A stretch of DNA of 64,000 nt from Gramella sp. AN32 (GTDB taxonomy: Bacteria > Bacteroidota > Bacteroidia > Flavobacteriales > Flavobacteriaceae): contig NZ_QEYO01000005.1 of NCBI RefSeq assembly GCF_023718305.1, positions 124,001 to 188,000 of the forward strand, in the 5' to 3' direction. The position numbers and the translations under genes were made by a program. Under the pieces are notes generated by a model. That model did no database searches and was not told the origin of the DNA. It worked only from the letters and a program-made list of their open reading frames with translations. Shown here piece after piece: positions 1 through 64,000 of the stretch (position 1 is its first letter; each line of letters opens with the position of its first letter).

Positions 1-495
1 AAACTTGAGTTTGTACATTTATATCATGCTAAGGAAAGCGAAATTTTAGATGTTCTTTTCGAGAAAATAAAAGTGGTCACAGCTGCCGGCGGAATGGTGG
101 TGAACCCCGAAAAGGAAATTCTTTTTATTTACAGGAATGGGCGATGGGATCTTCCTAAAGGCAAGACCGAAAACGGAGAGAGCATAAAGGATTCTGCAAT
201 ACGTGAAGTGGAAGAGGAGACAGGAGTTCAAAATTTGGAAATCACGAGGTTTATCACTAGAACCTATCACATTTTTAAACGTAAACAAAAATTCAGGTTA
301 AAGGAAACTTATTGGTATGAAATGACTACCGACTTTAACGGCCCTCTTAAGCCTGAAAAAAGCGAGGGGATTAAAAAAGCGAAATGGAAAAATTTCAAAA
401 AATCACAAAAAGCTTTAAAAAAGTCGTACGCTAATATCACTATGTTATTCTCTGATGCCTATTTAGCGGGGGAGTCGGAAGATTGGGTAGCGTAA
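1..495 (+). CDS. NUDIX hydrolase, 5' end outside the window
   Basis: The reading frame is open from base 1, so the gene begins upstream; an in-frame GTG at 73 is internal and should not be taken as the start. The Nudix box is complete (nt about 160-232): G-x5-E-x7-REVEEETGV, the Mg2+-binding signature of enzymes that cleave nucleoside diphosphates linked to another group. Substrate cannot be told from sequence. The C-terminus is lysine-rich with a LKKSYAN stretch. The last 33 bases overlap the convergent M14 peptidase gene. Certain as to family, unknown as to substrate. Confidence 0.88.
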   Translation, partial: KLEFVHLYHAKESEILDVLFEKIKVVTAAGGMVVNPEKEILFIYRNGRWDLPKGKTENGESIKDSAIREVEEETGVQNLEITRFITRTYHIFKRKQKFRLKETYWYEMTTDFNGPLKPEKSEGIKKAKWKNFKKSQKALKKSYANITMLFSDAYLAGESEDWVA

Positions 496-2214
496 ATGTG
501 CTTTTTCATAATTATTGGAATGCTTATGTAGCCAGTCTAACTGAGCGTAGGCGTTAACATTAAATTCAGGATCTGTTCTTTTCTTTTCTTCGAATTCTTC
601 TTTTAATCCAGGATCATTTTCAAGTAGATCTTTTGCTACGTCTTCAAAAACATAAGGTGAAAAGCCTTCTTTTTGCTGAAGAACGGTATCGAAGAAATTC
701 CAGTTAAAAAAGGAATCTGTTGCCTGCGGTTCCAAGGTTTCGATTAAATATCTCGCCCCTTCCTGAAAGGTGGTAACGATAAAATCCCCTTTTCTTAAGT
801 GTACACTTTCTACTGTTTTTGAAACTTTCGTATCGCTGTGGGGATAATGTCCTTCATATGCCTTTGGAGAAGTTTTATAATCTTCAATTTTATAAATTTC
901 TACATTTAGGGTTGTATCCCTGGAAACCGCTTCCATTTTAATCCCATTCATTTTTAAACGATCCAAAACAGGCCACCATCCCTGCGGAATCACATACGCT
1001 CTTGGTATTTCGATTTGAACTGTTGTTTTATAATTATCGTAATAGTCTATTTCTTTTGAAAATGGTTTTTCACGATCGTATTTTAACCTTTCATCCCCAG
1101 AAATTTCGCTAGGGGTCATTTCACCCTCATATCCCAAAAATTGCCTTTTTGAGGGATTCTCTTGATCAGGTTCAAATTGAATTGGATAATTCCTATCGGT
1201 TAAATATTTTCTATTCGCCCTTGTTCTAAGATCTTTGATTACCGAAGTTTCAGCATCTGTGATATTTATCATGGAACGCATGAGTTCATAAGTTCCAGCA
1301 ACCCTTTTGTCATAAGGTTTTAGCATATGGGTTTCCACCATAAGAGAGAGCGTATTCCAAAGTGTAGCATATCCCGTCGAGTATCTGGGCCAGTCCATAA
1401 ATTGGGGAAAACCTTCTTCAGTCACCTGATTATGAACATTTACGTAGGGGGAGATATCCCAGTCCTTTGCTTTTAAAGAATCTTCCAGCGCGGGCATCAT
1501 TTTTTTATTGATGTATTCGCCCAAACTTCCTCCCAATTTATTGTGTTGGGTGAAAAGGTGGGTTAAAGTGTATTGGTAATCTGCGCCATTACTCACATGA
1601 TTGTCAATAAAAACATCTGGATTTACGGTATGAAAAATCTCGTAAAATGATTGTGCATTTTTGGTATCAGCCTTTATAAAATCCCGATTTAGGTCATAAT
1701 TCCTGGCATTTCCCCGAAAACCGTATTCTTTAGGGCCATTTTGATTCGTTCTGGAAGTGGAATTGCGGTTTAGAGACCCGCCAATATTATAAATTGGGAT
1801 AGTGGCAACAACCGTATTTTTTGGAACCTTTATAGAATCTCCGGCAAGATCCCGAAATAACATCATGGTGGCATCTATTCCATCGCTTTCACCCGGATGA
1901 ATTCCATTATTGATTAAAAGGACGCTATAATCATTTGAAATCTCATCAAATTCAAAATTTTTATCAGGATTAAAAATTGCCAAATGCAAAGGCAGGCCGC
2001 TATCAGTTTTTCCGAATTCTTTTAAACTTACGCTTGGATAGGCCTCGGCCAGCTGTTTGTAAAAATCTATTACCTGATTATATGTTGCGGTTTCGGTTCC
2101 TTCAGACTTTTCAAAAACCGTTTCAAAATTATATTTCTTAACGAGCATATATTTCGAAAAATCACAACTACCTAAAGTGATTAATACTAAAACAAGAAAT
2201 AATATTTTTTTCAT
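463..2214 (-). CDS. M14-family zinc carboxypeptidase, lipoprotein
   Basis: 583 residues. The N-terminus is a lipoprotein signal (hydrophobic stretch ending LGSC, residues 13-17), so the protein is probably anchored in the outer membrane or periplasmic face. The M14 zinc site is visible: HPGE at residues 106-109 (His and Glu ligands) and a later DNH (about residue 205) as the third ligand; NRD follows the arginine/aspartate pattern of the family. The C-terminal 250 residues have no motif I recognise. M14 enzymes remove C-terminal residues from peptides. Its 3' end overlaps the convergent NUDIX gene; the 5' end is divergent from the sugar dehydrogenase gene with 165 bp between. Confidence 0.85.
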   Translation of the reverse strand: MKKILFLVLVLITLGSCDFSKYMLVKKYNFETVFEKSEGTETATYNQVIDFYKQLAEAYPSVSLKEFGKTDSGLPLHLAIFNPDKNFEFDEISNDYSVLLINNGIHPGESDGIDATMMLFRDLAGDSIKVPKNTVVATIPIYNIGGSLNRNSTSRTNQNGPKEYGFRGNARNYDLNRDFIKADTKNAQSFYEIFHTVNPDVFIDNHVSNGADYQYTLTHLFTQHNKLGGSLGEYINKKMMPALEDSLKAKDWDISPYVNVHNQVTEEGFPQFMDWPRYSTGYATLWNTLSLMVETHMLKPYDKRVAGTYELMRSMINITDAETSVIKDLRTRANRKYLTDRNYPIQFEPDQENPSKRQFLGYEGEMTPSEISGDERLKYDREKPFSKEIDYYDNYKTTVQIEIPRAYVIPQGWWPVLDRLKMNGIKMEAVSRDTTLNVEIYKIEDYKTSPKAYEGHYPHSDTKVSKTVESVHLRKGDFIVTTFQEGARYLIETLEPQATDSFFNWNFFDTVLQQKEGFSPYVFEDVAKDLLENDPGLKEEFEEKKRTDPEFNVNAYAQLDWLHKHSNNYEKAHLRYPIFRLPR

Positions 2215-2379
2215 AAAATTTTCTAAAAATATTGCCGTAAACTTAAGTAAAAAGAGAGAAAGATGCTAAAATCCTTCTATTTAATCTACAGCGGGCAAAT
2301 GCTGTTAAAGTATACCTAATTGAAATCAAATCTTTTTTAAAGCATCAAATTCCGCCTATTTTTAAATCAAAAATAGAAT

Positions 2380-3672
2380 ATGAAAAAGATTACATGTTTT
2401 TTATTTAGCCTGGGAATGTTGGGAATGTCTCAAGTTTCAGAGGCTCAGGTGATTGAAGATTTAAGCAGAAAAACAAAACAGGAACTGGCAAAAGCAAAGC
2501 CTGATGTCGTAGAAACGTCAATAGGAAAATTAGAACTTCCCGCTCCATTTTCTTCGGAATCTGTAAACAACCCCAGTAAATTAGTGGAATGGCCTGAAGG
2601 AAAAAAACCACAGGCGCCGGCAGGCTTTAAAGTTGAAATTTTTGCTGATAGTTTACAGCATCCAAGAAGAACCTATATCGCTTCTAATAATGATATTTTC
2701 GTGGTGGAATCTAACGATAAAGAGAGCAGTGCAAATCAAATTACCTTACTTAGAGATACGAATAGTGATGGAAAACCAGAGGAAAAACATTTGTTTTTAA
2801 AAGACCTGAACCAGCCTTATGGTATGCTCATCCTTGACGGATATTTTTACGTGGCCAATGTGGATGCGCTCATGAGATATAAATATAAAGAAGGCGCAAA
2901 TTTCATCGATTCTGAAGGTGAAAAAATACTTGACCTGCCAGCAGGAGGGTATAACCATCACTGGACCCGGAATTTAATTAGTAATAAAGACGGTTCAAAA
3001 ATTTATATCACCGTGGGAAGTTCAAGTAATGTGGGCGAATATGGGATGGAGAAGGAAAAACGCCGTGCCAATATCATAGAAATCAATCCTGATGGTACTG
3101 GTGAGAGGATTTTCGCCTCCGGTTTAAGAAATCCCGTAGGTGTAGACTGGAACCCGATCACCGGGGAGTTGTGGACAGCAGTGAATGAACGCGATAAGAT
3201 TGGCGATAATTTGGTGCCAGATTATATTACCAGCGTAAAAGACGGTGGCTGGTATGGCTGGCCGTATTCTTATTATGGTGCAATTAAAGATCCAAGATGG
3301 ACCAACGATCCTCATGAGGAGAAGGTAGAAGCGGCGATCATTCCTGATGTTCCGGTGGGACCACATACAGCATCTTTAGGTTTGGCCTTTTATACTGGCG
3401 ATACTTTTCCAGAGAAATATAAAAACGGAGCATTTGTGGGTCAACATGGATCGTGGAATCGTGCAACCTTAAGCGGATACAAGGTTTTATTTGTGCCGAT
3501 GGATAAAGATGGAAACCCGGGGCAACCTGAAGATTTTCTTACCGGTTTCAATGCAGGCGAAAACTCAAATGAAGTCTATGGAAGACCTGTGGGAATTACC
3601 CAGATGGCTGACGGTTCGCTGCTGGTAAATGATGATGACGGGAACAAGATTTGGAGAATAAGTACAGAATAA
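2380..3672 (+). CDS. PQQ-dependent sugar dehydrogenase (sorbosone dehydrogenase type), secreted
   Basis: 430 residues with a Sec signal peptide (cleavage after SEAQ, about residue 23). The body is a six-bladed propeller of the soluble glucose/sorbosone dehydrogenase family; recognisable stretches are GLRNPVGVDW, WTAVNERD, GGWYGWPYSYYG and GQHGSWNR, which line the PQQ and Ca2+ site in relatives. Enzymes of this family oxidise sugars or aldehydes in the periplasm using PQQ. The next gene, a TonB receptor, starts 7 bp after the stop, so the two are co-transcribed. Substrate not predictable; some family members in this phylum are uncharacterised. Confidence 0.85.
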   Translation: MKKITCFLFSLGMLGMSQVSEAQVIEDLSRKTKQELAKAKPDVVETSIGKLELPAPFSSESVNNPSKLVEWPEGKKPQAPAGFKVEIFADSLQHPRRTYIASNNDIFVVESNDKESSANQITLLRDTNSDGKPEEKHLFLKDLNQPYGMLILDGYFYVANVDALMRYKYKEGANFIDSEGEKILDLPAGGYNHHWTRNLISNKDGSKIYITVGSSSNVGEYGMEKEKRRANIIEINPDGTGERIFASGLRNPVGVDWNPITGELWTAVNERDKIGDNLVPDYITSVKDGGWYGWPYSYYGAIKDPRWTNDPHEEKVEAAIIPDVPVGPHTASLGLAFYTGDTFPEKYKNGAFVGQHGSWNRATLSGYKVLFVPMDKDGNPGQPEDFLTGFNAGENSNEVYGRPVGITQMADGSLLVNDDDGNKIWRISTE

Positions 3673-3679
3673 TTAGCGG

Positions 3680-5965
3680 TTGAAAAAAATATTAGTTCAG
3701 GTAATACTCATTTTATTTGTTGGAAATCTTCAGGCACAGCATATACGCGGAAAGGTTTTCAGTAAAATTGATGAAGCACCTATAGAAAATGTCCTTATTA
3801 AAATAAAGGATTCAAAGAATTTTACGCTTACAGATGAAAATGGGGAATTTCAATTATATGACATTGGATTCCCTGCGCTTTTGGAAATTTCAACTTTGGG
3901 CTATGTTTCTGTTGAAAAAAAGATTCAGTCAGAAATTCTGGATTTGCAAATTTTCATGCAGCCTGATTTCAATTCGCTTTCTGTCATTGAATTGAGAGGT
4001 TCCAATATCCCCGGAACGATTAAAAAGTCTTCTTATGCTGTAAGTTTGCTCACCCAGAACGATCTTCAGAAAAAAAGTCAGTTTGATTTTATGCAAAACT
4101 TAAACGAAGTTTCGGGGGTGTATGTGAACCGGGGTGCGTATAACACCAACAAGATCAATATTCGCGGAATTGGGGCCAGGGCACAATACAGCACTAATCG
4201 CATTAAGGCTTATTTAGACGGGATTCCCCTTACCACTGCTGAAGGCGAATTAACTTTAGATGATCTTGATCCTGAAAACCTGGAGAGGGTGGAGGTTTAT
4301 AAAGGACCTGTTTCCAGCTCCTTTGGCGCCGGGCTGGGTGGAGCTATTAATATTTATACAAAAGATTTAGGGGAAGAAGGCGTTTCTACTGAACTTCGAT
4401 CGAATTTTGGCAGTTTTAATACCTCTAAATTTGGGATTTCCGCGGCAGTCTCGAAACTTAATAAAGGATTAAGAATTAATTACAATCGGTTAAATTCTGA
4501 CGGATTCAGAGCTAATGGTGCCTACGAAAGGAATTCAATTCTATTAAATGCCAGCCTTGCAAATCAAAACGAGAACAAATGGAATTTTCTTTTCAATTAT
4601 ATCGATTTAAAAGCTTTTATCCCCAGTTCGCTAAACGAACAGGATTTCAGGAATAATCCCGAAAAAGCTGCTTTTACCTGGAATGCTTCGGCGGGTTTTG
4701 AGTCTTATAAAAAAATTATCTCCGGAATTTCATACACGACCAATTTCTCTGAAAATTTTAAAAATCAGACCTCCGTTTTTCTGAATTATCGCGATGGTTA
4801 CGAACCACGTCCTTTTGATATTCTGGACGATAAATCTTCAGGTTTGGGTGTAAGAACAAAATTCAATCTGGAAAAGCAATTTTTTGGACTTCCTTCTAAA
4901 TTTAGTTTTGGTGCTGAAGGTGTTTTGGAAAACTATACGATTCAGAATTATGAGAACCTGTATGAAACTGTAGAAGAAAGGCGAAGTGTTGAAGGCCAAT
5001 TGTTGAACGACCTGGATCAAACCAGAAACTACCTCAATATTTTTGGCGAGTTAAAAAGTGAATTGACGGAAAAGCTGATTTTGGATGCAGGAATTAATCT
5101 GAATGTAACTGCTTACAGCATAGATGACAGGTTTAATTCCTCGGAAAGCGACCAAAGCGGGGATTATACTTTTGAACCAATTATTTCGCCGCGCCTTGGA
5201 CTTAATTATGAATTTTCTGAAGGAAAAAATTTGTATGCTTCTGCTAGTCATGGGTTTTCCACGCCAACTGTGGCAGAGACTTTAACTCCGGAAGGACTTA
5301 TCAATACTAACCTTAAAACTGAAACAGGTTTTAATTACGAAGTAGGATTAAAGGCTGAGTGGCTGAATAATAAGCTTTATACGGAATTGAGTTTGTATTC
5401 TATTCAGATTAGGAATCTGTTAGTTGCGCGTAGAATAGGAGAGGACCAGTATATTGGGGTGAACGCAGGGAAATCCAACCATAATGGAATGGAATTAAAT
5501 ACAAAAGTTTATTCAAAATTGAAAGATGTGCTATTAACCTGGAGTTTAAATTCCAATTTTAGTTTTTACAAATTTGAGCGATTTGTAGACAATGGGGAAA
5601 ATTACTCCGGGAACGAAATTCCTGGAGCCCCGGAATATACTATTTCTCCCGGTGTTACCTTAAACTGGAAAAATTTTCAGGGGAATTTAAATTATCAGGC
5701 GGTGGGAAGTCTGGCATTAGATGACTCCAATTCACTTTATACAGATGCCTATCAATTATTAGATCTAAAACTGAATTATTCCTGGCAGCTTTCTACTAAT
5801 TTGGATTTGGACCTTAACTTCGGGATGGATAATATTCTGAATGAAAGTTATGCGGCAAGCGTGGTGACCAATGCGGTTGGATTTGGGGGGAGTGCCCCCC
5901 GGTATTATTATCCGGGGCTTCCCAGGAATTATTTCGGAGGAATTAATTTAAAATATCAGCTTTAG
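3680..5965 (+). CDS. TonB-dependent outer-membrane receptor
   Basis: 761 residues, TTG start, signal peptide ending LQAQ (about residue 20). Order of domains: carboxypeptidase-regulatory-like beta sandwich (about 20-100, IRGKVFS..GEFQLYDI), plug (about 115-230, with VEVYKGPVSSSFGAG..GGAINIYTK typical of the plug end), then a 22-strand barrel ending in a terminal aromatic strand GGINLKYQL. It imports a ligand across the outer membrane using TonB energy. It sits 7 bp behind a PQQ-type dehydrogenase, so the ligand may be PQQ or the enzyme's sugar; this is inference. The rare TTG start fits translational coupling to the upstream gene. Confidence 0.9.
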   Translation: MKKILVQVILILFVGNLQAQHIRGKVFSKIDEAPIENVLIKIKDSKNFTLTDENGEFQLYDIGFPALLEISTLGYVSVEKKIQSEILDLQIFMQPDFNSLSVIELRGSNIPGTIKKSSYAVSLLTQNDLQKKSQFDFMQNLNEVSGVYVNRGAYNTNKINIRGIGARAQYSTNRIKAYLDGIPLTTAEGELTLDDLDPENLERVEVYKGPVSSSFGAGLGGAINIYTKDLGEEGVSTELRSNFGSFNTSKFGISAAVSKLNKGLRINYNRLNSDGFRANGAYERNSILLNASLANQNENKWNFLFNYIDLKAFIPSSLNEQDFRNNPEKAAFTWNASAGFESYKKIISGISYTTNFSENFKNQTSVFLNYRDGYEPRPFDILDDKSSGLGVRTKFNLEKQFFGLPSKFSFGAEGVLENYTIQNYENLYETVEERRSVEGQLLNDLDQTRNYLNIFGELKSELTEKLILDAGINLNVTAYSIDDRFNSSESDQSGDYTFEPIISPRLGLNYEFSEGKNLYASASHGFSTPTVAETLTPEGLINTNLKTETGFNYEVGLKAEWLNNKLYTELSLYSIQIRNLLVARRIGEDQYIGVNAGKSNHNGMELNTKVYSKLKDVLLTWSLNSNFSFYKFERFVDNGENYSGNEIPGAPEYTISPGVTLNWKNFQGNLNYQAVGSLALDDSNSLYTDAYQLLDLKLNYSWQLSTNLDLDLNFGMDNILNESYAASVVTNAVGFGGSAPRYYYPGLPRNYFGGINLKYQL

Positions 5966-5967
5966 TC

Positions 5968-6055
5968 TAAATAATTCCCCGATGCCGGCAGGCTGGTACC
6001 CCTACGGCTTGCCGCGGGCCTGCCAGCCGCAGGCAGGGATAGTCGGTTTAAGAAA
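5968..6055. repeat. GC-rich palindromic intergenic repeat
   Basis: Between two convergent genes lies a GC-rich block built from CTGCC/GGCAG words with internal inverted repeats (for example GCCTGC-N5-GCAGGC near 6018-6034). The same words recur near 22495 and 54950 (CCTGCCGGCGGGGCAGG). It resembles the dispersed palindromic repeats of flavobacterial genomes and could serve as a two-way terminator, though no clear T-run follows. Confidence 0.6.
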
Positions 6056-6059
6056 TTTT

Positions 6060-6515
6060 TTATTTTTTGCGTACGGCTGGCGGAACCATAAAGGAATAAT
6101 CCCCGTTATTGCGCATCACCTCTCTTACGATCGTGGAAGAAATATGCGATTTTCCTGAACCCGAGATTAAGAAAATTGTTTCAATTCCAGACATTTTAAA
6201 ATTGGTTTGTCCAATTGCTTTTTCAAATTCCAGATCGTGAGCATTCCTTAAGCCTCTAAGAATAAATTTGGCATCTTGAGATTTACAAAAGTCAACCGTA
6301 AGGCCTTTGTAGGTCTTAACTTCTATTTTTTCTTCGTTTTTAAAGGTTTCTGACAAAAATTGCAGTCTCTTCTCAAGACTGAACATATATTTTTTATTAC
6401 TGTTTGTCCCTATTGCCAGGATGATTTTATCGAAAAGGGGCAATCCTCTTTCAATAATATCTGTGTGGCCTAAGGTTATAGGATCAAAGGAACCGGGAAA
6501 AACAGCAATTCTCAT
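6060..6515 (-). CDS. coaD: pantetheine-phosphate adenylyltransferase
   Basis: 151 residues, normal family length. It transfers AMP from ATP to 4'-phosphopantetheine, the fourth step of coenzyme A synthesis. The nucleotidyltransferase signature GSFDPITLGH (residues 8-17, T-x-G-H form) and the C-terminal ISSTIVRE motif are both present. It is followed (upstream on this strand) by ddl with a 2-bp gap, so the pair forms an operon linking CoA and cell-wall precursor synthesis, as often seen in this phylum. Confidence 0.97.
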   Translation of the reverse strand: MRIAVFPGSFDPITLGHTDIIERGLPLFDKIILAIGTNSNKKYMFSLEKRLQFLSETFKNEEKIEVKTYKGLTVDFCKSQDAKFILRGLRNAHDLEFEKAIGQTNFKMSGIETIFLISGSGKSHISSTIVREVMRNNGDYSFMVPPAVRKK

Positions 6516-6517
6516 GC

Positions 6518-7501
6518 TTAATATTTAAAGATTAAAGCAGCTTCAATAGCACTCCCAAATAATTCGGGCAGGGATATTCCGGCTTTTTCAGCCTGCTGAG
6601 GTAAAATACTGGCCTGGCTTAAACCAGGTGTGGTATTCATTTCTATAAAATGTGGTTCACCGTTCTGGAAAATAAATTCAGATCTGGTAAAACCTTTCAT
6701 TTTCAATTTTCGATAGATCATTTTGGCAATTTCCTGCACTTTGTCCCTGTCTTCTTCTGAAATCCTTGCCGGAGTTATCTCCTGGGATTTCCCCAGATAT
6801 TTTGCCTCGTAATCGAAAAATTCATTTTCTGAAACAATTTCGGTCACGGGCAGGGCCATGATTTCACCTTTATAAGTAATCACTCCAACGGAAACTTCAG
6901 TACCATCTAAAAAAGACTCGATAATTGCCTGATCATCTTCCGCAAAAGCAGTTTTCGCGGCAGCATACAACCCTGCTTCCTCTTTGACCTTGGTGATTCC
7001 AAAACTACTTCCGGCGCGATTTGCTTTTACAAAACAGGGCAAGCCTACTTTTTCAACGATTTTCGCGGTATCGATAGGATCATTTGCATCCAGGAAGTAA
7101 TTTCTCGCAGTTTTTACACCAAAAGGTTTCAAAACACTTATAAGGTCCCGTTTATTAAAAGTTAAGGCCGCCTGATAATAACCACAGGTTGTTTGCGGGA
7201 TATTAAGCAATTCCAGATAGGCTTGTAATAAACCATTTTCACCCGGAGTACCATGTATCGTATTAAAAACACAATCAAACTGGATGATTTCGTCGTTAAT
7301 AGCAACGGTAAAGTCACTTTTATTAATAGGATAAGGGGTGTCATCTGCGGCTACCACAAACCATTCGCTTTGTAAAATATGAACACGGTATGGTTCATAT
7401 ATTTCAGGATCCAAATTGTGGTAAACGACGTTACCACTATTTATAGAGATGCGGTATTCACTAGAATATCCGCCCATGGCAATGGCAATTTTTTTCTTCA
7501 T
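6518..7501 (-). CDS. ddl: D-alanine--D-alanine ligase
   Basis: About 327 residues. ATP-grasp ligase making D-Ala-D-Ala for peptidoglycan. Visible: MGGYSSEYRISINSG at the N-terminus, the HGTPGENG loop (about residues 84-91), RAGSSFGITKV in the central domain and EMNTTPGLSQAS at the C-terminal Mg2+ site. The ATG at 7501 is preferred over an in-frame TTG two codons upstream. Two bases separate it from coaD downstream. The PASTA protein gene is divergent, 100 bp away. Confidence 0.96.
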   Translation of the reverse strand: MKKKIAIAMGGYSSEYRISINSGNVVYHNLDPEIYEPYRVHILQSEWFVVAADDTPYPINKSDFTVAINDEIIQFDCVFNTIHGTPGENGLLQAYLELLNIPQTTCGYYQAALTFNKRDLISVLKPFGVKTARNYFLDANDPIDTAKIVEKVGLPCFVKANRAGSSFGITKVKEEAGLYAAAKTAFAEDDQAIIESFLDGTEVSVGVITYKGEIMALPVTEIVSENEFFDYEAKYLGKSQEITPARISEEDRDKVQEIAKMIYRKLKMKGFTRSEFIFQNGEPHFIEMNTTPGLSQASILPQQAEKAGISLPELFGSAIEAALIFKY

Positions 7502-7577
7502 TTTCAATAAATCCGCTTAAAGATCGTTAAACAAAAATATCATTAAAAAGGTCTAACACCAAAACCAAAGGGTTTTA

Positions 7578-7585
7578 TATCTTTG
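7578..7585 (+). promoter_or_regulatory. -7 promoter box of the PASTA gene
   Basis: TATCTTTG matches the Bacteroidota TAnnTTTG element and lies 18 bp before the ATG at 7603, in the divergent ddl/PASTA spacer. Confidence 0.5.
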
Positions 7586-7602
7586 TTCATTATCTTAAGA
7601 CT

Positions 7603-8220
7603 ATGGGATTATTCCGATTCATTTTTAGCAAAACTTTTTTAATCCAGGTAGTTTTGGCTATTGTGGTGCTTTTTATATTGGCATTTTTGGCTATGCAATG
7701 GCTTGATTTTACTACAAATCAAGACCAAAGAATTGAGGTGCCAGATTTGGCAAAAATGAACCTTGATGACGTAGAAGGGAGATTGGATGAGTTGGAATTA
7801 AGATATGAAATCCTGGATTCGGCTAATTTTAATCCAGATTTTCCGAGATATTCTGTCATAGAACAGGTCCCGGCACCTGGAAAATTTGTAAAAGAAGAAC
7901 GTAAAATTTATCTCACCTTAAATCCTTCGGGATATCGAAAAGTGGAAATTCCCAATAATTTAATCAGAAAAACCCGCCGACAGGTTGAACCAACTTTAAG
8001 ATCTTTAGGTTTTGAAATTGGCAACATCACCTATAAGCCAGATATCGCTGAAGATGCCGTACTGGAACTTCGCCATAAAGGTGCTGAAGTAAAAGCCGGG
8101 GATGAATTAATGAAAACTTCAAAAATCGACCTGATTCTAGGGGATGGGAGCGGAAGGTACCGCATCCAGGAAGAAGATACCCTAAATATTGATGAAACTA
8201 CTGCCACAGATGAATTCTGA
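7603..8220 (+). CDS. PASTA-domain membrane protein
   Basis: 205 residues: one N-terminal membrane helix (about 14-32, FLIQVVLAIVVLFILAFL) and an extracytoplasmic part with two to three PASTA repeats (VPDLAKMNLDDVEGRL, about 45-110; IPNNLIRKTRRQVEPTL, about 113-180). PASTA domains bind peptidoglycan or muropeptides; here there is no kinase or transpeptidase domain. It lies next to ddl and overlaps the pseudouridine synthase gene. A role in envelope sensing or scaffolding is inference. Confidence 0.85.
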   Translation: MGLFRFIFSKTFLIQVVLAIVVLFILAFLAMQWLDFTTNQDQRIEVPDLAKMNLDDVEGRLDELELRYEILDSANFNPDFPRYSVIEQVPAPGKFVKEERKIYLTLNPSGYRKVEIPNNLIRKTRRQVEPTLRSLGFEIGNITYKPDIAEDAVLELRHKGAEVKAGDELMKTSKIDLILGDGSGRYRIQEEDTLNIDETTATDEF

Positions 8221-9268
8221 AAATACAGAAGCTGAAGATCATGAAGATCAGGATGATGATTCCGGGCTTTATGAACACCACAAATTTGTAGCAGATAGCG
8301 GTCAAAAACCATTGCGGGTAGATAAATTCCTCATGAATTTTATCGAAAATGCTACCCGGAACAAAATTCAGAAATCTGCCAAAAGCGGAAATATTTATGT
8401 GAATAATGAAGTGGTTAAGCAGAACCACAAGGTGAAAGCGGGGGATGTGGTACAGGTGATGTTTGAACATCCACCTTACGAAAATCTGCTAGTTGCTGAA
8501 GATATTCCCCTGGATATTGTTTATGAGGATGATACTTTATTAATAATTAATAAACCAGCCGGACTGGTAGTGCACCCGGGACACGGGAACTATAGCGGTA
8601 CTTTAATAAATGGCCTTATTCATCATTTTGATAATTTACCTGTTAATAGCAGCGAAAGGCCGGGGCTGGTGCATCGTATCGATAAAGATACCAGCGGATT
8701 GCTGGTCATTGCCAAGACAGATCATGCCATGGCCCATCTTTCTAAACAGTTTTTCGATAAGACCAGCGAAAGGGAATATGTTGCTATCGTTTGGGGAAAT
8801 ATTGAGGGAGAAGAAGGAACTATAGAAGGCAATATTGGAAGAAATCCGCGGAATAGGCTTCAGAATATCGTTTACGTTGGTGACGACGCAGATAATGGAA
8901 AACCTGCAGTTACCCATTGGAAATTAATTGAGCGTTTAGGCTATGTGAGCCTGGTTTCCTGTAAACTTGAAACCGGCAGGACCCATCAAATTAGGGTTCA
9001 TATGAAATATATTGGGCATACCCTTTTTAATGATGAACGCTATGGAGGTGATAAAGCCCTAAAAGGCACAACCTTTACCAAATATAAACAGTTTGTAGAT
9101 AATTGTTTTAAAATCTTGCCCCGGCAGGCGCTGCACGCCAAAACGCTGGGTTTTAAGCATCCAAAAACCGGAGAATGGATGAGGTTTGATACCGAATTGC
9201 CCGAGGATATGGCAAACTGTATTGAAAAATGGAGGGCTTATGCCAGGAATCAGCTGGAAGATTTGTAG
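8210..9268 (+). CDS. 23S rRNA pseudouridine synthase, RluD/RluC family
   Basis: About 352 residues. An acidic N-terminal tail, an S4 RNA-binding domain (about 25-90, RVDKFLMNF..VNNEVVKQNHKVKAGD) and the catalytic domain with HRIDKDTSGLLV, whose Asp is the nucleophile. It converts uridines of 23S rRNA to pseudouridine. The frame is open further up, with starts possible at 8189 (TTG) and 8192 (ATG); I chose the ATG at 8210, which overlaps the PASTA gene stop. The coupling to PASTA is common in Flavobacteriia. RluD is the more likely assignment by architecture, but which uridines are modified cannot be told. Confidence 0.92.
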   Translation: MNSENTEAEDHEDQDDDSGLYEHHKFVADSGQKPLRVDKFLMNFIENATRNKIQKSAKSGNIYVNNEVVKQNHKVKAGDVVQVMFEHPPYENLLVAEDIPLDIVYEDDTLLIINKPAGLVVHPGHGNYSGTLINGLIHHFDNLPVNSSERPGLVHRIDKDTSGLLVIAKTDHAMAHLSKQFFDKTSEREYVAIVWGNIEGEEGTIEGNIGRNPRNRLQNIVYVGDDADNGKPAVTHWKLIERLGYVSLVSCKLETGRTHQIRVHMKYIGHTLFNDERYGGDKALKGTTFTKYKQFVDNCFKILPRQALHAKTLGFKHPKTGEWMRFDTELPEDMANCIEKWRAYARNQLEDL

Positions 9269-9335
9269 ATAAATCCCATCTATTATTTCATAAATAACAA
9301 ATTTTCGCATGTTCTATATTTTTGGACTGAAGTCT

Positions 9336-9343
9336 TATCTTTG
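9336..9343 (+). promoter_or_regulatory. -7 promoter box of yaaA
   Basis: TATCTTTG (TAnnTTTG form) sits 17 bp before the yaaA ATG. Confidence 0.5.
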
Positions 9344-9360
9344 GCAAAAATAGTTTACGC

Positions 9361-10122
9361 ATGAAGATTGTTGTTTCCCCGGCAAAAACCCTTGATTACG
9401 AATCTAAACTTCCAACTTCCAGAGGAACTCAGCCAAATTTTCTTGATACTACCATAAAAATTAATCGGAAGCTTTCCAGACAATCTAAAAAAAAGCTTTC
9501 TGGTTTAATGAGCATTAGCGATAAGCTGGCAGATTTAAATTATAACCGATACCAGGAATTTCAGGAAGGGCATGATAAAAAGAATTCCCGCCCGGCGATG
9601 TATGCGTTTGCGGGAGATGTGTATACCGGGTTGGATGCATACAGCCTTCCAACAGGGAAATTAGATCAAATTCAAAATAGCTTAAGGATCTTATCCGGAA
9701 TGTACGGTATTCTTAAACCTCTTGACCTTATCCAGCCTTATCGTTTGGAAATGGGAACCGATATAGGAATTGATAGAAAAAAGAATTTATACGAGGTATG
9801 GCAAAAGAAAATAACCACTTTCTTGAATAATGAACTCGAAGAAAACGAACTTTTCTTAAACCTGGCCAGCAATGAATATTTCAAAGCTGTAGATGCTAAT
9901 AAATTGAAAGTTCCGGTAATTTCCCCTGTTTTCAAGGACTTTAAGAATGGTGAACTCAAGATTATCAGCTTTTTTGCAAAAAAGGCCAGGGGTTCTATGG
10001 TTCGATATATTCTGGATAAGAATTGTGAAAACCTGGACGATGTTTTGGGATATGATTATGAACAGTATCGTTATAGCGAAAAACATACAGAAAAAGAAGG
10101 TGAACCGGTTTTTATAAGATAA
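9361..10122 (+). CDS. yaaA: peroxide stress protein YaaA (DUF328 family)
   Basis: 253 residues, family length. Opens with the diagnostic [12 protein letters not shown] and contains [26 protein letters not shown] and [24 protein letters not shown]. In E. coli YaaA lowers free intracellular iron during peroxide stress and has a DNA-binding-like fold. It has its own -7 box. The next gene starts 16 bp after the stop. Confidence 0.95.
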
Positions 10123-10138
10123 ATTCCTATTTTTACAA

Positions 10139-10825
10139 TTGAATAGTAATTTTAACCCCCTAGTTATTTTTTACCATACCCACCCTTATCCGCCATTTAT
10201 CCCGGCGAGCGCTACAAAATTAATTGTTGGAACGCTCCCCCCGCCAAGGTTTACCAGCCGTAAATTAAAACCAGATGATGTAGATTTTTGCTATGGAAGC
10301 AAGGATGGCCTATTATGGCCAATTTTGGATAAGATTTTTGAACTAAACCTTCTTTTCGATAATTCCGAAAAAGCCGTTTCCCAACGCAAAAAATTTCTGA
10401 CAAATCGTGGTATTGGTATTTGCGATATTGTGGAATGCAGTACCAGGGAAAAAATTGATGCTTCAGATTTGGGGATGCAGGATGTGGAGTTGAGGGAAAT
10501 GATCAAAATTCTCAAAAAATTCCCTAAGATCGATACGCTTATTTTTACAGGCGGAAATTCTAAAAATGGCCCGGAATATTTTTTTAGAAAGCTCTTAAAA
10601 GATAAATATCCGCATATAAGATTAAAATTAATAGACCAATCCACGCCAAAGATTCATGAGTTCCTTTTAGATAACCGGATTATATCCACTGTTTCTTTAA
10701 CTGCACCTTCAGGGGCGGCAAATATCTCTATTGGCAGCAGTGAACTTTACAAAGCTCTAAAAAAGAAGAACCCTGACTTCAACACAGTTGACTTCAGGGT
10801 TCTTCAGTATAAAGATCATTTTTAA
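10139..10825 (+). CDS. uracil-DNA-glycosylase-fold protein
   Basis: 228 residues. The stretch LIVGTLPPPRF near the N-terminus and CDIVECSTREKIDASD are typical of a mug-like member of the uracil-DNA glycosylase superfamily found in Bacteroidota; the C-terminal SLTAPSGAANISIGS corresponds to the base-pocket loop. The likely role is excision of damaged or mispaired bases, but activity is unproved for this branch. The start is a TTG close behind yaaA with no clear ribosome site, so the start is uncertain. The final third of the gene contains a strong hairpin used, I think, as terminator by the opposing genes. Confidence 0.75.
   Translation: MNSNFNPLVIFYHTHPYPPFIPASATKLIVGTLPPPRFTSRKLKPDDVDFCYGSKDGLLWPILDKIFELNLLFDNSEKAVSQRKKFLTNRGIGICDIVECSTREKIDASDLGMQDVELREMIKILKKFPKIDTLIFTGGNSKNGPEYFFRKLLKDKYPHIRLKLIDQSTPKIHEFLLDNRIISTVSLTAPSGAANISIGSSELYKALKKKNPDFNTVDFRVLQYKDHF
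10759..10805 (-). terminator. intrinsic terminator of the THX operon inside the opposing glycosylase gene
   Basis: Arms GAAGAACCCTGA (10765-10776) and TCAGGGTTCTTC (10794-10805) pair perfectly over 12 bp, with a further inner stem TCAAC-ACA-GTTGA. On the minus strand the hairpin is followed at once by six T residues. It thus fits a terminator for the two small genes ending at 10831, although it lies wholly within the coding sequence of the plus-strand gene. Confidence 0.75.
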
Positions 10826-10830
10826 GCGAC

Positions 10831-10965
10831 TTATTTCAAAGCTTTCTTATCCTGATCTGCCAGGGTTGAAGGTTTAATTTTAAACTTTTTACGTTTAGGC
10901 CTCAATTTCCCATGAGTTCCTATCGCAATTTTACCACGCTTTGTTTTTTTGTCGCCTCGTCCCAT
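10831..10965 (-). CDS. 30S ribosomal protein THX
   Basis: 44 residues, beginning MGRGDKKTKRGKIAIGTHGK and ending PSTLADQDKKALK. The very basic N-terminus with GKIAIGT is the hallmark of the small Thx/S31e-like protein that stabilises the head of the 30S subunit. In the Bacteroidota it is usually encoded alone or with a small partner, as here. It starts 3 bp after the stop of the 47-residue upstream gene. Confidence 0.88.
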   Translation of the reverse strand: MGRGDKKTKRGKIAIGTHGKLRPKRKKFKIKPSTLADQDKKALK

Positions 10966-10968
10966 AGC

Positions 10969-11112
10969 TTATTTTTTGTTTTGTTGTTCCTTAATGGTTT
11001 TTTCATCAAAATCTACATCGTTGGTTTGTTGATTTCTATCACCAGTAGGATTTGTTGGGTTTGTTTGTTCAGTTTTTCTAGTTTTCCTGTTGTTTTCAAT
11101 TGGGCCTCCCAT
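10969..11112 (-). CDS. 47-residue hydrophilic protein, unknown function
   Basis: A short frame starting MGGPIENNRKTRK, rich in Asn, Gln, Thr and Lys and predicted disordered; ends KEQQNKK. Its stop is 3 bp from the THX start, so the two form an operon. No recognised domain. The tight spacing and the shared terminator argue that it is a real gene, but conservation in relatives was not testable here. Confidence 0.6.
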   Translation of the reverse strand: MGGPIENNRKTRKTEQTNPTNPTGDRNQQTNDVDFDEKTIKEQQNKK

Positions 11113-11185
11113 AATGTTGTTTTTTAATGTTACAGCTTAAAGATAAGGACTTAAGGTCTTAAATGCTGTGAAGAGCCTGTTACAA

Positions 11186-11956
11186 TTAGGTTAAAGCTTT
11201 CACATTCCAAACAAATTCCTTGATGCTCTCAATACCATTTTCATTCAGATTTTTAATAAAGGCAGAACCAATGATCGCCCCTTTGGCGAATTTTGTTGCT
11301 TTAGTGAAAGTCTCATGATCTTTTATTCCGAAGCCAACGATTTGAGGATTTTTTAAATTCATTTCATGAATTCGTTTAAAATATTCATGTGTTTTTTCTG
11401 AAAATCCTGAAGTAGATCCTGTAACGCTTGCACTGCTCACCATGTAAATAAAACTATTGGAAATGGAATCTATAAACCTGATCCTTTTTTCAGAAGTTTG
11501 AGGCGTAATTAGGAAAATATTCAACAAACCATATTTTTCAAATAAATCCTGGTAGTTTTCATGATAAACATCAACCGGTAGGTCAGGGATAATCAATCCG
11601 TCAATTCCAATTTCTGAACATTTTTTACAGAATTTCTCTACTCCATATTGTAGAATAGGATTGAAATATCCCATGATAATCAAGGGAATTTCAACCTTGT
11701 CTCGAATCCCCTCCAGTTGCTCAAAGAGTTTTTCGGTAGTCATTCCGTTTTTTAAAGCTTTTGTTGAACTTTGCTGGATCGTTGGCCCATCGGCTAATGG
11801 ATCACTAAAAGGCAAACCAATTTCTATAAAATGAACTCCGCTTTTTTCCAGATCAACTATGATCTTTTCAGTGTCATTAGTATTGGGATAACCCGCAGTA
11901 AAATATATGGATAGGAGTTTATGGTCTGCCTCCAGTTTTTGATTAATTCTATTCAT
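11186..11956 (-). CDS. trpA: tryptophan synthase alpha chain
   Basis: 256 residues, last gene of the trp operon. Cleaves indole-3-glycerol phosphate to indole and glyceraldehyde 3-phosphate. The catalytic Glu and Asp are visible in FIEIGLPFSDPLADGPTIQQ (residues about 42-61), as are YFNP and the phosphate-binding VGFGI and GSAFI loops. It is separated from trpB by a 96-bp spacer carrying a long inverted repeat, unlike the tight spacing of the other trp genes. Confidence 0.97.
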   Translation of the reverse strand: MNRINQKLEADHKLLSIYFTAGYPNTNDTEKIIVDLEKSGVHFIEIGLPFSDPLADGPTIQQSSTKALKNGMTTEKLFEQLEGIRDKVEIPLIIMGYFNPILQYGVEKFCKKCSEIGIDGLIIPDLPVDVYHENYQDLFEKYGLLNIFLITPQTSEKRIRFIDSISNSFIYMVSSASVTGSTSGFSEKTHEYFKRIHEMNLKNPQIVGFGIKDHETFTKATKFAKGAIIGSAFIKNLNENGIESIKEFVWNVKALT

Positions 11957-11970
11957 TTTCTATTTTTTTG

Positions 11971-12049
11971 TCATTGCGAGAGCGAAGCCCGAAGCAATCT
12001 CTAGGTTTATAAAGATGAGATTGCTTCACTACTTCGTAGCTCGCAATGA
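11971..12049. repeat. long inverted repeat between trpB and trpA
   Basis: Outer arms TCATTGCGAG (11971-11980) and CTCGCAATGA (12040-12049), inner arms GAAGCAATCTC (11991-12001) and GAGATTGCTTC (12017-12027). This is the genome's dispersed CATTGCGAG/GCAATCTC family, also found near 44610-44695 and 51570-51690. In the trp mRNA it would form a long hairpin. Confidence 0.8.
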
Positions 12050-12052
12050 ACC

Positions 12053-13234
12053 TTATAAATTAAAATATTCAATATAAGTATTCAGGTCTTTATCCCCTCT
12101 TCCCGAAAGATTTACCACTACCACATCATCAGGTTTAAATTTCCTGTTTTCAAAAATGGCGAGGGCATGGGAAGTTTCAATGGCGGGAATGATACCTTCC
12201 AGTTTTGCAAGTTCAAGGCCGGCTTTCATGGCCGCATCATCGGTGATACTAATAAATTCGCCCCTGCCGGAAGTAAAAAGATTGGCATGCATAGGACCAA
12301 CCCCAGGATAATCCAGTCCTGCAGAAATGGAATAAGGTTCGGTAATTTGTCCGTCCCCGGTTTGCATTAACAGGGTTTTACTCCCATGGATAATACCCAT
12401 TTTTCCCAATGCTGAAGTTGCAGCACTTTCGCCGGTATCAATTCCTTTTCCTGCGGCTTCCACGGCGATAATCCCCACTTTAGGATTGTCCAGATAATGA
12501 TAATAGATCCCTGCGGCATTGCTTCCACCACCCACACAGGCAACCACATAATCAGGATCTTCTGTATTTTCAACTTCTTTTAACTGTTTTTTAATTTCTT
12601 CGGAAATCACACTTTGAAATCTCGCCACCATATCAGGATAGGGATGGGGCCCCACGACAGAACCAATAATATAGTGTGTGTCCACCGGATTGTTTATCCA
12701 GTCACGAATCGCTTCATTGGTCGCATCTTTTAAAGTTCTGCTTCCCGACTTTGCCGGAATTACTTTTGCACCCAGCATTTTCATTCTGGCAACATTGGGC
12801 GATTGCCTTTCAATATCGATTTCACCCATATACACAATACATTCCAGTCCCATTAGCGCACAAACAGTGGCTGTTGCCACTCCGTGTTGCCCCGCGCCGG
12901 TCTCCGCGATTATTCGCTTCTTGCCTAATTCCTGCGCCATCAAAATCTGCCCAACGGTATTATTGACTTTGTGTGCACCGGTATGGCAAAGATCTTCGCG
13001 TTTTAGATAAACTTTTGTATTATACTTTTCACTAAATCTTTTGGCGAAATATAGCGGGGTAGGCCTTCCCACATAATCCTTCAGCAAAGCCCTGAATTTC
13101 TTCTGAAAAGATTCACTTTGCATGATCTCTATATATTGGGAGCGTAGTTCCTCTACATTTGGATAAAGCATTTCCGGAATAAAAGCACCGCCAAACTCAC
13201 CATAATAGCCCTTTTCATCAACCTGATAACTCAT
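12053..13234 (-). CDS. trpB: tryptophan synthase beta chain
   Basis: 393 residues, family length. PLP enzyme joining indole and serine. The PLP lysine is in HTGAHKVNN (about residues 83-91); GGGSNAAG is the phosphate-binding loop and ETGAGQHG the serine-site loop. The stop of trpF and start of trpB are 1 bp apart, so translation is likely coupled. Confidence 0.98.
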
Positions 13235-13235
13235 C

Positions 13236-13949
13236 CTATAAATTTATGTGGGTTTTAAATTCCTTTAATTCTTTTAATTTCTTCAAACCTGGTTTCAGTT
13301 CAAATTTGCTGTTTACATCGATGGCGTATAATAAACCTGGTTTACCCATACGCTGAAAATGATTTTTTAATTCGGAAATTTCTTCGGCATGTTCCAGACC
13401 AATTCCCCCACTTAGGAAAAAAGGCGTGTTTGAAGGATACTCTTTTAAAATTTGCCAGTCAAATGTTTCTCCATTTCCTCCCGGGTTTAAACCTTTTGTA
13501 TCGAAAAGAAAATAATCTACAATCCCTTCAAAGGGTTTTATATCCTGAAAAGAAAAATCTTTCCCCACTGAAAAAACCTTAATAATTTCAGGAGTGTTAC
13601 CGCTCTTTTGCAGTGTAGAGCGCAAATCTTTACAAAATCCTGCTGACTCTTCTCCATGAACCTGAACTGCATTCAGATGATATTTAGAAACCTTTTCCAG
13701 AATTTCATCGGCACCTGCATTTACAAATACACCTGTTTTTTTAATTTCCGGGGCAATTTTCGGCAATTCCCCGTCAAAATAGCGGGGCGATTTTTCGTAA
13801 AATATAAAGCCCATATAATCGGGTTCAAGCTCAGAAACCTGAAGCATGTTACCCGCGTTTTGCATCCCGCAAATTTTTAAACTTAAACCTATACTTTGCC
13901 CGGAAGCTGAGGTTATAAGCGTTTTTTCTTTCGAATTTTCCAGATTCAT
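13236..13949 (-). CDS. trpF: phosphoribosylanthranilate isomerase
   Basis: 237 residues, a little longer than the usual 200-210 because of an N-terminal extension of about 24 residues before [25 protein letters not shown] and FLSGGIG are family signatures (catalytic Cys and Asp). An internal start nearer LKICGM cannot be excluded. Catalyses the third step after anthranilate. One-bp gaps to both neighbours. Confidence 0.95.
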
Positions 13950-13950
13950 C

Positions 13951-14745
13951 TTAATTGGAATTTTGTATTTGTCTAATAAAATTGGAAGCAGATTCTCCTG
14001 GTTGACTTGTTCTCATAAAATTCTCGCCAATTAAAAAGCCTTTAAAATCATGCTTTTTTAACTCGTTGATCACCGCCGGATTACTAATCCCGCTTTCTGA
14101 AACTTTTACAAAGTTAGCAGGAATTTTTTGAGCGAGCTTTTTACTGTTTTCAATGGAAACTTCAAAGGTCTTTAAATTCCTGTTGTTCACTCCCATAAGA
14201 TCTGCAGCCACGTTTACAGATTTTTCCAATTCCGCTTCATTATGAATTTCCAACAGCACGTCTAAACCAAGGTTTTTAGCGAAATTGGCGAAATTTTTCA
14301 ATTCATCTTTTGAAAGTACCGAAGCAATCAACAAGATGGCATCTGCGCCATAAGATTTCGCTTCTAAGATTTGATATTCATCAATAATGAACTCCTTTCT
14401 AAGAATTGGAATATTCACCGCTGCCCTGGCAATTAAAAGATCATCTAATGAGCCGCCAAAATATTTACCATCAGTAAGCACAGACATTCCGCATACTCCA
14501 GCCTTTTCATAACCTCTGGCCACCTCCTGAATATTCAAGTCCTGGTTGATTATAGATTTTGAAGGTGACCTTCGCTTAAATTCTGCAATAATTCCAGTAG
14601 AAGATTTTTTTATCTTTTCTGAAAGAGACAAAACTTCTCTCTTGAAAAGTGCTGAATTTTCGAGTTGGGAAACCGGGACTACTTTTTTCTTTAGTTCTAC
14701 TTCAAGCAGTTTATCGGCAACAATTTTATCAAGAATATTCATCAA
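13951..14745 (-). CDS. trpC: indole-3-glycerol phosphate synthase
   Basis: 264 residues. TIM-barrel enzyme closing the indole ring. IIAEFKRRSPSKSII (catalytic Lys), ILRKEFI, LLEIHNE and VNNRNLKTFEV are all present. Overlaps the end of trpD by 4 bp (ATGA type), consistent with coupled translation. Confidence 0.97.
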   Translation of the reverse strand: MMNILDKIVADKLLEVELKKKVVPVSQLENSALFKREVLSLSEKIKKSSTGIIAEFKRRSPSKSIINQDLNIQEVARGYEKAGVCGMSVLTDGKYFGGSLDDLLIARAAVNIPILRKEFIIDEYQILEAKSYGADAILLIASVLSKDELKNFANFAKNLGLDVLLEIHNEAELEKSVNVAADLMGVNNRNLKTFEVSIENSKKLAQKIPANFVKVSESGISNPAVINELKKHDFKGFLIGENFMRTSQPGESASNFIRQIQNSN

Positions 14746-15743
14746 TTTTCGAGTTTACTTAATTCCTGTAATTTGCCAAAACACTTGAAAGCTTTTCCAG
14801 ATTTAATAGATTCTTTTGCCAGCTGCATTCCTTCCAATGGAGTTATCTTGTTAACCGTGGCGATGGCCATCCCTGCGTTGGCGCAAACTACTGAAGTTTG
14901 TGCTGCAGTCCCTTCCCCTTTTAAAATGGAAATTAATATTTCTGCCGATTTTTCAATGGAACCTCCGCCGGCAATTTCACTTTGATCTAATTCCTTTACG
15001 CCAAAATCCTGTGGTAGAAGTATCTGTTCAGCATCATTTCTAATACTTTTAGCTGCCCCGGTTAAACTTATTTCATCGTAACCATCCAATGCATGCAGAA
15101 TAGTATAATTTTTATCGGTTTTTTGATATAAATAGGCATACATCCTGGCCAGTTCAAGGCTAAAAACCCCCACTAATTGATTTTGCGGAAATGCCGGATT
15201 GACCATAGGCCCCAACATATTAAAGAATGTCTTTACCGCCAGACTTTTACGAACAGGAGCTACATTTTTCATGGCCGGATGGAATAGTGGCGCGTGCAAA
15301 ATGCAAATATTAGCCTTATCGATACAGCGTTCCAAAAAACCTGTATCACTGCTAAACTTTATGCCTAAATATTCCATCACGTTGGAACTTCCACTAATTG
15401 AAGAAACTCCGTAATTTCCGTGTTTTGAAACTTTTATTCCGGCGCCCGCAGTTACAAAAGATGCTGTGGTAGAAATATTGAAAGTATCTTTTCCATCGCC
15501 CCCCGTTCCACAGAGGTCAATCGTATTATAAGCTGAAAGATCTACCGCTATACATAACTCCAGTAAAGCATCCCTAAAGCCTTCCAGTTCTTCAATGGTA
15601 ATGCTTCGCATCATATAAACCGTAAGGAAGGCTGCGATTTGTGTTTCATTATATTTTCCTTCTGAAATATTAAAGATCACCTGTTTAGCTTCTTGGGTGG
15701 TGATCGTTTCGTGATTTATTAATCGGTTTAATAATTCTTTCAT
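14742..15743 (-). CDS. trpD: anthranilate phosphoribosyltransferase
   Basis: 333 residues. Adds phosphoribose from PRPP to anthranilate. CGTGGDGKDTFNISTT (about 81-96) is the PRPP/Mg2+ loop, KHGNYGVSSISGS and HPAMKNVAPVRK follow as in the family. Six bp after trpG. Confidence 0.98.
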   Translation of the reverse strand: MKELLNRLINHETITTQEAKQVIFNISEGKYNETQIAAFLTVYMMRSITIEELEGFRDALLELCIAVDLSAYNTIDLCGTGGDGKDTFNISTTASFVTAGAGIKVSKHGNYGVSSISGSSNVMEYLGIKFSSDTGFLERCIDKANICILHAPLFHPAMKNVAPVRKSLAVKTFFNMLGPMVNPAFPQNQLVGVFSLELARMYAYLYQKTDKNYTILHALDGYDEISLTGAAKSIRNDAEQILLPQDFGVKELDQSEIAGGGSIEKSAEILISILKGEGTAAQTSVVCANAGMAIATVNKITPLEGMQLAKESIKSGKAFKCFGKLQELSKLEN

Positions 15744-15749
15744 TACTGC

Positions 15750-16367
15750 TTAAGCTTGACTGTTTAATTTCACAAATTTTTGATCGCTATTCAATATTTT
15801 AGGGCCTTCCAGCCAGTTTTTGATCATTCTTTTTCCGTTTGGGGTAAGAACAGATTCTGGATGAAACTGGACCCCCCTAACATCAAACTCCCTATGTCGC
15901 AAAGACATGATCTCACCTTTTTCATCATGGCTGGTGGCTTCCAGGCTATCTGGTAATTCCCCCGCAACCACCCAGGAGTGATATCTACCAACCTGAAATT
16001 CTTTTTCAAAGCCATCAAATAAATATTCATCTTCTACCGAAAGGATGTTCTTTGTAGCCACCCCGTGATGAACTTCAGCAAGATTCATTAATTTTCCCCC
16101 GAACACTTCACCCATCGCCTGCATTCCCAGACAAACTCCTAATAAACTTTTAGTGGGAGCATATTTTTTTATGATATCTTTTAATAAACCCGCTTCATCA
16201 GGAATTCCCGGGCCCGGTGAAAGAAGGATTTTATCATAATCTTCCACATCCTCAAGATCTAGTTGATCATTTCTACGAACCACCACCTCAAAATCAAATT
16301 CTTCGATATAGTGAACCAGATTATAGACAAAAGAGTCGTAATTATCTATGACAAGTATTTTTTTCAT
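15750..16367 (-). CDS. trpG: anthranilate synthase glutaminase subunit
   Basis: About 205 residues from the ATG at 16367 (MKKILVIDNYDSF); an upstream in-frame start would lie inside trpE and is unlikely. Class I glutamine amidotransferase: catalytic Cys in LGVCLGMQA, His and Glu in VQFHPES. Supplies ammonia to TrpE. The start is 1 bp after the trpE stop, so the two subunits are made together. Confidence 0.97.
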   Translation of the reverse strand: MKKILVIDNYDSFVYNLVHYIEEFDFEVVVRRNDQLDLEDVEDYDKILLSPGPGIPDEAGLLKDIIKKYAPTKSLLGVCLGMQAMGEVFGGKLMNLAEVHHGVATKNILSVEDEYLFDGFEKEFQVGRYHSWVVAGELPDSLEATSHDEKGEIMSLRHREFDVRGVQFHPESVLTPNGKRMIKNWLEGPKILNSDQKFVKLNSQA

Positions 16368-16368
16368 T

Positions 16369-17763
16369 TTAAATTTCTTCAGCGATTTCAAGAGCTTTGG
16401 TTAAAGCACCAAGTTTATTGTAAACTTCCTGTAATTCGTTTTCGGGTTTGGATTCTGAAACAATCCCTGCACCTGCCTGGTAATGTAATTCATGATTTTT
16501 GCTTACAAAGGAGCGAATGATGATGGCATGATTAAAATTTCCTTCAAAATCCATAAATCCAATGGCGCCGCCGTATGCACTTCGGTTTACATTCTCCAGT
16601 TTTTCGATGAGTTTAAGCGCCATGGGCTTTGGAGCTCCGCTTAAGGTTCCTGCCGGAAAAGTATCGGCAACAATCTGAGCAGTGGAAACATCTGGGTTTT
16701 TATTCCCCGTAACTTTGCTTACCAGATGGATCACGTGTGAAAAGAACTGGATCTCACGGTAATTTTCTACCTGCACATTGGTTCCATTTCGGCTTAGATC
16801 GTTTCTGGCAAGATCTACTAACATTACATGTTCAGAATTCTCTTTTTCATCGTTACTTAATTCTTTAGCGATCTCCGCGTCCTTTTCATCATTTCCTGTT
16901 CTTTTATAAGTTCCGGCAATTGGATGAATTTCAGCAACACCATTTTTTACAATTAATTGCGCCTCGGGTGAACTTCCGAAGATTTTAAAATTTCCATAGT
17001 CAAAATAGAAGAGATAGGGCGAAGGGTTCACATTCCTAAGTGCCCTGTAAACATTAAATTCATCGCCCTTAAATTTTTGGGAAAACCGCCTGGAAAGGAC
17101 CAGTTGAAAAACATCGCCACGCTGGCAATGTTTTTTTGCAGTTTCTACCAGTTCCCTATAAGAAGCATCAGATAAATTAGATTTTGCTTCTCCAGCTCTC
17201 GAAAAATTATAGGAGGAAAAATTTTTGACTTTCAGCAATTGTTCAATTTCCTCAAGGTTACTTTCCGAATTGGGGCTGTGATCAAAAATATAAGCCTCAT
17301 TCTTAAAATGATTGATGGCGATGATATTCTGATAAACCGCATAATAGATATCGGGGATTTTTAAATCCTTTTCTTTCTTCTGAATATCTACATTTTCAAA
17401 ATATTTAACGGCATCATAGGCGATATAGCCAAAAATGCCATTATTGATAAATTTGAAGTCAGATTTTTTTGTATGAAAATTACCAGCGAATTTTTGAATC
17501 TCCAGAGGGATACTTGTATTCTTATCGATAACAGAATTTAAAATTTTACCGTTGGGGAACTTCTGTTCAATGGTCTCATTTTCAACTTTAAATGTCGCGA
17601 TGGGATTACAGCAAATATAGGAAAAGCTATTATCACTGGCATGATAGTCACTACTTTCCAATAATAGACTATTGGGATAACGATCGCGAAGTTTTAAATA
17701 AATACTAACCGGGGTGATCGTATCGGCCAGGATTTTTTTGTATTGGGTCTCTAATTTGAACAT
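16369..17763 (-). CDS. trpE: anthranilate synthase component I
   Basis: About 464 residues from ATG 17763 (MFKLETQYKKIL); the frame is open a further 16 codons, but that stretch is the leader terminator and not coding. Chorismate-binding domain with SPEAQLIVKNG, PIAGTYKR and GAPKPMALKLIE; the N-terminal LLESSDYH resembles the feedback-inhibition site for tryptophan. First structural gene of the operon. Controlled by the attenuator just upstream. Confidence 0.97.
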   Translation of the reverse strand: MFKLETQYKKILADTITPVSIYLKLRDRYPNSLLLESSDYHASDNSFSYICCNPIATFKVENETIEQKFPNGKILNSVIDKNTSIPLEIQKFAGNFHTKKSDFKFINNGIFGYIAYDAVKYFENVDIQKKEKDLKIPDIYYAVYQNIIAINHFKNEAYIFDHSPNSESNLEEIEQLLKVKNFSSYNFSRAGEAKSNLSDASYRELVETAKKHCQRGDVFQLVLSRRFSQKFKGDEFNVYRALRNVNPSPYLFYFDYGNFKIFGSSPEAQLIVKNGVAEIHPIAGTYKRTGNDEKDAEIAKELSNDEKENSEHVMLVDLARNDLSRNGTNVQVENYREIQFFSHVIHLVSKVTGNKNPDVSTAQIVADTFPAGTLSGAPKPMALKLIEKLENVNRSAYGGAIGFMDFEGNFNHAIIIRSFVSKNHELHYQAGAGIVSESKPENELQEVYNKLGALTKALEIAEEI

Positions 17764-17787
17764 CAGAATTTTTAATTTTTTGGAAAA

Positions 17788-17815
17788 CAAAAAAGGCTTG
17801 TCGTGAGACAAGCCT
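17788..17815 (-). terminator. trp attenuator terminator
   Basis: A 9-bp perfect stem (AGGCTTGTC / GACAAGCCT, loop GTGA on the plus strand) followed on the minus strand by six T residues, 25 bp before the trpE start. An alternative pairing is possible: TCGTGAG at the leader-peptide stop codon is complementary to CTCACGA in the loop and arms of the hairpin, so it can act as antiterminator. A ribosome reaching the stop codon would cover that segment and allow termination. Confidence 0.85.
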
Positions 17816-17844
17816 ATGATTTATTATTATAATGGCAAGTTAGC

Positions 17845-17901
17845 TCACGAATTTTTACGTAAGTTGATCCACCACCAGTTGTTTGCATTTTTTATAAACA
17901 T
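17845..17901 (-). CDS. trpL: trp operon leader peptide
   Basis: 18 codons reading MFIKNANNWWWINLRKNS followed by TGA. Three tandem Trp codons sit in the centre, and the stop codon lies inside the proposed antiterminator segment (17845-17851), 30 bp before the terminator hairpin. This is the arrangement needed for ribosome-mediated attenuation: shortage of charged tRNA-Trp stalls the ribosome at WWW and lets the antiterminator form. An overlapping out-of-frame ATG inside the leader gives no Trp-rich peptide. Confidence 0.88.
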   Translation of the reverse strand: MFIKNANNWWWINLRKNS

Positions 17902-17906
17902 GACTT

Positions 17907-17914
17907 CAAATATA
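17907..17914 (-). promoter_or_regulatory. -7 box of the trp operon promoter
   Basis: TATATTTG on the minus strand, with TTTG 19 bp further upstream as the -33 element. It ends only 5 bp before the leader ATG, so the leader transcript is nearly or fully leaderless. Confidence 0.6.
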
Positions 17915-17961
17915 GAAATGAAAATTTTCATATCAAATGAAATTTTAAAAAATGTTTTCTC

Positions 17962-18531
17962 CTAGAATTGAAGATTCACATCCAGTTCAAAATTGTCATA
18001 AATAGTTTTATCTCCTAAATTATCGAAAAAACTCCCACTACCATAACGAATATCATACTTGCTCCTATCGATTGTAAGTTTTGTAGAAGCTGAATTTGCA
18101 TCCATTTTTAAATCGAAAGTAATGGGATGGGTTTGCTCTTTAATTGTAAGATCACCTACAATTCCGTAATTTCCCTCTCCTTTTTGAGCAGCGCTTGTAA
18201 TTACAAGTTTCGCTGAAGGATGTTTTTCAACTCCAAAGAAATCTTCAGATTTTAAATGGCCTTCTAATTTGCCCTTGTTTTCACCACTAAGGTCTGTAAC
18301 TGTAATCGAAGACATATCCATTACAAATTCACCTCCAAGGATTTTTTCATCTTCAATTTTAAAATGACCACTTTTTAGGTTTATAGTACCATGATGAGAA
18401 CCCGTAACTTTTTCCCCTTTCCAGGTAATTGTACTATTCTTAATATCTACCTGTTTTGTTCCTGAAGTAAAGGCGATTGTGGTCAAAAATATGGCTGAAG
18501 CTACTCCGGTTTTTAATAATCTGTTTTTCAT
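17962..18531 (-). CDS. YceI-family periplasmic protein
   Basis: 189 residues with a signal peptide (LLKTGVASAIFLTTIAFTSG). The lipocalin-like YceI domain fills the rest: STITWKGEKVTGSHHGTI, GGEFVMDMSSITVTD, HLKSEDFFGVEKHPSAKLVI and GDLTIKEQTHPITFDL are characteristic. YceI proteins bind isoprenoid-like lipids in the periplasm. Third gene of the MarR/nitroreductase/YceI operon; 9 bp behind the nitroreductase. Confidence 0.92.
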   Translation of the reverse strand: MKNRLLKTGVASAIFLTTIAFTSGTKQVDIKNSTITWKGEKVTGSHHGTINLKSGHFKIEDEKILGGEFVMDMSSITVTDLSGENKGKLEGHLKSEDFFGVEKHPSAKLVITSAAQKGEGNYGIVGDLTIKEQTHPITFDLKMDANSASTKLTIDRSKYDIRYGSGSFFDNLGDKTIYDNFELDVNLQF

Positions 18532-18540
18532 AATTTTAAT

Positions 18541-19194
18541 TTAAATAATGTGAAATATTTCTGATTTACTTTTTCTAACTTTTTCCTGATATTGAAGGGA
18601 ATCTTCTTCACTGCGGTAACCAATACAAGCAATGACTGCCGATTTTAGGTTTTTATCCTTCAGATGAAGAATTTCATCGAATTTTTCATTTTCGAAACCT
18701 TCCATTGGGCAGGCATCTATGCGTGAGTTTGCCGCTGCGGAAAGAAAATTCCCCAAAGCGAGATAGGCCTGTTTAGCTCCCCAAATTTGCTGTTGCTCCT
18801 GAGATAAAGAATTTATCGTATTTTTAATAGTGTCCTCCATTCCTTTTAAATCTTCCCGAGATACATTTCTGGTATCTGAAATATTTTGCATATAATCTTC
18901 CACATGCTTCTCTTCAATTTTCCTGAAATTAGAGAAGACGAATACATAATTTGAATCAATCAACTGAGGTTGGCCATATGCCGCATCTTTTAATTTTTTC
19001 CGGGTTTCTAAATCTTCCACAACCACAATCTCGTAAGGTTGTAAACCGTATGAAGACGCTGAAAGTCTTACACTTTCCATTAAAAGTTCAAGATTTTCTT
19101 TTGAAACCTTTTTGGATGGATCAAACTGTTTGGTGGCATATCTCCAGTTTAAATTTTCTAAATAAGCATTCTGTTTTTTAACTTCTGAGTTCAT
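18541..19194 (-). CDS. NAD(P)H-dependent nitroreductase-family oxidoreductase
   Basis: 217 residues, NfsB-like. NWRYATKQFDPSK, SASSYGLQPYEIVVVED and the C-terminal VIACIGYRSEEDS are typical FMN-binding stretches. Such enzymes reduce nitroaromatics and quinones with NAD(P)H. It overlaps the upstream MarR gene by 17 bp, so it is translated in the same transcript and likely controlled by that regulator. Natural substrate unknown. Confidence 0.92.
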   Translation of the reverse strand: MNSEVKKQNAYLENLNWRYATKQFDPSKKVSKENLELLMESVRLSASSYGLQPYEIVVVEDLETRKKLKDAAYGQPQLIDSNYVFVFSNFRKIEEKHVEDYMQNISDTRNVSREDLKGMEDTIKNTINSLSQEQQQIWGAKQAYLALGNFLSAAANSRIDACPMEGFENEKFDEILHLKDKNLKSAVIACIGYRSEEDSLQYQEKVRKSKSEIFHII

Positions 19195-19630
19195 TCAATT
19201 TTATATTAAGATTATTTAATTCTTCTTCTGATAATTTTCCTGCATAACTGTTTTCAAAGCTTTCTACTAAAGGATCGATTTCAGATAATAATTTTAAGCC
19301 ATTTTCGCTAATGGTTATCTCTACTTTTCTTCGATTTGCAGGACAAACGATTCTTTCACAGAGTTTTTTATCGATAAGCTTATCTACCAAACGAGTGGTA
19401 TTACTCATTTTATTAACCATTCTTTCCTGAATAGTACTTAGGTTAGCAGGTTTGCCCTTTTGACCTCTTAAAATTCTAAGGACATTAAATTGTTGTGAAC
19501 TAATATCAAAAGGCTTTAAGATTTCTGCTAATTCTTCATTCACTCTATTTGCGGTTACAATGAGGTTAAGGATCAGTTTTTTTTGAGCTGATAACTTACT
19601 TTCTATTTTTAATAACTCTTCGAGATTCAT
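19178..19630 (-). CDS. MarR-family transcriptional regulator
   Basis: About 150 residues from ATG 19630 (MNLEELLKIESK). Upstream in-frame codons reach 19657, but they overlap the -7 box and would precede the transcript start. The winged helix lies at about residues 50-120: SSQQFNVLRILRGQ..NLSTIQERMVNKMSNTTRLVDKLIDKKLCERI..DRR-like NRRKVEI wing. A perfect 16-bp palindrome overlaps its promoter, implying autorepression. It probably responds to a small phenolic or oxidant ligand, relieved to express the nitroreductase and YceI genes. Confidence 0.92.
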   Translation of the reverse strand: MNLEELLKIESKLSAQKKLILNLIVTANRVNEELAEILKPFDISSQQFNVLRILRGQKGKPANLSTIQERMVNKMSNTTRLVDKLIDKKLCERIVCPANRRKVEITISENGLKLLSEIDPLVESFENSYAGKLSEEELNNLNIKLNELRS

Positions 19631-19643
19631 TTGTCTAAACAAC

Positions 19644-19662
19644 ATTTGTATATACAAATATA
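19644..19662 (-). promoter_or_regulatory. MarR operator overlapping the -7 box
   Basis: ATTTGTATATACAAAT (19644-19659) is a perfect 16-bp palindrome. The minus-strand -7 box TATATTTG occupies 19655-19662, so a bound dimer would block RNA polymerase. Size and symmetry fit MarR-family operators. Confidence 0.65.
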
Positions 19663-19767
19663 AAAGTCTTTTTAAGAATGGTTTAAAAAAAAATGTTAAA
19701 TCATAATTTAATCTATAATTGGAAAAAATAAATTAAACTTATATTTAGGCTTTTAAAATTTTAAATA

Positions 19768-20082
19768 ATGAAAGAACTTACTCAAAAAGATTGGCAGGAA
19801 AAATTTCAGAATGATGAGAATGGCGTACTGCTAGACGTTCGAACTGAAGAAGAAGTAGAGCAGGGATTTATTCCTAAATCGAAAAATATCGACATATATA
19901 TGGGACAGGGATTTATAGATGAGGTAGAAAAGCTTGATAAATCAAAGAATTATTATGTTTATTGTCGATCAGGAAAAAGAAGTGCGCAGGCTTGTACTCT
20001 TATGGATCAACTAGGTTTTAATAAGACTTATAACCTATTAGGGGGCTTTAACGAATGGCAGGGTGAAAAGACTGAAGTTTAA
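19768..20082 (+). CDS. rhodanese-like domain protein
   Basis: 104 residues, a single rhodanese domain. GVLLDVRTEEEVEQGFIPKSKNI is the N-terminal signature; the active loop is YCRSGKRSAQA with Cys near residue 66. It would carry a persulfide or act in sulfur transfer. Divergent from the MarR operon with about 110 bp between; the following gene is separately spaced. Confidence 0.92.
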   Translation: MKELTQKDWQEKFQNDENGVLLDVRTEEEVEQGFIPKSKNIDIYMGQGFIDEVEKLDKSKNYYVYCRSGKRSAQACTLMDQLGFNKTYNLLGGFNEWQGEKTEV

Positions 20083-20214
20083 TATTATATAGGTAGTTTC
20101 TTACAGGTAAATACTGAATTCTGTTTTTTTACGTTAAAAACTAATACGTCGGTCTTTGATTGGATTTTTAAATTAATATATTTAACCCCGAATGTCCTAT
20201 ACATATCTACTGTT

Positions 20215-20898
20215 ATGAACAAAAAAAAATATTTGCTATGCATGGCGCTGCTTTGCTTCCTTTTTACTCAGGCCCAGGAATACAGTCTTGGAATCAAAGG
20301 AGGTGGAAACTATGCAATGGGAGGGACTATTACTGGAATTAGTTCCGGAGGAGTGTATTTTGATGGTACAGTAGAGGCTGACTCCCAGTTTGGTTTACAT
20401 GGAGGTTTATTTTTCGAGCTTCGCTATAAAAAATTCTTTGTGAGGCCGGAATTTGTGTATAGTAAAATGGAAACCGAATTTGCTTTTCCAACTGCTCCCT
20501 CTACGTATGCTGTAGACAAAATTAGTGTGCCACTTTTAGTGGGTTACAATGTGTGGGGGCCTATAGATATATACGCTGGTCCTGCATATCAAAATGTGTT
20601 GGATTCTTCCCTTGAAGGAACTGAACCGCCTAATCAGGTAATAGTAGTTCAAAATACTCCGTTAGCTGCTCAGGCGGGAATTAAAGCTGGATTTGGTAGA
20701 TTTGAAATAGATTTGAGGTATGATCGTTCCTTGTCTACTGAGGAACCAATGGAAGTTGATATTATTAATACCGATTTTGGTATTAACCGGGCAACATTTA
20801 ATGATACCAGATTAAATCAAATTTTGATTAGTTTAAGTTTTAAAATATTTGATAGTGAAGCAAATGCTGGACGACGTACAGGCGGGTGTTATTTTTAA
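20215..20898 (+). CDS. PorT-family outer-membrane beta-barrel protein
   Basis: 227 residues with a signal peptide ending FTQAQ (about residue 21). The pattern SLGIKGGGNYAMGG..LHGGLFFELRYKKFFVRPEFVYS..YNVWGPIDIYAGPAYQNV is the eight-stranded outer-membrane barrel typical of Bacteroidota. The C-terminus does not end in a classic aromatic strand (RRTGGCYF). Function unknown. Followed by a strong terminator. Confidence 0.82.
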   Translation: MNKKKYLLCMALLCFLFTQAQEYSLGIKGGGNYAMGGTITGISSGGVYFDGTVEADSQFGLHGGLFFELRYKKFFVRPEFVYSKMETEFAFPTAPSTYAVDKISVPLLVGYNVWGPIDIYAGPAYQNVLDSSLEGTEPPNQVIVVQNTPLAAQAGIKAGFGRFEIDLRYDRSLSTEEPMEVDIINTDFGINRATFNDTRLNQILISLSFKIFDSEANAGRRTGGCYF

Positions 20899-20927
20899 AA
20901 TAAAAAATATCGAAATTATAACTATAG

Positions 20928-20950
20928 AGCCTCCAAGTTGGAGGCTTTTT
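20928..20950 (+). terminator. intrinsic terminator
   Basis: AGCCTCCA-AGT-TGGAGGCT stem followed by TTTTTCTTTT, 30 bp after the barrel gene. Confidence 0.85.
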
Positions 20951-21034
20951 CTTTTCTAGGGTAAAGTTAAAAATTATGGAAACAGTATTGGGGAAGCTTA
21001 TATTTAAATTAATTTCAAAAGAAAATTTTTAGAA

Positions 21035-21853
21035 ATGCAAAAACCAAATGAAAGATTAAAGGGTCAAACAGCAATTGTGACTGGGGGAAGTTCAGGAATT
21101 GGAGCTGCGGTATCGCTTGCTTTAGGAAAAGATGGGGCAAATGTTATTATTAATTATAATTCGCACAAAGAAGAAGCGGAACAAATCTCCGAAGAAATTA
21201 ATAAGGATTCAATTTGCGGAAAGGCAATTGCGGTCAAGGCAGATGTTAGCGTAGAAAAAGATGTTATCGCTATGTTTAAGACGGGGATTGAAGAGTTTGG
21301 GACTATTGATATTTGCATTGCCAATGCGGGGCTACAACAAGACGCTGCTTTGCATGAAATGACGTTAAAGCAATGGCAGACTGTAATAGATGTAAATCTT
21401 ACCGGGCAATTCTTAGCTGTTAGAGAAGCAATCAAAGAATTTATGAAGAGGGGTATGCGGCCAGAGGTATCCAAATCTTTAGGGAAAATTATTCATATGA
21501 GTTCTGTGCATCAAATAATTCCCTGGGCAGGTCATGCCAATTATGCGGCCTCAAAAGGGGGCATTGTTATGCTTATGGAAAGTATATGCCAGGAATACGC
21601 CCCTTTTAAGATTAGATGCAACAGCATTGCTCCAGGAGCGATTAGAACTCCCATAAATAGGGAAGCCTGGGAAACTGAAATGGCACTTGAAAAACTTAAT
21701 AAGCTTATTCCCTATAAAAGGATTGGAATTCCCGAAGATATTGGAAGTGTGGCAGCATGGCTTTCTTCTGATGAGTCCGAGTACATAAACGGTACCACAA
21801 TTTTTGTAGACGGAGGTATGACTTGCTATCCCGGTTTTACCACAAACGGCTAA
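21035..21853 (+). CDS. short-chain dehydrogenase (glucose 1-dehydrogenase type)
   Basis: 272 residues, classical SDR. TGGSSGIGAA near residue 16 is the NAD(P) loop, NAGL the central motif, and the catalytic set is Ser (MSSVHQ), Tyr and Lys (YAASKGG). The C-terminal GTTIFVDGGMT is usual for the glucose/3-oxoacyl reductase branch. Substrate is uncertain; sugar or stress-related polyol oxidation is common for close relatives. Confidence 0.9.
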   Translation: MQKPNERLKGQTAIVTGGSSGIGAAVSLALGKDGANVIINYNSHKEEAEQISEEINKDSICGKAIAVKADVSVEKDVIAMFKTGIEEFGTIDICIANAGLQQDAALHEMTLKQWQTVIDVNLTGQFLAVREAIKEFMKRGMRPEVSKSLGKIIHMSSVHQIIPWAGHANYAASKGGIVMLMESICQEYAPFKIRCNSIAPGAIRTPINREAWETEMALEKLNKLIPYKRIGIPEDIGSVAAWLSSDESEYINGTTIFVDGGMTCYPGFTTNG

Positions 21854-22035
21854 GGATTCCTTTTAATTAACACTTGACTTTCAAATAAAATTGAAAGAAA
21901 ACCTCCAATTCTGTAAGAAATATGACTCTTAGTTTTCTTTCAACTTATAATTGGGAATCTTGACGATTATATTTTTATAGATTACTGATTTACCGTATAT
22001 TAAAGGGATAATAATTCATTCTAAAACTTCATTAT

Positions 22036-22185
22036 ATGGAAATCTTTACTACATTTTTTGACAATTACAAACATTCAATGCAAGGTGTTGCCTTTCCTGC
22101 ACAACTTCTAATTACAATTGTTTTTGCTTTCGTGATTTTAGGGGTTATAGCAGCAATAGTAAATACAGCAATTGCAGTATTTTAG
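22036..22185 (+). CDS. 49-residue single-pass membrane protein
   Basis: ATG at 22036: MEIFTTFFDNYKHSMQGVAF, then a membrane helix (about residues 24-45, LLITIVFAFVILGVIAAIV). A terminator follows 90 bp downstream. No homologous family recognised. Composition (one soluble head, one helix) suits a small membrane regulator, but the evidence is only the frame, the helix and the terminator. Confidence 0.5.
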   Translation: MEIFTTFFDNYKHSMQGVAFPAQLLITIVFAFVILGVIAAIVNTAIAVF

Positions 22186-22274
22186 ATCGCATTAAATTTA
22201 AAGTTTGTAGAAACCAGAATATTTCTGGATAGAATCATATTGTCATATTTAAAGATATTCCTCTTATAAAATCA

Positions 22275-22303
22275 AATCCGCTTAGCATAGCGGATTTTTT
22301 TTA
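22275..22303 (+). terminator. intrinsic terminator
   Basis: AATCCGCT-N6-AGCGGATT stem followed by a run of T residues, downstream of the 49-residue gene. Confidence 0.85.
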
Positions 22304-22483
22304 TTTCATTTCATCTAAATAATATATCCCGAAAGCCAATTTTTATTAGCAAACTGCCTACATGGAAGAAATCTTTGAAGTAGAAAATCAATATTCTGTC
22401 AAAATGTAAAGCAGGGTTGGTAATCAATTCTTCATAATTTCAAGAAATACACTGAAGAGAAATAAAAAATTTCTTGAAACCGA

Positions 22484-22655
22484 CTATGCTCGAGGCAAGC
22501 CGTAGGGGTATATCGCCGGTTTCATTTTGGCCTCCGGGCCAAAAACCGAAATTTTGTATTTCCCCCTCACCCAGAACTGCGAAAAAGCAGTTCTGACCTC
22601 TCCCGAGGGAGAGGTGAAGAGGAAACCCCGACGGCTGAGCCGTCGGGGAATTTTA
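22484..22655. repeat. cluster of four hairpins downstream of the exonuclease gene
   Basis: In 170 bp there are four consecutive inverted repeats: TTGGCC-TCC-GGGCCAA, AGAACTGC-GAAAAA-GCAGTTCT, CCTCTCCC-GA-GGGAGAGG and CCCCGACGGC-TGA-GCCGTCGGGG. The last, on the minus strand, directly follows the exonuclease gene and precedes TTTCCTCTT, so it may terminate it. Confidence 0.7.
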
Positions 22656-22676
22656 TAGATTAAAATAGATCTGTTT

Positions 22677-24122
22677 CTAAAAGCTGATAAGGCTTTCAAG
22701 TAATTTTTCAGAAGTATGTTTTACCTCAAAATCATTGTTTTGCGAAATTGGAATTTTAATTAAGTCCTTTTTATTGTTCAAATAACTGCTTACAATTCTG
22801 TCAGCATAACTTGAATTTTTCTGCGGAATTAAATAGTTTTTAAAATCTTCAAGATTATTTACTTCTTCTGAGGTATCTATAAATCCATACCCCGCATATC
22901 TGCCTTTTTTAAGATAAATAAATGCTTTCTCATTATTTGCTCTACCATTTTCAACAAGCAGATATGAATTTTCAAACTGATGGATATAATCTACAGCCTT
23001 GCTCACCCGGGAATTATATTCCTCTTGGGTAATTTCATCTTTACAAACTCCGCTACAATTAGAAATTTTAAAGTGATTACAGTGAATTACACCCGATTGT
23101 AAGCCGCAATATTTAGGACAAAGACCAAATTCGAGACAAAGTAACTCCAAAAATCTAATAGCTTCTTCCCGTGTATAGAATTTCATCCAGCTTACGGGGG
23201 CGATTTTATTGCGATGTAGCGCAAACTGTTCGATCCCTTTCTGGTTATGATAGGAAGTAAGTGTATAAGGTCGGGATAACTTTTTCTGAGCTTTATTAAA
23301 TTCAGGATAATACTTTAAAATTAATTCAGACTCCCGGAGCAAAGCAAGAAATTCGTTTCCGGTGAGTTCATAATCGATGCTGTAAGTTCTCTGCATCAAC
23401 TTATATTTTCGGTTTGTCCTTTCCTGAAAATGTGACTTTATGCGGCTCTTTATGTTTTTAGCTTTTCCTATATAAAGGGGAATTCCATCCTGGTCACGGA
23501 AAAAATAAACGCCCGTAGTAGTTGGTAGTTTATCTAAATCTGAATTTTTAAAATTTGGTGGAAGGTATGAGGCCGCTGTTCTTTGATTCAAAAACTTTTT
23601 AATCTCAATAAAATCTGAATCTAAAGAAAGACAACGCTGAAATAAAATAAGCGTTGCTTCACAATCTCCCTGGGCTCTGTGTTTATCATAAATGGGGATA
23701 TTGATAGAACTGCAAATGTTTCCAAGACTATAAGAGAAAAGTCCCGGAATTAATTTTTTTGCCAGTCTTACTGTACAAATTCGTTTTCTCTTAAACTCGA
23801 TATTTAATTTGGCGAATTCAGATTTTAGAATATTATAATCAAAATTCACATTATGTGCTACAAAGACACAATCCTTGGTGATTTTCTCAATTTTTCCTGC
23901 TATTTCAGAAAATTGGGGGGCCGAGCTAAGCATTTCGTCGTTAATACCGGTAAGACTTTCGATGTAAAGTGGAATAGACTGGCTTGGATTTACCAGGGAT
24001 GAAAATTGTTCAATTACCTTTCCATTTTCCACGACAATCACACAAATCTCGGTGATTCTATTTTGATGAATTCCACTCCCCGTAGTTTCAATATCGGTAA
24101 TAGCAAACTTGACATCTTTCAT
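22677..24122 (-). CDS. DEDDh exonuclease fused to a GIY-YIG nuclease
   Basis: 481 residues. Residues 1-165 are a DNA polymerase III epsilon-type 3'-5' exonuclease: DIETTG near residue 9, HNVNFD near 93, and HRAQGDCEAT as the final HxxxxD. Residues about 200-280 are a GIY-YIG domain as in UvrC (GVYFFRDQDG..LYIGKAKNIKSRIKSHF). The remaining 200 residues contain four cysteines (CPKYC..CNHF..CSGVC) and no known domain. The architecture resembles the Exo-UvrC fusions of other bacteria and suggests a role in nucleotide repair; the exact reaction is unknown. Confidence 0.9.
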   Translation of the reverse strand: MKDVKFAITDIETTGSGIHQNRITEICVIVVENGKVIEQFSSLVNPSQSIPLYIESLTGINDEMLSSAPQFSEIAGKIEKITKDCVFVAHNVNFDYNILKSEFAKLNIEFKRKRICTVRLAKKLIPGLFSYSLGNICSSINIPIYDKHRAQGDCEATLILFQRCLSLDSDFIEIKKFLNQRTAASYLPPNFKNSDLDKLPTTTGVYFFRDQDGIPLYIGKAKNIKSRIKSHFQERTNRKYKLMQRTYSIDYELTGNEFLALLRESELILKYYPEFNKAQKKLSRPYTLTSYHNQKGIEQFALHRNKIAPVSWMKFYTREEAIRFLELLCLEFGLCPKYCGLQSGVIHCNHFKISNCSGVCKDEITQEEYNSRVSKAVDYIHQFENSYLLVENGRANNEKAFIYLKKGRYAGYGFIDTSEEVNNLEDFKNYLIPQKNSSYADRIVSSYLNNKKDLIKIPISQNNDFEVKHTSEKLLESLISF

Positions 24123-24219
24123 GAGGGCAAATTAGAATATTTTTTAAACTAATAAAAGGAAAATATCCTAATTAATGGAAATAATCCACTGGTTCTTAAA
24201 AAAAATAAGGGCACATGTC

Positions 24220-24972
24220 TTAATTATTCATTTTTTCACTTTCAGTATTCATCCATTTGTCCCAAAAGGTAAAGTACAAACCGTAGTTGGTTTTAAATTC
24301 AGCATGGTGAAAATGATGGTGCGTTGCGCCTATTAGCATTTTTCCGAAGAGACTTTTTTGAAATTTTTCAGAATAAATTTCAATGTCTAAATGATTAATA
24401 ACACTACTCACTGTCATAATTAAGAGATATAATACTACTACACTTATATGTAACGGGAGAAGGATTAATAGAAGAGGAAGGATTATCGCTTCTAAAATAG
24501 CTTCCCATGGATGAAAGGAAAAAGCGGTCCAGGGGGATGGCGTTAAACTGTCATGGTGAACTTTATGTACTTTTCTATAAATCCATGGTTTATGCATCCA
24601 ACGATGTAGCCAATAGTAATAGGTTTCATGTATTAATGGCGCAACTATTAAGCTCAATGGAAAATACCAGATATCTTTCGGATTTAAATCAAGGTAAATC
24701 TGAGTGAATCCTTTTTGGTATAGAAAAAAAAGAAATGCACCGGTAATAGCGAAAATTACAGAAGAAATAAGGCTCCATTTAATTTCACTTTTAAATTGGG
24801 CTTTTTTATAGGGCCTTGTACTTAATTTTTTAGGCTGAAATTTCTCTTTGTTTTTGATGTAGTAGTAATAATAGAAGAAGCCGGCGGCAATAAAATATCT
24901 AACAACGAGGATGAGAAAAAAAATAAATATATAAAGCAAAAATTCGCTAATCAGCCCTATTGATGTCTCCAT
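24220..24972 (-). CDS. sterol desaturase / fatty acid hydroxylase family membrane protein
   Basis: About 250 residues from ATG 24972 (METSIGLISEF); the frame continues 20 codons upstream without support. Four to five membrane helices. Histidine boxes that bind the di-iron site: HETYYYWLHRWMH, HKVHHDS and HHHFHHAEF. Members hydroxylate or desaturate lipids. Which lipid cannot be said; carotenoid or fatty-acid hydroxylation is common in this phylum. Confidence 0.9.
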   Translation of the reverse strand: METSIGLISEFLLYIFIFFLILVVRYFIAAGFFYYYYYIKNKEKFQPKKLSTRPYKKAQFKSEIKWSLISSVIFAITGAFLFFLYQKGFTQIYLDLNPKDIWYFPLSLIVAPLIHETYYYWLHRWMHKPWIYRKVHKVHHDSLTPSPWTAFSFHPWEAILEAIILPLLLILLPLHISVVVLYLLIMTVSSVINHLDIEIYSEKFQKSLFGKMLIGATHHHFHHAEFKTNYGLYFTFWDKWMNTESEKMNN

Positions 24973-25255
24973 GCATGAAATTTCGGTTTCTGAAATTTTA
25001 GAATAATAAATAAATGTAAAGCAATGGAACATAAATCATTACTAAGATCCTTTTAAAAAAATCTTAATAAATTGATCTGCATCCATTCAATATATTCCGA
25101 TAAGTGGGCAAAACTGAGCTTCCAAAATATTGAAATCTAAAGTCCGATCCTTGGGAAGCATTATGGAAATTGATCCAGAAATACCACAGAAAAGGATATG
25201 GTTAATAAAACAGAAAAATTTCTGAGAACCGTGTTGAATTCGTTATGTCCCTATC

Positions 25256-25287
25256 AAAAAAAATCCCGCTCGTTAGAACAGGATTTT
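25256..25287 (-). terminator. terminator of the 45-residue gene
   Basis: On the minus strand, AAAATCCTGTTC-TAAC-GAGCGGGATTTT forms a 12-bp stem (two G-U pairs) followed by eight T residues in all. With only G-U pairs in this orientation and mismatches in the other, it works for the minus strand. Confidence 0.7.
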
Positions 25288-25307
25288 TATCAGTTCTCGT
25301 AAATAAT

Positions 25308-25445
25308 TCACTTTTGTTCCTTCTTGGTATTTTTAGCGGAATCGTCTTTTTTAATCTTATCCTTTTCCTTTTCATCTTTCGTGATTCCTTTGGCGTGCGG
25401 GATAGGATGTTTACCCTGTTTATCGTCGTAATTTGGAGTTTTCAT
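25308..25445 (-). CDS. 45-residue charged protein, unknown function
   Basis: Starts MKTPNYDDKQGKHPIPHAKG, ends NTKKEQK: highly charged, lysine- and aspartate-rich, probably disordered. A good terminator follows 20 bp after the stop. A plus-strand frame across the same bases encodes an implausible Phe/Leu-rich peptide and is an antisense artefact. No family recognised. Confidence 0.55.
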   Translation of the reverse strand: MKTPNYDDKQGKHPIPHAKGITKDEKEKDKIKKDDSAKNTKKEQK

Positions 25446-25796
25446 AATAGCTGATTTAATTTTTTATAAACTTTCTATGGCTAATAATATTACTTTCCGC
25501 TTGGGTTAAGGGATTTTCTAACATTGTTTAACATTCTAATGTTAATGAGAAGAAATAGCTGTTATATGATCATTTGTTTTCGGTTTTCTCTAAATATTTG
25601 CTTCTTAAAAGAGATAAGGAACTAGAAGTTTAAAAGCAGAAATTAGCATAGGATAATTTTGTAAATCCATTCTGTGAGTATGAAGTTTATCATTTGGTGT
25701 AGGACTATAATATTCACTTGAGGAATTACTAAATTTAATTTTTTGATTCCGTTTAAAAAATGCAACTTTCCCAGTTCTAAGTTTAACTAAAGAATT
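25446..25796. other. intergenic region, nothing further recognised
   Basis: About 350 AT-rich bases between the divergent small gene and the DUF808 gene. I see no frame, hairpin or repeat worth naming. Promoters for both neighbours must lie here. Confidence 0.5.
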
Positions 25797-26678
25797 ATGG
25801 CTTCCGGATTTTTTGCATTATTAGATGATATAGCTGCTCTTATGGATGATGTAGCAGTAATGGGAAAGGTGGCAGGAAAGAAAACCGCTGGGATTCTGGG
25901 GGACGATTTGGCTGTTAATGCTGAAAAAGCATCAGGTTTTATGTCTTCGAGGGAGATCCCTGTTTTATGGGCCATCACCAAAGGCTCTTTTTTAAACAAA
26001 ATTATAATCCTGCCCATTGCATTTCTTCTAAGTGCTTTTTTACCCGGGGCCATAACTGTTATTTTGATTATAGGTGGTTTATACCTGGCCTATGAAGGGG
26101 CAGAAAAAGTTTATGAATTTTTCTTTCCGCATGCCCATCCTTCAGAAAAACCATTACTGGAAAAACTTTCGGAAGAAGAAGTCCTCGCTCGGGAAAAAGA
26201 TAAAATTAAGTCGGCAATTTTAACCGATTTTATTCTTTCAGTAGAAATTGTGATCATCGCTTTAGGTACGGTAAGCCAGGAGCCGCTTCCAACTCAAATC
26301 ATTGTGGTTTCAATCATCGCTCTCGTTGCCACTATTGGTGTTTATGGAATCGTTGCCCTCATCGTTCGAATGGATGAATTTGGAGCGAAACTGATTAATC
26401 TCAATGAAAGAGACGATAGCTTTTCAGACAAGCTTGGAATTTTTCTGGTGAACGCCTTGCCAAAGGTGATTAAAAGCTTGTCGGTTATTGGAACTATAGC
26501 TTTATTGTTGGTTGCAGGTGGCATCTTTAGCCATAACCTTCAGTTCCTTCACGGTCTTTTTGAAAATATTCCTGCAATAATTATAGAATTTTTGCTTGGG
26601 TTGGTCGTAGGGATTCTTGTATTACTGATTGTGAATTTGGGAAAAAAACTTTGGAAGAAAGTTTTTAAGAAAGACTGA
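25797..26678 (+). CDS. DUF808-family inner-membrane protein
   Basis: 293 residues. MASGFFALLDDIAALMDDVA and KTAGILGDDLAVNAEKASGF are diagnostic of DUF808 (YedI in E. coli). Six or so membrane helices follow, with a charged loop PHAHPSEKPLLEKLSEEE in the middle. Function unknown; no obvious operon partners. Confidence 0.93.
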   Translation: MASGFFALLDDIAALMDDVAVMGKVAGKKTAGILGDDLAVNAEKASGFMSSREIPVLWAITKGSFLNKIIILPIAFLLSAFLPGAITVILIIGGLYLAYEGAEKVYEFFFPHAHPSEKPLLEKLSEEEVLAREKDKIKSAILTDFILSVEIVIIALGTVSQEPLPTQIIVVSIIALVATIGVYGIVALIVRMDEFGAKLINLNERDDSFSDKLGIFLVNALPKVIKSLSVIGTIALLLVAGGIFSHNLQFLHGLFENIPAIIIEFLLGLVVGILVLLIVNLGKKLWKKVFKKD

Positions 26679-26787
26679 AAAGGATGGCAGGTAGTAAATA
26701 TTGACGCTTTTCTAAAACAATTTTATTTCAAAATTTGGTATCTTATATAATTATATAATAAAGACTAAAAATTATATTATATCATAA

Positions 26788-27276
26788 TTAATTATAGTTT
26801 TTACTTCTATCAAAGGAAGAATATTTTCCATTATAATTTCCATTCAAAATATCACCATTTGCTAATTTGAAAATCATATGAACTGAAAAAGATTCATTCA
26901 TTTCTACAGAAAAAGTTCCATCGACAATTTTAACTTCTTTATTATTTATAAATATTGAGCCATTAAAACGATATGGTTCCCTATCCGATAAAGATTTTTT
27001 GCTAATTGTATAAATACCGTCAGCAACTTTATAAGTATTTGCGCTAGTCAAGGATATATATATGAAAGTTTGAGCATCGGAAAGTTTGCTTGTTCCACTT
27101 ATAAAATCAATTTCAAATTTCGATTTATTATCATAAGATTCATTTGTTATTTCAGCAGATTCAAGTTTCCAATTTTTGGATCCTATCTGAAAATAATTGT
27201 CAGAGGCAACCTTAAAAGAATTGTTCAAAAAAAAGATAACAATTAGAGTGACGGAAGTAAGTAATGAATTTTTCAT
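26788..27276 (-). CDS. secreted protein, unknown function
   Basis: 162 residues with a signal peptide (LLTSVTLIVIFFLNNSFKVAS). The remainder is beta-rich with several short alternating strands (KSKFEIDFISGTSKLS, GTFSVEMNESFSVHMIF), consistent with a small beta-sandwich. Ends in a hydrophilic SSFDRSKNYN tail. No domain recognised. Confidence 0.65.
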   Translation of the reverse strand: MKNSLLTSVTLIVIFFLNNSFKVASDNYFQIGSKNWKLESAEITNESYDNKSKFEIDFISGTSKLSDAQTFIYISLTSANTYKVADGIYTISKKSLSDREPYRFNGSIFINNKEVKIVDGTFSVEMNESFSVHMIFKLANGDILNGNYNGKYSSFDRSKNYN

Positions 27277-27524
27277 TGTTAAATTTTTATATGATTCGTC
27301 TAAAATTTAACAATTATTATACCGCTAATTATATATCTACAACATAATAGAGTGTACATCAAGATTTTTACAATAAAATATATCTCAAACCATTTCTTGC
27401 CCCTTGATTTCTAAGTAAGCAATACTTCTGCCATAGCAGATTAAATAATTCATCATATCACTCCCCATAATTAGAGAAGTTGTTTTAAGTAATGTTTAAG
27501 AGTGATACCGATTAATAAATCAAA

Positions 27525-28385
27525 TTACGTATTAAACTGCCAGGCGATGATCCTGCTTTTTTTATTCCCCACTTCCATTTCAATGCTCGTAAAACTCGCT
27601 TTTACTTTGTCAAGCTGTTTATAAAGTTTGGCCAGATTTTCCTTTTTAGAAACCAGGCAGGTAAACCAGTCTACCTGATTTTTAAATAGCTTACTTTCTT
27701 TAATCATTCTTTTAAGAAACAATGCTTCACCGCCATTGCACCATAATTCAGTAGCCTGGCCGCCAAAATTTCTCGCGCTTTCAGTTTCTTGTCCCAGATT
27801 TCTTGACTTCTGAAAATTGGCTTTTTGAGCGTCATTTTCTGAATTATAAAAAGGAGGATTGCACATAGTAAAATGGAAATGATCCTGATCGCCAATCATC
27901 CCTTTAAAGATGCTTCCACGGTCTGGCTGAAGTTTAACTTCTATATCTTTCAAAGTTCCGGGGTTATTTAGAATATTGGAACCTGCAGCCTTTACAGATT
28001 GTTCTTCAACATCGGTACCCCGCATCTTCCAGTCATAAATGCGATTAGCGAGGATGCAATAAATGGCATTTGCGCCTACACCAATATCCAGTCCGCGAAT
28101 GGAACTATTCTTTCCGGTTTCTTTAAGAAGATCAGCGATATGGTGAAGATATTCAGCCCTGCCGGGAATTGGCGGACATAGATAACCTTCAGGGATATCC
28201 CAATTCTCTATTTTATAATGAAACTTCAGCAAGGCTTTATTTAACTGGAGCACAGCTCCCGGGTTTCCAAAATCGATACTGCGATTTCCGAATTGATTCA
28301 GAATAACAAAAGGCGTTAATGCTGGTAAAGCGGAAATGAGTTTCCTGAAATCATAAGAATTTTGGTGTAGACTTCTTGGATGCAT
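27525..28385 (-). CDS. rlmF: 23S rRNA (adenine(1618)-N6)-methyltransferase
   Basis: About 286 residues from ATG 28385 (MHPRSLHQNSYDFRKL), the usual RlmF N-terminus; upstream in-frame codons would run into the helicase promoter. GLDIGVGANAIYC binds S-adenosylmethionine and CNPPFYNS is the N6-adenine methyltransferase NPPF/Y motif. It methylates A1618 of 23S rRNA. Divergent from the DEAD-box helicase; both act on RNA, so they may share the spacer's control region. Confidence 0.95.
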   Translation of the reverse strand: MHPRSLHQNSYDFRKLISALPALTPFVILNQFGNRSIDFGNPGAVLQLNKALLKFHYKIENWDIPEGYLCPPIPGRAEYLHHIADLLKETGKNSSIRGLDIGVGANAIYCILANRIYDWKMRGTDVEEQSVKAAGSNILNNPGTLKDIEVKLQPDRGSIFKGMIGDQDHFHFTMCNPPFYNSENDAQKANFQKSRNLGQETESARNFGGQATELWCNGGEALFLKRMIKESKLFKNQVDWFTCLVSKKENLAKLYKQLDKVKASFTSIEMEVGNKKSRIIAWQFNT

Positions 28386-28462
28386 ATTAAATATTTTAGA
28401 ATCGTTAGTGAAATTGACGAACTCAAAAAGCGTCAAAGAAGATGATCCCGGCAATTTAGCTG

Positions 28463-28470
28463 TACTTTTG
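28463..28470 (+). promoter_or_regulatory. -7 box of the helicase gene
   Basis: TACTTTTG (TAnnTTTG) ends 4 bp before the helicase ATG, leaving almost no 5' untranslated region. Confidence 0.5.
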
Positions 28471-28474
28471 ACCC

Positions 28475-29785
28475 ATGGCAAATATCATAAAATCTGAAGA
28501 AGAAATTCTCCAAAAGCTAAAGATTTCGAATCTTAATGCAATGCAGAAAGAGGCTGGGTCGGTTATTAAATCTTCAGAAAATAGTATGCTATTATCTCCA
28601 ACCGGGACGGGGAAAACCCTGGCATTTCTTCTGCCGGTATTAGCACAACTGGATCCCGAAAATGAAAATATTCAGGCATTGATTCTTGTGCCCTCAAGGG
28701 AACTCGCTATTCAAATTGAACAGGTGATAAGAGAAATGGGAACTGGTTTTAAAGCAAATGCGGTGTATGGGGGAAGGTCTTCAAAAAAGGATAGGTTAGA
28801 ACTGAGCCATTTACCGGCAATCTTAATTGGAACACCAGGAAGGCTTGCTGATCATTTGCGGAGGGAGAATTTTTCTGTTAAAAATATCAAGATTATTGTT
28901 CTGGATGAATTTGATAAATCCCTGGAAATTGGTTTTGAAGAAGAAATGCGGGAGATCTTTGAATTTTTACCCCATATTGAAAAAAGGATTTTAACCTCTG
29001 CTACACAAAATGTCCAGGTTCCAGGTTTTGTTAAAATGACAAGGCCTCAAACAATAAATTATCTTTCTGAAGAGACACCTTTGCTGGAGATCAAAACAGT
29101 GAATTCCCCAGATAAAGATAAACTGCAGAGTTTAATAGATTTATTGGAGCATATTGGGAACAAACCCGGGATCATTTTCTGTAATTTTCGGGATAGCATC
29201 GAGAGGATTAGTGATTTTCTTTCAGAAAATAGTATTCCCCATGGCACTTTTTACGGTGGAATGGAGCAGCAAGACCGTGAACGTGCTTTAATAAAATTTA
29301 GAAATGGGACCCATCGTATCCTTATCGCCACAGATCTTGCCGCTCGCGGAATTGATATTCCTGAATTAAACTTTATAATCCATTACCAACTTCCTTTAAA
29401 AGAGGCAGAATTTACCCATCGAAATGGAAGAACCGCAAGGATGGAAGCTACCGGCATTGCTTATGTACTAAAATGGAAGTATGAAGATTTGCCACATTTT
29501 ATAGAGCAAGCAGATCTCAAGGTGATGAAATCAAACCTGATTAAAACTGAAACTGCCTGGAAAACCTTATTTATCTCCGGAGGTAGAAAAGATAAAATTT
29601 CCAAAGGTGATATTGCCGGACTTTTTTTTAAGCAGGGAAATTTGAAAAAAGAGGAACTGGGTACTATTGAATTGAAAAGGGATTGCAGTTTTGTATCTGT
29701 AGATGCAAGTAAGGCTAAGGAAGTGATTATGAAACTGGATAACTCAAGACTTAAGAAAAAAAAGGTAAGAATAAGACTGGTTTAG
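28475..29785 (+). CDS. DEAD-box family RNA helicase with DEFD motif II
   Basis: 436 residues. Motif I is SPTGTGKT, Ia VPSRELAIQ, Ib GTPGRLADHL, motif II DEFD (not DEAD), III SAT, then helicase C with CNFRDS, IATDLAARGIDIP and HRNGRTAR. A C-terminal 70-residue part has the look of a DbpA/CsdA RNA-binding domain. It presumably unwinds rRNA during ribosome assembly, fitting its position next to rlmF. Confidence 0.93.
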   Translation: MANIIKSEEEILQKLKISNLNAMQKEAGSVIKSSENSMLLSPTGTGKTLAFLLPVLAQLDPENENIQALILVPSRELAIQIEQVIREMGTGFKANAVYGGRSSKKDRLELSHLPAILIGTPGRLADHLRRENFSVKNIKIIVLDEFDKSLEIGFEEEMREIFEFLPHIEKRILTSATQNVQVPGFVKMTRPQTINYLSEETPLLEIKTVNSPDKDKLQSLIDLLEHIGNKPGIIFCNFRDSIERISDFLSENSIPHGTFYGGMEQQDRERALIKFRNGTHRILIATDLAARGIDIPELNFIIHYQLPLKEAEFTHRNGRTARMEATGIAYVLKWKYEDLPHFIEQADLKVMKSNLIKTETAWKTLFISGGRKDKISKGDIAGLFFKQGNLKKEELGTIELKRDCSFVSVDASKAKEVIMKLDNSRLKKKKVRIRLV

Positions 29786-29937
29786 TTAAGGAGATTAGGA
29801 AGATCATGTTTGTAATTGAGTGTGGTTCTTGTTCAATTTTCTTCACAATTAAAATAAAGGAAGAGGTGTAGACTATAATTCAAAAATTGGCCCGGTTTAT
29901 TTGGGATGAACATAAAAAATTCATATTACGTATATAT

Positions 29938-29961
29938 TATAAGTAAAAATACTTATATTTG
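29938..29961 (+). promoter_or_regulatory. nirB promoter: inverted heptamer operator and -7 box
   Basis: ATAAGTA-AAAA-TACTTAT (29939-29956) is a perfect 7-4-7 inverted repeat. The -7 box TATATTTG (29954-29961) begins inside its right arm. The same repeat is found at narK and the barrel gene. The half-site TACTTAT fits the NarL consensus TACYYMT. Confidence 0.65.
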
Positions 29962-29979
29962 ATTTTTAAATACGTAGTT

Positions 29980-32487
29980 ATGGAAAAAATAATTGTAGTG
30001 GGAAACGGAATGGTGGGTTATAAATTCTGTGAAAAGTTAATAGATTCCCCGCGTAGAGGAAATTTTGAAATCCTTGTTTTTGGTGAAGAATCCCGTGCAG
30101 CCTATGATCGTGTTCATTTAAGTGAGTATTTTTCGAGGGAAAAACCTGAGGAACTTTTATTGGCACCCCTAAACTGGTATCAGGATAACCACATAGAACT
30201 ACGTACCTCAGAATTAATAAGGGAAATAAGACCGGAACAAAAAGAAGTAGTGACCTATAAAGATGAGGTTTTTAAATATGACCGGCTGGTGCTGGCCACC
30301 GGTTCTTATCCCTTTGTTCCGCCCATAAAGGGAACCGATAAAGCCGGGGTATTTGTATATCGAACCATAGAGGATCTTGATGCAATGAGGCATTATGCTT
30401 CAAAATTGAAGAAAGACGGAAAAAGCAAAGCTGCTGTTTTGGGAGGCGGACTGTTAGGCCTGGAAGCCGCGAATGCTGCTAAGGAACTAGGACTGGAAAC
30501 CGATGTTATTGAATTTGCTTCTCGTCTTATGCCCCGGCAGTTAGATGAACCGGCAAGTAATATGTTAAAGACTAAAATTGAGAGCCTGGGCATTAAAATT
30601 CACCTTAACAAAGCTACTTCAGAAATTGTGGGAGAAGAAGGTGTGGAAAAACTGGATTTTTCAGATGACACCTCTCTTGATACCGATATGCTCATTATTT
30701 CAGCAGGGATTAGGCCACGGGACGAACTCGCCTCCCAGGCAGGTTTAAAGATGGGGGAACGTGGCGGTGTTTGGGTAAATAATAAAATGCAAACATCCAA
30801 TAAAGATATTTATGCCATTGGAGAAGTAGCTTTTTATAATGGTGGAGTATATGGCCTTGTCGCACCCGGTTATAATATGGCTGAAGTTGCTGTGGAACAA
30901 ATTACCGGTGGCGATAAATTAATGATCGAGCGCATAGATATGTCTACGCAGTTAAAACTAATTGGGACCGAAGTGGCCAGCTTTGGGGATCCCTTTATTG
31001 ATAATAACGAGGTGGCAACTATTGTTTATGAGAATAAACGTTCAGGAATTTATAAGCGGATTAATGTTTCCAGGGAGGGTGAAAAACTACTTGGCGGGAT
31101 TCTCATAGGTGATTCTTCAGATTATAATAATCTTTTTCAGTTGTTTATCAATGAAATGAAGCTGCCTGAAGATCCTGAAGATCTTATTATTCCTTCCAAA
31201 AATGGAAAAGAAACCGCGTTGGGCAGCGCGATGGATTATCCCGATTCGGCTCAGATCTGTTCCTGTGAAAGTGTGACCAAGGGCGCGATTTGCGGTTCTA
31301 TTGAAAGTGGAAATTGTGAAAACCTTGGAGATGTTATAAAAACAACCAAAGCAGCCACGGGTTGTGGTGGATGCAAACCTATGGTGGCCGATCTTGTTAA
31401 GGCCACGCTCAAATCCATGGGAAAAGAAGTAAAGGAAACGCTTTGTTCACATTTCAAATTTAGCAGGCAGGAACTATATGATCTTGTGAAAATCAATAAA
31501 GTGAAAGATTACGATGAAGCGCTGAACCTTTTTGGAACAGGCCATGGGTGTGAAATTTGTAAGCCCGCCCTGGCTTCGATATTTGCCAGTATTTATATGG
31601 AAACTGCGAACAAGCAGGTGACCATTCAGGATTCCAATGACCGGTTCCTGGCCAATATTCAGAAAAATGGGAGTTATTCTGTGGTGCCAAGAGTCCCGGG
31701 CGGTGAGATCACTCCGGAGAAGCTAATGGTGTTGGGCAGGGTGGCAAAAAAATATGATTTGTATTCCAAGATCACGGGAGGGCAGCGAATTGACCTTTTT
31801 GGCGCTCAACTTCACGAGTTGCCCCATATCTGGCGGGAACTTATAGATGCCGGCTTTGAGAGTGGTCATGCCTATGGAAAATCCCTGAGAACGGTAAAAA
31901 GTTGCGTGGGTTCAACCTGGTGTCGTTATGGAATGCATGAAAGTGTAAGTTACGCCATACGCATCGAAGAAAGGTATAAAGGCTTGCGATCACCTCATAA
32001 ACTCAAGGGTGGTGTTTCTGGTTGTATTCGTGAATGCGCGGAAGCCCGGGGCAAGGATTTCGGAATTATCGCCGTGGAAAACGGATGGAACCTCTATGTA
32101 TGCGGAAACGGCGGGGCAACTCCAAAGCATGCCATACTTCTGGCTGAACAGCTAGATGATGAAACCTGCATTAAATATCTGGACAGGTTCTTAATGTATT
32201 ATATACGTACCGCACCACCACTTACCCGTACCGCTCCATGGCTGGAGAAACTTGAAGGCGGAATAGATTACCTGAAAGACGTGATAGTGAATGATTCTCT
32301 CGGAATTGCTGAAGAGCTGGAAAAAGAAATGCAGGGGCTGGTGGATAGATATGAATGTGAATGGAAACAGGCGATTGAAGACCCGGAAATGATGAAGCGA
32401 TTTAAGCATTTCGTGAACTCTGATGATGTGGACGATAATCTGGAATTTGTTCCTATGAGGGATCAGAAAAAAACAAAGGCCTGGTAA
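29980..32487 (+). CDS. nirB: assimilatory nitrite reductase [NAD(P)H], large subunit
   Basis: About 835 residues from ATG 29980 (MEKIIVVGNGMVGYKF). Domain order: FAD/NAD(P) oxidoreductase (1-420), two BFD-like [2Fe-2S] domains (CSCESV..CGGC near 425-470 and CEICKPA near 525), then ferredoxin-like and siroheme/[4Fe-4S] domains with CVGSTWC and CIRECAEARG supplying the four cluster cysteines. It reduces nitrite to ammonium in the cytosol. First gene of nirB-nirD-DUF4202-sensor-regulator. Confidence 0.97.
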   Translation: MEKIIVVGNGMVGYKFCEKLIDSPRRGNFEILVFGEESRAAYDRVHLSEYFSREKPEELLLAPLNWYQDNHIELRTSELIREIRPEQKEVVTYKDEVFKYDRLVLATGSYPFVPPIKGTDKAGVFVYRTIEDLDAMRHYASKLKKDGKSKAAVLGGGLLGLEAANAAKELGLETDVIEFASRLMPRQLDEPASNMLKTKIESLGIKIHLNKATSEIVGEEGVEKLDFSDDTSLDTDMLIISAGIRPRDELASQAGLKMGERGGVWVNNKMQTSNKDIYAIGEVAFYNGGVYGLVAPGYNMAEVAVEQITGGDKLMIERIDMSTQLKLIGTEVASFGDPFIDNNEVATIVYENKRSGIYKRINVSREGEKLLGGILIGDSSDYNNLFQLFINEMKLPEDPEDLIIPSKNGKETALGSAMDYPDSAQICSCESVTKGAICGSIESGNCENLGDVIKTTKAATGCGGCKPMVADLVKATLKSMGKEVKETLCSHFKFSRQELYDLVKINKVKDYDEALNLFGTGHGCEICKPALASIFASIYMETANKQVTIQDSNDRFLANIQKNGSYSVVPRVPGGEITPEKLMVLGRVAKKYDLYSKITGGQRIDLFGAQLHELPHIWRELIDAGFESGHAYGKSLRTVKSCVGSTWCRYGMHESVSYAIRIEERYKGLRSPHKLKGGVSGCIRECAEARGKDFGIIAVENGWNLYVCGNGGATPKHAILLAEQLDDETCIKYLDRFLMYYIRTAPPLTRTAPWLEKLEGGIDYLKDVIVNDSLGIAEELEKEMQGLVDRYECEWKQAIEDPEMMKRFKHFVNSDDVDDNLEFVPMRDQKKTKAW

Positions 32488-32652
32488 TTTTGATATTTGT
32501 CAGCTTTAACGCTCAAATGAGTTTTTGTCATCTTGAGCTTAGTCGAAAGATAGACAAAAAAATGTCAACTGTGGTTGAAGTGAGCTTACCCTAATAGTTT
32601 GACAGAACAGCTATTTTTTAAGGACATACATTATTTTTTAAACTAAAAGATT

Positions 32653-33027
32653 ATGCAACATATAATTGAACAATATAATTCAGTAAATCCAGTTGAGGTA
32701 AAAAACTGGTTCCACGCCGGAAAGATTTCCGATTTTCCCACAGATGGAGGGGCTTGTGTGAAATATGAATCCCGGCAAATTGCAGTATTTCATTTTAACC
32801 GCATAGCCAAATGGTATGCCTGCCAGAATCTTTGCCCGCATAAACTGGAAATGGTGCTGTCACGTGGGATGACAGGAGATGACCAGGGGATCCCAAAAGT
32901 GGCCTGCCCTATGCATAAGAAAACATTTTCGCTGGAGGATGGTAACAATCTAAACGGCGACGATTATAAGATCGCCGTATATCCTGTAAAGATTGAGGAT
33001 GAAAATGTGTATATTGGTTTTTCTTGA
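32653..33027 (+). CDS. nirD: nitrite reductase small subunit (Rieske type)
   Basis: 124 residues. Rieske motifs CPHK (CxH) and CPMHK (CxxH) bind a [2Fe-2S] cluster. Partner of NirB. The 165-bp spacer from nirB contains a genome repeat word (GAGCTTAGTCGAAAG) but no terminator, so the two are probably in one transcript. Confidence 0.93.
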   Translation: MQHIIEQYNSVNPVEVKNWFHAGKISDFPTDGGACVKYESRQIAVFHFNRIAKWYACQNLCPHKLEMVLSRGMTGDDQGIPKVACPMHKKTFSLEDGNNLNGDDYKIAVYPVKIEDENVYIGFS

Positions 33028-33045
33028 TTAAGCCTGTTAAAACTA

Positions 33046-33627
33046 ATGGATACAAAGTTTAAAGAAGCAATACGCCTTATAGACTCCAGGAATTCTAAAG
33101 ATCCTAATAAAGAGATTTATCAGGGTGAAGAATATCCCAAGGAGCTCTTATATTCCCAGCGAATGACGCAGCATCTGGATGAATTTTCTCCAGATGCGCC
33201 AGAAGAATTGCGAATAGCGGCAAGAGCGCAACATATTTGCCGGTGGCAAGTTGCCAGGAATGAATATCCCATGGACCGGGTTGGTTATTTAAAATGGAGG
33301 AATGACCTTAAAAAGGTACATTCTGAAATCACCGCAGAAATCCTGGAAAAAGTAGGCTATGAAAAAGATTTTATAGACAGGGTCACTTTTCTTATTCAGA
33401 AGAAAAAGATAAAAAAAGATGAGGATTCCCAAACGCTTGAAGATGTGATATGCCTTGTTTTTCTTGAATATTACCTGAAAGATTTTGCGGCAAAACATGA
33501 AGACGAAAAAATGATGGATATTATCAAAAAAACCTGGGCAAAAATGTCAGAAAGAGGACATCAGGCAGCACTTAAATTACCTATGGATCCAAAAAGCGAG
33601 CGTCTTGTAAAACAGGCTTTGTCTTAA
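33046..33627 (+). CDS. DUF4202-family protein
   Basis: 193 residues. FKEAIRLIDSRNSKDPN..AQHICRWQVARNEYPMDRVGYLKWRNDLKKVH is the DUF4202 signature; the conserved His/Arg pattern suggests a helical, HD-like fold. DUF4202 genes are regularly found in nitrate/nitrite or sulfite assimilation clusters. Its exact function is unknown. 18 bp after nirD and 12 bp before the sensor kinase. Confidence 0.85.
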   Translation: MDTKFKEAIRLIDSRNSKDPNKEIYQGEEYPKELLYSQRMTQHLDEFSPDAPEELRIAARAQHICRWQVARNEYPMDRVGYLKWRNDLKKVHSEITAEILEKVGYEKDFIDRVTFLIQKKKIKKDEDSQTLEDVICLVFLEYYLKDFAAKHEDEKMMDIIKKTWAKMSERGHQAALKLPMDPKSERLVKQALS

Positions 33628-33639
33628 AATTTATAGTGG

Positions 33640-35457
33640 ATGCCCGATACTCCAGGAAATTCGCTTGATCAGCACACTTTTAAAAAGCTGAGCCGTCTTT
33701 ACATTTTGGCGCTAAGTGCCATTGCGGTTAGTGTAATTCTTAGCCAAATCCTTATTCATCAATATCTTGAAGATCAGGAGAGCGATTCTACGGTAGTGAA
33801 TATAGCGGGTCGCCAGCGAATGCTCAGTCAAAAACTTACTAAAGAAACACTTCAACTTCTTATTGCCGGGCAGCCTTCCGAAAAAATTCAATTAAAGGAA
33901 AATATCAAATCTACCCTGGAGCGATGGGATTTCTCCCATTATGCCCTTTTGGAGGGGAGTGACAGCCTGGGCCTTCCTGGGAATAACAGCGATAGGGTGA
34001 ACGAGATGTTTCAGCAAATTCAGCCCCATTTCCTTAAAATGAAGGAAGCGAGTGCCTCTATCGTAGCACAACTGGAAAAAGATCCAGATACGCCCCTTGA
34101 CCAATTATCTGATGAAATTTTTCTGGTGAAGACAAACGAAGTCAGCTTTTTACAGGGAATGGATAATATCGTTAATCAGTACGAGAAAGAAGCCGGGGAT
34201 AAAGTTGATAAACTGGGGAATCTGGAGTTGTTTCTAATGGCGGTGACTTTACTTATTCTTCTTTCTGAATTTCTATTTATTTTCTGGCCGGCTGCCAAGG
34301 GGGTGCGGCATACTATTCATAATTTGATGATGGCCGAAACTAAGGCTAAAAAAATGGCACATGATGCCGATGTATTGAGCCAGGCCAAAGAAAAGTCGGT
34401 AAAGGAGTTGAGAGTGCTCAATCAGGCCATGAACCAAACTTTGCTGTTTGCCCGGCTTACTTCAGAAGGGGATATTATTCAGATAGGTGAAAAATTTTCC
34501 CGCCTTTTCAAGATCAGAAAGTTTGCTGATTATAGCAAATTTCAGGATTTACTTTCCGGAAACGAAGAAGAGAAAAAAAATATAGAAAATCTTTTAGAGG
34601 AAAATGCCCGAAAAGGATGGCAGGGAGAAGTAAAGGCAACCACTACCGAAGGTGCCGACGTTTGGATGGAAATGTCGCTTATTCCTTTCAGCCCGGTACA
34701 GGACAACTGGGAAATTCTGGTGATCGCCATAGACATCACAACCAGGAAGGAAGCTCAGTTGGAGATCGAAAGGTTGACGAAACGGAATTTTGAGGAGAAG
34801 ATGAACCAGCAAAAGCTTATTTCCAGTAAAATTATAGAGAACCAGGAAAATGAACAGAATCGTATTGCCAAGGATATTCATGATGGGATTGGCCAGATGT
34901 TAACGGGTCTTAGCTTTAATCTGGAAAGTATTGATGTATCCAATACCGAAAAGGCCGCACAAAAAATTGAAGGGCTTAAAGAACTTACGGCAAATATAAT
35001 TAAAGGGGTAAGGACAGCAACCTTTAATTTAATGCCCCCCGAACTTAGCGATCATGGGATTATTCCTGCACTAACGAAACTAAGCCTGGAACTGGGTAAA
35101 TTAACGGGGAAAAATATCATGTTATATGACAAAACCGGTTTTAGTGAGCGAATGAATTCCCTTACTGAAATCAATATTTACAGGATTACCCAGGAGGCCA
35201 TTAATAATGCCATAAAATATGCCAATTCCAGCAATATAATCATTTCTGTCTCTCATAGCAGTAGTATTTTGAGTATTACCATAGACGATAATGGAAAGGG
35301 TTTTGATATGAGCAAAGTCAAAACACGTAATGGGAATGGCGGGATGGGAATGACCTTTATGCGTGAGCGCATCAAATATATCAACGGTCGCCTCTTTATA
35401 AATTCTGAACCTGGTAAAGGCACGAGGGTGACTCTTAACATCCCTTTGGATTCCTAA
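33640..35457 (+). CDS. sensor histidine kinase, NarX-like
   Basis: 605 residues. Helix at about 19-40, then a periplasmic PilJ/NarX-type helical domain whose GRQRMLSQKLTKETL (about 52-66) corresponds to the nitrate-binding P-box; second helix at about 198-218. A PAS domain follows (about 265-365), then HisKA_3 with the phospho-His in RIAKDIHDGIGQM and an HATPase with NNAIKYAN and DDNGKGFD. It is likely the nitrate or nitrite sensor paired with the adjacent regulator. Substrate is inferred from the P-box resemblance and the neighbours. Confidence 0.88.
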   Translation: MPDTPGNSLDQHTFKKLSRLYILALSAIAVSVILSQILIHQYLEDQESDSTVVNIAGRQRMLSQKLTKETLQLLIAGQPSEKIQLKENIKSTLERWDFSHYALLEGSDSLGLPGNNSDRVNEMFQQIQPHFLKMKEASASIVAQLEKDPDTPLDQLSDEIFLVKTNEVSFLQGMDNIVNQYEKEAGDKVDKLGNLELFLMAVTLLILLSEFLFIFWPAAKGVRHTIHNLMMAETKAKKMAHDADVLSQAKEKSVKELRVLNQAMNQTLLFARLTSEGDIIQIGEKFSRLFKIRKFADYSKFQDLLSGNEEEKKNIENLLEENARKGWQGEVKATTTEGADVWMEMSLIPFSPVQDNWEILVIAIDITTRKEAQLEIERLTKRNFEEKMNQQKLISSKIIENQENEQNRIAKDIHDGIGQMLTGLSFNLESIDVSNTEKAAQKIEGLKELTANIIKGVRTATFNLMPPELSDHGIIPALTKLSLELGKLTGKNIMLYDKTGFSERMNSLTEINIYRITQEAINNAIKYANSSNIIISVSHSSSILSITIDDNGKGFDMSKVKTRNGNGGMGMTFMRERIKYINGRLFINSEPGKGTRVTLNIPLDS

Positions 35458-35508
35458 AGAAAATACGTAAAAAATTACTAATTTTAAACCTGGAACTGAA
35501 ATCAGAAT

Positions 35509-36165
35509 ATGGATAATATACGTATAGTTTTGGCCGATGATCATGTGTTGGTCAGGGATGGGATCAAAGCATTATTAGAAGATCAGCAGGGCATGGAAGT
35601 GGTGAATGAAGCTTCCGACGGATTGGAAGCCCTCGAGATCCTGGAGAAAAACCTACCCGATCTACTTATTGTAGATATACGTATGCCAGAAATGAATGGG
35701 ATTGAAGTGGTGAGAAAGATCCGCGAGAAGAACTGGGACGTAAAAACCCTGGTACTCTCTATGCATGATTCCGAAGAATACGTAGTTCAGTCAGTCCAGG
35801 CAGGTGCCGATGGTTATTTACTGAAAGGATCAAGCAAGGATGAGTTCCTGAAGGCGTTGCATAAAGTAGCTTCGGGGGGCAAGTATTTTTCAGGAGATAT
35901 TTCCGCGATTCTCATTAATAATTTTACGGGAGAAAATACTTCAAAAAAGAAACCCAAACCCAAAGAAGATCCTTTTAACCTTACCAAAAGGGAAAAACAA
36001 ATACTCAAATTGGTTTTAGAGGGGAAAAGCAATAAGGAAATCGGAAAAGAGCTCGGAATTAGTAACAGGACCTCTGAGGTTCATCGCTTTAACCTTATGA
36101 AAAAGCTGGACGTTAAAAACCTTATCGAATTAACCAATATTGCCAGGGAATACCAGCTTGCTTAA
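35509..36165 (+). CDS. NarL-family response regulator
   Basis: 218 residues. Receiver domain with ADDH (acid pocket), VDIRMP (phospho-Asp near 55), and K in LLKGS. LuxR-type helix-turn-helix: LTKREKQILKLVLEGKSNKEIGKE..ISNRTSEVHR. It follows its kinase by 51 bp. Its binding site may be the inverted heptamer upstream of nirB, narK and the barrel gene. Confidence 0.93.
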   Translation: MDNIRIVLADDHVLVRDGIKALLEDQQGMEVVNEASDGLEALEILEKNLPDLLIVDIRMPEMNGIEVVRKIREKNWDVKTLVLSMHDSEEYVVQSVQAGADGYLLKGSSKDEFLKALHKVASGGKYFSGDISAILINNFTGENTSKKKPKPKEDPFNLTKREKQILKLVLEGKSNKEIGKELGISNRTSEVHRFNLMKKLDVKNLIELTNIAREYQLA

Positions 36166-36170
36166 ATTCA

Positions 36171-36440
36171 GCATTCAAGATTCAAAAGTCAAAAGTCAAA
36201 ACTTAAAATAGGATTCCTGGGGTTCTTCGCTCCACTGCTTTGAGCTTTGGATGACATATTACTGTTGTTTCCATCAAGCTGTCATTCCGACCGTAGAGAG
36301 AAATCTCTTTCAATTCAACATTTATAATTCAAAATAGATTGGTTGGATTCTCGCTACATTTTATTCCGAACTGAATGATAATTAAACGATGTCATTCCGA
36401 CGAAGGAGGAATCTCTTTGGAGTACGGGATACTCTTTCTT
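36171..36440. repeat. dispersed intergenic repeats
   Basis: A tandem of AAAAGTCAAA words (36181-36200), then two copies of a motif TGTCATTCCGAC..GAG..AATCTCTTT (36277-36312 and 36388-36420). These are typical repeated words of this genome. No gene here; narK's promoter follows. Confidence 0.6.
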
Positions 36441-36566
36441 ACCCTATCCCTTCATTTTTCGAATCTTCTTTATTTTACCATGTCTTTCCAATAATCTTTT
36501 AAAATATCCCCCGCTATTTTTAGAAGTTCACATTTTTTCAAATACTTAGTAAATATACGTATTTTA

Positions 36567-36589
36567 TTAAGTATAAATACTTAATTTAG
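36567..36589 (+). promoter_or_regulatory. narK promoter: inverted heptamer operator
   Basis: TTAAGTA-TAAA-TACTTAA (36567-36584), a perfect 7-4-7 palindrome, followed by a -7-like TAATTTAG (36582-36589) overlapping the right arm, as at nirB. A further half-site TACTTAG lies at 36543-36549. Confidence 0.65.
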
Positions 36590-36600
36590 TTTTTCTAAAC

Positions 36601-38025
36601 ATGTATATTATGAAAGACTCAACTTCAAAAAAAGCAACTAAACTAGATCTTACGAATATTAAAAGTGTACCTATTCGCACGTTTTGGATTACTTCCATTG
36701 CATTTTTCCTATGTTTTTTTGCCTGGTTTGGCATCGTTCCGTTTATGCCCGATGTAGTAAGGGATCTGGGCTTAAGTCCGTCGGAAAAGTGGAATGCAGT
36801 GGTACTTGCGGTTACAGGAACCGTTTTCGCCCGGCTGGCAATTGGTAAACTTTGTGATCGTTACGGGCCCCGCTTATGCTATACCTGGTTGCTGATTTTT
36901 GGCGCCATCCCGGTAATATTGACCGGTTTTGTACAAACCCCTACCCAGTTTTTGATTTGCAGGTTGCTTACAGGTTTTATTGGGGCATCCTTTGTAATTA
37001 CCCAGGTACATACTTCTTTGATGTTTTCTTCCAATATTGTGGGCACGGCAAATGCTACTTCAGCAGGTTGGGGTAATCTTGGAGGTGGAGCGAATAGATT
37101 GGGAATGCCCCTAATAGCTGCCTTAGTAATAGGTTTCGGGGTTGCTGAATCTTCCGCCTGGAGATATTCTGTAATTATTGCTGGGATTTTGTGTTTCTCT
37201 ATGGGAATTATTTATTACTTTTTTACGAAAGATACTCCCGAAGGGAATTTTAATGAATTTACAGAAGGGAATGTTCCAAAGGTTAAAAAAGACAAGGTAG
37301 GTTTTCTCACTGTGTTGAAAGATTATCGGGTATGGATTCTGTTTGTGGTTTATGCCTGTTGTTTTGGAATTGAACTTACCGTTTATGGTACCATGGACGA
37401 TTATTTGCAGAATACTTTTCAGCTGGAAAGAATTACCGCAGGTAATATTGTGCTTTCCTTTGCGCTTATGAATATTTTCGCGCGTACCCTGGGGGGGTTA
37501 TTTGGCGATAAATTTGGTAAATTGAAGGGTTTACGTGGAAGGGTCTTGTTCCTTTCATTTATCCTGGTAGTACAGGGGGTGATGCTTTCATCATTTTCGG
37601 GGATCACCAATCTATATATTGCTATTGGTTTTTTGATCTTATTCAGCCTGGCTGTACAGATGGCAGAAGGGGCAACTTTCTCGGTAGTTCCTTTTATCAA
37701 TAAAAAAGCGATAGGCTCAATTTCCGGGATTGTGGGCGCAGGAGGAAATGTAGGAGCTTTTCTCGCGGCGATGTTGCTGAAGTTTAAATCGGGTGCTGCT
37801 GAGCGTGCGGCGATTTCAGCCAATGAAGGGCTGGGGCAGGATATTATGGCATCTGCCCAGGCAGCTGCATCCTCTCAGGCAGTTTCGGAAGGCTACCTCT
37901 TTATAGGCCTGGTTGTTGTGGCATCTGGAGTGGTGGCATTAGGAGTACGATTTTCAGTTAAAGATGAAAAAATAGCTCAGGAAGAATTACAAAGTTCTTT
38001 AAATACAAAACCGATTAATGCTTAA
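36601..38025 (+). CDS. narK: nitrate/nitrite transporter, NarK family
   Basis: 474 residues, major facilitator with 12 helices. NarK features are visible: CFFAWFGIVPFMPDV, AIGKLCDRYGPR, FVITQVHTSLMFSS and the nitrate signature GWGNLGGGANRLGMP. Imports nitrate or exchanges nitrite. Starts are possible at 36601 and 36610. Next gene is the nitrate reductase. Confidence 0.95.
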   Translation: MYIMKDSTSKKATKLDLTNIKSVPIRTFWITSIAFFLCFFAWFGIVPFMPDVVRDLGLSPSEKWNAVVLAVTGTVFARLAIGKLCDRYGPRLCYTWLLIFGAIPVILTGFVQTPTQFLICRLLTGFIGASFVITQVHTSLMFSSNIVGTANATSAGWGNLGGGANRLGMPLIAALVIGFGVAESSAWRYSVIIAGILCFSMGIIYYFFTKDTPEGNFNEFTEGNVPKVKKDKVGFLTVLKDYRVWILFVVYACCFGIELTVYGTMDDYLQNTFQLERITAGNIVLSFALMNIFARTLGGLFGDKFGKLKGLRGRVLFLSFILVVQGVMLSSFSGITNLYIAIGFLILFSLAVQMAEGATFSVVPFINKKAIGSISGIVGAGGNVGAFLAAMLLKFKSGAAERAAISANEGLGQDIMASAQAAASSQAVSEGYLFIGLVVVASGVVALGVRFSVKDEKIAQEELQSSLNTKPINA

Positions 38026-38150
38026 TCTACTAGGTTAAAAATCAATAAAATACAATATTATGACTGGTTTTTTAAAGGATGCATAAAAATAAGGCAAGGC
38101 CTTTTATGCTACGATCAAAAAGACCAAATTTGTAAATAAACATGCGGTAA

Positions 38151-41100
38151 ATGATCGGGAAAGAAATGAAAAGTACATGTTCATATTGTGGGGTTGGCTG
38201 CGGGGTAGTGGTTAAAAAAAATGCCCAAAACCAAATACAGGTAGAAGGAGATAAAGATCATCCTGTTAATAAAGGAATGCTTTGTTCCAAAGGGATGAAC
38301 CTGCACTATGTTGTTAATGATACCTCAGACAGGATCCTATATCCCGAAATGCGATGGAGCCGATCCCATCCCAGGGAACGTGTTTCCTGGGATGATGCCA
38401 TGGATCGCGCCGCTGGCGTTTTTAAATCTATCATTAAAAAGCACGGGCCGGACAGTGTTGGATTCTATGTGTCGGGGCAATGCCTTACTGAAGAATATTA
38501 TATTGCCAATAAGCTTACCAAAGGTTTCTTAGGAACCAATAATATAGATACCAATTCCAGGCTCTGTATGAGCTCGGCGGTAGTGGGTTATAAAAAGACT
38601 TTTGGAGAGGATTCGGTTCCCGGTAGTTATGACGATATAGAACTGGCAGATTGTTTTCTCATCGCAGGGGCAAATCCTGCCTGGTGCCATCCCATACTTT
38701 TCAGAAGAATAGAAAAACATAAGGAACTGCATCCCGAGGTAAAGATCATTGTTGCCGATCCCCGTAAAACCGATTCGGCTAATTTCGCCGATTTACACCT
38801 TCAATTATTACCAGGAACAGATGTGATCCTTTATAATGCGATAGGAAGACAATTATTGAAAAAGGGATTTATAGACAGGAATTTTATAAAAAACCATACC
38901 CAGGGATTTAAAGAATTTAAGGAAAAAGTCCAGGAATTATCACTGAGCAAAGCCTCAAAATTATGTGGGGTCCCTGCAAATGAAATTAAAAAAGCTGCCA
39001 GTATTATTGGACGGTCAAAAGGCTTTATAAGCATGTGGGCGATGGGTCTTAACCAAAGTGTGATTGGCAGTGATAAGAATTTTTCTTTGCTTAATCTTTC
39101 CCTGGTAACGGGACAGGTAGGAAAACCCGGCTGTGGCCCTTTTTCCCTTACCGGTCAGCCCAATGCAATGGGGGGTCGTGAGGTAGGTGGAATGGCCAAT
39201 CTTCTGGCGGTACATAAAGATTTATCTAATGAGGAACATCGTAAAGAAGTAGCACAATTCTGGGGCGTAGATGAAATTTCCCCTAAACCGGGATATACCG
39301 CGACCGAAATGTTCGACGCACTGGAAGATGGAAAACTGAAAGCGATCTGGATCGTTTGTACCAATCCTATGGTGAGCCTGCCTAATGTACGAAAAGCTGA
39401 AAAAGCCCTGAAAAATGCCAAATTTGTGGTAGTACAGGATATTTCTCATAAATCTGATACGGTAGATTTCGCAGATTTGGTACTTCCGGCTGCCGGCTGG
39501 CTGGAGAAAGAGGGGACCATGACCAATTCTGAGAGACGTATTTCTTATCTGGAAAAACATATACATCCACCCGGGGAAGCCAGGGCCGATGTGGAAATCC
39601 TTTGTGATTTTGCGCAAAGAATGGGCTTTAGGGGTTTTAATTACAATAATACTGAAGAAATTTATCGGGAATATACCCAAATGACCAGGGGCACCAGTAT
39701 TGATATCTCGCATCTAAGCTATGATCGGCTGAAAAATGAAGGAACTTTCCAATGGCCGGTGCCAGAATATCGCCATCCGGGAACACCGCGGCTTTTTCAG
39801 GATAAAAAATTTTATACTGCCTCCCAAAAGGCAATTTTCAATATTCCTGTGAGCACCGCCAATAATTCAGTAAAACCTGATTCTGAATTCCCACTTATTT
39901 TAACCACAGGGAGAATAAGGGATCAATGGCATACGATGACAAAAACCGGGAAGGTGGCGCGTTTAAAAACCCATTATCCCAATCCCGTACTGGAAATAAA
40001 CCTGATAGATGCCTACCTCAATAATATTAAGAATGGCGATGTAACTGAAGTTAAAAGCGCCAGGGGAACGGTAAGGTTAAGGGCAAAAGTGACCGAAGAT
40101 ATAAGGGAAAGTGTTGTTTTTATGCCGATGCACTGGGGAAAACAACTTCAAAATGATCTTAACCGGGCAAACAACCTTACCAGTGATCTTGTGGATCCGC
40201 TTTCAAAAGAACCCGATTTTAAATACACGGCGGTTTCAGTTGGAAAATTCAGAAAGAAACAGGAAAAGGTACTTATAGTTGGGGCGGGAGCAGCCGCTTT
40301 CCGTTTTATTCAGAATTATAGAGAACATAATAAAAGTGACCAGTTGGAAGTGTTTTCCAGGGAACCGAATCCTTTTTACAACCGGGTGCTGCTTCCGGAG
40401 TATATAACAGAGGAACTTAGCTGGGAGCAACTTCAGAAAATAAAAGAAAAAGAGCTTGAAAAACTGAAAATAAACCTCCATACCGAAACCTTTATTACCG
40501 CGATTGATCCTGAAGCAAAAACTGTGACCGATAACAACGGAACTAACTACAATTTTGATAAACTGATCCTTGCAACGGGGAGTCGTGCATTTGCCCCTAA
40601 GGACGCACAGCTTCACCTTCCGGGAAGGTTTACCATGAGAAGTAAAAATGATGCCGATAGTTTTAAAGCTTATCTGGATGCAACAAATCTCCCCCCGGAA
40701 CAACAGCATGTGGTGATCGTGGGAGGCGGACTTTTAGGCCTTGAACTGGCTGCGGCAATGAAACACAAGAATGTAAAAATAACCATCGTACAACGTTCTT
40801 CCAGGTTGATGGAGCGCCAGCTGGACATTACCTCGAGCAAACTGCTTGCCCAGGATGTGAAAGAAAGGGGCATCCAGATCTATTTTGATAATGAGGTAAG
40901 TACCGTTTTTGAAGATGAGGATTCCGGTATGCTAAATATCACCCTTAAAAGTGGTAAAAATATAAATGCGAACGCCATTGTTTACGCTATAGGGACAATT
41001 CCCAATGTTGAGATTGCCAAAAAAAGCGGATTGACCTGCGGTCGCGGTGTTAAAGTGAACCAGCATATGCAAACATCACATCCCGATATTTTTGCATTGG

Positions 41101-41672
41101 GAGAAATTGCGGAATTTAGAAATAAATTATTCGGGATCACTTCCGCAGCCGAAGAACAGGCGACCATCCTCGCCAATTTCATGGCGGGCGATATCAGCAG
41201 TACCTATCACGGTTCTGTTTTGATGAATATCCTGAAATTCAATGACCTTGATGTGTGCAGTATAGGCGAGATAAACGTTCCTGAAAATGATGAAAATTAT
41301 GAAGAAATCATATTTACCGATATCAGAAAACGCTACTACAAAAAGTGTATCGTAAAAGATGATCTGTTGGTAGGAGCAGTTCTTATGGGTGATAAAAATG
41401 AATTTGCAGAATTTAAAAGCCTTATAGAAAGTAAGATAGAGTTGGCAGACAGGAGGGATACGCTGCTTCGCGGTTCCGGGAAAACAGAACCCGTAAAAGG
41501 AAAACTGGTTTGTTCCTGTAGCCAGGTAGGCACCGGTAATCTGGAAGAAGCCATTTCTAATGGTTGCAGTGACTTTACAGAACTCTGTAAACAAACCGGG
41601 GCCGGGCTTGGATGCGGTAGTTGTAAGACGGAAGTAAAAGAAATATTAACGACTTCAAAAGAACTGGTATGA
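38151..41672 (+). CDS. nasA: assimilatory nitrate reductase fused to FAD/NAD(P) reductase and [2Fe-2S] domain
   Basis: 1173 residues. Residues 1-690: molybdopterin bis-MGD enzyme with the N-terminal [4Fe-4S] site CSYCGVGCG..GMLCSKG and the Mo ligand Cys in RLCMSSAV. Residues about 700-1090: pyridine-nucleotide-disulfide-type FAD oxidoreductase (ILIVGAGAAAF-like, VVIVGGGLLGLELA). C-terminus: BFD-like CSCSQVG..GCGSC. Substrate electrons can thus pass NAD(P)H to FAD to Fe-S to Mo within one chain. It overlaps the next gene by 4 bp (ATGA). Confidence 0.93.
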   Translation: MIGKEMKSTCSYCGVGCGVVVKKNAQNQIQVEGDKDHPVNKGMLCSKGMNLHYVVNDTSDRILYPEMRWSRSHPRERVSWDDAMDRAAGVFKSIIKKHGPDSVGFYVSGQCLTEEYYIANKLTKGFLGTNNIDTNSRLCMSSAVVGYKKTFGEDSVPGSYDDIELADCFLIAGANPAWCHPILFRRIEKHKELHPEVKIIVADPRKTDSANFADLHLQLLPGTDVILYNAIGRQLLKKGFIDRNFIKNHTQGFKEFKEKVQELSLSKASKLCGVPANEIKKAASIIGRSKGFISMWAMGLNQSVIGSDKNFSLLNLSLVTGQVGKPGCGPFSLTGQPNAMGGREVGGMANLLAVHKDLSNEEHRKEVAQFWGVDEISPKPGYTATEMFDALEDGKLKAIWIVCTNPMVSLPNVRKAEKALKNAKFVVVQDISHKSDTVDFADLVLPAAGWLEKEGTMTNSERRISYLEKHIHPPGEARADVEILCDFAQRMGFRGFNYNNTEEIYREYTQMTRGTSIDISHLSYDRLKNEGTFQWPVPEYRHPGTPRLFQDKKFYTASQKAIFNIPVSTANNSVKPDSEFPLILTTGRIRDQWHTMTKTGKVARLKTHYPNPVLEINLIDAYLNNIKNGDVTEVKSARGTVRLRAKVTEDIRESVVFMPMHWGKQLQNDLNRANNLTSDLVDPLSKEPDFKYTAVSVGKFRKKQEKVLIVGAGAAAFRFIQNYREHNKSDQLEVFSREPNPFYNRVLLPEYITEELSWEQLQKIKEKELEKLKINLHTETFITAIDPEAKTVTDNNGTNYNFDKLILATGSRAFAPKDAQLHLPGRFTMRSKNDADSFKAYLDATNLPPEQQHVVIVGGGLLGLELAAAMKHKNVKITIVQRSSRLMERQLDITSSKLLAQDVKERGIQIYFDNEVSTVFEDEDSGMLNITLKSGKNINANAIVYAIGTIPNVEIAKKSGLTCGRGVKVNQHMQTSHPDIFALGEIAEFRNKLFGITSAAEEQATILANFMAGDISSTYHGSVLMNILKFNDLDVCSIGEINVPENDENYEEIIFTDIRKRYYKKCIVKDDLLVGAVLMGDKNEFAEFKSLIESKIELADRRDTLLRGSGKTEPVKGKLVCSCSQVGTGNLEEAISNGCSDFTELCKQTGAGLGCGSCKTEVKEILTTSKELV

Positions 41673-43111
41673 GAAAAAGTCTTCCAAGATTAATTGTTAA
41701 AGGTGGGGTGCTTTCACCGGCAGAACTGAAGTTCATTGCTGAAACCGCAGAAAATGCAGGGCTTAGCACCATTTCTTTTGGTTCCCGGCAGGATATCCTG
41801 TTCCCTGAGGCCGTAGAGAAGAAAACATTGGAAATACTGAAGGATCTAAATCTGGTAGAACCCTTGTCCTATACGGTAGAAAATATTGTTTCATCTTATG
41901 TTACTACGGATATTTTCCCCACCATTCCCTGGTTAACGGGTGATAGATATTTATATATTCTGGAACAGATTCGTTATGAACCTTCTTTAAAGATCAACAT
42001 TACCGAACCCAGGCAGCGACTTGTTCCTTTATTTACGGGTCATCTTAACTTTATAGCATCTGAGCATGAAGATTACTGGTATCTGTACGTTCGGTTACCT
42101 GAATGGGAAAAAACTGAAATGTACCCGGCACTTATTTACAGTTGGGATATTGCCAGGGTAGGAGAAGCTATTGAGAATATTTTACAGGAAGAACCCGGGG
42201 ATATCCAAATGATTTTTGATCTGGTAAATGATGCGGTAGATACCGATAACAGAACGGTGGATAAACCGCTCGAAGTGCCATTCTATCCGTTTCCTTATTA
42301 TGAAGGGATGAACCGTGCAGGCTCTGGTGAATACTGGTTGGGGCTGTACTGGAGAAATAACCGGTATGACCTTGAATTCCTTCAGGCTATGTGCGATTTG
42401 TGTTCTGAACTCAAAATTGGAAGAATATGTATCACTCCATGGAAATCTTTCATCGTTAAAGGGATTCCCGAGGAATCGAAATTACAATGGGAGAAGTTGC
42501 TGGGTAAATTTGGGATCAACGTGAGGCACTCCATGCTGGAGCTTAACTGGCATTTGCCGGTGGCCAATGAGGAACTTTTAAAGCTTAAGAAATATCTCGT
42601 TACAAATTTCGACCAGAACGACATTAGTACCTACGGACTCACTTTTAGTATAGCAAATTATACCAGAAGGGTTTATTATTTCACTTCTATTGTGATTGAG
42701 AAAAATAGTACTCCCGGGGATCTTTCAGAATTTGAAATCCGTGATACTTTTAATTTGTTGTATGCGAAAGATTTTGATCCCAATACCAGAAAATATATCA
42801 CCCATGTTCAGGATGTGGACCAGGTGGAATTACCGGGCCTGTTGATGGAACTCAGCCAAATGTATTTCGCGCAACTGGGGCAGAAAAAAGAGAAGGAAAA
42901 GTCAACCGGTCCAAAAAAAGAGATCGTAAAAACCGAAGTTTTTCAGTGCCAGGAATGTCTTACGATTTATGACGAAGCCTATGGGGATATTACTCAGAAT
43001 ATTGCGCCCGAGACCTCTTTTAAAGACCTGCCTGAAGATTACAGCTGTCCTGTTTGTGAGGCTCCAAAAGCAAGCTTTAAAAAGAAGCTTTTTGAGAAGA
43101 TAGATGGTTGA
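41669..43111 (+). CDS. rubredoxin fused to a siroheme-less nitrite-reductase-like fold
   Basis: 480 residues. Residues about 1-70 and 290-350 look like the two ferredoxin-like half-domains of nitrite/sulfite reductases (LPRLIVKGGVLSPAELKFIAETAE..SFGSRQDI). None of the cysteines that hold siroheme and [4Fe-4S] is present. Residues about 425-475 are rubredoxin: CQECLTIYDEAYG..CPVCEAPK. Overlaps nasA by 4 bp. It is therefore probably an electron-transfer or scaffold protein for nitrate reductase, not a catalytic reductase. This last point is inference. Confidence 0.85.
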   Translation: MRKSLPRLIVKGGVLSPAELKFIAETAENAGLSTISFGSRQDILFPEAVEKKTLEILKDLNLVEPLSYTVENIVSSYVTTDIFPTIPWLTGDRYLYILEQIRYEPSLKINITEPRQRLVPLFTGHLNFIASEHEDYWYLYVRLPEWEKTEMYPALIYSWDIARVGEAIENILQEEPGDIQMIFDLVNDAVDTDNRTVDKPLEVPFYPFPYYEGMNRAGSGEYWLGLYWRNNRYDLEFLQAMCDLCSELKIGRICITPWKSFIVKGIPEESKLQWEKLLGKFGINVRHSMLELNWHLPVANEELLKLKKYLVTNFDQNDISTYGLTFSIANYTRRVYYFTSIVIEKNSTPGDLSEFEIRDTFNLLYAKDFDPNTRKYITHVQDVDQVELPGLLMELSQMYFAQLGQKKEKEKSTGPKKEIVKTEVFQCQECLTIYDEAYGDITQNIAPETSFKDLPEDYSCPVCEAPKASFKKKLFEKIDG

Positions 43112-43220
43112 TATTTTTAGGTCATTTCGACGGGAGTAGAAATCACATCAAGAAACAGAGTTAGGACTTAACAATTATCTTAATTTTATTCAGAATCAAA
43201 AAACCTCATAGTTCAAGGTT
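43095..43220. repeat. direct repeat, copy 1
   Basis: 126 bp starting in the last codons of the rubredoxin gene and ending inside the 3' end of the GIY-YIG gene. Copy 2 is at 43957-44084 with only a few differences. Confidence 0.85.
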
Positions 43221-43492
43221 TCCCATTTAGGATTACTCGCGGAAATGAGCTTGTTTTTCTTATCTCTGCGCCATTTTTTGAGTTGTTTCTCTCGAGCAAT
43301 AGCATCTTTCGGGTTGTCAAATACTTCGTAGTAAACCAAGTAAATACAATTATACTTTCCCGCAAATGACTTTTTTGCATTCTGACTGTCAAAGTAATGC
43401 TGCCCCAATCGGGTTTGAATATCATTAGTCATTCCAATATATAGCGTGGTCCTGTAATTATTTGTGGTTATATAAGTAAAATAATTCCTCAT
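43196..43492 (-). CDS. stand-alone GIY-YIG nuclease
   Basis: 98 residues. YFTYITTNN..TLYIGMTNDIQTRLGQH is the GIY-YIG core, followed by AREKQLKKWRR-like IAREKQLKKW. Small UPF0213-type proteins of this kind abound in Bacteroidota as solitary genes. Its 3' end and downstream flank occur again at 43957-44084, so it was once duplicated. Role unknown. Confidence 0.9.
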   Translation of the reverse strand: MRNYFTYITTNNYRTTLYIGMTNDIQTRLGQHYFDSQNAKKSFAGKYNCIYLVYYEVFDNPKDAIAREKQLKKWRRDKKNKLISASNPKWETLNYEVF

Positions 43493-43956
43493 TTTGACCT
43501 CTTAGTAGTATTGGACAGGTTTAATATAGTAGCTTTTTGATAATGATAATCACTGCACAATATTTTTTAACATACCTAACTCTTTGTGTGAAGTCCTCTC
43601 AATCATTTCAACGCTAAGAGAAATCATACAGTCAGCATAGAGGGTGTTTAAATGGCGGCGGCTTATTATGATGTGATCCCTCGGCTTCGCTCGGGATGAC
43701 AACAGAATGTTCATCCCGAGCGTAGGGAGAGGGATCTCTGCAAATTTCTCAATCTCTTTAATTTTTTGAAATGATTTTAGTATTAATGATCCCCGCTGCG
43801 CAAAGTCTCCTGACTTTGGAACGGATCCTAATTGTTTCCAGATTTTTATGGAAGAAAGTCGAAATAAGAATTGAACATGAAGTCGGGAAACTTCAAAATG
43901 ATTCGTGGTTCTTCGGGATAGCATTAGGCTCGAATTCGGCAGACTTCAAGCAGCGC

Positions 43957-44084
43957 AGAAGATAGATGGTTTATGTTTTTAGGTCATTTCGACGGTAGGA
44001 GAAATCACATCAAGAAATGGAGTTAGGACTTAACAATTTTCTTAATTTTATTCAGAATCAAAAAAACCTCATAGTTCAAGGTTT
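43957..44084. repeat. direct repeat, copy 2
   Basis: 128 bp matching 43095-43220, including the last 20 bases of the GIY-YIG coding sequence but not the rest of that gene. Confidence 0.85.
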
Positions 44085-44162
44085 TACTAGGATGTGATCC
44101 CTTGGCTTCGCTCGGGATGACAATATAAGTTAGTCTTTAGTTTTATTCGTTATCGCGAGCGC

Positions 44163-44770
44163 TGTCGAAGCATATTTTCATTCTTTTCTTTTTCCATTGC
44201 TGAAAAAGAAACAAAAAAGCTAGTCTGCAGTTTCTCGTTCACCCGTAAGGGTTTAAATCCTAAAAGAATTGAACTCACTTCGCTCAAATAGCAATTCTTT
44301 TTTAACGGATTTTGCACCTACGGGTCCTGAATCCGAAACTGAGGACGTTTCCCTGCTAGTGGTCATTGCGAACGCTATTATGGAGACTGCTTCGTTTCAC
44401 TACCATTAACGTTTTTGATATTTGGGTTACGTTTTAGGGACCCTGAACCCAGTAAGGATGCTGATCTTTAGAATTGTAGTCATGCTGAGATACGTATTAA
44501 ATAAAATTACCGAGGTAACTTGTTTCAGCATCTCATTAGATATGCTAAAAAATACATCAATTTCTTACGCTAGGTAAATTTTATCAGGGGTCTAACAATG
44601 ACACTAGGGTAGTCATCGCGAGCGTAGCGTGGCAATCTCTTCCTTGTTTGTTCTTACATGAGATTGCTTCGGTCACTTCGTTTCCTCGCAATGACAAATG
44701 CTTTGTCACATTGAGCGGAGTCGAAATGTGCAAACAGGATTTCGGTAAATTGGTTATGGCTAATTGATTA
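44163..44770. repeat. long inverted repeat, left copy
   Basis: Matches the reverse complement of 51505-51893 in two blocks (44163-44358 and about 44611-44770), with about 250 bp of extra sequence between the blocks here. Contains the words CTAGTCTGCAGTTTCTCG and GAGCGTAGCGTGGCAATC, both found inverted in the right copy. Confidence 0.85.
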
Positions 44771-44832
44771 TGTGATCCCTCGGCTTCGCTCGGGATGACA
44801 ATTGCGCTTAGGGTATCACCAGACCCTTGTTT

Positions 44833-45843
44833 TCAACCTCCAATTGTAATCATACTCCGGTTATTGGTATGCCTTTTAGGATCATTTAATTTCTCAAAAC
44901 TATTCATCCCTGCACGTACCGCTTTCTTTTTGTTCAGGGAATTTGAAATTAATTCTTCTATGTTTTCACCTGTTCTTAATGCTGAAAGCAGATCGGTCTC
45001 ATGGTTGGAAAACAAGCAGTTTTTTATTTTTCCGTTTGCGGTAAGCCTGATACGGTTGCACCCGTCACAGAAAGGGTTACTCACCGAGCTGATGATTCCA
45101 AACTGTCCCTGAAATCCCTGAATCCTGTAGTTTCTGGACGTGAAATTAGTTTCATCAACGAGTTTTTCAAGGGGTTGCTTCCCGAAGAAGCCTTCAACTT
45201 TTTCAAGAATTTCTTCTTCGGTCACCAGTTTAGATTTACTCCAACGGTTTCCATCAAAGGGCATGAATTCGATAAACCTCACCGAAATAGGAAGGTTTTT
45301 GGTAAAGAGCACGAAATCAATAATTTCATCTTCATTGAAATCTTTCATTAAAACCGCATTTATTTTTACATTAAATCCTTCCTGTATCAATAAATGAATG
45401 TTATCCCAGGCTTTTTTGAACTGATCCCGCCGGGTGATCATTTTGAACTTTTCCGGTAGTAAAGTATCTAGGCTTACATTAATATCATTTAAACCACATT
45501 TTCTGAAATCACTAATAAACCGGTCGGCTAATACCGCATTGGTGGTAATAGACAAGCTCACGGGTAGTGCAGAAAGTTTCTTCAGAATATCAGAAAAATC
45601 CTTTCTAACCAAAGGCTCCCCACCGGTAAGACGGATTTTATCTACCCCATTTTTTACAAATATTTTCGCGAGCTCAAAGATCTCTCCGGCCTGCATTAGC
45701 TGATTTTTTGGAGTTAGGGGCACGCCATCTGCGGGCATACAATAAGCGCAACGCAGATTGCATTTTTCTATTAACGAGATTCGTAAATAATTGTGCTTCC
45801 GGCCGAAGGAATCGGTAAGGATTGGCGTGGTTTTAGTCATCAT
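44833..45843 (-). CDS. moaA: GTP 3',8-cyclase
   Basis: 336 residues. Radical SAM enzyme starting molybdopterin synthesis. N-terminal cluster CNLRCAYC, C-terminal cluster CDGCNRIRLTANGKIKNC. The final GG of this family is present (SMITIGG). It is followed by cobA on the same strand with a 55-bp spacer. The companion moaC/moaE/moaD/mog genes are not in the window. Confidence 0.96.
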   Translation of the reverse strand: MMTKTTPILTDSFGRKHNYLRISLIEKCNLRCAYCMPADGVPLTPKNQLMQAGEIFELAKIFVKNGVDKIRLTGGEPLVRKDFSDILKKLSALPVSLSITTNAVLADRFISDFRKCGLNDINVSLDTLLPEKFKMITRRDQFKKAWDNIHLLIQEGFNVKINAVLMKDFNEDEIIDFVLFTKNLPISVRFIEFMPFDGNRWSKSKLVTEEEILEKVEGFFGKQPLEKLVDETNFTSRNYRIQGFQGQFGIISSVSNPFCDGCNRIRLTANGKIKNCLFSNHETDLLSALRTGENIEELISNSLNKKKAVRAGMNSFEKLNDPKRHTNNRSMITIGG

Positions 45844-45898
45844 TATCGTGTTTTGCGCCTCTTAATTTTTTTTCTACCCTAACGAATTATTCCTCACC

Positions 45899-46702
45899 CT
45901 AAGCTGGTATGGCTTTAATCCCCAGGTTCTGAAAGATGAATTCGTCACTTAACAAATCGCTCATTCCATTTTTGGATACTTCAACTACCTCGCCTATGAT
46001 GATAATTGCTGGAGAACTCAATTTTTGTTCAGCTACCAGTTCTTCAATATTTGAGATTTTTCCTATGCAGCTTTTTTCATCTTCACGGGTGCCATTTTGG
46101 ATCACTGCCACCGGCGTGTTGATTTTTCCCTGGCTCTTGAATACGGAAACGATCTGGGATAATTTGCTCATTCCCATCAATATTACCACGGTTGCATTAG
46201 ACCTGGCCGCCAGTTGAATATCTCCTGATAATTTACGGTTTGAAGTTGTTCCGGTGAGCACCCAGAAACTTTCCGATACCTTTCGGTGAGTTACAGGAAT
46301 ACCCTGGTTCGCAGCCACTGCGAGTGCTGAAGAAATACCCGGGACCACTTCGGTAGCAATTCCAAGGCCAGACAAGTGAGCGATTTCTTCGCTTCCGCGG
46401 CCAAAAACAAAGGGATCACCACCTTTAAGGCGAACCACATTGCCGAATTGTAAAGCGTATTCTACCAGCAACTCGTTGATTTGCTCTTGAGTATAAGAAT
46501 GACAGCCTGTTCGCTTGCCTACAAAAAGCTTAACCGCATGTGGAGCGTAATTCAGTATTTCCTCGTTTACAAGCGCATCATAAAGAACAGCGTCTGCTTT
46601 TTCAAGGGCTTTCACTGCTTTTAGCGTTAGCAGTTCCGGATCGCCGGGTCCCGCGCCCACCAGGCTTACTTTAGGTTGAATTCTAATTGGATTTTTCATC
46701 AT
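45899..46702 (-). CDS. cobA: uroporphyrinogen-III C-methyltransferase (siroheme synthesis)
   Basis: About 267 residues from ATG 46702. VSLVGAGPGDPELLTLKAVKAL, GKRTGCHSYTQEQIN, RLKGGDPFVFGRG and VPGISSALA are SUMT motifs. It makes precorrin-2, the precursor of the siroheme in NirB. The gene lies between moaA and the moeA/mobA remnant, giving a cofactor operon for nitrate assimilation. Confidence 0.96.
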   Translation of the reverse strand: MMKNPIRIQPKVSLVGAGPGDPELLTLKAVKALEKADAVLYDALVNEEILNYAPHAVKLFVGKRTGCHSYTQEQINELLVEYALQFGNVVRLKGGDPFVFGRGSEEIAHLSGLGIATEVVPGISSALAVAANQGIPVTHRKVSESFWVLTGTTSNRKLSGDIQLAARSNATVVILMGMSKLSQIVSVFKSQGKINTPVAVIQNGTREDEKSCIGKISNIEELVAEQKLSSPAIIIIGEVVEVSKNGMSDLLSDEFIFQNLGIKAIPA

Positions 46703-46787
46703 TATAAATTTAGAGGTCAATACACTTCTGCTTATTTAAGCTGGCTGAAGATGATATTGATGGTTATTAAATGTCCTTTACAGGCTT

Positions 46788-47094
46788 TCAAATTGTACTT
46801 TCAGTTAATTGTTCAAGTTGTTCTTTTGTGTTGATGTTGTTTAAAAACAACACTTCTTTGAGATCGGACATTGCATCATCACCGCTTTAGTTTTGCCAAT
46901 TACTTTATATAAGCCGGAAGTATTCAAGATCATGGCATAACCATCCATTGCCGACTGACGGAAGGGAGCACGTATATTAGAGAGAAAATATCCTCTGCCA
47001 GCACCATACCCAGGGCATCGGTAAGGGGGGCATCCTTAAGTTGCAAATTCTCCGCTTGATTTATAAGTACTCTTACCTGTTTTCCCGAGATCAT
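46788..47094 (-). pseudogene. remnant of moeA (start) joined to the end of mobA
   Basis: From ATG 47094 the frame reads MISGKQVRVLINQAENLQLK..LGMVLAEDI, a good MoeA N-terminus. After a one-base shift near 46980 it continues NIRAPFRQSAMDGYAM, the MoeA substrate-loop signature. Some 20 codons on, the frame changes again to MSDLKEVLFLNNINTKEQLE..ESTI and a stop, which resembles the C-terminus of MobA. The central 300 residues of MoeA and all but the last 25 of MobA are gone. This looks like a deletion joining two once-adjacent genes, followed by decay. Confidence 0.75.
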
Positions 47095-47114
47095 TTTATA
47101 GCGTTATGTTTTTT

Positions 47115-47196
47115 CAAATATAACGTAGTAATACTTATAAACAAATAATAAATTAAGTAAATTTACTTAGTTTATTATTTTAATACTTATTTTTGA
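47115..47196. promoter_or_regulatory. divergent promoter region with nitrate-type operators
   Basis: Minus strand: -7 box TATATTTG at 47115-47122 for the moe/cobA/moaA genes. Plus strand: TTAAGTA-AATT-TACTTAG at 47153-47170 (7-4-7), plus half-sites TACTTAT at 47132-47138 and 47184-47190, the latter touching the -7 box TATTTTTG (47189-47196) of the barrel gene. The same motif is at nirB and narK. Confidence 0.65.
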
Positions 47197-47221
47197 GCTT
47201 TACCAATCAAACCTTATTAAT

Positions 47222-48490
47222 ATGAAATATTTTTTAGTCTTTCTTTCTACATTTCTATGTGCTACGGGAGTGTATGCTCAAACATTTAGTCTGGATGCAG
47301 ATATTAGACCTCGTTCTGAATATAGGCATGGCTATGGTAATTTGTTTCCAAACGAAGCTAAACCAGCGGCATTTGTAGTTCAGCGGTCCAGGCTGAACCT
47401 TGGATATACCGCCGAAAAATTAGAAATAATGATCAGTTTACAGGATGTAAGGACCTGGGGGGATACCCGGCAACTTTTGGCAGGCGACCCCAATAATTCC
47501 TTTTCCCTTTTTCAGGCCTGGGCAGAATTAAAACTAAGTAATAACTGGGCGACAAAACTCGGCCGACAGGTGATTTCTTATGATGACCAGCGGATATTTG
47601 GAGAGGTAGACTGGACTATGCAGGGACGCTTTCATGACGCCCTGCTTCTAAAATATCAAAAAGACGGTTTCAGGATGGATATTGGGGCTGCATTTAGCCA
47701 GGAAAATCCACGTTTAACAGGATCTGTATATAACATAAACGGTTTCTTCAGTTATAAGACCATGCAGTATGCTTATTTACATAAACAATGGAACCAGTCG
47801 AATATTAGTCTTTTATTTCTGAATAACGGATTTCAGAAATTTTCAGATCCTGCTAATGTGGTGGCAGACGGAGTGTATAACAGGCAGACTACCGGCACCT
47901 ATTTCCAGTTTCCGTTGGGGAATATCAAATTTTCGGGAAGTGCCTATTACCAATTCGGAAAAGCTTCCGAAGATATAGATTTAAGCGCTTATGAATTATC
48001 CCTACAGGGCGATTATAAGATTAAGAATACTCTACTGGGCCTTGGAGCCGAATTGTTAAGTGGAACAGATCAGGCGGGCAGCGATAAAAATCATTCCTTT
48101 TTTCCTTTGTATGGAACCAATCATAAATTCAATGGGTTTATGGATTATTTTTATGTAGGCAGCCATGCGAATAATGTGGGGCTGACCGATCTATTTGGAA
48201 AAGTACTTCTAAAAACCGGCGATAGTTCTTCCCTGCTTTTAAAAGCCCATTATTTTAGTTCGAATGCTGATCTTCTCAATAATGCCGATAAATACCTGGG
48301 AACGGAAATTGATTTGGTGTATGGCAGGCCATTGCTGAAAAACGTAAAACTGAACCTGGGCTATTCCCATATGTTTGCATCTGAAGGTATGAGCCTGATA
48401 AAAAATAATATCACCTCTAAAAATACGAATAACTGGGCCTGGGCGCAAGTGATTATTAATCCCAAGCTTTTTGAAATAAATTTTGAGTGA
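47222..48490 (+). CDS. outer-membrane beta-barrel, alginate-export/porin-like
   Basis: 422 residues, signal peptide ending VYAQ (about 20). The pattern FSLDADIRPRSEYRHGYGNLFP..QRSRLNLGY..LGRQVISYDDQRIFGEVDW is the alginate-export (AlgE-type) barrel family used by many flavobacterial outer-membrane channels. The operator shared with nirB and narK suggests it belongs to the nitrate regulon, perhaps as a nitrate porin. This is inference. Confidence 0.83.
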   Translation: MKYFLVFLSTFLCATGVYAQTFSLDADIRPRSEYRHGYGNLFPNEAKPAAFVVQRSRLNLGYTAEKLEIMISLQDVRTWGDTRQLLAGDPNNSFSLFQAWAELKLSNNWATKLGRQVISYDDQRIFGEVDWTMQGRFHDALLLKYQKDGFRMDIGAAFSQENPRLTGSVYNINGFFSYKTMQYAYLHKQWNQSNISLLFLNNGFQKFSDPANVVADGVYNRQTTGTYFQFPLGNIKFSGSAYYQFGKASEDIDLSAYELSLQGDYKIKNTLLGLGAELLSGTDQAGSDKNHSFFPLYGTNHKFNGFMDYFYVGSHANNVGLTDLFGKVLLKTGDSSSLLLKAHYFSSNADLLNNADKYLGTEIDLVYGRPLLKNVKLNLGYSHMFASEGMSLIKNNITSKNTNNWAWAQVIINPKLFEINFE

Positions 48491-48756
48491 AATATGGCAA
48501 TATTCCTGAGGTAAAATCCCTTTTCAAATATTCTATTTGCTTTAGATATAATTTCTTTATAAAGGAAATAATTTATATTCTGGGAAGATTGCCACCTATC
48601 TAGGCATTAAGGGTGAAGGAATAACCTCAAAATGAATTATATCGTGTTTACGAGCTCTACCAGAGAGGTCAAAATGAATGGTTACCGGATTGATCTCTAA
48701 AATAAGGATTTTTAACATGCTATTATTTGAGATACCCTTAGGGCAGTAGGCAAATT
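48491..48756. other. intergenic region without recognised gene
   Basis: About 270 bases. No sizeable frame. A 21-codon frame beginning MNYIVFTSSTREVKMNGYRI near 48632 looks like a chance or decayed fragment. Nothing else seen. Confidence 0.5.
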
Positions 48757-48782
48757 AAAAAACTCGCGTTTTTAGACACGAG
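48757..48782 (-). terminator. terminator of the blaR-amidase operon
   Basis: On the minus strand CTCGTG-N8-CGCGAG (one G-U pair) is followed by TTTTTT, 20 bp after the amidase stop. Confidence 0.65.
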
Positions 48783-48802
48783 CCTTATTGGGATTTTTAT
48801 TA

Positions 48803-50230
48803 TTAGTTGGAGAGGGAGCTTATGTGTTTTAGCCCATCCAATATTCTGCTTGCTATTATTTTTTGCTGTATTTTATCCTGAAGCTTTTTGGAGTCCATAT
48901 CATTAGTTAAAAATCCTAATTCTAAAAGGACAGATGGAACTTTAGAATCTTTAAGTATTATAAAATTCGCAGATTTAATATTCCCATTTTTATTATCACT
49001 TTCTAACTGTTTTTGAACTAAAATTTCAATGAATGATTTAGAAACTTTTTCGAAAAGATTATTTGATGAATAATAGCCTTCTACGCCATTCTGTTTGATA
49101 TTATTCGACGCATTACAATGCAAACTAAGTAATAAGTCAGGCTTGATCTTATTTATCAATTTTACCCTGTCATTCAGAGAAATAAATTCATCGGAATCTC
49201 GAGTAGAAATTATTTTAATATCGCTGCTTTCAGATAATTCTAAAAGTTGATTGGTTATTTCCAAATTTATATTCTTTTCCTCTAGATTACCTGCATCTTC
49301 ACCCCCATGACCTGGATCGATTAAGACTACAAAAGATTTATCCTCTTTTATTGGAGTTGATGAACTCAGGACGAAAATACCCGCACTAAGCAAAAACGCA
49401 AAACTAATTTTAAGTGCATTTTTAAAAATTGATGATTTTTGTTGGTGTAACATATTTAAACGGTTTTTGGTTTTTATTAAACTGAACCCACTATAGATCC
49501 CTAGAATATTCTTTTTCGATTGGTTTACTATTAGAGTTGAATAAAAGTCTAGATTTATTCCCGCATTGATAACGAATGAATCAGCCAGAAATTCATGATT
49601 TGTTTCTATTTCCTTTTTAAATAACCATATAAATGGGTTAAACCAGGAAAAACACATGAGTAATTCAACTAAGATGATATCAAAAGAATGATATTGTTGA
49701 GAATGGCAATTTTCATGTAGCAATATGGATTTTAAATCAGTCTCATTTTCTAAATGTTTAGGTCTTAAAAAAATATAATTGAAAAAACTAAAAGGACTGT
49801 TGGTGTCCTCTGTAAGACTTATCTCCTGACCCCTATAGTGAAGCTTTTTACTGCTTTTTATCAAATAAGAAACTTTCTTTAAATTCCATAAAAGCCTCAA
49901 CAGCATTACAAAGGATATTGTAAAATATATAATTGAAATCACTGAAATTTCCTTAGGGGTTTGATATTGAATTATTTCAGAATTTCCGAAAGATACATCG
50001 GGTGAAGTATCTATAAGATTGGCAGTTGTGATGTCTTGATCGATCTTATTGATAGGATTCCAATTTAAACCATAATCTAATTGTAAATAAGGTGAAGCAA
50101 AGCAGAGCAAAAGGGATGTTAATAAATAGATTCTGTTAAGTTCTAAGTTCTTCTCGTTTTTTAATAAAAAAACATAAATAAGATAAAATAAGCTTAGAAG
50201 GATTATATTATAGCATATGAATTCTATCAT
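48803..50230 (-). CDS. M56 (BlaR1-type) metalloprotease fused to an N-acetylmuramoyl-L-alanine amidase
   Basis: 475 residues. N-terminal half: about four membrane helices with a cytosolic zinc site HENCH (about 170-174) and an E/NHEFLADSFV third-ligand segment, typical of BlaR1/MecR1 family M56. C-terminal half (from about 300): AmiC-like amidase_3 with DPGHGGEDAGNLEEKNINL, HCNAS and VLLELGFLTN. BlaR1 normally carries a penicillin-binding sensor here. The following gene is BlaI. The suggestion is a wall-sensing relay with a peptidoglycan hydrolase as sensor; the mechanism is inference. Confidence 0.85.
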   Translation of the reverse strand: MIEFICYNIILLSLFYLIYVFLLKNEKNLELNRIYLLTSLLLCFASPYLQLDYGLNWNPINKIDQDITTANLIDTSPDVSFGNSEIIQYQTPKEISVISIIYFTISFVMLLRLLWNLKKVSYLIKSSKKLHYRGQEISLTEDTNSPFSFFNYIFLRPKHLENETDLKSILLHENCHSQQYHSFDIILVELLMCFSWFNPFIWLFKKEIETNHEFLADSFVINAGINLDFYSTLIVNQSKKNILGIYSGFSLIKTKNRLNMLHQQKSSIFKNALKISFAFLLSAGIFVLSSSTPIKEDKSFVVLIDPGHGGEDAGNLEEKNINLEITNQLLELSESSDIKIISTRDSDEFISLNDRVKLINKIKPDLLLSLHCNASNNIKQNGVEGYYSSNNLFEKVSKSFIEILVQKQLESDNKNGNIKSANFIILKDSKVPSVLLELGFLTNDMDSKKLQDKIQQKIIASRILDGLKHISSLSN

Positions 50231-50231
50231 A

Positions 50232-50609
50232 TTATTCTTTTTTAGAAATTTTATCTTTTAAAATTTTTTCCAATTCCTTTAATTCTTCTAAGCTCAGGTC
50301 TGAATTTTTAGTAAAAAATGATGCAAATTGAGAACTGGAATTATTAAAGAAGTTTGAAACGATGTCTTTAAAATGATTTTTGAAATAATCATTTCTTTTT
50401 AAAATGGGAAAATAATTTTTATCCCTGCCACTTTTCTCAAAACCAATATAATTTTTCTTTACCATCCTACTGATGAGTGTTGAGATAGTTGTATAAGCTG
50501 GTTTGGGTTCGGGAAACTCTTCGACTATATCTTTTAAAAAACCTCTTTCAATCTTCCAGAGGTATTTCATGATTTCAAGTTCAGTCTTATTTAATTGCTT
50601 TATATCCAC
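50232..50609 (-). CDS. BlaI/MecI-family repressor
   Basis: 125 residues, GTG start. Winged helix: LNKTELEIMKYLWKIERGFLKDIVE..AYTTISTLISRMVKK..IGFEKSGRDKNYF. C-terminal dimerisation region SLEELKELEKILKDKISKKE. One base before the M56-amidase gene. A palindromic operator overlaps its promoter, as in other BlaI systems. Confidence 0.93.
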   Translation of the reverse strand: MDIKQLNKTELEIMKYLWKIERGFLKDIVEEFPEPKPAYTTISTLISRMVKKNYIGFEKSGRDKNYFPILKRNDYFKNHFKDIVSNFFNNSSSQFASFFTKNSDLSLEELKELEKILKDKISKKE

Positions 50610-50623
50610 AAAAGTAGTTTTAA

Positions 50624-50639
50624 TACTACAAATGTAGTA
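50624..50639 (-). promoter_or_regulatory. BlaI operator overlapping the -7 box
   Basis: TACTACA-AA-TGTAGTA, a perfect 7-2-7 palindrome with the TACA/TGTA core of BlaI/MecI sites. The minus-strand -7 box TACATTTG (50629-50636) lies inside it. Confidence 0.75.
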
Positions 50640-50690
50640 ATATTATTTTAATAAATATTATTTTATTGAAAATTTTCTTGTAGCAAGGAT

Positions 50691-50755
50691 CTTGGTTAAC
50701 GTAAATGGCGTGGATTAGGGAGGTAGCTCGGCGGCTTAGTTGTTTGTTACTTGGT
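50691..50755 (+). repeat. cassette-like intergenic repeat, copy A
   Basis: Shares CGGCTTAGTTGTTTGTTACTTG with copy D (62281-62382) and the block TTGGTTA.CG.AA.TGGCGT upstream. Short copy: lacks the distal ACTCGATTG..CGCTATTT part seen in B, C and D. Confidence 0.65.
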
Positions 50756-50764
50756 ATTTAAATT

Positions 50765-51322
50765 TTATTTTATATCATCGGTAAAATGTCCTCCATGTTT
50801 TCCCCTTGAGAATTTTTCATTATTAAAGTGAGAGGATTTTCCTTTGGGTATGGACAAACTCTTCCATTCGTTTCCTTTTATCATTCGGCCAATATATACG
50901 ATTTGTCCTATATGATATGAATAATGAGCAAACTGTCGATTTACAGCTTCAATAATAGAATGTGATTGATTGCGGATGAAAATTTCTGTATCAAAATTTT
51001 GTTCCTCTATAGAATTCAAAGCATCGAACAAGCATTTCCATCCGTCATTCCATTTCGATAACAGTTCCTCTTTTGTTCTAATAACGGCTTCAAATTCTAA
51101 ATCCCTATTCCGCCATTCTTTTTCCCCATCTGAGGTCAGAAAATCAGTCCAACGCGATTTCATATTGCCCGAAAGGTGGTTCGCAATGATAGAGATGGAA
51201 TTTGATTCATTATTGAATTGCCAGAAGAAATCCTTTTCATCTAGTTGGTCAAAAGTCTTTTCTCCAAGAGATTTATAATATTTAAATTGTCTTTTGATAC
51301 TATTTAAGTATTCTAATTTCAT
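50765..51322 (-). CDS. DUF1572 (DinB-like) family protein
   Basis: 185 residues. FKYYKSLGEKTFDQLDEKDFFW..SISIIANHLSGNMKSRWTDFLTSDGEKEWRNRDLEF is the DUF1572 signature; NRQFAHYSYHIGQIVYIGRM is the C-terminal helix with two His that may bind metal as in DinB proteins. Solitary gene with its own 3' repeat. Function unknown. Confidence 0.92.
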   Translation of the reverse strand: MKLEYLNSIKRQFKYYKSLGEKTFDQLDEKDFFWQFNNESNSISIIANHLSGNMKSRWTDFLTSDGEKEWRNRDLEFEAVIRTKEELLSKWNDGWKCLFDALNSIEEQNFDTEIFIRNQSHSIIEAVNRQFAHYSYHIGQIVYIGRMIKGNEWKSLSIPKGKSSHFNNEKFSRGKHGGHFTDDIK

Positions 51323-51504
51323 TTCAAATGTTGTAAAAAGTTTTGGTTCATAAATAACCTGAAGGGATGCGTTGTCGGCTTATTTATTTTAGGTGTGATA
51401 ACTAAATTATCACTTTTCATTGGAATACCGTTATTCACATCTATTTTAGAGACAATCTTATTACAAGTGCCATTACGAGCGTAGCGAAGCAATTCCATGA
51501 GCAA

Positions 51505-51893
51505 TTAGCACTAATCAATTTATCGAAATCCTGCTTACACATTTCGACTCCGCTAAATGTGACAAAGCATTTGTCCATTGCGAGGAAACGAAGTGAACAG
51601 GATAGTCATTGCGTGGAAACGAAGTGACCGAAGCAATCTCATGTAAGAACAAACAAGGAAGAGGTCGCCACGCTACGCTCGCGATGACAATCAGCAGGGA
51701 ATGCGTCCCAAGTTTCGGATTCGGGACCCGTAGGTGCAAAATCCGTTAAAAAAGAATTACTGTTTGAGCGAAGCGAGTTCAATTCTTTTAGGATTTAAAC
51801 CCTTACGGGTGAACGAGAAACTGCAGACTAGCTTTTTTGTTTCTTTTTCAGCAATGGAAAAAGAAAAGAATGAGAATATGCTTCGACTGCTCT
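51505..51893. repeat. long inverted repeat, right copy
   Basis: Reverse complement of the left copy at 44163-44770 (minus its roughly 250-bp insertion). Most positions agree across both blocks. Confidence 0.85.
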
Positions 51894-51901
51894 ATTAATC
51901 T

Positions 51902-52303
51902 TTATTTACTCCTTTTTATAATAAATCCATTTTTGATTTCTTCAAATCCTATTTTTGGATAATATTCCATCGCCAATGGCGCAGAAAGTAAAATCAAGGC
52001 AGTTTCATTACCAATTTCCCTTTTGGTCATTTCTATTAATCGCTTACCTATTCCTTCTTTTTGGTATTCTTCTTTAACAGCTAAATCTGATAAATAGCAA
52101 GCGTAGCAGTAGTCGGTTATAGCACGAGATATTCCAATTAGCTCACTATCTGACCACGCACTAATGATTAAGTTAGAATTTGCATACATTTTTGTTATCC
52201 TTTCGCTTTCTGCGGTTGGGCGTTTTATTCCTGAACTATTATAAACTTCAATAATATCTGATGTCTCTGGAATTAATCCAATTTTATATATGATGTTTTT
52301 CAT
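51902..52303 (-). CDS. GNAT-family acetyltransferase
   Basis: 133 residues. SDLAVKEEYQKEGIGKRLIEM holds the acetyl-CoA loop Q/RxxGxG/A; LLSAPLAMEYYPKIGFEEI is the usual C-terminal part. Substrate unknown. Solitary gene at the edge of the right inverted repeat. Confidence 0.93.
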   Translation of the reverse strand: MKNIIYKIGLIPETSDIIEVYNSSGIKRPTAESERITKMYANSNLIISAWSDSELIGISRAITDYCYACYLSDLAVKEEYQKEGIGKRLIEMTKREIGNETALILLSAPLAMEYYPKIGFEEIKNGFIIKRSK

Positions 52304-52491
52304 TGTATTTCATTTTTTTTTAGCTTGTTGCCAAAAGTCCACGTAGAATGACAATTGACGCGGAGTTATGGATGCTCCCGCTCGCTAGCTTAGGGATTTC
52401 CGGCTTAACGTTTTTTTTATTAAATATAATTTAGTCCTTTTCAAATAAACACGCTTTTGAGTTAGGATATGGCGTTGGAGACAGATTTAAT

Positions 52492-52755
52492 TTACGATTT
52501 CAATTCCTTCAAATTTTTCAACCAAATCATCCATAGGTTTCGTAATCCTAGATTTGAAACCTCACGTGCAATATTCCTTTTTTCCAATTGCTCGAATTGG
52601 TGAACCTTTCGGATATATTTGAATTGAATTTGGTTTAATTGTCTTCGCCTGATATAATAAGGAATAGCAATATATCCTATTATAAATAATAACATGGCGC
52701 TGATAAATAAAATGCTAAAAACAAACCATGTATCTATGTCAACTCTAAAATCCAT
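52492..52755 (-). CDS. 87-residue membrane protein, perhaps a truncated sensor kinase
   Basis: One helix (about residues 11-33, FVFSILFISAMLLFIIGYIAI) followed by a basic, helical region, QLEKRNIAREVSN, which faintly resembles the H-box of HisKA_3 kinases. The last 25 codons read differently and also protein-like in another frame (KPMDDLVEKFEGIEIVN), so a late frameshift is possible. Not a recognised family. Confidence 0.4.
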   Translation of the reverse strand: MDFRVDIDTWFVFSILFISAMLLFIIGYIAIPYYIRRRQLNQIQFKYIRKVHQFEQLEKRNIAREVSNLGLRNLWMIWLKNLKELKS

Positions 52756-52805
52756 TAAATTTCATTTCAAAACTCCATAATTAATACTAGCTACATTAAT
52801 CCCGG

Positions 52806-52905
52806 GCGCAAGTAATGTAGAGTTAGCGCTTGTTCTTGTTGGCTTTGTTATTTATTCCCTGAGGTTTCTAAAATATCACTTTTTACTCGATTGCCCGTTA
52901 TTTGA
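52806..52905 (+). repeat. cassette-like intergenic repeat, copy B
   Basis: GCAAGTAATGTAGAGTTAG..TTGTTGGCTTTGTTATT..TCTAAAATATCACTTTTTACTCGATTGCCCG. Same orientation and order as C and D. Confidence 0.7.
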
Positions 52906-53031
52906 TGTTTATCGATGTTACATGTAGGTTTTCCATGAATTATGTTTTAAATAATCTCCAGTGTAACACACCACAAAATGGATTGTCTCTAATGTATATA
53001 ATCAATCATTAATTTAGACAATCCATCAATT

Positions 53032-54522
53032 ATGCAGAAACAAACTTTCTTCGCTTATCTAATTTTCTTCTTAGGTTTTACTTTCCAATCAAGTGCTCAG
53101 GATACCCATCAAGCTCAAATCGATACGTTGTTGGACATTTGCTATGAGCGTGGAATATTTAATGGCAATGCTTTGGTGATTAAAGATGATAAAATCATTT
53201 ATAGTGCTGAAAAAGGTTTTACAGATGCAAGCAAAACTAAACAACTTGATAAAAATTCGATTTTTGATATTGGCTCCATTTCAAAGGAGTTCAATGCCGT
53301 AGCGATTATGATGCTCGAAGAAAAAGGATTGCTAAATCTAGACGATGAAATTTCGAAATATCAATTAGGTCTTCCCGAATGGTCGCATAAAATTACTATC
53401 AAAAATCTGTTGCAATATAGTAGTGGATTGCCTTTGGTTGATTGGGAAAATGTACATGGCGACAATGACCTTTATAATAATTTAAAATCCCTCAATGCAT
53501 TGGAGTTTGAACCTGGTACGGGTTATTTGTATAGCAATAACAACGTATTTCTTCAAAGACGAATCGTAGAAAAAATAACTGGTAAAACTTTCAGCGAATT
53601 TATTAAATTGAACCTTCTACAACCTATGGGGATGCATAATTCGGTGATTGACCACCAATACGAAAATCCAAATTTCGTAAGAGGGTTCAATAGCGACAAC
53701 ATTAATGACGAGAAGTTGGAATTAAAAATGTCTGGCTGGGTATGCCCAAACATTAGTGATTTGGCTAAGTGGGCGAAGCAATTGTTGTCCTACAACCTAA
53801 TTTCACGAAAATCTCTACATACTCTTTTTGAAACCTACTCAAATGATAGTCAGTCCCCGCTGGGTAACGGTAAATTTGTTAATGGGGAATTGGTTACGTA
53901 TGAACATCATGGCTCATCCCTAAACTATGAATCCATGGTTCATTTCGATCTCCAGGAAAAGTTATTGATCATCCTGATGACTAATAGCAAAAGTTTGAAA
54001 ATTAGTGAAATAAATGAAGCTATAAGGCATATTTTAAAAGATGAAGGTTACGAAATACCTCAAAAGTCTGTTTACCTGACTATTCGGGAAAAGACTTATG
54101 ATGATGTGGACGAAGGTGTAGCCTACTATAAAAGGTTAAAGGATTCCAGTTTGGATACTTATAATTTTTCTGATCAATGGGAGTTGGCCCGCTTGTCTTA
54201 CAAATTGCTCGAAAAAAATCAAAATGAGGAGGCAATTAAAATATTGGAACTCCTGATTTCAGAACTACCTATTAAATCTGAAGAAACACTTGAATTTATA
54301 GGATCGAGGATTTTAGAGGAAAACCAGGTTGATAAATCCATAAAGGTCTATGAATTAATGGTGGCGGAATTTCCTTCCGGTAAGTCGTATAGTGGTTTGG
54401 GTGACGCTTATTTTAAAAAGGAGCAAATTGATCTCGCTTTGCGCAATTATAAAAAATCTTTGCAAATTGAACCTGAAAATGAAAATTCAAAAAAAATGAT
54501 TTTGGCGATTGAAAAGTTATGA
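53032..54522 (+). CDS. secreted serine hydrolase, beta-lactamase fold, with TPR tail
   Basis: 496 residues, signal peptide ending SSAQ (about 22). Class C-type motifs: SxxK as SISK (about residue 85), YSN (about 168), and HHGSS (KTG equivalent). The C-terminal 100 residues look like TPR helices (SGLGDAYFKKEQIDLALRNYKKSLQIEPENEN). Such proteins are peptidase or esterase-like in the periplasm; no evidence for antibiotic hydrolysis. The only plus-strand gene in this stretch. Confidence 0.88.
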   Translation: MQKQTFFAYLIFFLGFTFQSSAQDTHQAQIDTLLDICYERGIFNGNALVIKDDKIIYSAEKGFTDASKTKQLDKNSIFDIGSISKEFNAVAIMMLEEKGLLNLDDEISKYQLGLPEWSHKITIKNLLQYSSGLPLVDWENVHGDNDLYNNLKSLNALEFEPGTGYLYSNNNVFLQRRIVEKITGKTFSEFIKLNLLQPMGMHNSVIDHQYENPNFVRGFNSDNINDEKLELKMSGWVCPNISDLAKWAKQLLSYNLISRKSLHTLFETYSNDSQSPLGNGKFVNGELVTYEHHGSSLNYESMVHFDLQEKLLIILMTNSKSLKISEINEAIRHILKDEGYEIPQKSVYLTIREKTYDDVDEGVAYYKRLKDSSLDTYNFSDQWELARLSYKLLEKNQNEEAIKILELLISELPIKSEETLEFIGSRILEENQVDKSIKVYELMVAEFPSGKSYSGLGDAYFKKEQIDLALRNYKKSLQIEPENENSKKMILAIEKL

Positions 54523-54580
54523 TTTAAGCGAGATTGTATTTTCTTATTATTAGGGGATTTTTTCGATATTGGTAAACGTG

Positions 54581-54682
54581 CTTGGTTACGCAAGTAGCGT
54601 AGAGTAGGGGACGATTTCTTGCCGGCTTTGCTGTTTGTTACCTGGGTCTCACTAGAATACCCGCTATTTACTCTTCACCGAT
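54581..54682 (+). repeat. cassette-like intergenic repeat, copy C
   Basis: CTTGGTTACGCAAGTAGCGT..AGAGTAGGGG..TTGCCGGCTTTGCTGTTTGTTACC..TATTTACTC. Terminal GGTTAC and GTTACC blocks, 50 bp apart. Confidence 0.7.
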
Positions 54683-54996
54683 GGGAGGTGCTATTTAATT
54701 CAGTGATCTGTCGTAATTCCTTTCCGAATTTTTATTTGTCCGTTAAAGTACCTAATAGGCAAATCATGACTAAAATTGTCACGTCGAGCATTTCGACTTC
54801 GCTCAATACAGGCTCAAGTCTAGACGTTTTTGTTTGACCTTTCGATTGCGCTCAAGGTGACAAAAACTTATGTTAGGTGTCTAAACGGATAAGCATATAA
54901 CTATTTTCTTTCCTGGTTACTAAATTACAGTTTTTCGGCAATACCCATTACCTGCCGGCGGGGCAGGTTCGTGATGAACCGACTTGGCAACTGGCA

Positions 54997-56004
54997 TTAT
55001 TGCAGAATTCCTGTTAGTTTTTGATTCAATTTGTCTCCTCTTAAGTTTCTACCAATAATTTCACCATTTTCTGAAATTAAAAAATTGTCTGGTATTCCGT
55101 TAATACCATAAATTAGGGAAGCTTTATTATCATCACCTTTTAAATCATTTACATGATTCCAAATTAAGCTATCATCTTTAATTGCTTTTATCCAGTTATC
55201 CTTGTTAGAATCTAAAGAAACAGCAAATATTTCGAATCCCTGTGGATGAAATTTTCGATAAGTTTTTACCAGGTTAGGATTTTCTTTTCGACATGGACCA
55301 CACCATGCTGCCCAGAATTCAAGTAATACTGCTTTCCCTTTTAGATTAGAAAGTTTTCTCATATTTCCTAGTGTATCTTGCATTTCGAAATCTACAAACT
55401 GTTCTCCTAATTTTGGTTCTTGGTTTAGTTCAATATATTTTGAAATTTTCTTTCCGTATTGATTGTTTTTATTGTCGGGTGAAAAGTTTTCATATAATGT
55501 TTTTGTTTTTTCTTTACCCCAAGTCGATGAATAGACGGAAAGTATATATGAACTATGAATACTTTTTGGATGATTTTTCACAAATTCCATATCCATTTCA
55601 AGTTGTTTATTCCTCGGGAGTGAATCGGTTTTTTCGTGTAATTTTTGACTTAAATTCTCTTCATATGAACCTGTTACATCTGCATTTCTAAAATCTGATT
55701 TTGTTGCGTCAAAAGTCATTATCGTGTCCTCTAACCATAAAAATCTATAATGGGAGAAATCTTTTGTTCTAAGTACTACTTGTATTGGTGATTCTGTTAA
55801 ATCTGTATTGAAAGAAAACGAATTATTTTGAATTTTCGTAGAATCTAAAATGGTATTATCACCATCCAAATATATTGAAGCTCCATCCTCAATTCCCTGG
55901 GTTTTTCCTTCTAATGAAAATTCTATCTGCTTTTGTTTATTACAAGAATTTAATAAGATTAAGAAAAGTACACATATCAATTTTTCATAAGAATTGTATT
56001 TAAT
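54997..56004 (-). CDS. TlpA-like thiol-disulfide lipoprotein with DUF4369
   Basis: About 336 residues. Lipoprotein signal KLICVLFLILLNSC near the N-terminus, a DUF4369 beta domain (about 35-150) and a C-terminal thioredoxin fold with EFWAAWCGPCRKENP (CxxC). A periplasmic disulfide reductase or cytochrome-maturation type role is usual. The start is unclear: no ATG fits; an ATT at 56004 would give MKYNSYEKLIC.., and the frame continues into a repeat that is probably not coding. Confidence 0.83.
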   Translation of the reverse strand: MKYNSYEKLICVLFLILLNSCNKQKQIEFSLEGKTQGIEDGASIYLDGDNTILDSTKIQNNSFSFNTDLTESPIQVVLRTKDFSHYRFLWLEDTIMTFDATKSDFRNADVTGSYEENLSQKLHEKTDSLPRNKQLEMDMEFVKNHPKSIHSSYILSVYSSTWGKEKTKTLYENFSPDNKNNQYGKKISKYIELNQEPKLGEQFVDFEMQDTLGNMRKLSNLKGKAVLLEFWAAWCGPCRKENPNLVKTYRKFHPQGFEIFAVSLDSNKDNWIKAIKDDSLIWNHVNDLKGDDNKASLIYGINGIPDNFLISENGEIIGRNLRGDKLNQKLTGILQ

Positions 56005-56048
56005 GCCTTTGTTACTAAGGGCAGTCTCTCTAAAAACCGTTTTTAAAC

Positions 56049-56120
56049 CCGCCGTATCCAACTAAAATACGGGTTTTTATGGTTTTTGGGAGAAGGCTAA
56101 GGTAAATGTTACCTGATCTT
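56049..56120. repeat. CCGTA-TACGG repeat, copy 1
   Basis: CCGCCGTATCCAACTAAAATACGG followed by a T-run, then GGCTAAGGTAAATGTTACCTGATC. Copies at 57558-57600 and 58651-58725. Confidence 0.7.
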
Positions 56121-56297
56121 GATTATCACCTCATCTAGCATTACAGAAATTGCCTTTTCAAAACCCTTGGTAAACCATGGATTGGAAGGTGCCCATCCTA
56201 TATTTATTGTAGACATTACATCTACTTTTACATCTTCGTACCTGAATCTGCATTGTACGGTATCTTCTGCATTTTGGGTAAATCCTCTTTCAATCAA
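56109..56297 (-). pseudogene. fragment, perhaps nucleotidyltransferase-like
   Basis: A 62-codon frame reading VQCRFRYEDVKVDVMSTINIGWAPSNPWFTKGF. The DVKVDVMST..IGWAP..PWF pattern recalls the central part of AbiEii-type nucleotidyltransferase proteins, but no rest of such a gene is present. I give it as a possible gene scrap only. Confidence 0.3.
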
Positions 56298-56669
56298 AGA
56301 TTTTCTTTTGATTGTCCGTAAAGTATAATCTAATAAAAGACGTCATTCTGAACTTGTTTCAGAATCTTCTAACACTGTAAATCACCCCAATAAATGAGAC
56401 CCTGAAATAAATTCAGGGTGACGAAATAACTATTTATGACAAAAAACGGGTATACATTAAATTTTTCTACAATAAGGGATTTTACCTTTTTTCCAGTTTT
56501 CCATTTCCATTTCATCCGAATTATCCCGCTACGGAATCTTTAGGATCTATTCGAAAAGGGATGTTTATTAAAATGGGTGGAGGAAGAAGTACCAGTTATA
56601 TACTGAATCTATAAGCCTCCTATGCTTATCTTAAAAAAAATTTCTAGATGCCCAGTTTAAAGATTCAAC

Positions 56670-56776
56670 AGAACCGCCCCGTGCGAGACCCGCTTGGTGT
56701 ATGCTGAGCTTAGCCGAAGGTTACGGTGGTGTGAGGGGTGCACTCCGTCAATTAATGGCGGAGCCATCACTCGACT
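56670..56776 (+). mobile_element. 3' end of a group II intron (domains V and VI)
   Basis: GAACCGCC..GGTGGTGTGAGGGG resembles domain V, and CACTCCGTC-AATTAAT-GGCGGAG followed by CCATCACTCGAC resembles domain VI with its bulged A and the intron end. A 28-bp genome repeat (GCTGAGCTTAGCCGAAGG) seems inserted at the domain V tip. No maturase frame nearby. A dead remnant if right. Confidence 0.5.
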
Positions 56777-56786
56777 ATTGCATGTT

Positions 56787-57473
56787 TTAAATCTGGATAC
56801 TTAATGAAAGTTTAATCAGATGATAGTATATTTTATATACTACCTTATCATCATATTGTAAACTTTCATCAATCCATCCTAGACTATCTTTACGTCTAAA
56901 TTGATTTATTTCATAACCTAGTTTTAAAACAGGGGTATATTTTCCTAAGTTCTTACCAATGCCAAAATCTAAGTTGGCTAACAGTCCCCCTTTTTCTTCA
57001 AAGTCATATTCACCATTAGAATAACCATATAAAAATTGGCTTACTTGATATCCGGCATTTAAATCAGTGCTAAAAAGCCAATTTTCTGCGAATTGATGAT
57101 GATATCTAAATTTGGTGAAGAGGGGCAACATTATTTTGTCATAATATTCATTTGAGATTATTGGATGTTTATCTTTGTGGACAACATTTATTCCTGATCC
57201 AATTCCCATAATAAAGCTTTTATTTATTTGATAGTTTAGAGAAAAATTTAAACCAAACACGGGAGAGTCAAATTTTGAATTTTCAGGGACATCAACATTT
57301 ATATTATTTCGATATTCAATGTGATCTCTGGTTTCCTTTCCCACTGAAAACTTAGTTACTGCATCACCTTCTAGGTATATATGGTCAAATATTTGAGCTT
57401 GTATTGAATTTGCAGCTATGAATAGTAAAAAAAGGAATAATTTATTTAAAATTGGATCTGTTTTAACTGTCAT
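56787..57473 (-). CDS. secreted outer-membrane barrel-like protein
   Basis: 228 residues with a signal peptide ending NSIQAQ (about 28). Alternating strands such as GLNFSLNYQINKSFIMGIGSGINVV..FRYHHQFAENWLFSTDLNAGYQVSQF and a final KLSLSIQI suggest an eight- to ten-strand barrel. Function unknown. Confidence 0.72.
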   Translation of the reverse strand: MTVKTDPILNKLFLFLLFIAANSIQAQIFDHIYLEGDAVTKFSVGKETRDHIEYRNNINVDVPENSKFDSPVFGLNFSLNYQINKSFIMGIGSGINVVHKDKHPIISNEYYDKIMLPLFTKFRYHHQFAENWLFSTDLNAGYQVSQFLYGYSNGEYDFEEKGGLLANLDFGIGKNLGKYTPVLKLGYEINQFRRKDSLGWIDESLQYDDKVVYKIYYHLIKLSLSIQI

Positions 57474-57557
57474 AACTAAGTTTTAAAGAATTAGGAGCAT
57501 GATTTCTCATTTTAAAATATGCTATAACAGCAGCTTGTCCAAGAAAAATTTACTCCT

Positions 57558-57600
57558 ACCGTACCCAACTAAAATACGGTTTTTATGGTTGTTGGGAGAT
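57558..57600. repeat. CCGTA-TACGG repeat, copy 2
   Basis: ACCGTACCCAACTAAAATACGG with TTTTTATGG after it; nearly identical core to copies 1 and 3. Confidence 0.7.
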
Positions 57601-57670
57601 GCTTGCAGGAAACACTTCCAGGCTATTGATATTTCGAAAATGCTCTTAAAATGCTGGCAAAAAAATATAG

Positions 57671-58607
57671 TTACCATACATTTTTGTTTAATATCTCTAT
57701 CAGTTTTTTCTCAATTTCAGGTTCCGAATCAGAATGTCCTCCATCTACAATAAATATTTCACTATTTTTTAGTCTGGAATCTAACTCAATAGCAGACTTT
57801 ACCGGACATATAGCATCATCTTTTCCATGTACAATTTTAATGGGAATTTGTTCTATTTGTTTTAAGTTATCGAGAATATAATTTTCCTCTATGAAGCAGT
57901 CATTTTTTAAATAATATGTTTCCAAAATGGATAATGATTCATAAGGAATCTGTTCTAATATTTTCTCAACCTCTTTTTTTGTAATCCCTTTTTTATAAAT
58001 AGATATTTCATAAAATGACCACTCATAAGAAAAGTGTTTTTTTTCTGCTGGCGTGCCATTTATTATCTTTTCTGAATAATAATTTATAATAGGAATTTGG
58101 CTATCATCGGGCACATTTTTTTGAATCTTTCCCATATCCCGGGAAATTGTTTTCCAACCCATCCGTTTAGGTAGTGGTTTGTCGATTCTTTATCTGCTAA
58201 ATATACACCTCTTAGCAATAGACCCTTAATTCTTTTTGGGTTTTGGATCGCATATACTAATCCAAGAGTTGTTCCCCAGGAGCCTCCAAAAATCAATACT
58301 TTTTCTATTAATAAATAATCAAGAAGTTTATTGATATCATTGACTAAATGCTGGGTTGTGTTTTCTTCAATACATCCAAAAGGAATACTTTTGGAAGCTC
58401 CTCTTTGGTCAAAAAAACGACCCTTTGTGTATCAAAATTAAAAAAGCGTTTATCTCTTTCAGAAAATCCAGCTCCAGGACCTCCGTGGATGAACAATATT
58501 GTTTCCGCAATTGGATTTCCACAAACTTCGTAATATATTTTATGAGTTTTACTTACTTTAAGAAAATCAGTCCTAGTTAGTCGTGTTAAATTCTCCATTT
58601 TTTGCAT
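57671..58607 (-). pseudogene. pip: proline iminopeptidase, two homopolymer frameshifts
   Basis: Three overlapping frames together make a full alpha/beta-hydrolase: MENLTRLTRTDFLKVS, FIHGGPGAGFSERD, then GGSWGTTLGLVYAIQNP (nucleophile Ser) and, at the end, VHGKDDAICPVKSA (Asp) and DGGHSDSE (His). The breaks fall at seven-base runs: A7 at about 58411-58417 (plus-strand view) and T7 at about 58116-58122. Adding one base to each restores FFDQRGASKSIP and KKNVPDDSQIP. Either recent decay, sequencing error or slippage; the rest is well kept. Confidence 0.8.
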
Positions 58608-58650
58608 TAATCTGTGCCAATAGGGGGCTCCCAAAAAACAATTTTTCCAA

Positions 58651-58725
58651 CCGCCGTACCCAACTAAAATACGGTTTTTTCGATTTTGAAGGGGTAAGGT
58701 AAAGGTTACTTGATCTTTTAAAGTG
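58651..58725. repeat. CCGTA-TACGG repeat, copy 3
   Basis: CCGCCGTACCCAACTAAAATACGG with T-run, then GGGTAAGGTAAAGGTTACTTGATC, closely matching copy 1 beyond the core. Confidence 0.7.
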
Positions 58726-58756
58726 ACAAAACGAACCGATATGCTTATAGCCACAG

Positions 58757-58790
58757 AAAAAGTGGCACAGTTTAAACCAAAACCAGTAAA
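58757..58790. mobile_element. IS21-like end fragment
   Basis: AAGTGGCACAGTTTAAACC and following ACCAGT resemble the terminal repeats of IS21-family elements. A related AAGTGGCACCCTTTAAACC..ATCACTGG occurs at 63079-63106. Confidence 0.35.
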
Positions 58791-58834
58791 AAATAGCTAG
58801 TGGGTCAGCATCCGCCAGAACGAAAGCTGCCTAA

Positions 58835-58931
58835 AAAGGGGGGTGAGGATCAGTTTAGTCCTGTATATTCATGTACTGTTCTGTGAGAGGTTAGGGGCGA
58901 GATTTCCCTTTACCTACTCGACTGCGTGTAG
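58835..58931 (+). mobile_element. 3' end of a second group II intron
   Basis: GGGTGAGGATCAGTTTAGTC..GTACTGTTCTGTGAGAGG then a stem AGGGGCGAGATTTCCCTTT and CCTACTCGAC, the usual order of domain V, domain VI and intron end in bacterial group II introns. No maturase frame. Differs from the first remnant, so two separate introns. Confidence 0.5.
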
Positions 58932-58935
58932 TTTT

Positions 58936-59235
58936 TTATTCGGTTATTCTCCTCTTTAAATCCATTCTCTCGTGTAAAATTCTCGTAATTTCAACATAGT
59001 TTTCATTTAGAGTTCGATAGAAAATGATATGTCGATTCGTTTTCATTCCTAGTAGACTTTGAGTAATTCCGTCATGGTTTTTTCCTAAATTCGGGTTGTC
59101 TGCAATTTCCTGGCAGGTTGAAATTAGCATTTCATAATAGTTGTCGGCTTGATTTTCAGACCAAACCTCAAAAGTATAATCCCAAATTTTGGATAAATCT
59201 TCAACAGCTTTGTTTGTCAATTTAAATTCAGCCAT
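58936..59235 (-). CDS. parE: ParE/RelE-type toxin
   Basis: 99 residues. MAEFKLTNKAVEDLSKIWDY..QEIADNPNLGKNHDGI and RHIIFYRTLNENYVEITRILHERMD are typical ParE/RelE core and C-terminal strands. It would poison DNA gyrase if ParE-like. Overlaps the antitoxin gene by 8 bp. The end of the second intron remnant lies 5 bp beyond its stop. Confidence 0.92.
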   Translation of the reverse strand: MAEFKLTNKAVEDLSKIWDYTFEVWSENQADNYYEMLISTCQEIADNPNLGKNHDGITQSLLGMKTNRHIIFYRTLNENYVEITRILHERMDLKRRITE

Positions 59236-59479
59236 TCGAGTGTTTTTCCACTTTTAGGGATTCAAGATGTTTTTTGGGATCAAAATCGTGAGCAATTCCG
59301 CTATCAATTCCGTCCTCAATTGCATTCCTTAATGCCATTACTTTACTTTCTTCTTCTTCTAAAAGCCTTAACCCTGCGCGTATAACTTCGCTAACATTTT
59401 TAAACCGACCCTCTTTTATTCGACTTTGGACGAATTGGTCAAAATAATTTCCTAGTGATATTGATGTGTTTTTGTTCAT
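59228..59479 (-). CDS. parD: ParD-type antitoxin
   Basis: 83 residues from ATG 59479 (MNKNTSISLGNYFDQFVQSR). Ribbon-helix-helix N-terminus, GRFKNVSEVIRAGLRLLEEEE, and a charged C-terminus that binds the toxin. Upstream in-frame codons overlap the operator and are not used. Confidence 0.92.
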   Translation of the reverse strand: MNKNTSISLGNYFDQFVQSRIKEGRFKNVSEVIRAGLRLLEEEESKVMALRNAIEDGIDSGIAHDFDPKKHLESLKVEKHSNG

Positions 59480-59501
59480 TTTGATACTATTTGATTTAAA
59501 A

Positions 59502-59518
59502 ATACCAAAAATTGGTAT
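59502..59518 (-). promoter_or_regulatory. ParD operator
   Basis: ATACCAA-AAA-TTGGTAT, a perfect 7-3-7 palindrome 22 bp before the antitoxin start. Confidence 0.6.
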
Positions 59519-59527
59519 AATATCCAA

Positions 59528-59858
59528 ATTCTCAAATTACACATAACGTTGGGCAAAGTGGCCGGCTTTTGAAACCGAGTCCTCTCCACCGTCACCGAGC
59601 GTATGAACGAAGATAGCTCTTAATAGCTTACACCGAGCCCCACCTTTGTGGATAGCTTTTGTCTGCACGATTTACCTTTTCTCATCACATAATAAGTTGG
59701 TCTTCTCTTTGTCGTCATGGGTTCTCTTAATAGAAAGGTTTGTCTCTAATAATGGTGTCAATTCTTTATTTTATTGTTTTTAGTCCCACCGTACTTAGTC
59801 GTTGTACCCGATCAAGGTAACCGTACCTACTCTTTCGGGTTGCGCTAACTAATCTCAT
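59528..59858. other. intergenic region, unexplained
   Basis: About 330 bases without a gene. Contains AACGTTGGGCAAAGTGGCC near 59544 and GGTAACCGTACC near 59816, words that recall other repeats here. It may include more intron or cassette remains, but I cannot assign it. Confidence 0.4.
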
Positions 59859-62027
59859 TTATTTTTTTGTAGGCTGAAAATCCTTATGCCCTGCTTGCCA
59901 AAGGGCAAATGCATACATGTTTGCATAGTTTCGGAAACTTACATTCTTCTCTTCCGTCCAGTGGCCACTATCGTAATTTACCTGCAAGACAATTGGTTTG
60001 TTCGATGTAGTGGCATTTTGCAATGCAGCTACAAACTTGGCCGGTTGCCATACAGGCACACGGGTATCATTGATGCCCGTAACTGCAATAACAGCAGGAT
60101 ACTTTACGCCTGGTATTACATGCAGGTAGGCATCCATTTCTATTAACCCCATTGCTTCTGTAGAATCTTTTACAGTACCAAATTCTTTTGAATCCAGAAT
60201 ACCATTGGGTCTGTTCTCGCCACGTAAAGGATTGCTAACAGGAACATTGTTGATGGCAGCTGCAAATAGATCTGGACGTTCCGTGATGGCCCTACCAATT
60301 AAAATGCCGCCTGCACTTGTACCATCGCCAATAAGATGTTGTGCTGAAGTGTATCCGTTATTAATTAAATATTCTCCACAGGAAATAAAATCTTTCCAAG
60401 TGTTTGGTTTGGTGGCCTTGAACCCTCCCATATGCCATGCATATCCTTTTTCCCCGCCACCACGTGGATGTGTTTCGGCAATAATAATTCCCTTATTTAA
60501 TAAGGGTAAATACATTGGTTTAAACCATGGAGAAGAGGAAATCCCATAGGAGCCATAACCTGTCATCAATACAACATTACTCCCATCTTTTTTAATGTTC
60601 TTATTGTAAATCAGTGATAAAGAAACCATAACCCCATCATGGCTCTTGACATCGACTTCTTCGACTAGAAGGTCATCTGTTCCCGGATATTTTGCTGTTG
60701 AATTAAATACGCTAATGGATGTTTGATGTGATAGAGGATTATAATCATACCGGGTTGTGGGTTGCTTCCATGAAGATACATGCAGGATACAATCATTTGT
60801 TTTTATATCAAATGTCTGCGCCCATGAATAACCACTCAGGGGGAGTTTTATAGATTGAACTTCACCGTTTGAAAAATTATATTGATCAATTGAAGAATTG
60901 ATACCGTCTGTTTTTTGTACAAACAAATAATCCCTGCATATGGTAAGCCACTCAATGGTTTGTTTACTTTCTGGGACAAGTGTTTGTGCATGGGTTACAT
61001 CAAGTTCATTGAGCGGAGATACCAACACTTTAAAATGAGGGGCATCTTTTCGGGAAAGCAGGTACACCATCTCTTTATAGATTATTGCATCCTTAACCTC
61101 GTCCTCAGATTTCACTAAGGTTTTCCAGTTTACCTGATTATCTGTTAGGTCAGGAGCAGAAGCGTAGAGTTTCTTATTCTGCTCCTGGCTACCGCTCCAG
61201 ATCGTTGCCAATAGATATTTATTATCCATTGAATAATCAACAAACAACAGGTCAGCAGCTTTTAAGTCAAAATTGGGATTATTGATACGGGATAAAATAG
61301 TTTTGTCTTTCATTGGATCAGTTCCCAGTTGATGGTACTTCACAGCTATATCCTGGAACAAGTGGGTAGAAAGCTGATCGCTGGTTTGAAGGGCACCATA
61401 AATAAACCCTTTGCTGTCAGGTGTCCATGCTTGCACAGAATTGACCGGATATAGGGTATCGGAATTAAATTTCTTCGTGTCAACATTAATGACCCTTACA
61501 GTGGAAATATCTGCTTTACCACTTTGAGTAAAGCTCAGCGCTACCATTTTTCCGTCTTTGCTGGGCAGAAAATTAAAAGTGATTTCTTTAGAATGGCCAC
61601 TGCCATAGGTATGCGGATCAAACAACAAAACTTCTTTTCCTTCCTTGCCCTGCCTGTAATAAAGTTTCGCCACATTTTCACCGGCCATTGTTTTTTTATA
61701 AAAATACCGACCCGATTCCCGGCTTATATAGGGGATATCCGATGGTGTCAATTCATCCAGCTTTATTAAAGCATTCCGCCCAGGGATTTTATCCAACATT
61801 TTATTAGTAAACTCTGATTGCAATTTTATCCAGTCCAGTACTTGTTGATTATTCACATCTTCCAGCCATCGGTAATTATCCACCACAACTTTACCAAAGA
61901 TGGTTTCCGTTACGGGTTGTTTTTGTGTTTCCGGATAAATGAAGTTTTGTGCTGCAGAATGATTGCTGATAAATAGGGATACACAGCAGACAACTGAAGC
62001 AAGGCTTTGTGTTGAGGAATTTTTCAT
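59859..62027 (-). CDS. prolyl oligopeptidase family serine peptidase
   Basis: 722 residues, signal peptide ending HSAAQ (about 27). An N-terminal seven-bladed propeller (about 80-430) and a C-terminal alpha/beta-hydrolase. The nucleophile is in GDGTSAGG (about 575); GGGEKGYAWHMGG precedes it; the His is in YDSGHWTEE. Cleaves short proline-containing peptides. The canonical GGSNGG is replaced by GTSAGG, as in some relatives. Sequence is richer in GC and codon-diverse than its neighbours, hinting at recent arrival. Confidence 0.92.
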   Translation of the reverse strand: MKNSSTQSLASVVCCVSLFISNHSAAQNFIYPETQKQPVTETIFGKVVVDNYRWLEDVNNQQVLDWIKLQSEFTNKMLDKIPGRNALIKLDELTPSDIPYISRESGRYFYKKTMAGENVAKLYYRQGKEGKEVLLFDPHTYGSGHSKEITFNFLPSKDGKMVALSFTQSGKADISTVRVINVDTKKFNSDTLYPVNSVQAWTPDSKGFIYGALQTSDQLSTHLFQDIAVKYHQLGTDPMKDKTILSRINNPNFDLKAADLLFVDYSMDNKYLLATIWSGSQEQNKKLYASAPDLTDNQVNWKTLVKSEDEVKDAIIYKEMVYLLSRKDAPHFKVLVSPLNELDVTHAQTLVPESKQTIEWLTICRDYLFVQKTDGINSSIDQYNFSNGEVQSIKLPLSGYSWAQTFDIKTNDCILHVSSWKQPTTRYDYNPLSHQTSISVFNSTAKYPGTDDLLVEEVDVKSHDGVMVSLSLIYNKNIKKDGSNVVLMTGYGSYGISSSPWFKPMYLPLLNKGIIIAETHPRGGGEKGYAWHMGGFKATKPNTWKDFISCGEYLINNGYTSAQHLIGDGTSAGGILIGRAITERPDLFAAAINNVPVSNPLRGENRPNGILDSKEFGTVKDSTEAMGLIEMDAYLHVIPGVKYPAVIAVTGINDTRVPVWQPAKFVAALQNATTSNKPIVLQVNYDSGHWTEEKNVSFRNYANMYAFALWQAGHKDFQPTKK

Positions 62028-62040
62028 GTGTGTAAATTTT

Positions 62041-62280
62041 GAATTTACCTGATGCTTTGTTTATCTATAAAGTTCTTGTCGATTGTTTGCTTGTATCTTG
62101 TTTCAAGTTCTTTTATTCATTTCCCCGGTCAAAGTTATCTAAGGAAACGAACTCTTGTCCCTGTGGAGAATCTGAATTAACAGACTGTCACGTGTTAATT
62201 TCTGAATTTCCATGAGAGTCATTTGTTGCGTTAAGTTATTGAACTCAGGTATTTGTTATAGCATTATCGCTAATGTTCTC
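62041..62280. other. intergenic region, nothing recognised
   Basis: About 240 AT-rich bases between the peptidase gene and repeat copy D. The peptidase promoter must lie here; no clear box or frame was found. Confidence 0.4.
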
Positions 62281-62382
62281 GACTAAAGCAAGTAGCGTGG
62301 AGTAGGGGCGCTTTCTTCTCGGCTTAGTTGTTTGTTACTTGTTCTCTAAAATAGCATTTTTTACTCGATTGACCGCTATTTG
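62281..62382 (+). repeat. cassette-like intergenic repeat, copy D
   Basis: GCAAGTAGCGTGGAGTAGGGG..CGGCTTAGTTGTTTGTTACTTG..TTTTTTACTCGATTGACCGCTATTTG. Best-preserved copy; GCAAGTA and TACTTG form an inverted pair about 45 bp apart. Confidence 0.7.
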
Positions 62383-62405
62383 CCGGTAACCCTAGCAACA
62401 GTTTT

Positions 62406-62804
62406 TTAATTATTCCCAGATAAATTTTTAAGTACTTTAATTGCTTTTTCCGCATCTTTTTTATCCACGAAAATATGATCGTGATAATAACCTGCAATTA
62501 CATTACAACTAATTTCATTTTTAGCTAATTCGGTTGAGAAGCTTGCCGTTAAACCAACAGCGTCAAGGGATGAATGAATCATAAGGGTAATCCAGGAAGC
62601 CACATAGTCATAACTTAAATTTAGTTTATCTGCTTTACTTTTCTCAATAACAATGGTGGTTCCTTCTATTTCTTTGAATTCACAAATTGTACTTTCCCGG
62701 TTAATTTTATGTATATCTTTTACTGTACAAAAAACATATTCTCCCAGGTTCAGTTTGGGGGTCATTCCTTTTATTAAATCCGAAATATTAGTTTCTCCGG
62801 CCAT
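62406..62804 (-). CDS. ACT-domain protein
   Basis: 132 residues. Two short ACT-like halves: [32 protein letters not shown] and [35 protein letters not shown], the latter typical of a CASTOR/aspartate-kinase-like ACT pair (YHDHIFV). May bind an amino acid. Unlinked to any enzyme here. Confidence 0.87.
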
Positions 62805-63231
62805 TTAGATTAATCATTATTTATAGTAAAGATACAATAGTCAATAAACCCTCAAATGCTAGTCCCGATTAAATAGGATAGCGTATAAGTTAATTTTTTG
62901 TTCTTTAAATTCCCCATTTTTTTAATATGTAATCAAGAAGTATTTGGAAAACCCCAATAAAACTAATTCAATCATAGTATTCATTTTTGTTTTCAACTTG
63001 TTGCTGGTGGTTACGGTTTTGGGCAAGCTGCGGGAGTAGGGTGTAGACCTGTGGGCCTTACTCCGCTAATAACCAAAAGTGGCACCCTTTAAACCGAAAT
63101 CACTGGTACGTTTTGATTTGAGTTATTTCCTATTGGATAAATCTTAAATCTACCCATAAACAGGTATGGTATTGTTTCATAGTGAGGGGTATTTTTATAG
63201 TAAATAAAAATTTTCTATAAATCTGAACATT
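62805..63231. other. intergenic region with IS21-like fragment
   Basis: About 430 bases. Holds the AAGTGGCACCCTTTAAACC..ATCACTGG fragment (63079-63106) and AT-rich sequence. No gene seen. The promoter of the next gene lies near its end. Confidence 0.5.
63079..63106. mobile_element. IS21-like end fragment
   Basis: AGTGGCACCCTTTAAACCG then ATCACTGG; pairs with 58757-58790. Confidence 0.35.
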
Positions 63232-64000
63232 ATGAAAAATTCAATCGTTTCAATCGTTTCATTCATTTTTTTATTTTTTAGCTATATTTCTTCTGCACAA
63301 GAAAATAATGAGCCCGCACCTAATCAGAAAGACAAATTACCGATTCTAAATATTAGCGCTACACTGTATTCAGATAAACAGGTGAGCGATATAACCTTCT
63401 CCAAATTAATTTTTAAAGATTTAAATTATTTGATACTTGGTGATGATTCTCCACAGCAAGGTATTAGTTATGAATATAAAGAAGATCTTTCTTCATTAAA
63501 GTTGAGCGGATATGTGGCAGATTTCAATTGGAACGGTAAAAAAAATGGTTTTGTTACCATAGACGGTGAATTTAAAACTAAAAATGGTATATATTTTTTT
63601 GATAAAGAAAAAGGGGGTAGTCAGGCTAAAGTCACAGGGAATATCTTTTTTACTATAGATAGTTATAGAAGTTATAAGAGTTTATTTTCTGAAAAGAATG
63701 GTCAATCTGAATGGAATAAGGCTAGGCAGCAAGCTTATATACGTACCAATTATCAAAAAGTTCAATTATTACAAGATTTATATACCAAGTACAAAACCCT
63801 TTTTTCGATAGCCTCTAAGATCAATTATCCGGTCGAATCTCTTTCAATTAAGGATACTATTAGAAAAAATGCAGAGCCTTATCTGGAAGACCACAAAATA
63901 GAATTTGAATTTTTAGAAGACGCTGAGTTTGATTTAAGTAAGTATAAGGTTAATTCTACGATAGAATCTATAATTGAATTTCAGAATATAAATAAATTAA
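63232..64000 (+). CDS. secreted protein of unknown function, cut by the window edge
   Basis: ATG at 63232, open to the last base (256 codons, no stop). N-terminal signal peptide: SIVSIVSFIFLFFSYISSAQ, cleavage after SSAQ (about residue 23). The mature part has a proline/asparagine-rich start, then beta strands with an invariant-looking NWNGKKNGFVTIDGEFKTKN and later a helical KARQQAYIRTNYQKV. I recognise no family; the length of the rest is unknown. Confidence 0.7.
   Translation, partial: MKNSIVSIVSFIFLFFSYISSAQENNEPAPNQKDKLPILNISATLYSDKQVSDITFSKLIFKDLNYLILGDDSPQQGISYEYKEDLSSLKLSGYVADFNWNGKKNGFVTIDGEFKTKNGIYFFDKEKGGSQAKVTGNIFFTIDSYRSYKSLFSEKNGQSEWNKARQQAYIRTNYQKVQLLQDLYTKYKTLFSIASKINYPVESLSIKDTIRKNAEPYLEDHKIEFEFLEDAEFDLSKYKVNSTIESIIEFQNINKL

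Follow-up and report, generated by a model that had tools for sequence, protein, structure and literature searches.

The DNA analysed here, referred to as the window, is a 64,000-nucleotide stretch of the genome of Gramella sp. AN32 (assembly GCF_023718305.1, contig NZ_QEYO01000005.1, positions 124,001-188,000, forward strand). Its minus strand carries a gene for a BlaI/MecI-type repressor and, one base away, a gene encoding a membrane M56 protease joined to an amidase. The features of this locus are as follows:

50606-50638, minus strand: tandem BlaI-type operator (dyad 1, 50625-50638; dyad 2, 50606-50618)
50232-50609, minus strand: gene for a BlaI/MecI-type repressor of 125 amino acids, with a GTG start and a Penicillinase_R match
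48803-50230, minus strand: gene for the M56 protease-Amidase_3 fusion, 475 amino acids in one uninterrupted frame
48803-49333, minus strand: part of the fusion gene coding for the Amidase_3 domain (residues ~300-475), predicted to be exported
48759-48786, minus strand: terminator-like hairpin 3' of the fusion gene (two hairpins in the region against a shuffle mean of 1.0, weak by itself)

The first ~290 residues of the fusion protein form its M56 part and the last ~175 its Amidase_3 part. Pfam matches Peptidase_M56 (PF05569) at residues 63-224 (8e-12, 45.4 bits against a cut-off of 31) and Amidase_3 at residues 302-468 (8.1e-42, 143.6 bits against a cut-off of 27). Transmembrane (TM) helices lie at about residues 2-23, 29-48, 97-126 and 268-290. 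The protease site comprises an HExxH motif at 172-176 and the residues H172, E173, H176, E213 (the equivalent of the third ligand) and D217; F249 and R257 resemble residues associated with BlaR1 autocleavage. The amidase domain, at ~300-472, contains H308, E318, H371 and E437, which we take from the Amidase_3 family to be its active-site residues. An initial sequence-only reading had proposed that an M56 zinc site and membrane helices are joined here to an amidase in place of a penicillin-binding domain, and the presence of both Pfam domains in one 475-residue frame bears this out. A PADLOC search for defence systems had no hit to the fusion, and its hits to BlaI were weak (E 0.005).

The next downstream gene, at 47222-48490, lies on the opposite strand. 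Because this gene and the terminator-like hairpin lie 3' of the fusion gene, blaI and the fusion gene look like a two-gene unit. The gene 3' of the fusion is likewise on the opposite strand in three relatives (L005-L007); in two others (L009 and L013), same-strand genes lie within ~140 bases 3' of the fusion, which counts against a self-contained circuit.

A survey for further M56-amidase fusions, as the sequence-only reading had suggested, yielded 21 distinct examples in Bacteroidota, including that of the window; two pairs among them are near-identical. Ten (L005-L014) are among the 80 loci that were kept of 242 relatives in named GTDB genomes, and belong to Zunongwangia, a Flavobacteriales MAG, Chitinophagaceae and other Bacteroidota. 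The fusion is present in at least five of 299 genomes of the window's family (G000, G157, G262, G040 and G117) and in at least eight of 395 genomes of the phylum (G157, G000, G440, G386, G418, G675, G428 and G375), both counts being lower bounds drawn from the 30 top-ranked loci of each search and a few scored candidates per genome. The architecture is rare and patchy. The amidase follows the fourth TM helix in every one of the 21 fusions, and all eleven residues named above are invariant in all of them. In all 15 fusions of a first set the repressor gene lies upstream on the same strand, at a distance of no more than 111 bases. It is upstream in five of six fusions of a second set; the exception, L125, begins 101 bases from the start of its locus, at a contig end. 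We considered whether a sequencing, frame or assembly error had fused two genes, a concern raised at the outset. Nothing was found in support of such an artefact, and it is effectively ruled out by the recurrence of the same domain order in 21 fusions from many assemblies and by the single open frame.

The history of the fusion was addressed with quick trees built without bootstrap, which have long branches and include 45 non-amidase rows drawn at random together with paralogues from the window's own genome. The M56 tree contains a clade of Flavobacteriaceae-type fusions (8 rows, SH-aLRT 98) and a second fusion clade that includes some M56 proteins without an amidase; the M56-BlaI pair there can therefore do without it. 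A single strict clade of all 21 fusions was rejected (p-AU 1.9e-6). The union of both fusion clades, inner non-amidase rows included, was not rejected (p-AU 0.49), so a single old fusion with later losses of the amidase is possible. The amidase-domain tree was largely without resolution.

BlaR1/BlaI-type switches serve penicillin detection in Staphylococcus, and the locus described here resembles the BlaR1/BlaI and MecR1/MecI systems of Staphylococcus and Bacillus in its gene pair, repressor family and operator palindrome. The likeness extends to a membrane M56 protease with HExxH, the third Glu and equivalents of Asp246, Phe284 and Arg294, and to a domain past the fourth TM helix that, for the fusion, is predicted to be on the outer side. 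The C-terminus of the fusion, however, is a zinc amidase with an intact active site rather than a penicillin-binding domain, and the NCBIfam model blaR1_generic gave 26.2 of the 400 bits required. A profile of the M56 part matched the S. aureus BlaR1 structure 8exp at 3.8e-13, and also its F284A mutant; a third PDB match, 8qag at 4.5e-4, has no single stretch that passes alone. The profile alignment with 8exp spans the first to the fourth TM helix and places H172/E173/H176, E213 and D217 opposite BlaR1 H201/E202/H205, E242 and D246, with F249 opposite F284 and R257 opposite R294. BlaR1 cleaves itself between Ser283 and Phe284, and its Arg294 reaches across the domain-swapped dimer (excerpts of PMC9834060).

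An AlphaFold model of the fusion has a mean pLDDT of 86.5 and a pTM of 0.69. Its top Foldseek matches are amidases (CwlV 1jwq, 4rn7 and AmiC2 5emi), and it also matches BlaR1, both as 8exq (5e-7) and, for the TM and protease part, as 8exr with a target TM-score of 0.64. Because the rmsd to 8exq across the whole chain is 16.5, the modelled arrangement of the domains differs from that of BlaR1. In 15 of 15 fusions the loop between TM2 and TM3 carries a net negative charge, and both the short loop joining TM1 to TM2 and the one that precedes TM4 carry a net positive charge; residues 119-180 vary in net charge across the 15 (-4 to +6). A 19-residue hydropathy scan gave TM2 a score of 1.30 in the window protein and 1.31 in L008, against values between 1.47 and 2.23 for the remaining 13 fusions, and helix 180-206, part of the protease in the model, scores above TM2 of the window protein. 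The TM2 assignment in this protein thus rests on the model and on the BlaR1 alignment. The side of the membrane on which the amidase lies had been singled out as a point to check, a cytosolic position being the one that would speak against a sensor. We predict with high confidence that the domain is periplasmic, because a BlaR1-like N-out/C-out topology (excerpts of PMC9834060) would put the C-terminus outside. The same prediction follows from the Plug and/or TonB_C domains found after the amidase in four of five scanned fusions (L122, L124, L011 and L014, with TonB_C of L011 under cut-off), since these belong on the periplasmic side. The L011 protein (L011:3968-7333) is 1121 residues long, with matches to Plug, a TonB_C-like domain and the third domain of GldM beyond its amidase.

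The sequence-only reading had called the domain an AmiC-like amidase. That it is an amidase is supported by the Amidase_3 match, but the likeness to AmiC did not hold: the NCBIfam AmiC model NF038267 gave 72.9 of 700 bits, AmiA 76.3 of 400 and AmiB 56.5 of 532, all under cut-off, and the best model, CwlD, reached 95.7 of 221.55 bits, also under cut-off. The domain is short: it measures 173-199 residues across the 21 fusions, whereas the free amidases L150 and L181-L183 have 226-227. We presume these free amidases from their length alone to be of the AmiA/B/C type, with the autoinhibitory-helix insert likewise judged by length. Other free amidases are also short (for example L105, L110 and L151-L154), and Amidase_3 occurs at five more places in the window's own genome. 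By these comparisons the amidase is nearer to the CwlD/CwlV type than to AmiC. Because its four active-site residues are kept throughout the fusions, it is very likely active. Its best solved relatives are the short Amidase_3 enzymes CwlV, CwlD with GerS, LytH with its membrane partner ActH, and AmiC2, which have the same fold and active site. CwlV and AmiC2 have no autoinhibitory helix and work by themselves, but LytH and the CwlD of C. difficile require partners (excerpts of PMC8496864). All four are separate proteins, whereas here the amidase is joined to a presumed repressor-cutting protease.

The repressor of the window matches Penicillinase_R (PF03965) at 2.4e-27 (96 bits against a cut-off of 22.6) and the MecI structure 1okr at 7.1e-9. 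Its residues F98-F99 align with Asn101-Phe102 in both MecI and S. aureus BlaI, the latter being cut between these two residues (excerpts of PMC9834060). This alignment counts for cutting of BlaI by the M56 protease; the F99 column, with Phe in only 11 of 23 aligned BlaI sequences (Met in 11, Leu in one), counts against it, and the F98 column holds Phe in 20, Tyr in two and Cys in one. A cleavage site near F98-F99 is plausible from the alignment, in a register that is not strictly conserved. By analogy with BlaR1, the M56 protease is likely to cut BlaI.

Amidase_3 enzymes free stem peptides from the wall, and a different route to induction can be drawn from this activity. The amidase would free stem peptides that, once imported and trimmed, bind BlaI, and the M56 protease would trim the peptide rather than BlaI. 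The dipeptide model for Bacillus licheniformis offers a precedent: gamma-D-Glu-mDAP releases BlaI from its operator, and BlaR is proposed to make this dipeptide from a tripeptide whose precursor is supplied by wall hydrolases (excerpts of PMC3305447). We nevertheless regard this route as highly improbable, BlaR1 having been reported to cut BlaI directly, with no further component (excerpts of PMC9834060), and direct cleavage of BlaI is retained in what follows.

Adjacent to the fusion gene the sequence-only reading had also placed BlaI and its operator, and both are there and are conserved in relatives. The palindrome TACTACAAATGTAGTA lies at 50624-50639, upstream of blaI, where the minus strand reads TACTACATTTGTAGTA. 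Dyad 1 includes a -7-like promoter box, TACATTTG, that fits the flavobacterial consensus TAnnTTTG (excerpt of PMC9723704), and dyad 2, less perfect and 20 bases beyond dyad 1, overlaps the GTG start of blaI. At up to three mismatches TACTACAAATGTAGTA occurs at one place only in the 64 kb window, on both strands (two matches; shuffled sequence has a mean of 0.45, and 8 of 100 shuffles reach two). Taken by itself, the palindrome appears mildly beyond chance within the window; it becomes persuasive because relatives keep it upstream of blaI. Seven of eight Flavobacteriaceae-type fusions have an exact copy of the 14-mer dyad ahead of blaI and the eighth, L094, a copy with one mismatch; L008-L014 have two AACTA-TAGTT dyads instead (three in L008). 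At 53032-54522 on the plus strand, 2.4 kb past the blaI start, the window contains a serine hydrolase gene of the PF00144 (beta-lactamase) family with a C-terminal TPR; a window search at up to three mismatches found no operator copy near it.

Target genes of BlaI had been proposed as the object of an operator search, and this search identified one. The tandem pattern, at up to three mismatches, occurs at a single place in each of G000, G157, G040, G262 and G117, and in all five genomes this place is upstream of blaI and the fusion gene; its reversed control gave none or one per genome. In the window's own genome, TACTACAAATGTAGTA at up to two mismatches matched five times, the operon accounting for two of these because it is read on both strands, whereas the reversed control matched 16 times; the 14-mer with one mismatch matched twice, once at the operon, and its control four times. 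These pattern searches, in the own genome and for the tandem pattern in the five genomes, found no second conserved target and no lactamase or PBP gene as a target of BlaI. One extra exact 14-mer occurs in G040 (L166), between open frames and beside an integrase-like one.

That genome, G000, contains three further blaI-M56 pairs (L156, L157 and L158), each with paired upstream dyads. The best dyads of L157 and L156, at three and four mismatches from the window 14-mer, are clearly different. The dyad upstream of L158, which was seen by inspecting the upstream regions of the three paralogous blaI genes and was not listed by the pattern searches, has the same CTACATTTGTAG core as that of the window, with two mismatches of 14; the L158 dyads also have the CTACNTTTGTAG core in common with the window's, at a wider spacing. 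This closeness counts against a single target, and because of it the window BlaI and the L158 circuit may cross-talk, L158 being a possible second target. One could envisage the amidase as a sensor whose BlaI governs a broader set of wall-repair genes, in keeping with the L158 operon and with the control of other genes by S. aureus BlaR1/BlaI (excerpts of PMC9834060). We consider such a regulon improbable: elsewhere in the own genome no operators were found above control counts, and the extra 14-mer of G040 was not found in the sister genome G262. Apart from the possible L158 cross-talk, a wider BlaI regulon was set aside on these counts, and the pattern searches make it fairly probable that the own operon is the main target of BlaI.

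The reading that we put forward, tentatively and at a little short of an even chance, is a largely autogenous BlaI-M56 circuit whose transducer, the M56-amidase, is at the same time its output. BlaI would bind the tandem operator across its own promoter, keeping expression of blaI and the M56-amidase gene low. The few M56-amidase molecules would span the inner membrane, their protease facing the cytosol and their amidase lying in the periplasm. Accessible peptidoglycan, for instance uncrosslinked or damaged, would engage the amidase and shift this domain together with the outer loop between TM2 and TM3. By analogy with transmembrane signalling in BlaR1, this shift would activate the M56 protease, and BlaI would be cut near its C-terminal Phe pair. 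Derepression of the operon would then supply more membrane-tethered amidase, and as the substrate is trimmed away the signal would drop.

We lean slightly towards the amidase domain as the input of this circuit, a role proposed here only. It is weakened by the outer loop: in BlaR1 the loop EL1 plugs the sensor (excerpts of PMC9834060), and in the fusion the corresponding loop, residues 53-90, is disordered in the model (pLDDT <50) and has no invariant column across the fusions. The intact active site in all 21 fusions, and pattern searches in which no second conserved target was found, make it probable that the amidase is an output as well, or an output alone. Because the own operon is the one conserved target found, we take the amidase to be the main output at the least. 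The amidase might be an effector and nothing else. The M56 part would then sense the membrane, the outer loop or a partner protein, the fusion would set the amount of amidase by this signal, and the amidase would be trimmed or freed through autocleavage or by signal peptidase. Such an arrangement is consistent with the intact active sites, with an operator at the own operon, with the independent activity of CwlV and AmiC2 in the absence of a regulatory helix (excerpts of PMC8496864) and with the cutting of BlaR1 by signal peptidase ahead of its sensor domain (excerpts of PMC9834060). In BlaR1, the one solved relative, however, the receptor is the domain past the fourth TM helix (excerpts of PMC9834060), and we judge a pure effector rather unlikely.

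Other M56-BlaI pairs of Bacteroidota have the same membrane-protease part and a different C-terminal domain. A sample of 90 M56 genes, filtered, with amidase carriers removed beforehand and biased towards relatives of the window protein, has blaI within 60 bases in 81 cases. Among the 88 whose C-termini were scanned (L117 and L118 being excluded for size), 33 have TonB_C, 31 Plug and five Peptidase_M23, with three for each of two CarboxypepD_reg models and one with ankyrin repeats (E up to 0.01). The five M56-M23 fusions (L018, L019, L024, L049 and L050) and a sixth from outside the 88 (L119) all retain HxxxD and HxH, which we take to be the motifs of M23 (LytM-type) endopeptidases, and all have blaI adjacent; a single strict clade of the M23 fusions was rejected (p-AU 0.0026). 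Because M23 endopeptidases are also found at this position, the C-terminus of M56 appears to be a swappable slot, and by their domain matches two unrelated zinc wall hydrolases occupy the place of the BlaR1 penicillin-binding domain. In four of the five loci, similar exported-looking proteins of ~155 amino acids are encoded 3' of the M56-M23 gene on the same strand (L018:5528-5995; L019:5477-5941; L049:5368-5961, 197 amino acids; L050:5280-5750), and are possibly co-regulated partners of M56-M23. One record titled Saccharospirillaceae (L046) has a Bacteroidota-like M56 gene and is possibly a wrongly binned contig.

Among the literature matches listed, with subscription papers and preprints outside their scope, no title or opening of an abstract concerned an M56-amidase or M56-M23 fusion, and the excerpts of PMC3650047 do not treat an M56-amidase fusion. 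The parts are known; the novelty would lie in the way they are joined, with both active sites invariant and an operator at the own operon. These fusions could represent a class of closed-loop regulators of the wall in Bacteroidota. An antirepressor of the BlaR1 type would be joined to a functional hydrolase, amidase or M23, whose substrate is the inducer and which is itself the main product; we offer this generalization as a possibility, and a doubtful one. To our knowledge, the signals of Bacteroidota M56-BlaI pairs are mostly unknown, and such pairs appear widespread in the phylum, as judged from sampled M56 genes chosen for their similarity to the window protein. Fusion to an enzyme of known substrate kind provides a concrete candidate signal, and bears on the old question of whether BlaI-type repressors answer peptidoglycan breakdown besides beta-lactams. 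A single protein may combine sensing of the wall with action on it, which would give the BlaR1/BlaI switch a new twist. If the closed-loop reading is true, wall-cutting capacity would be metered by the amount of cuttable wall that the enzyme meets.
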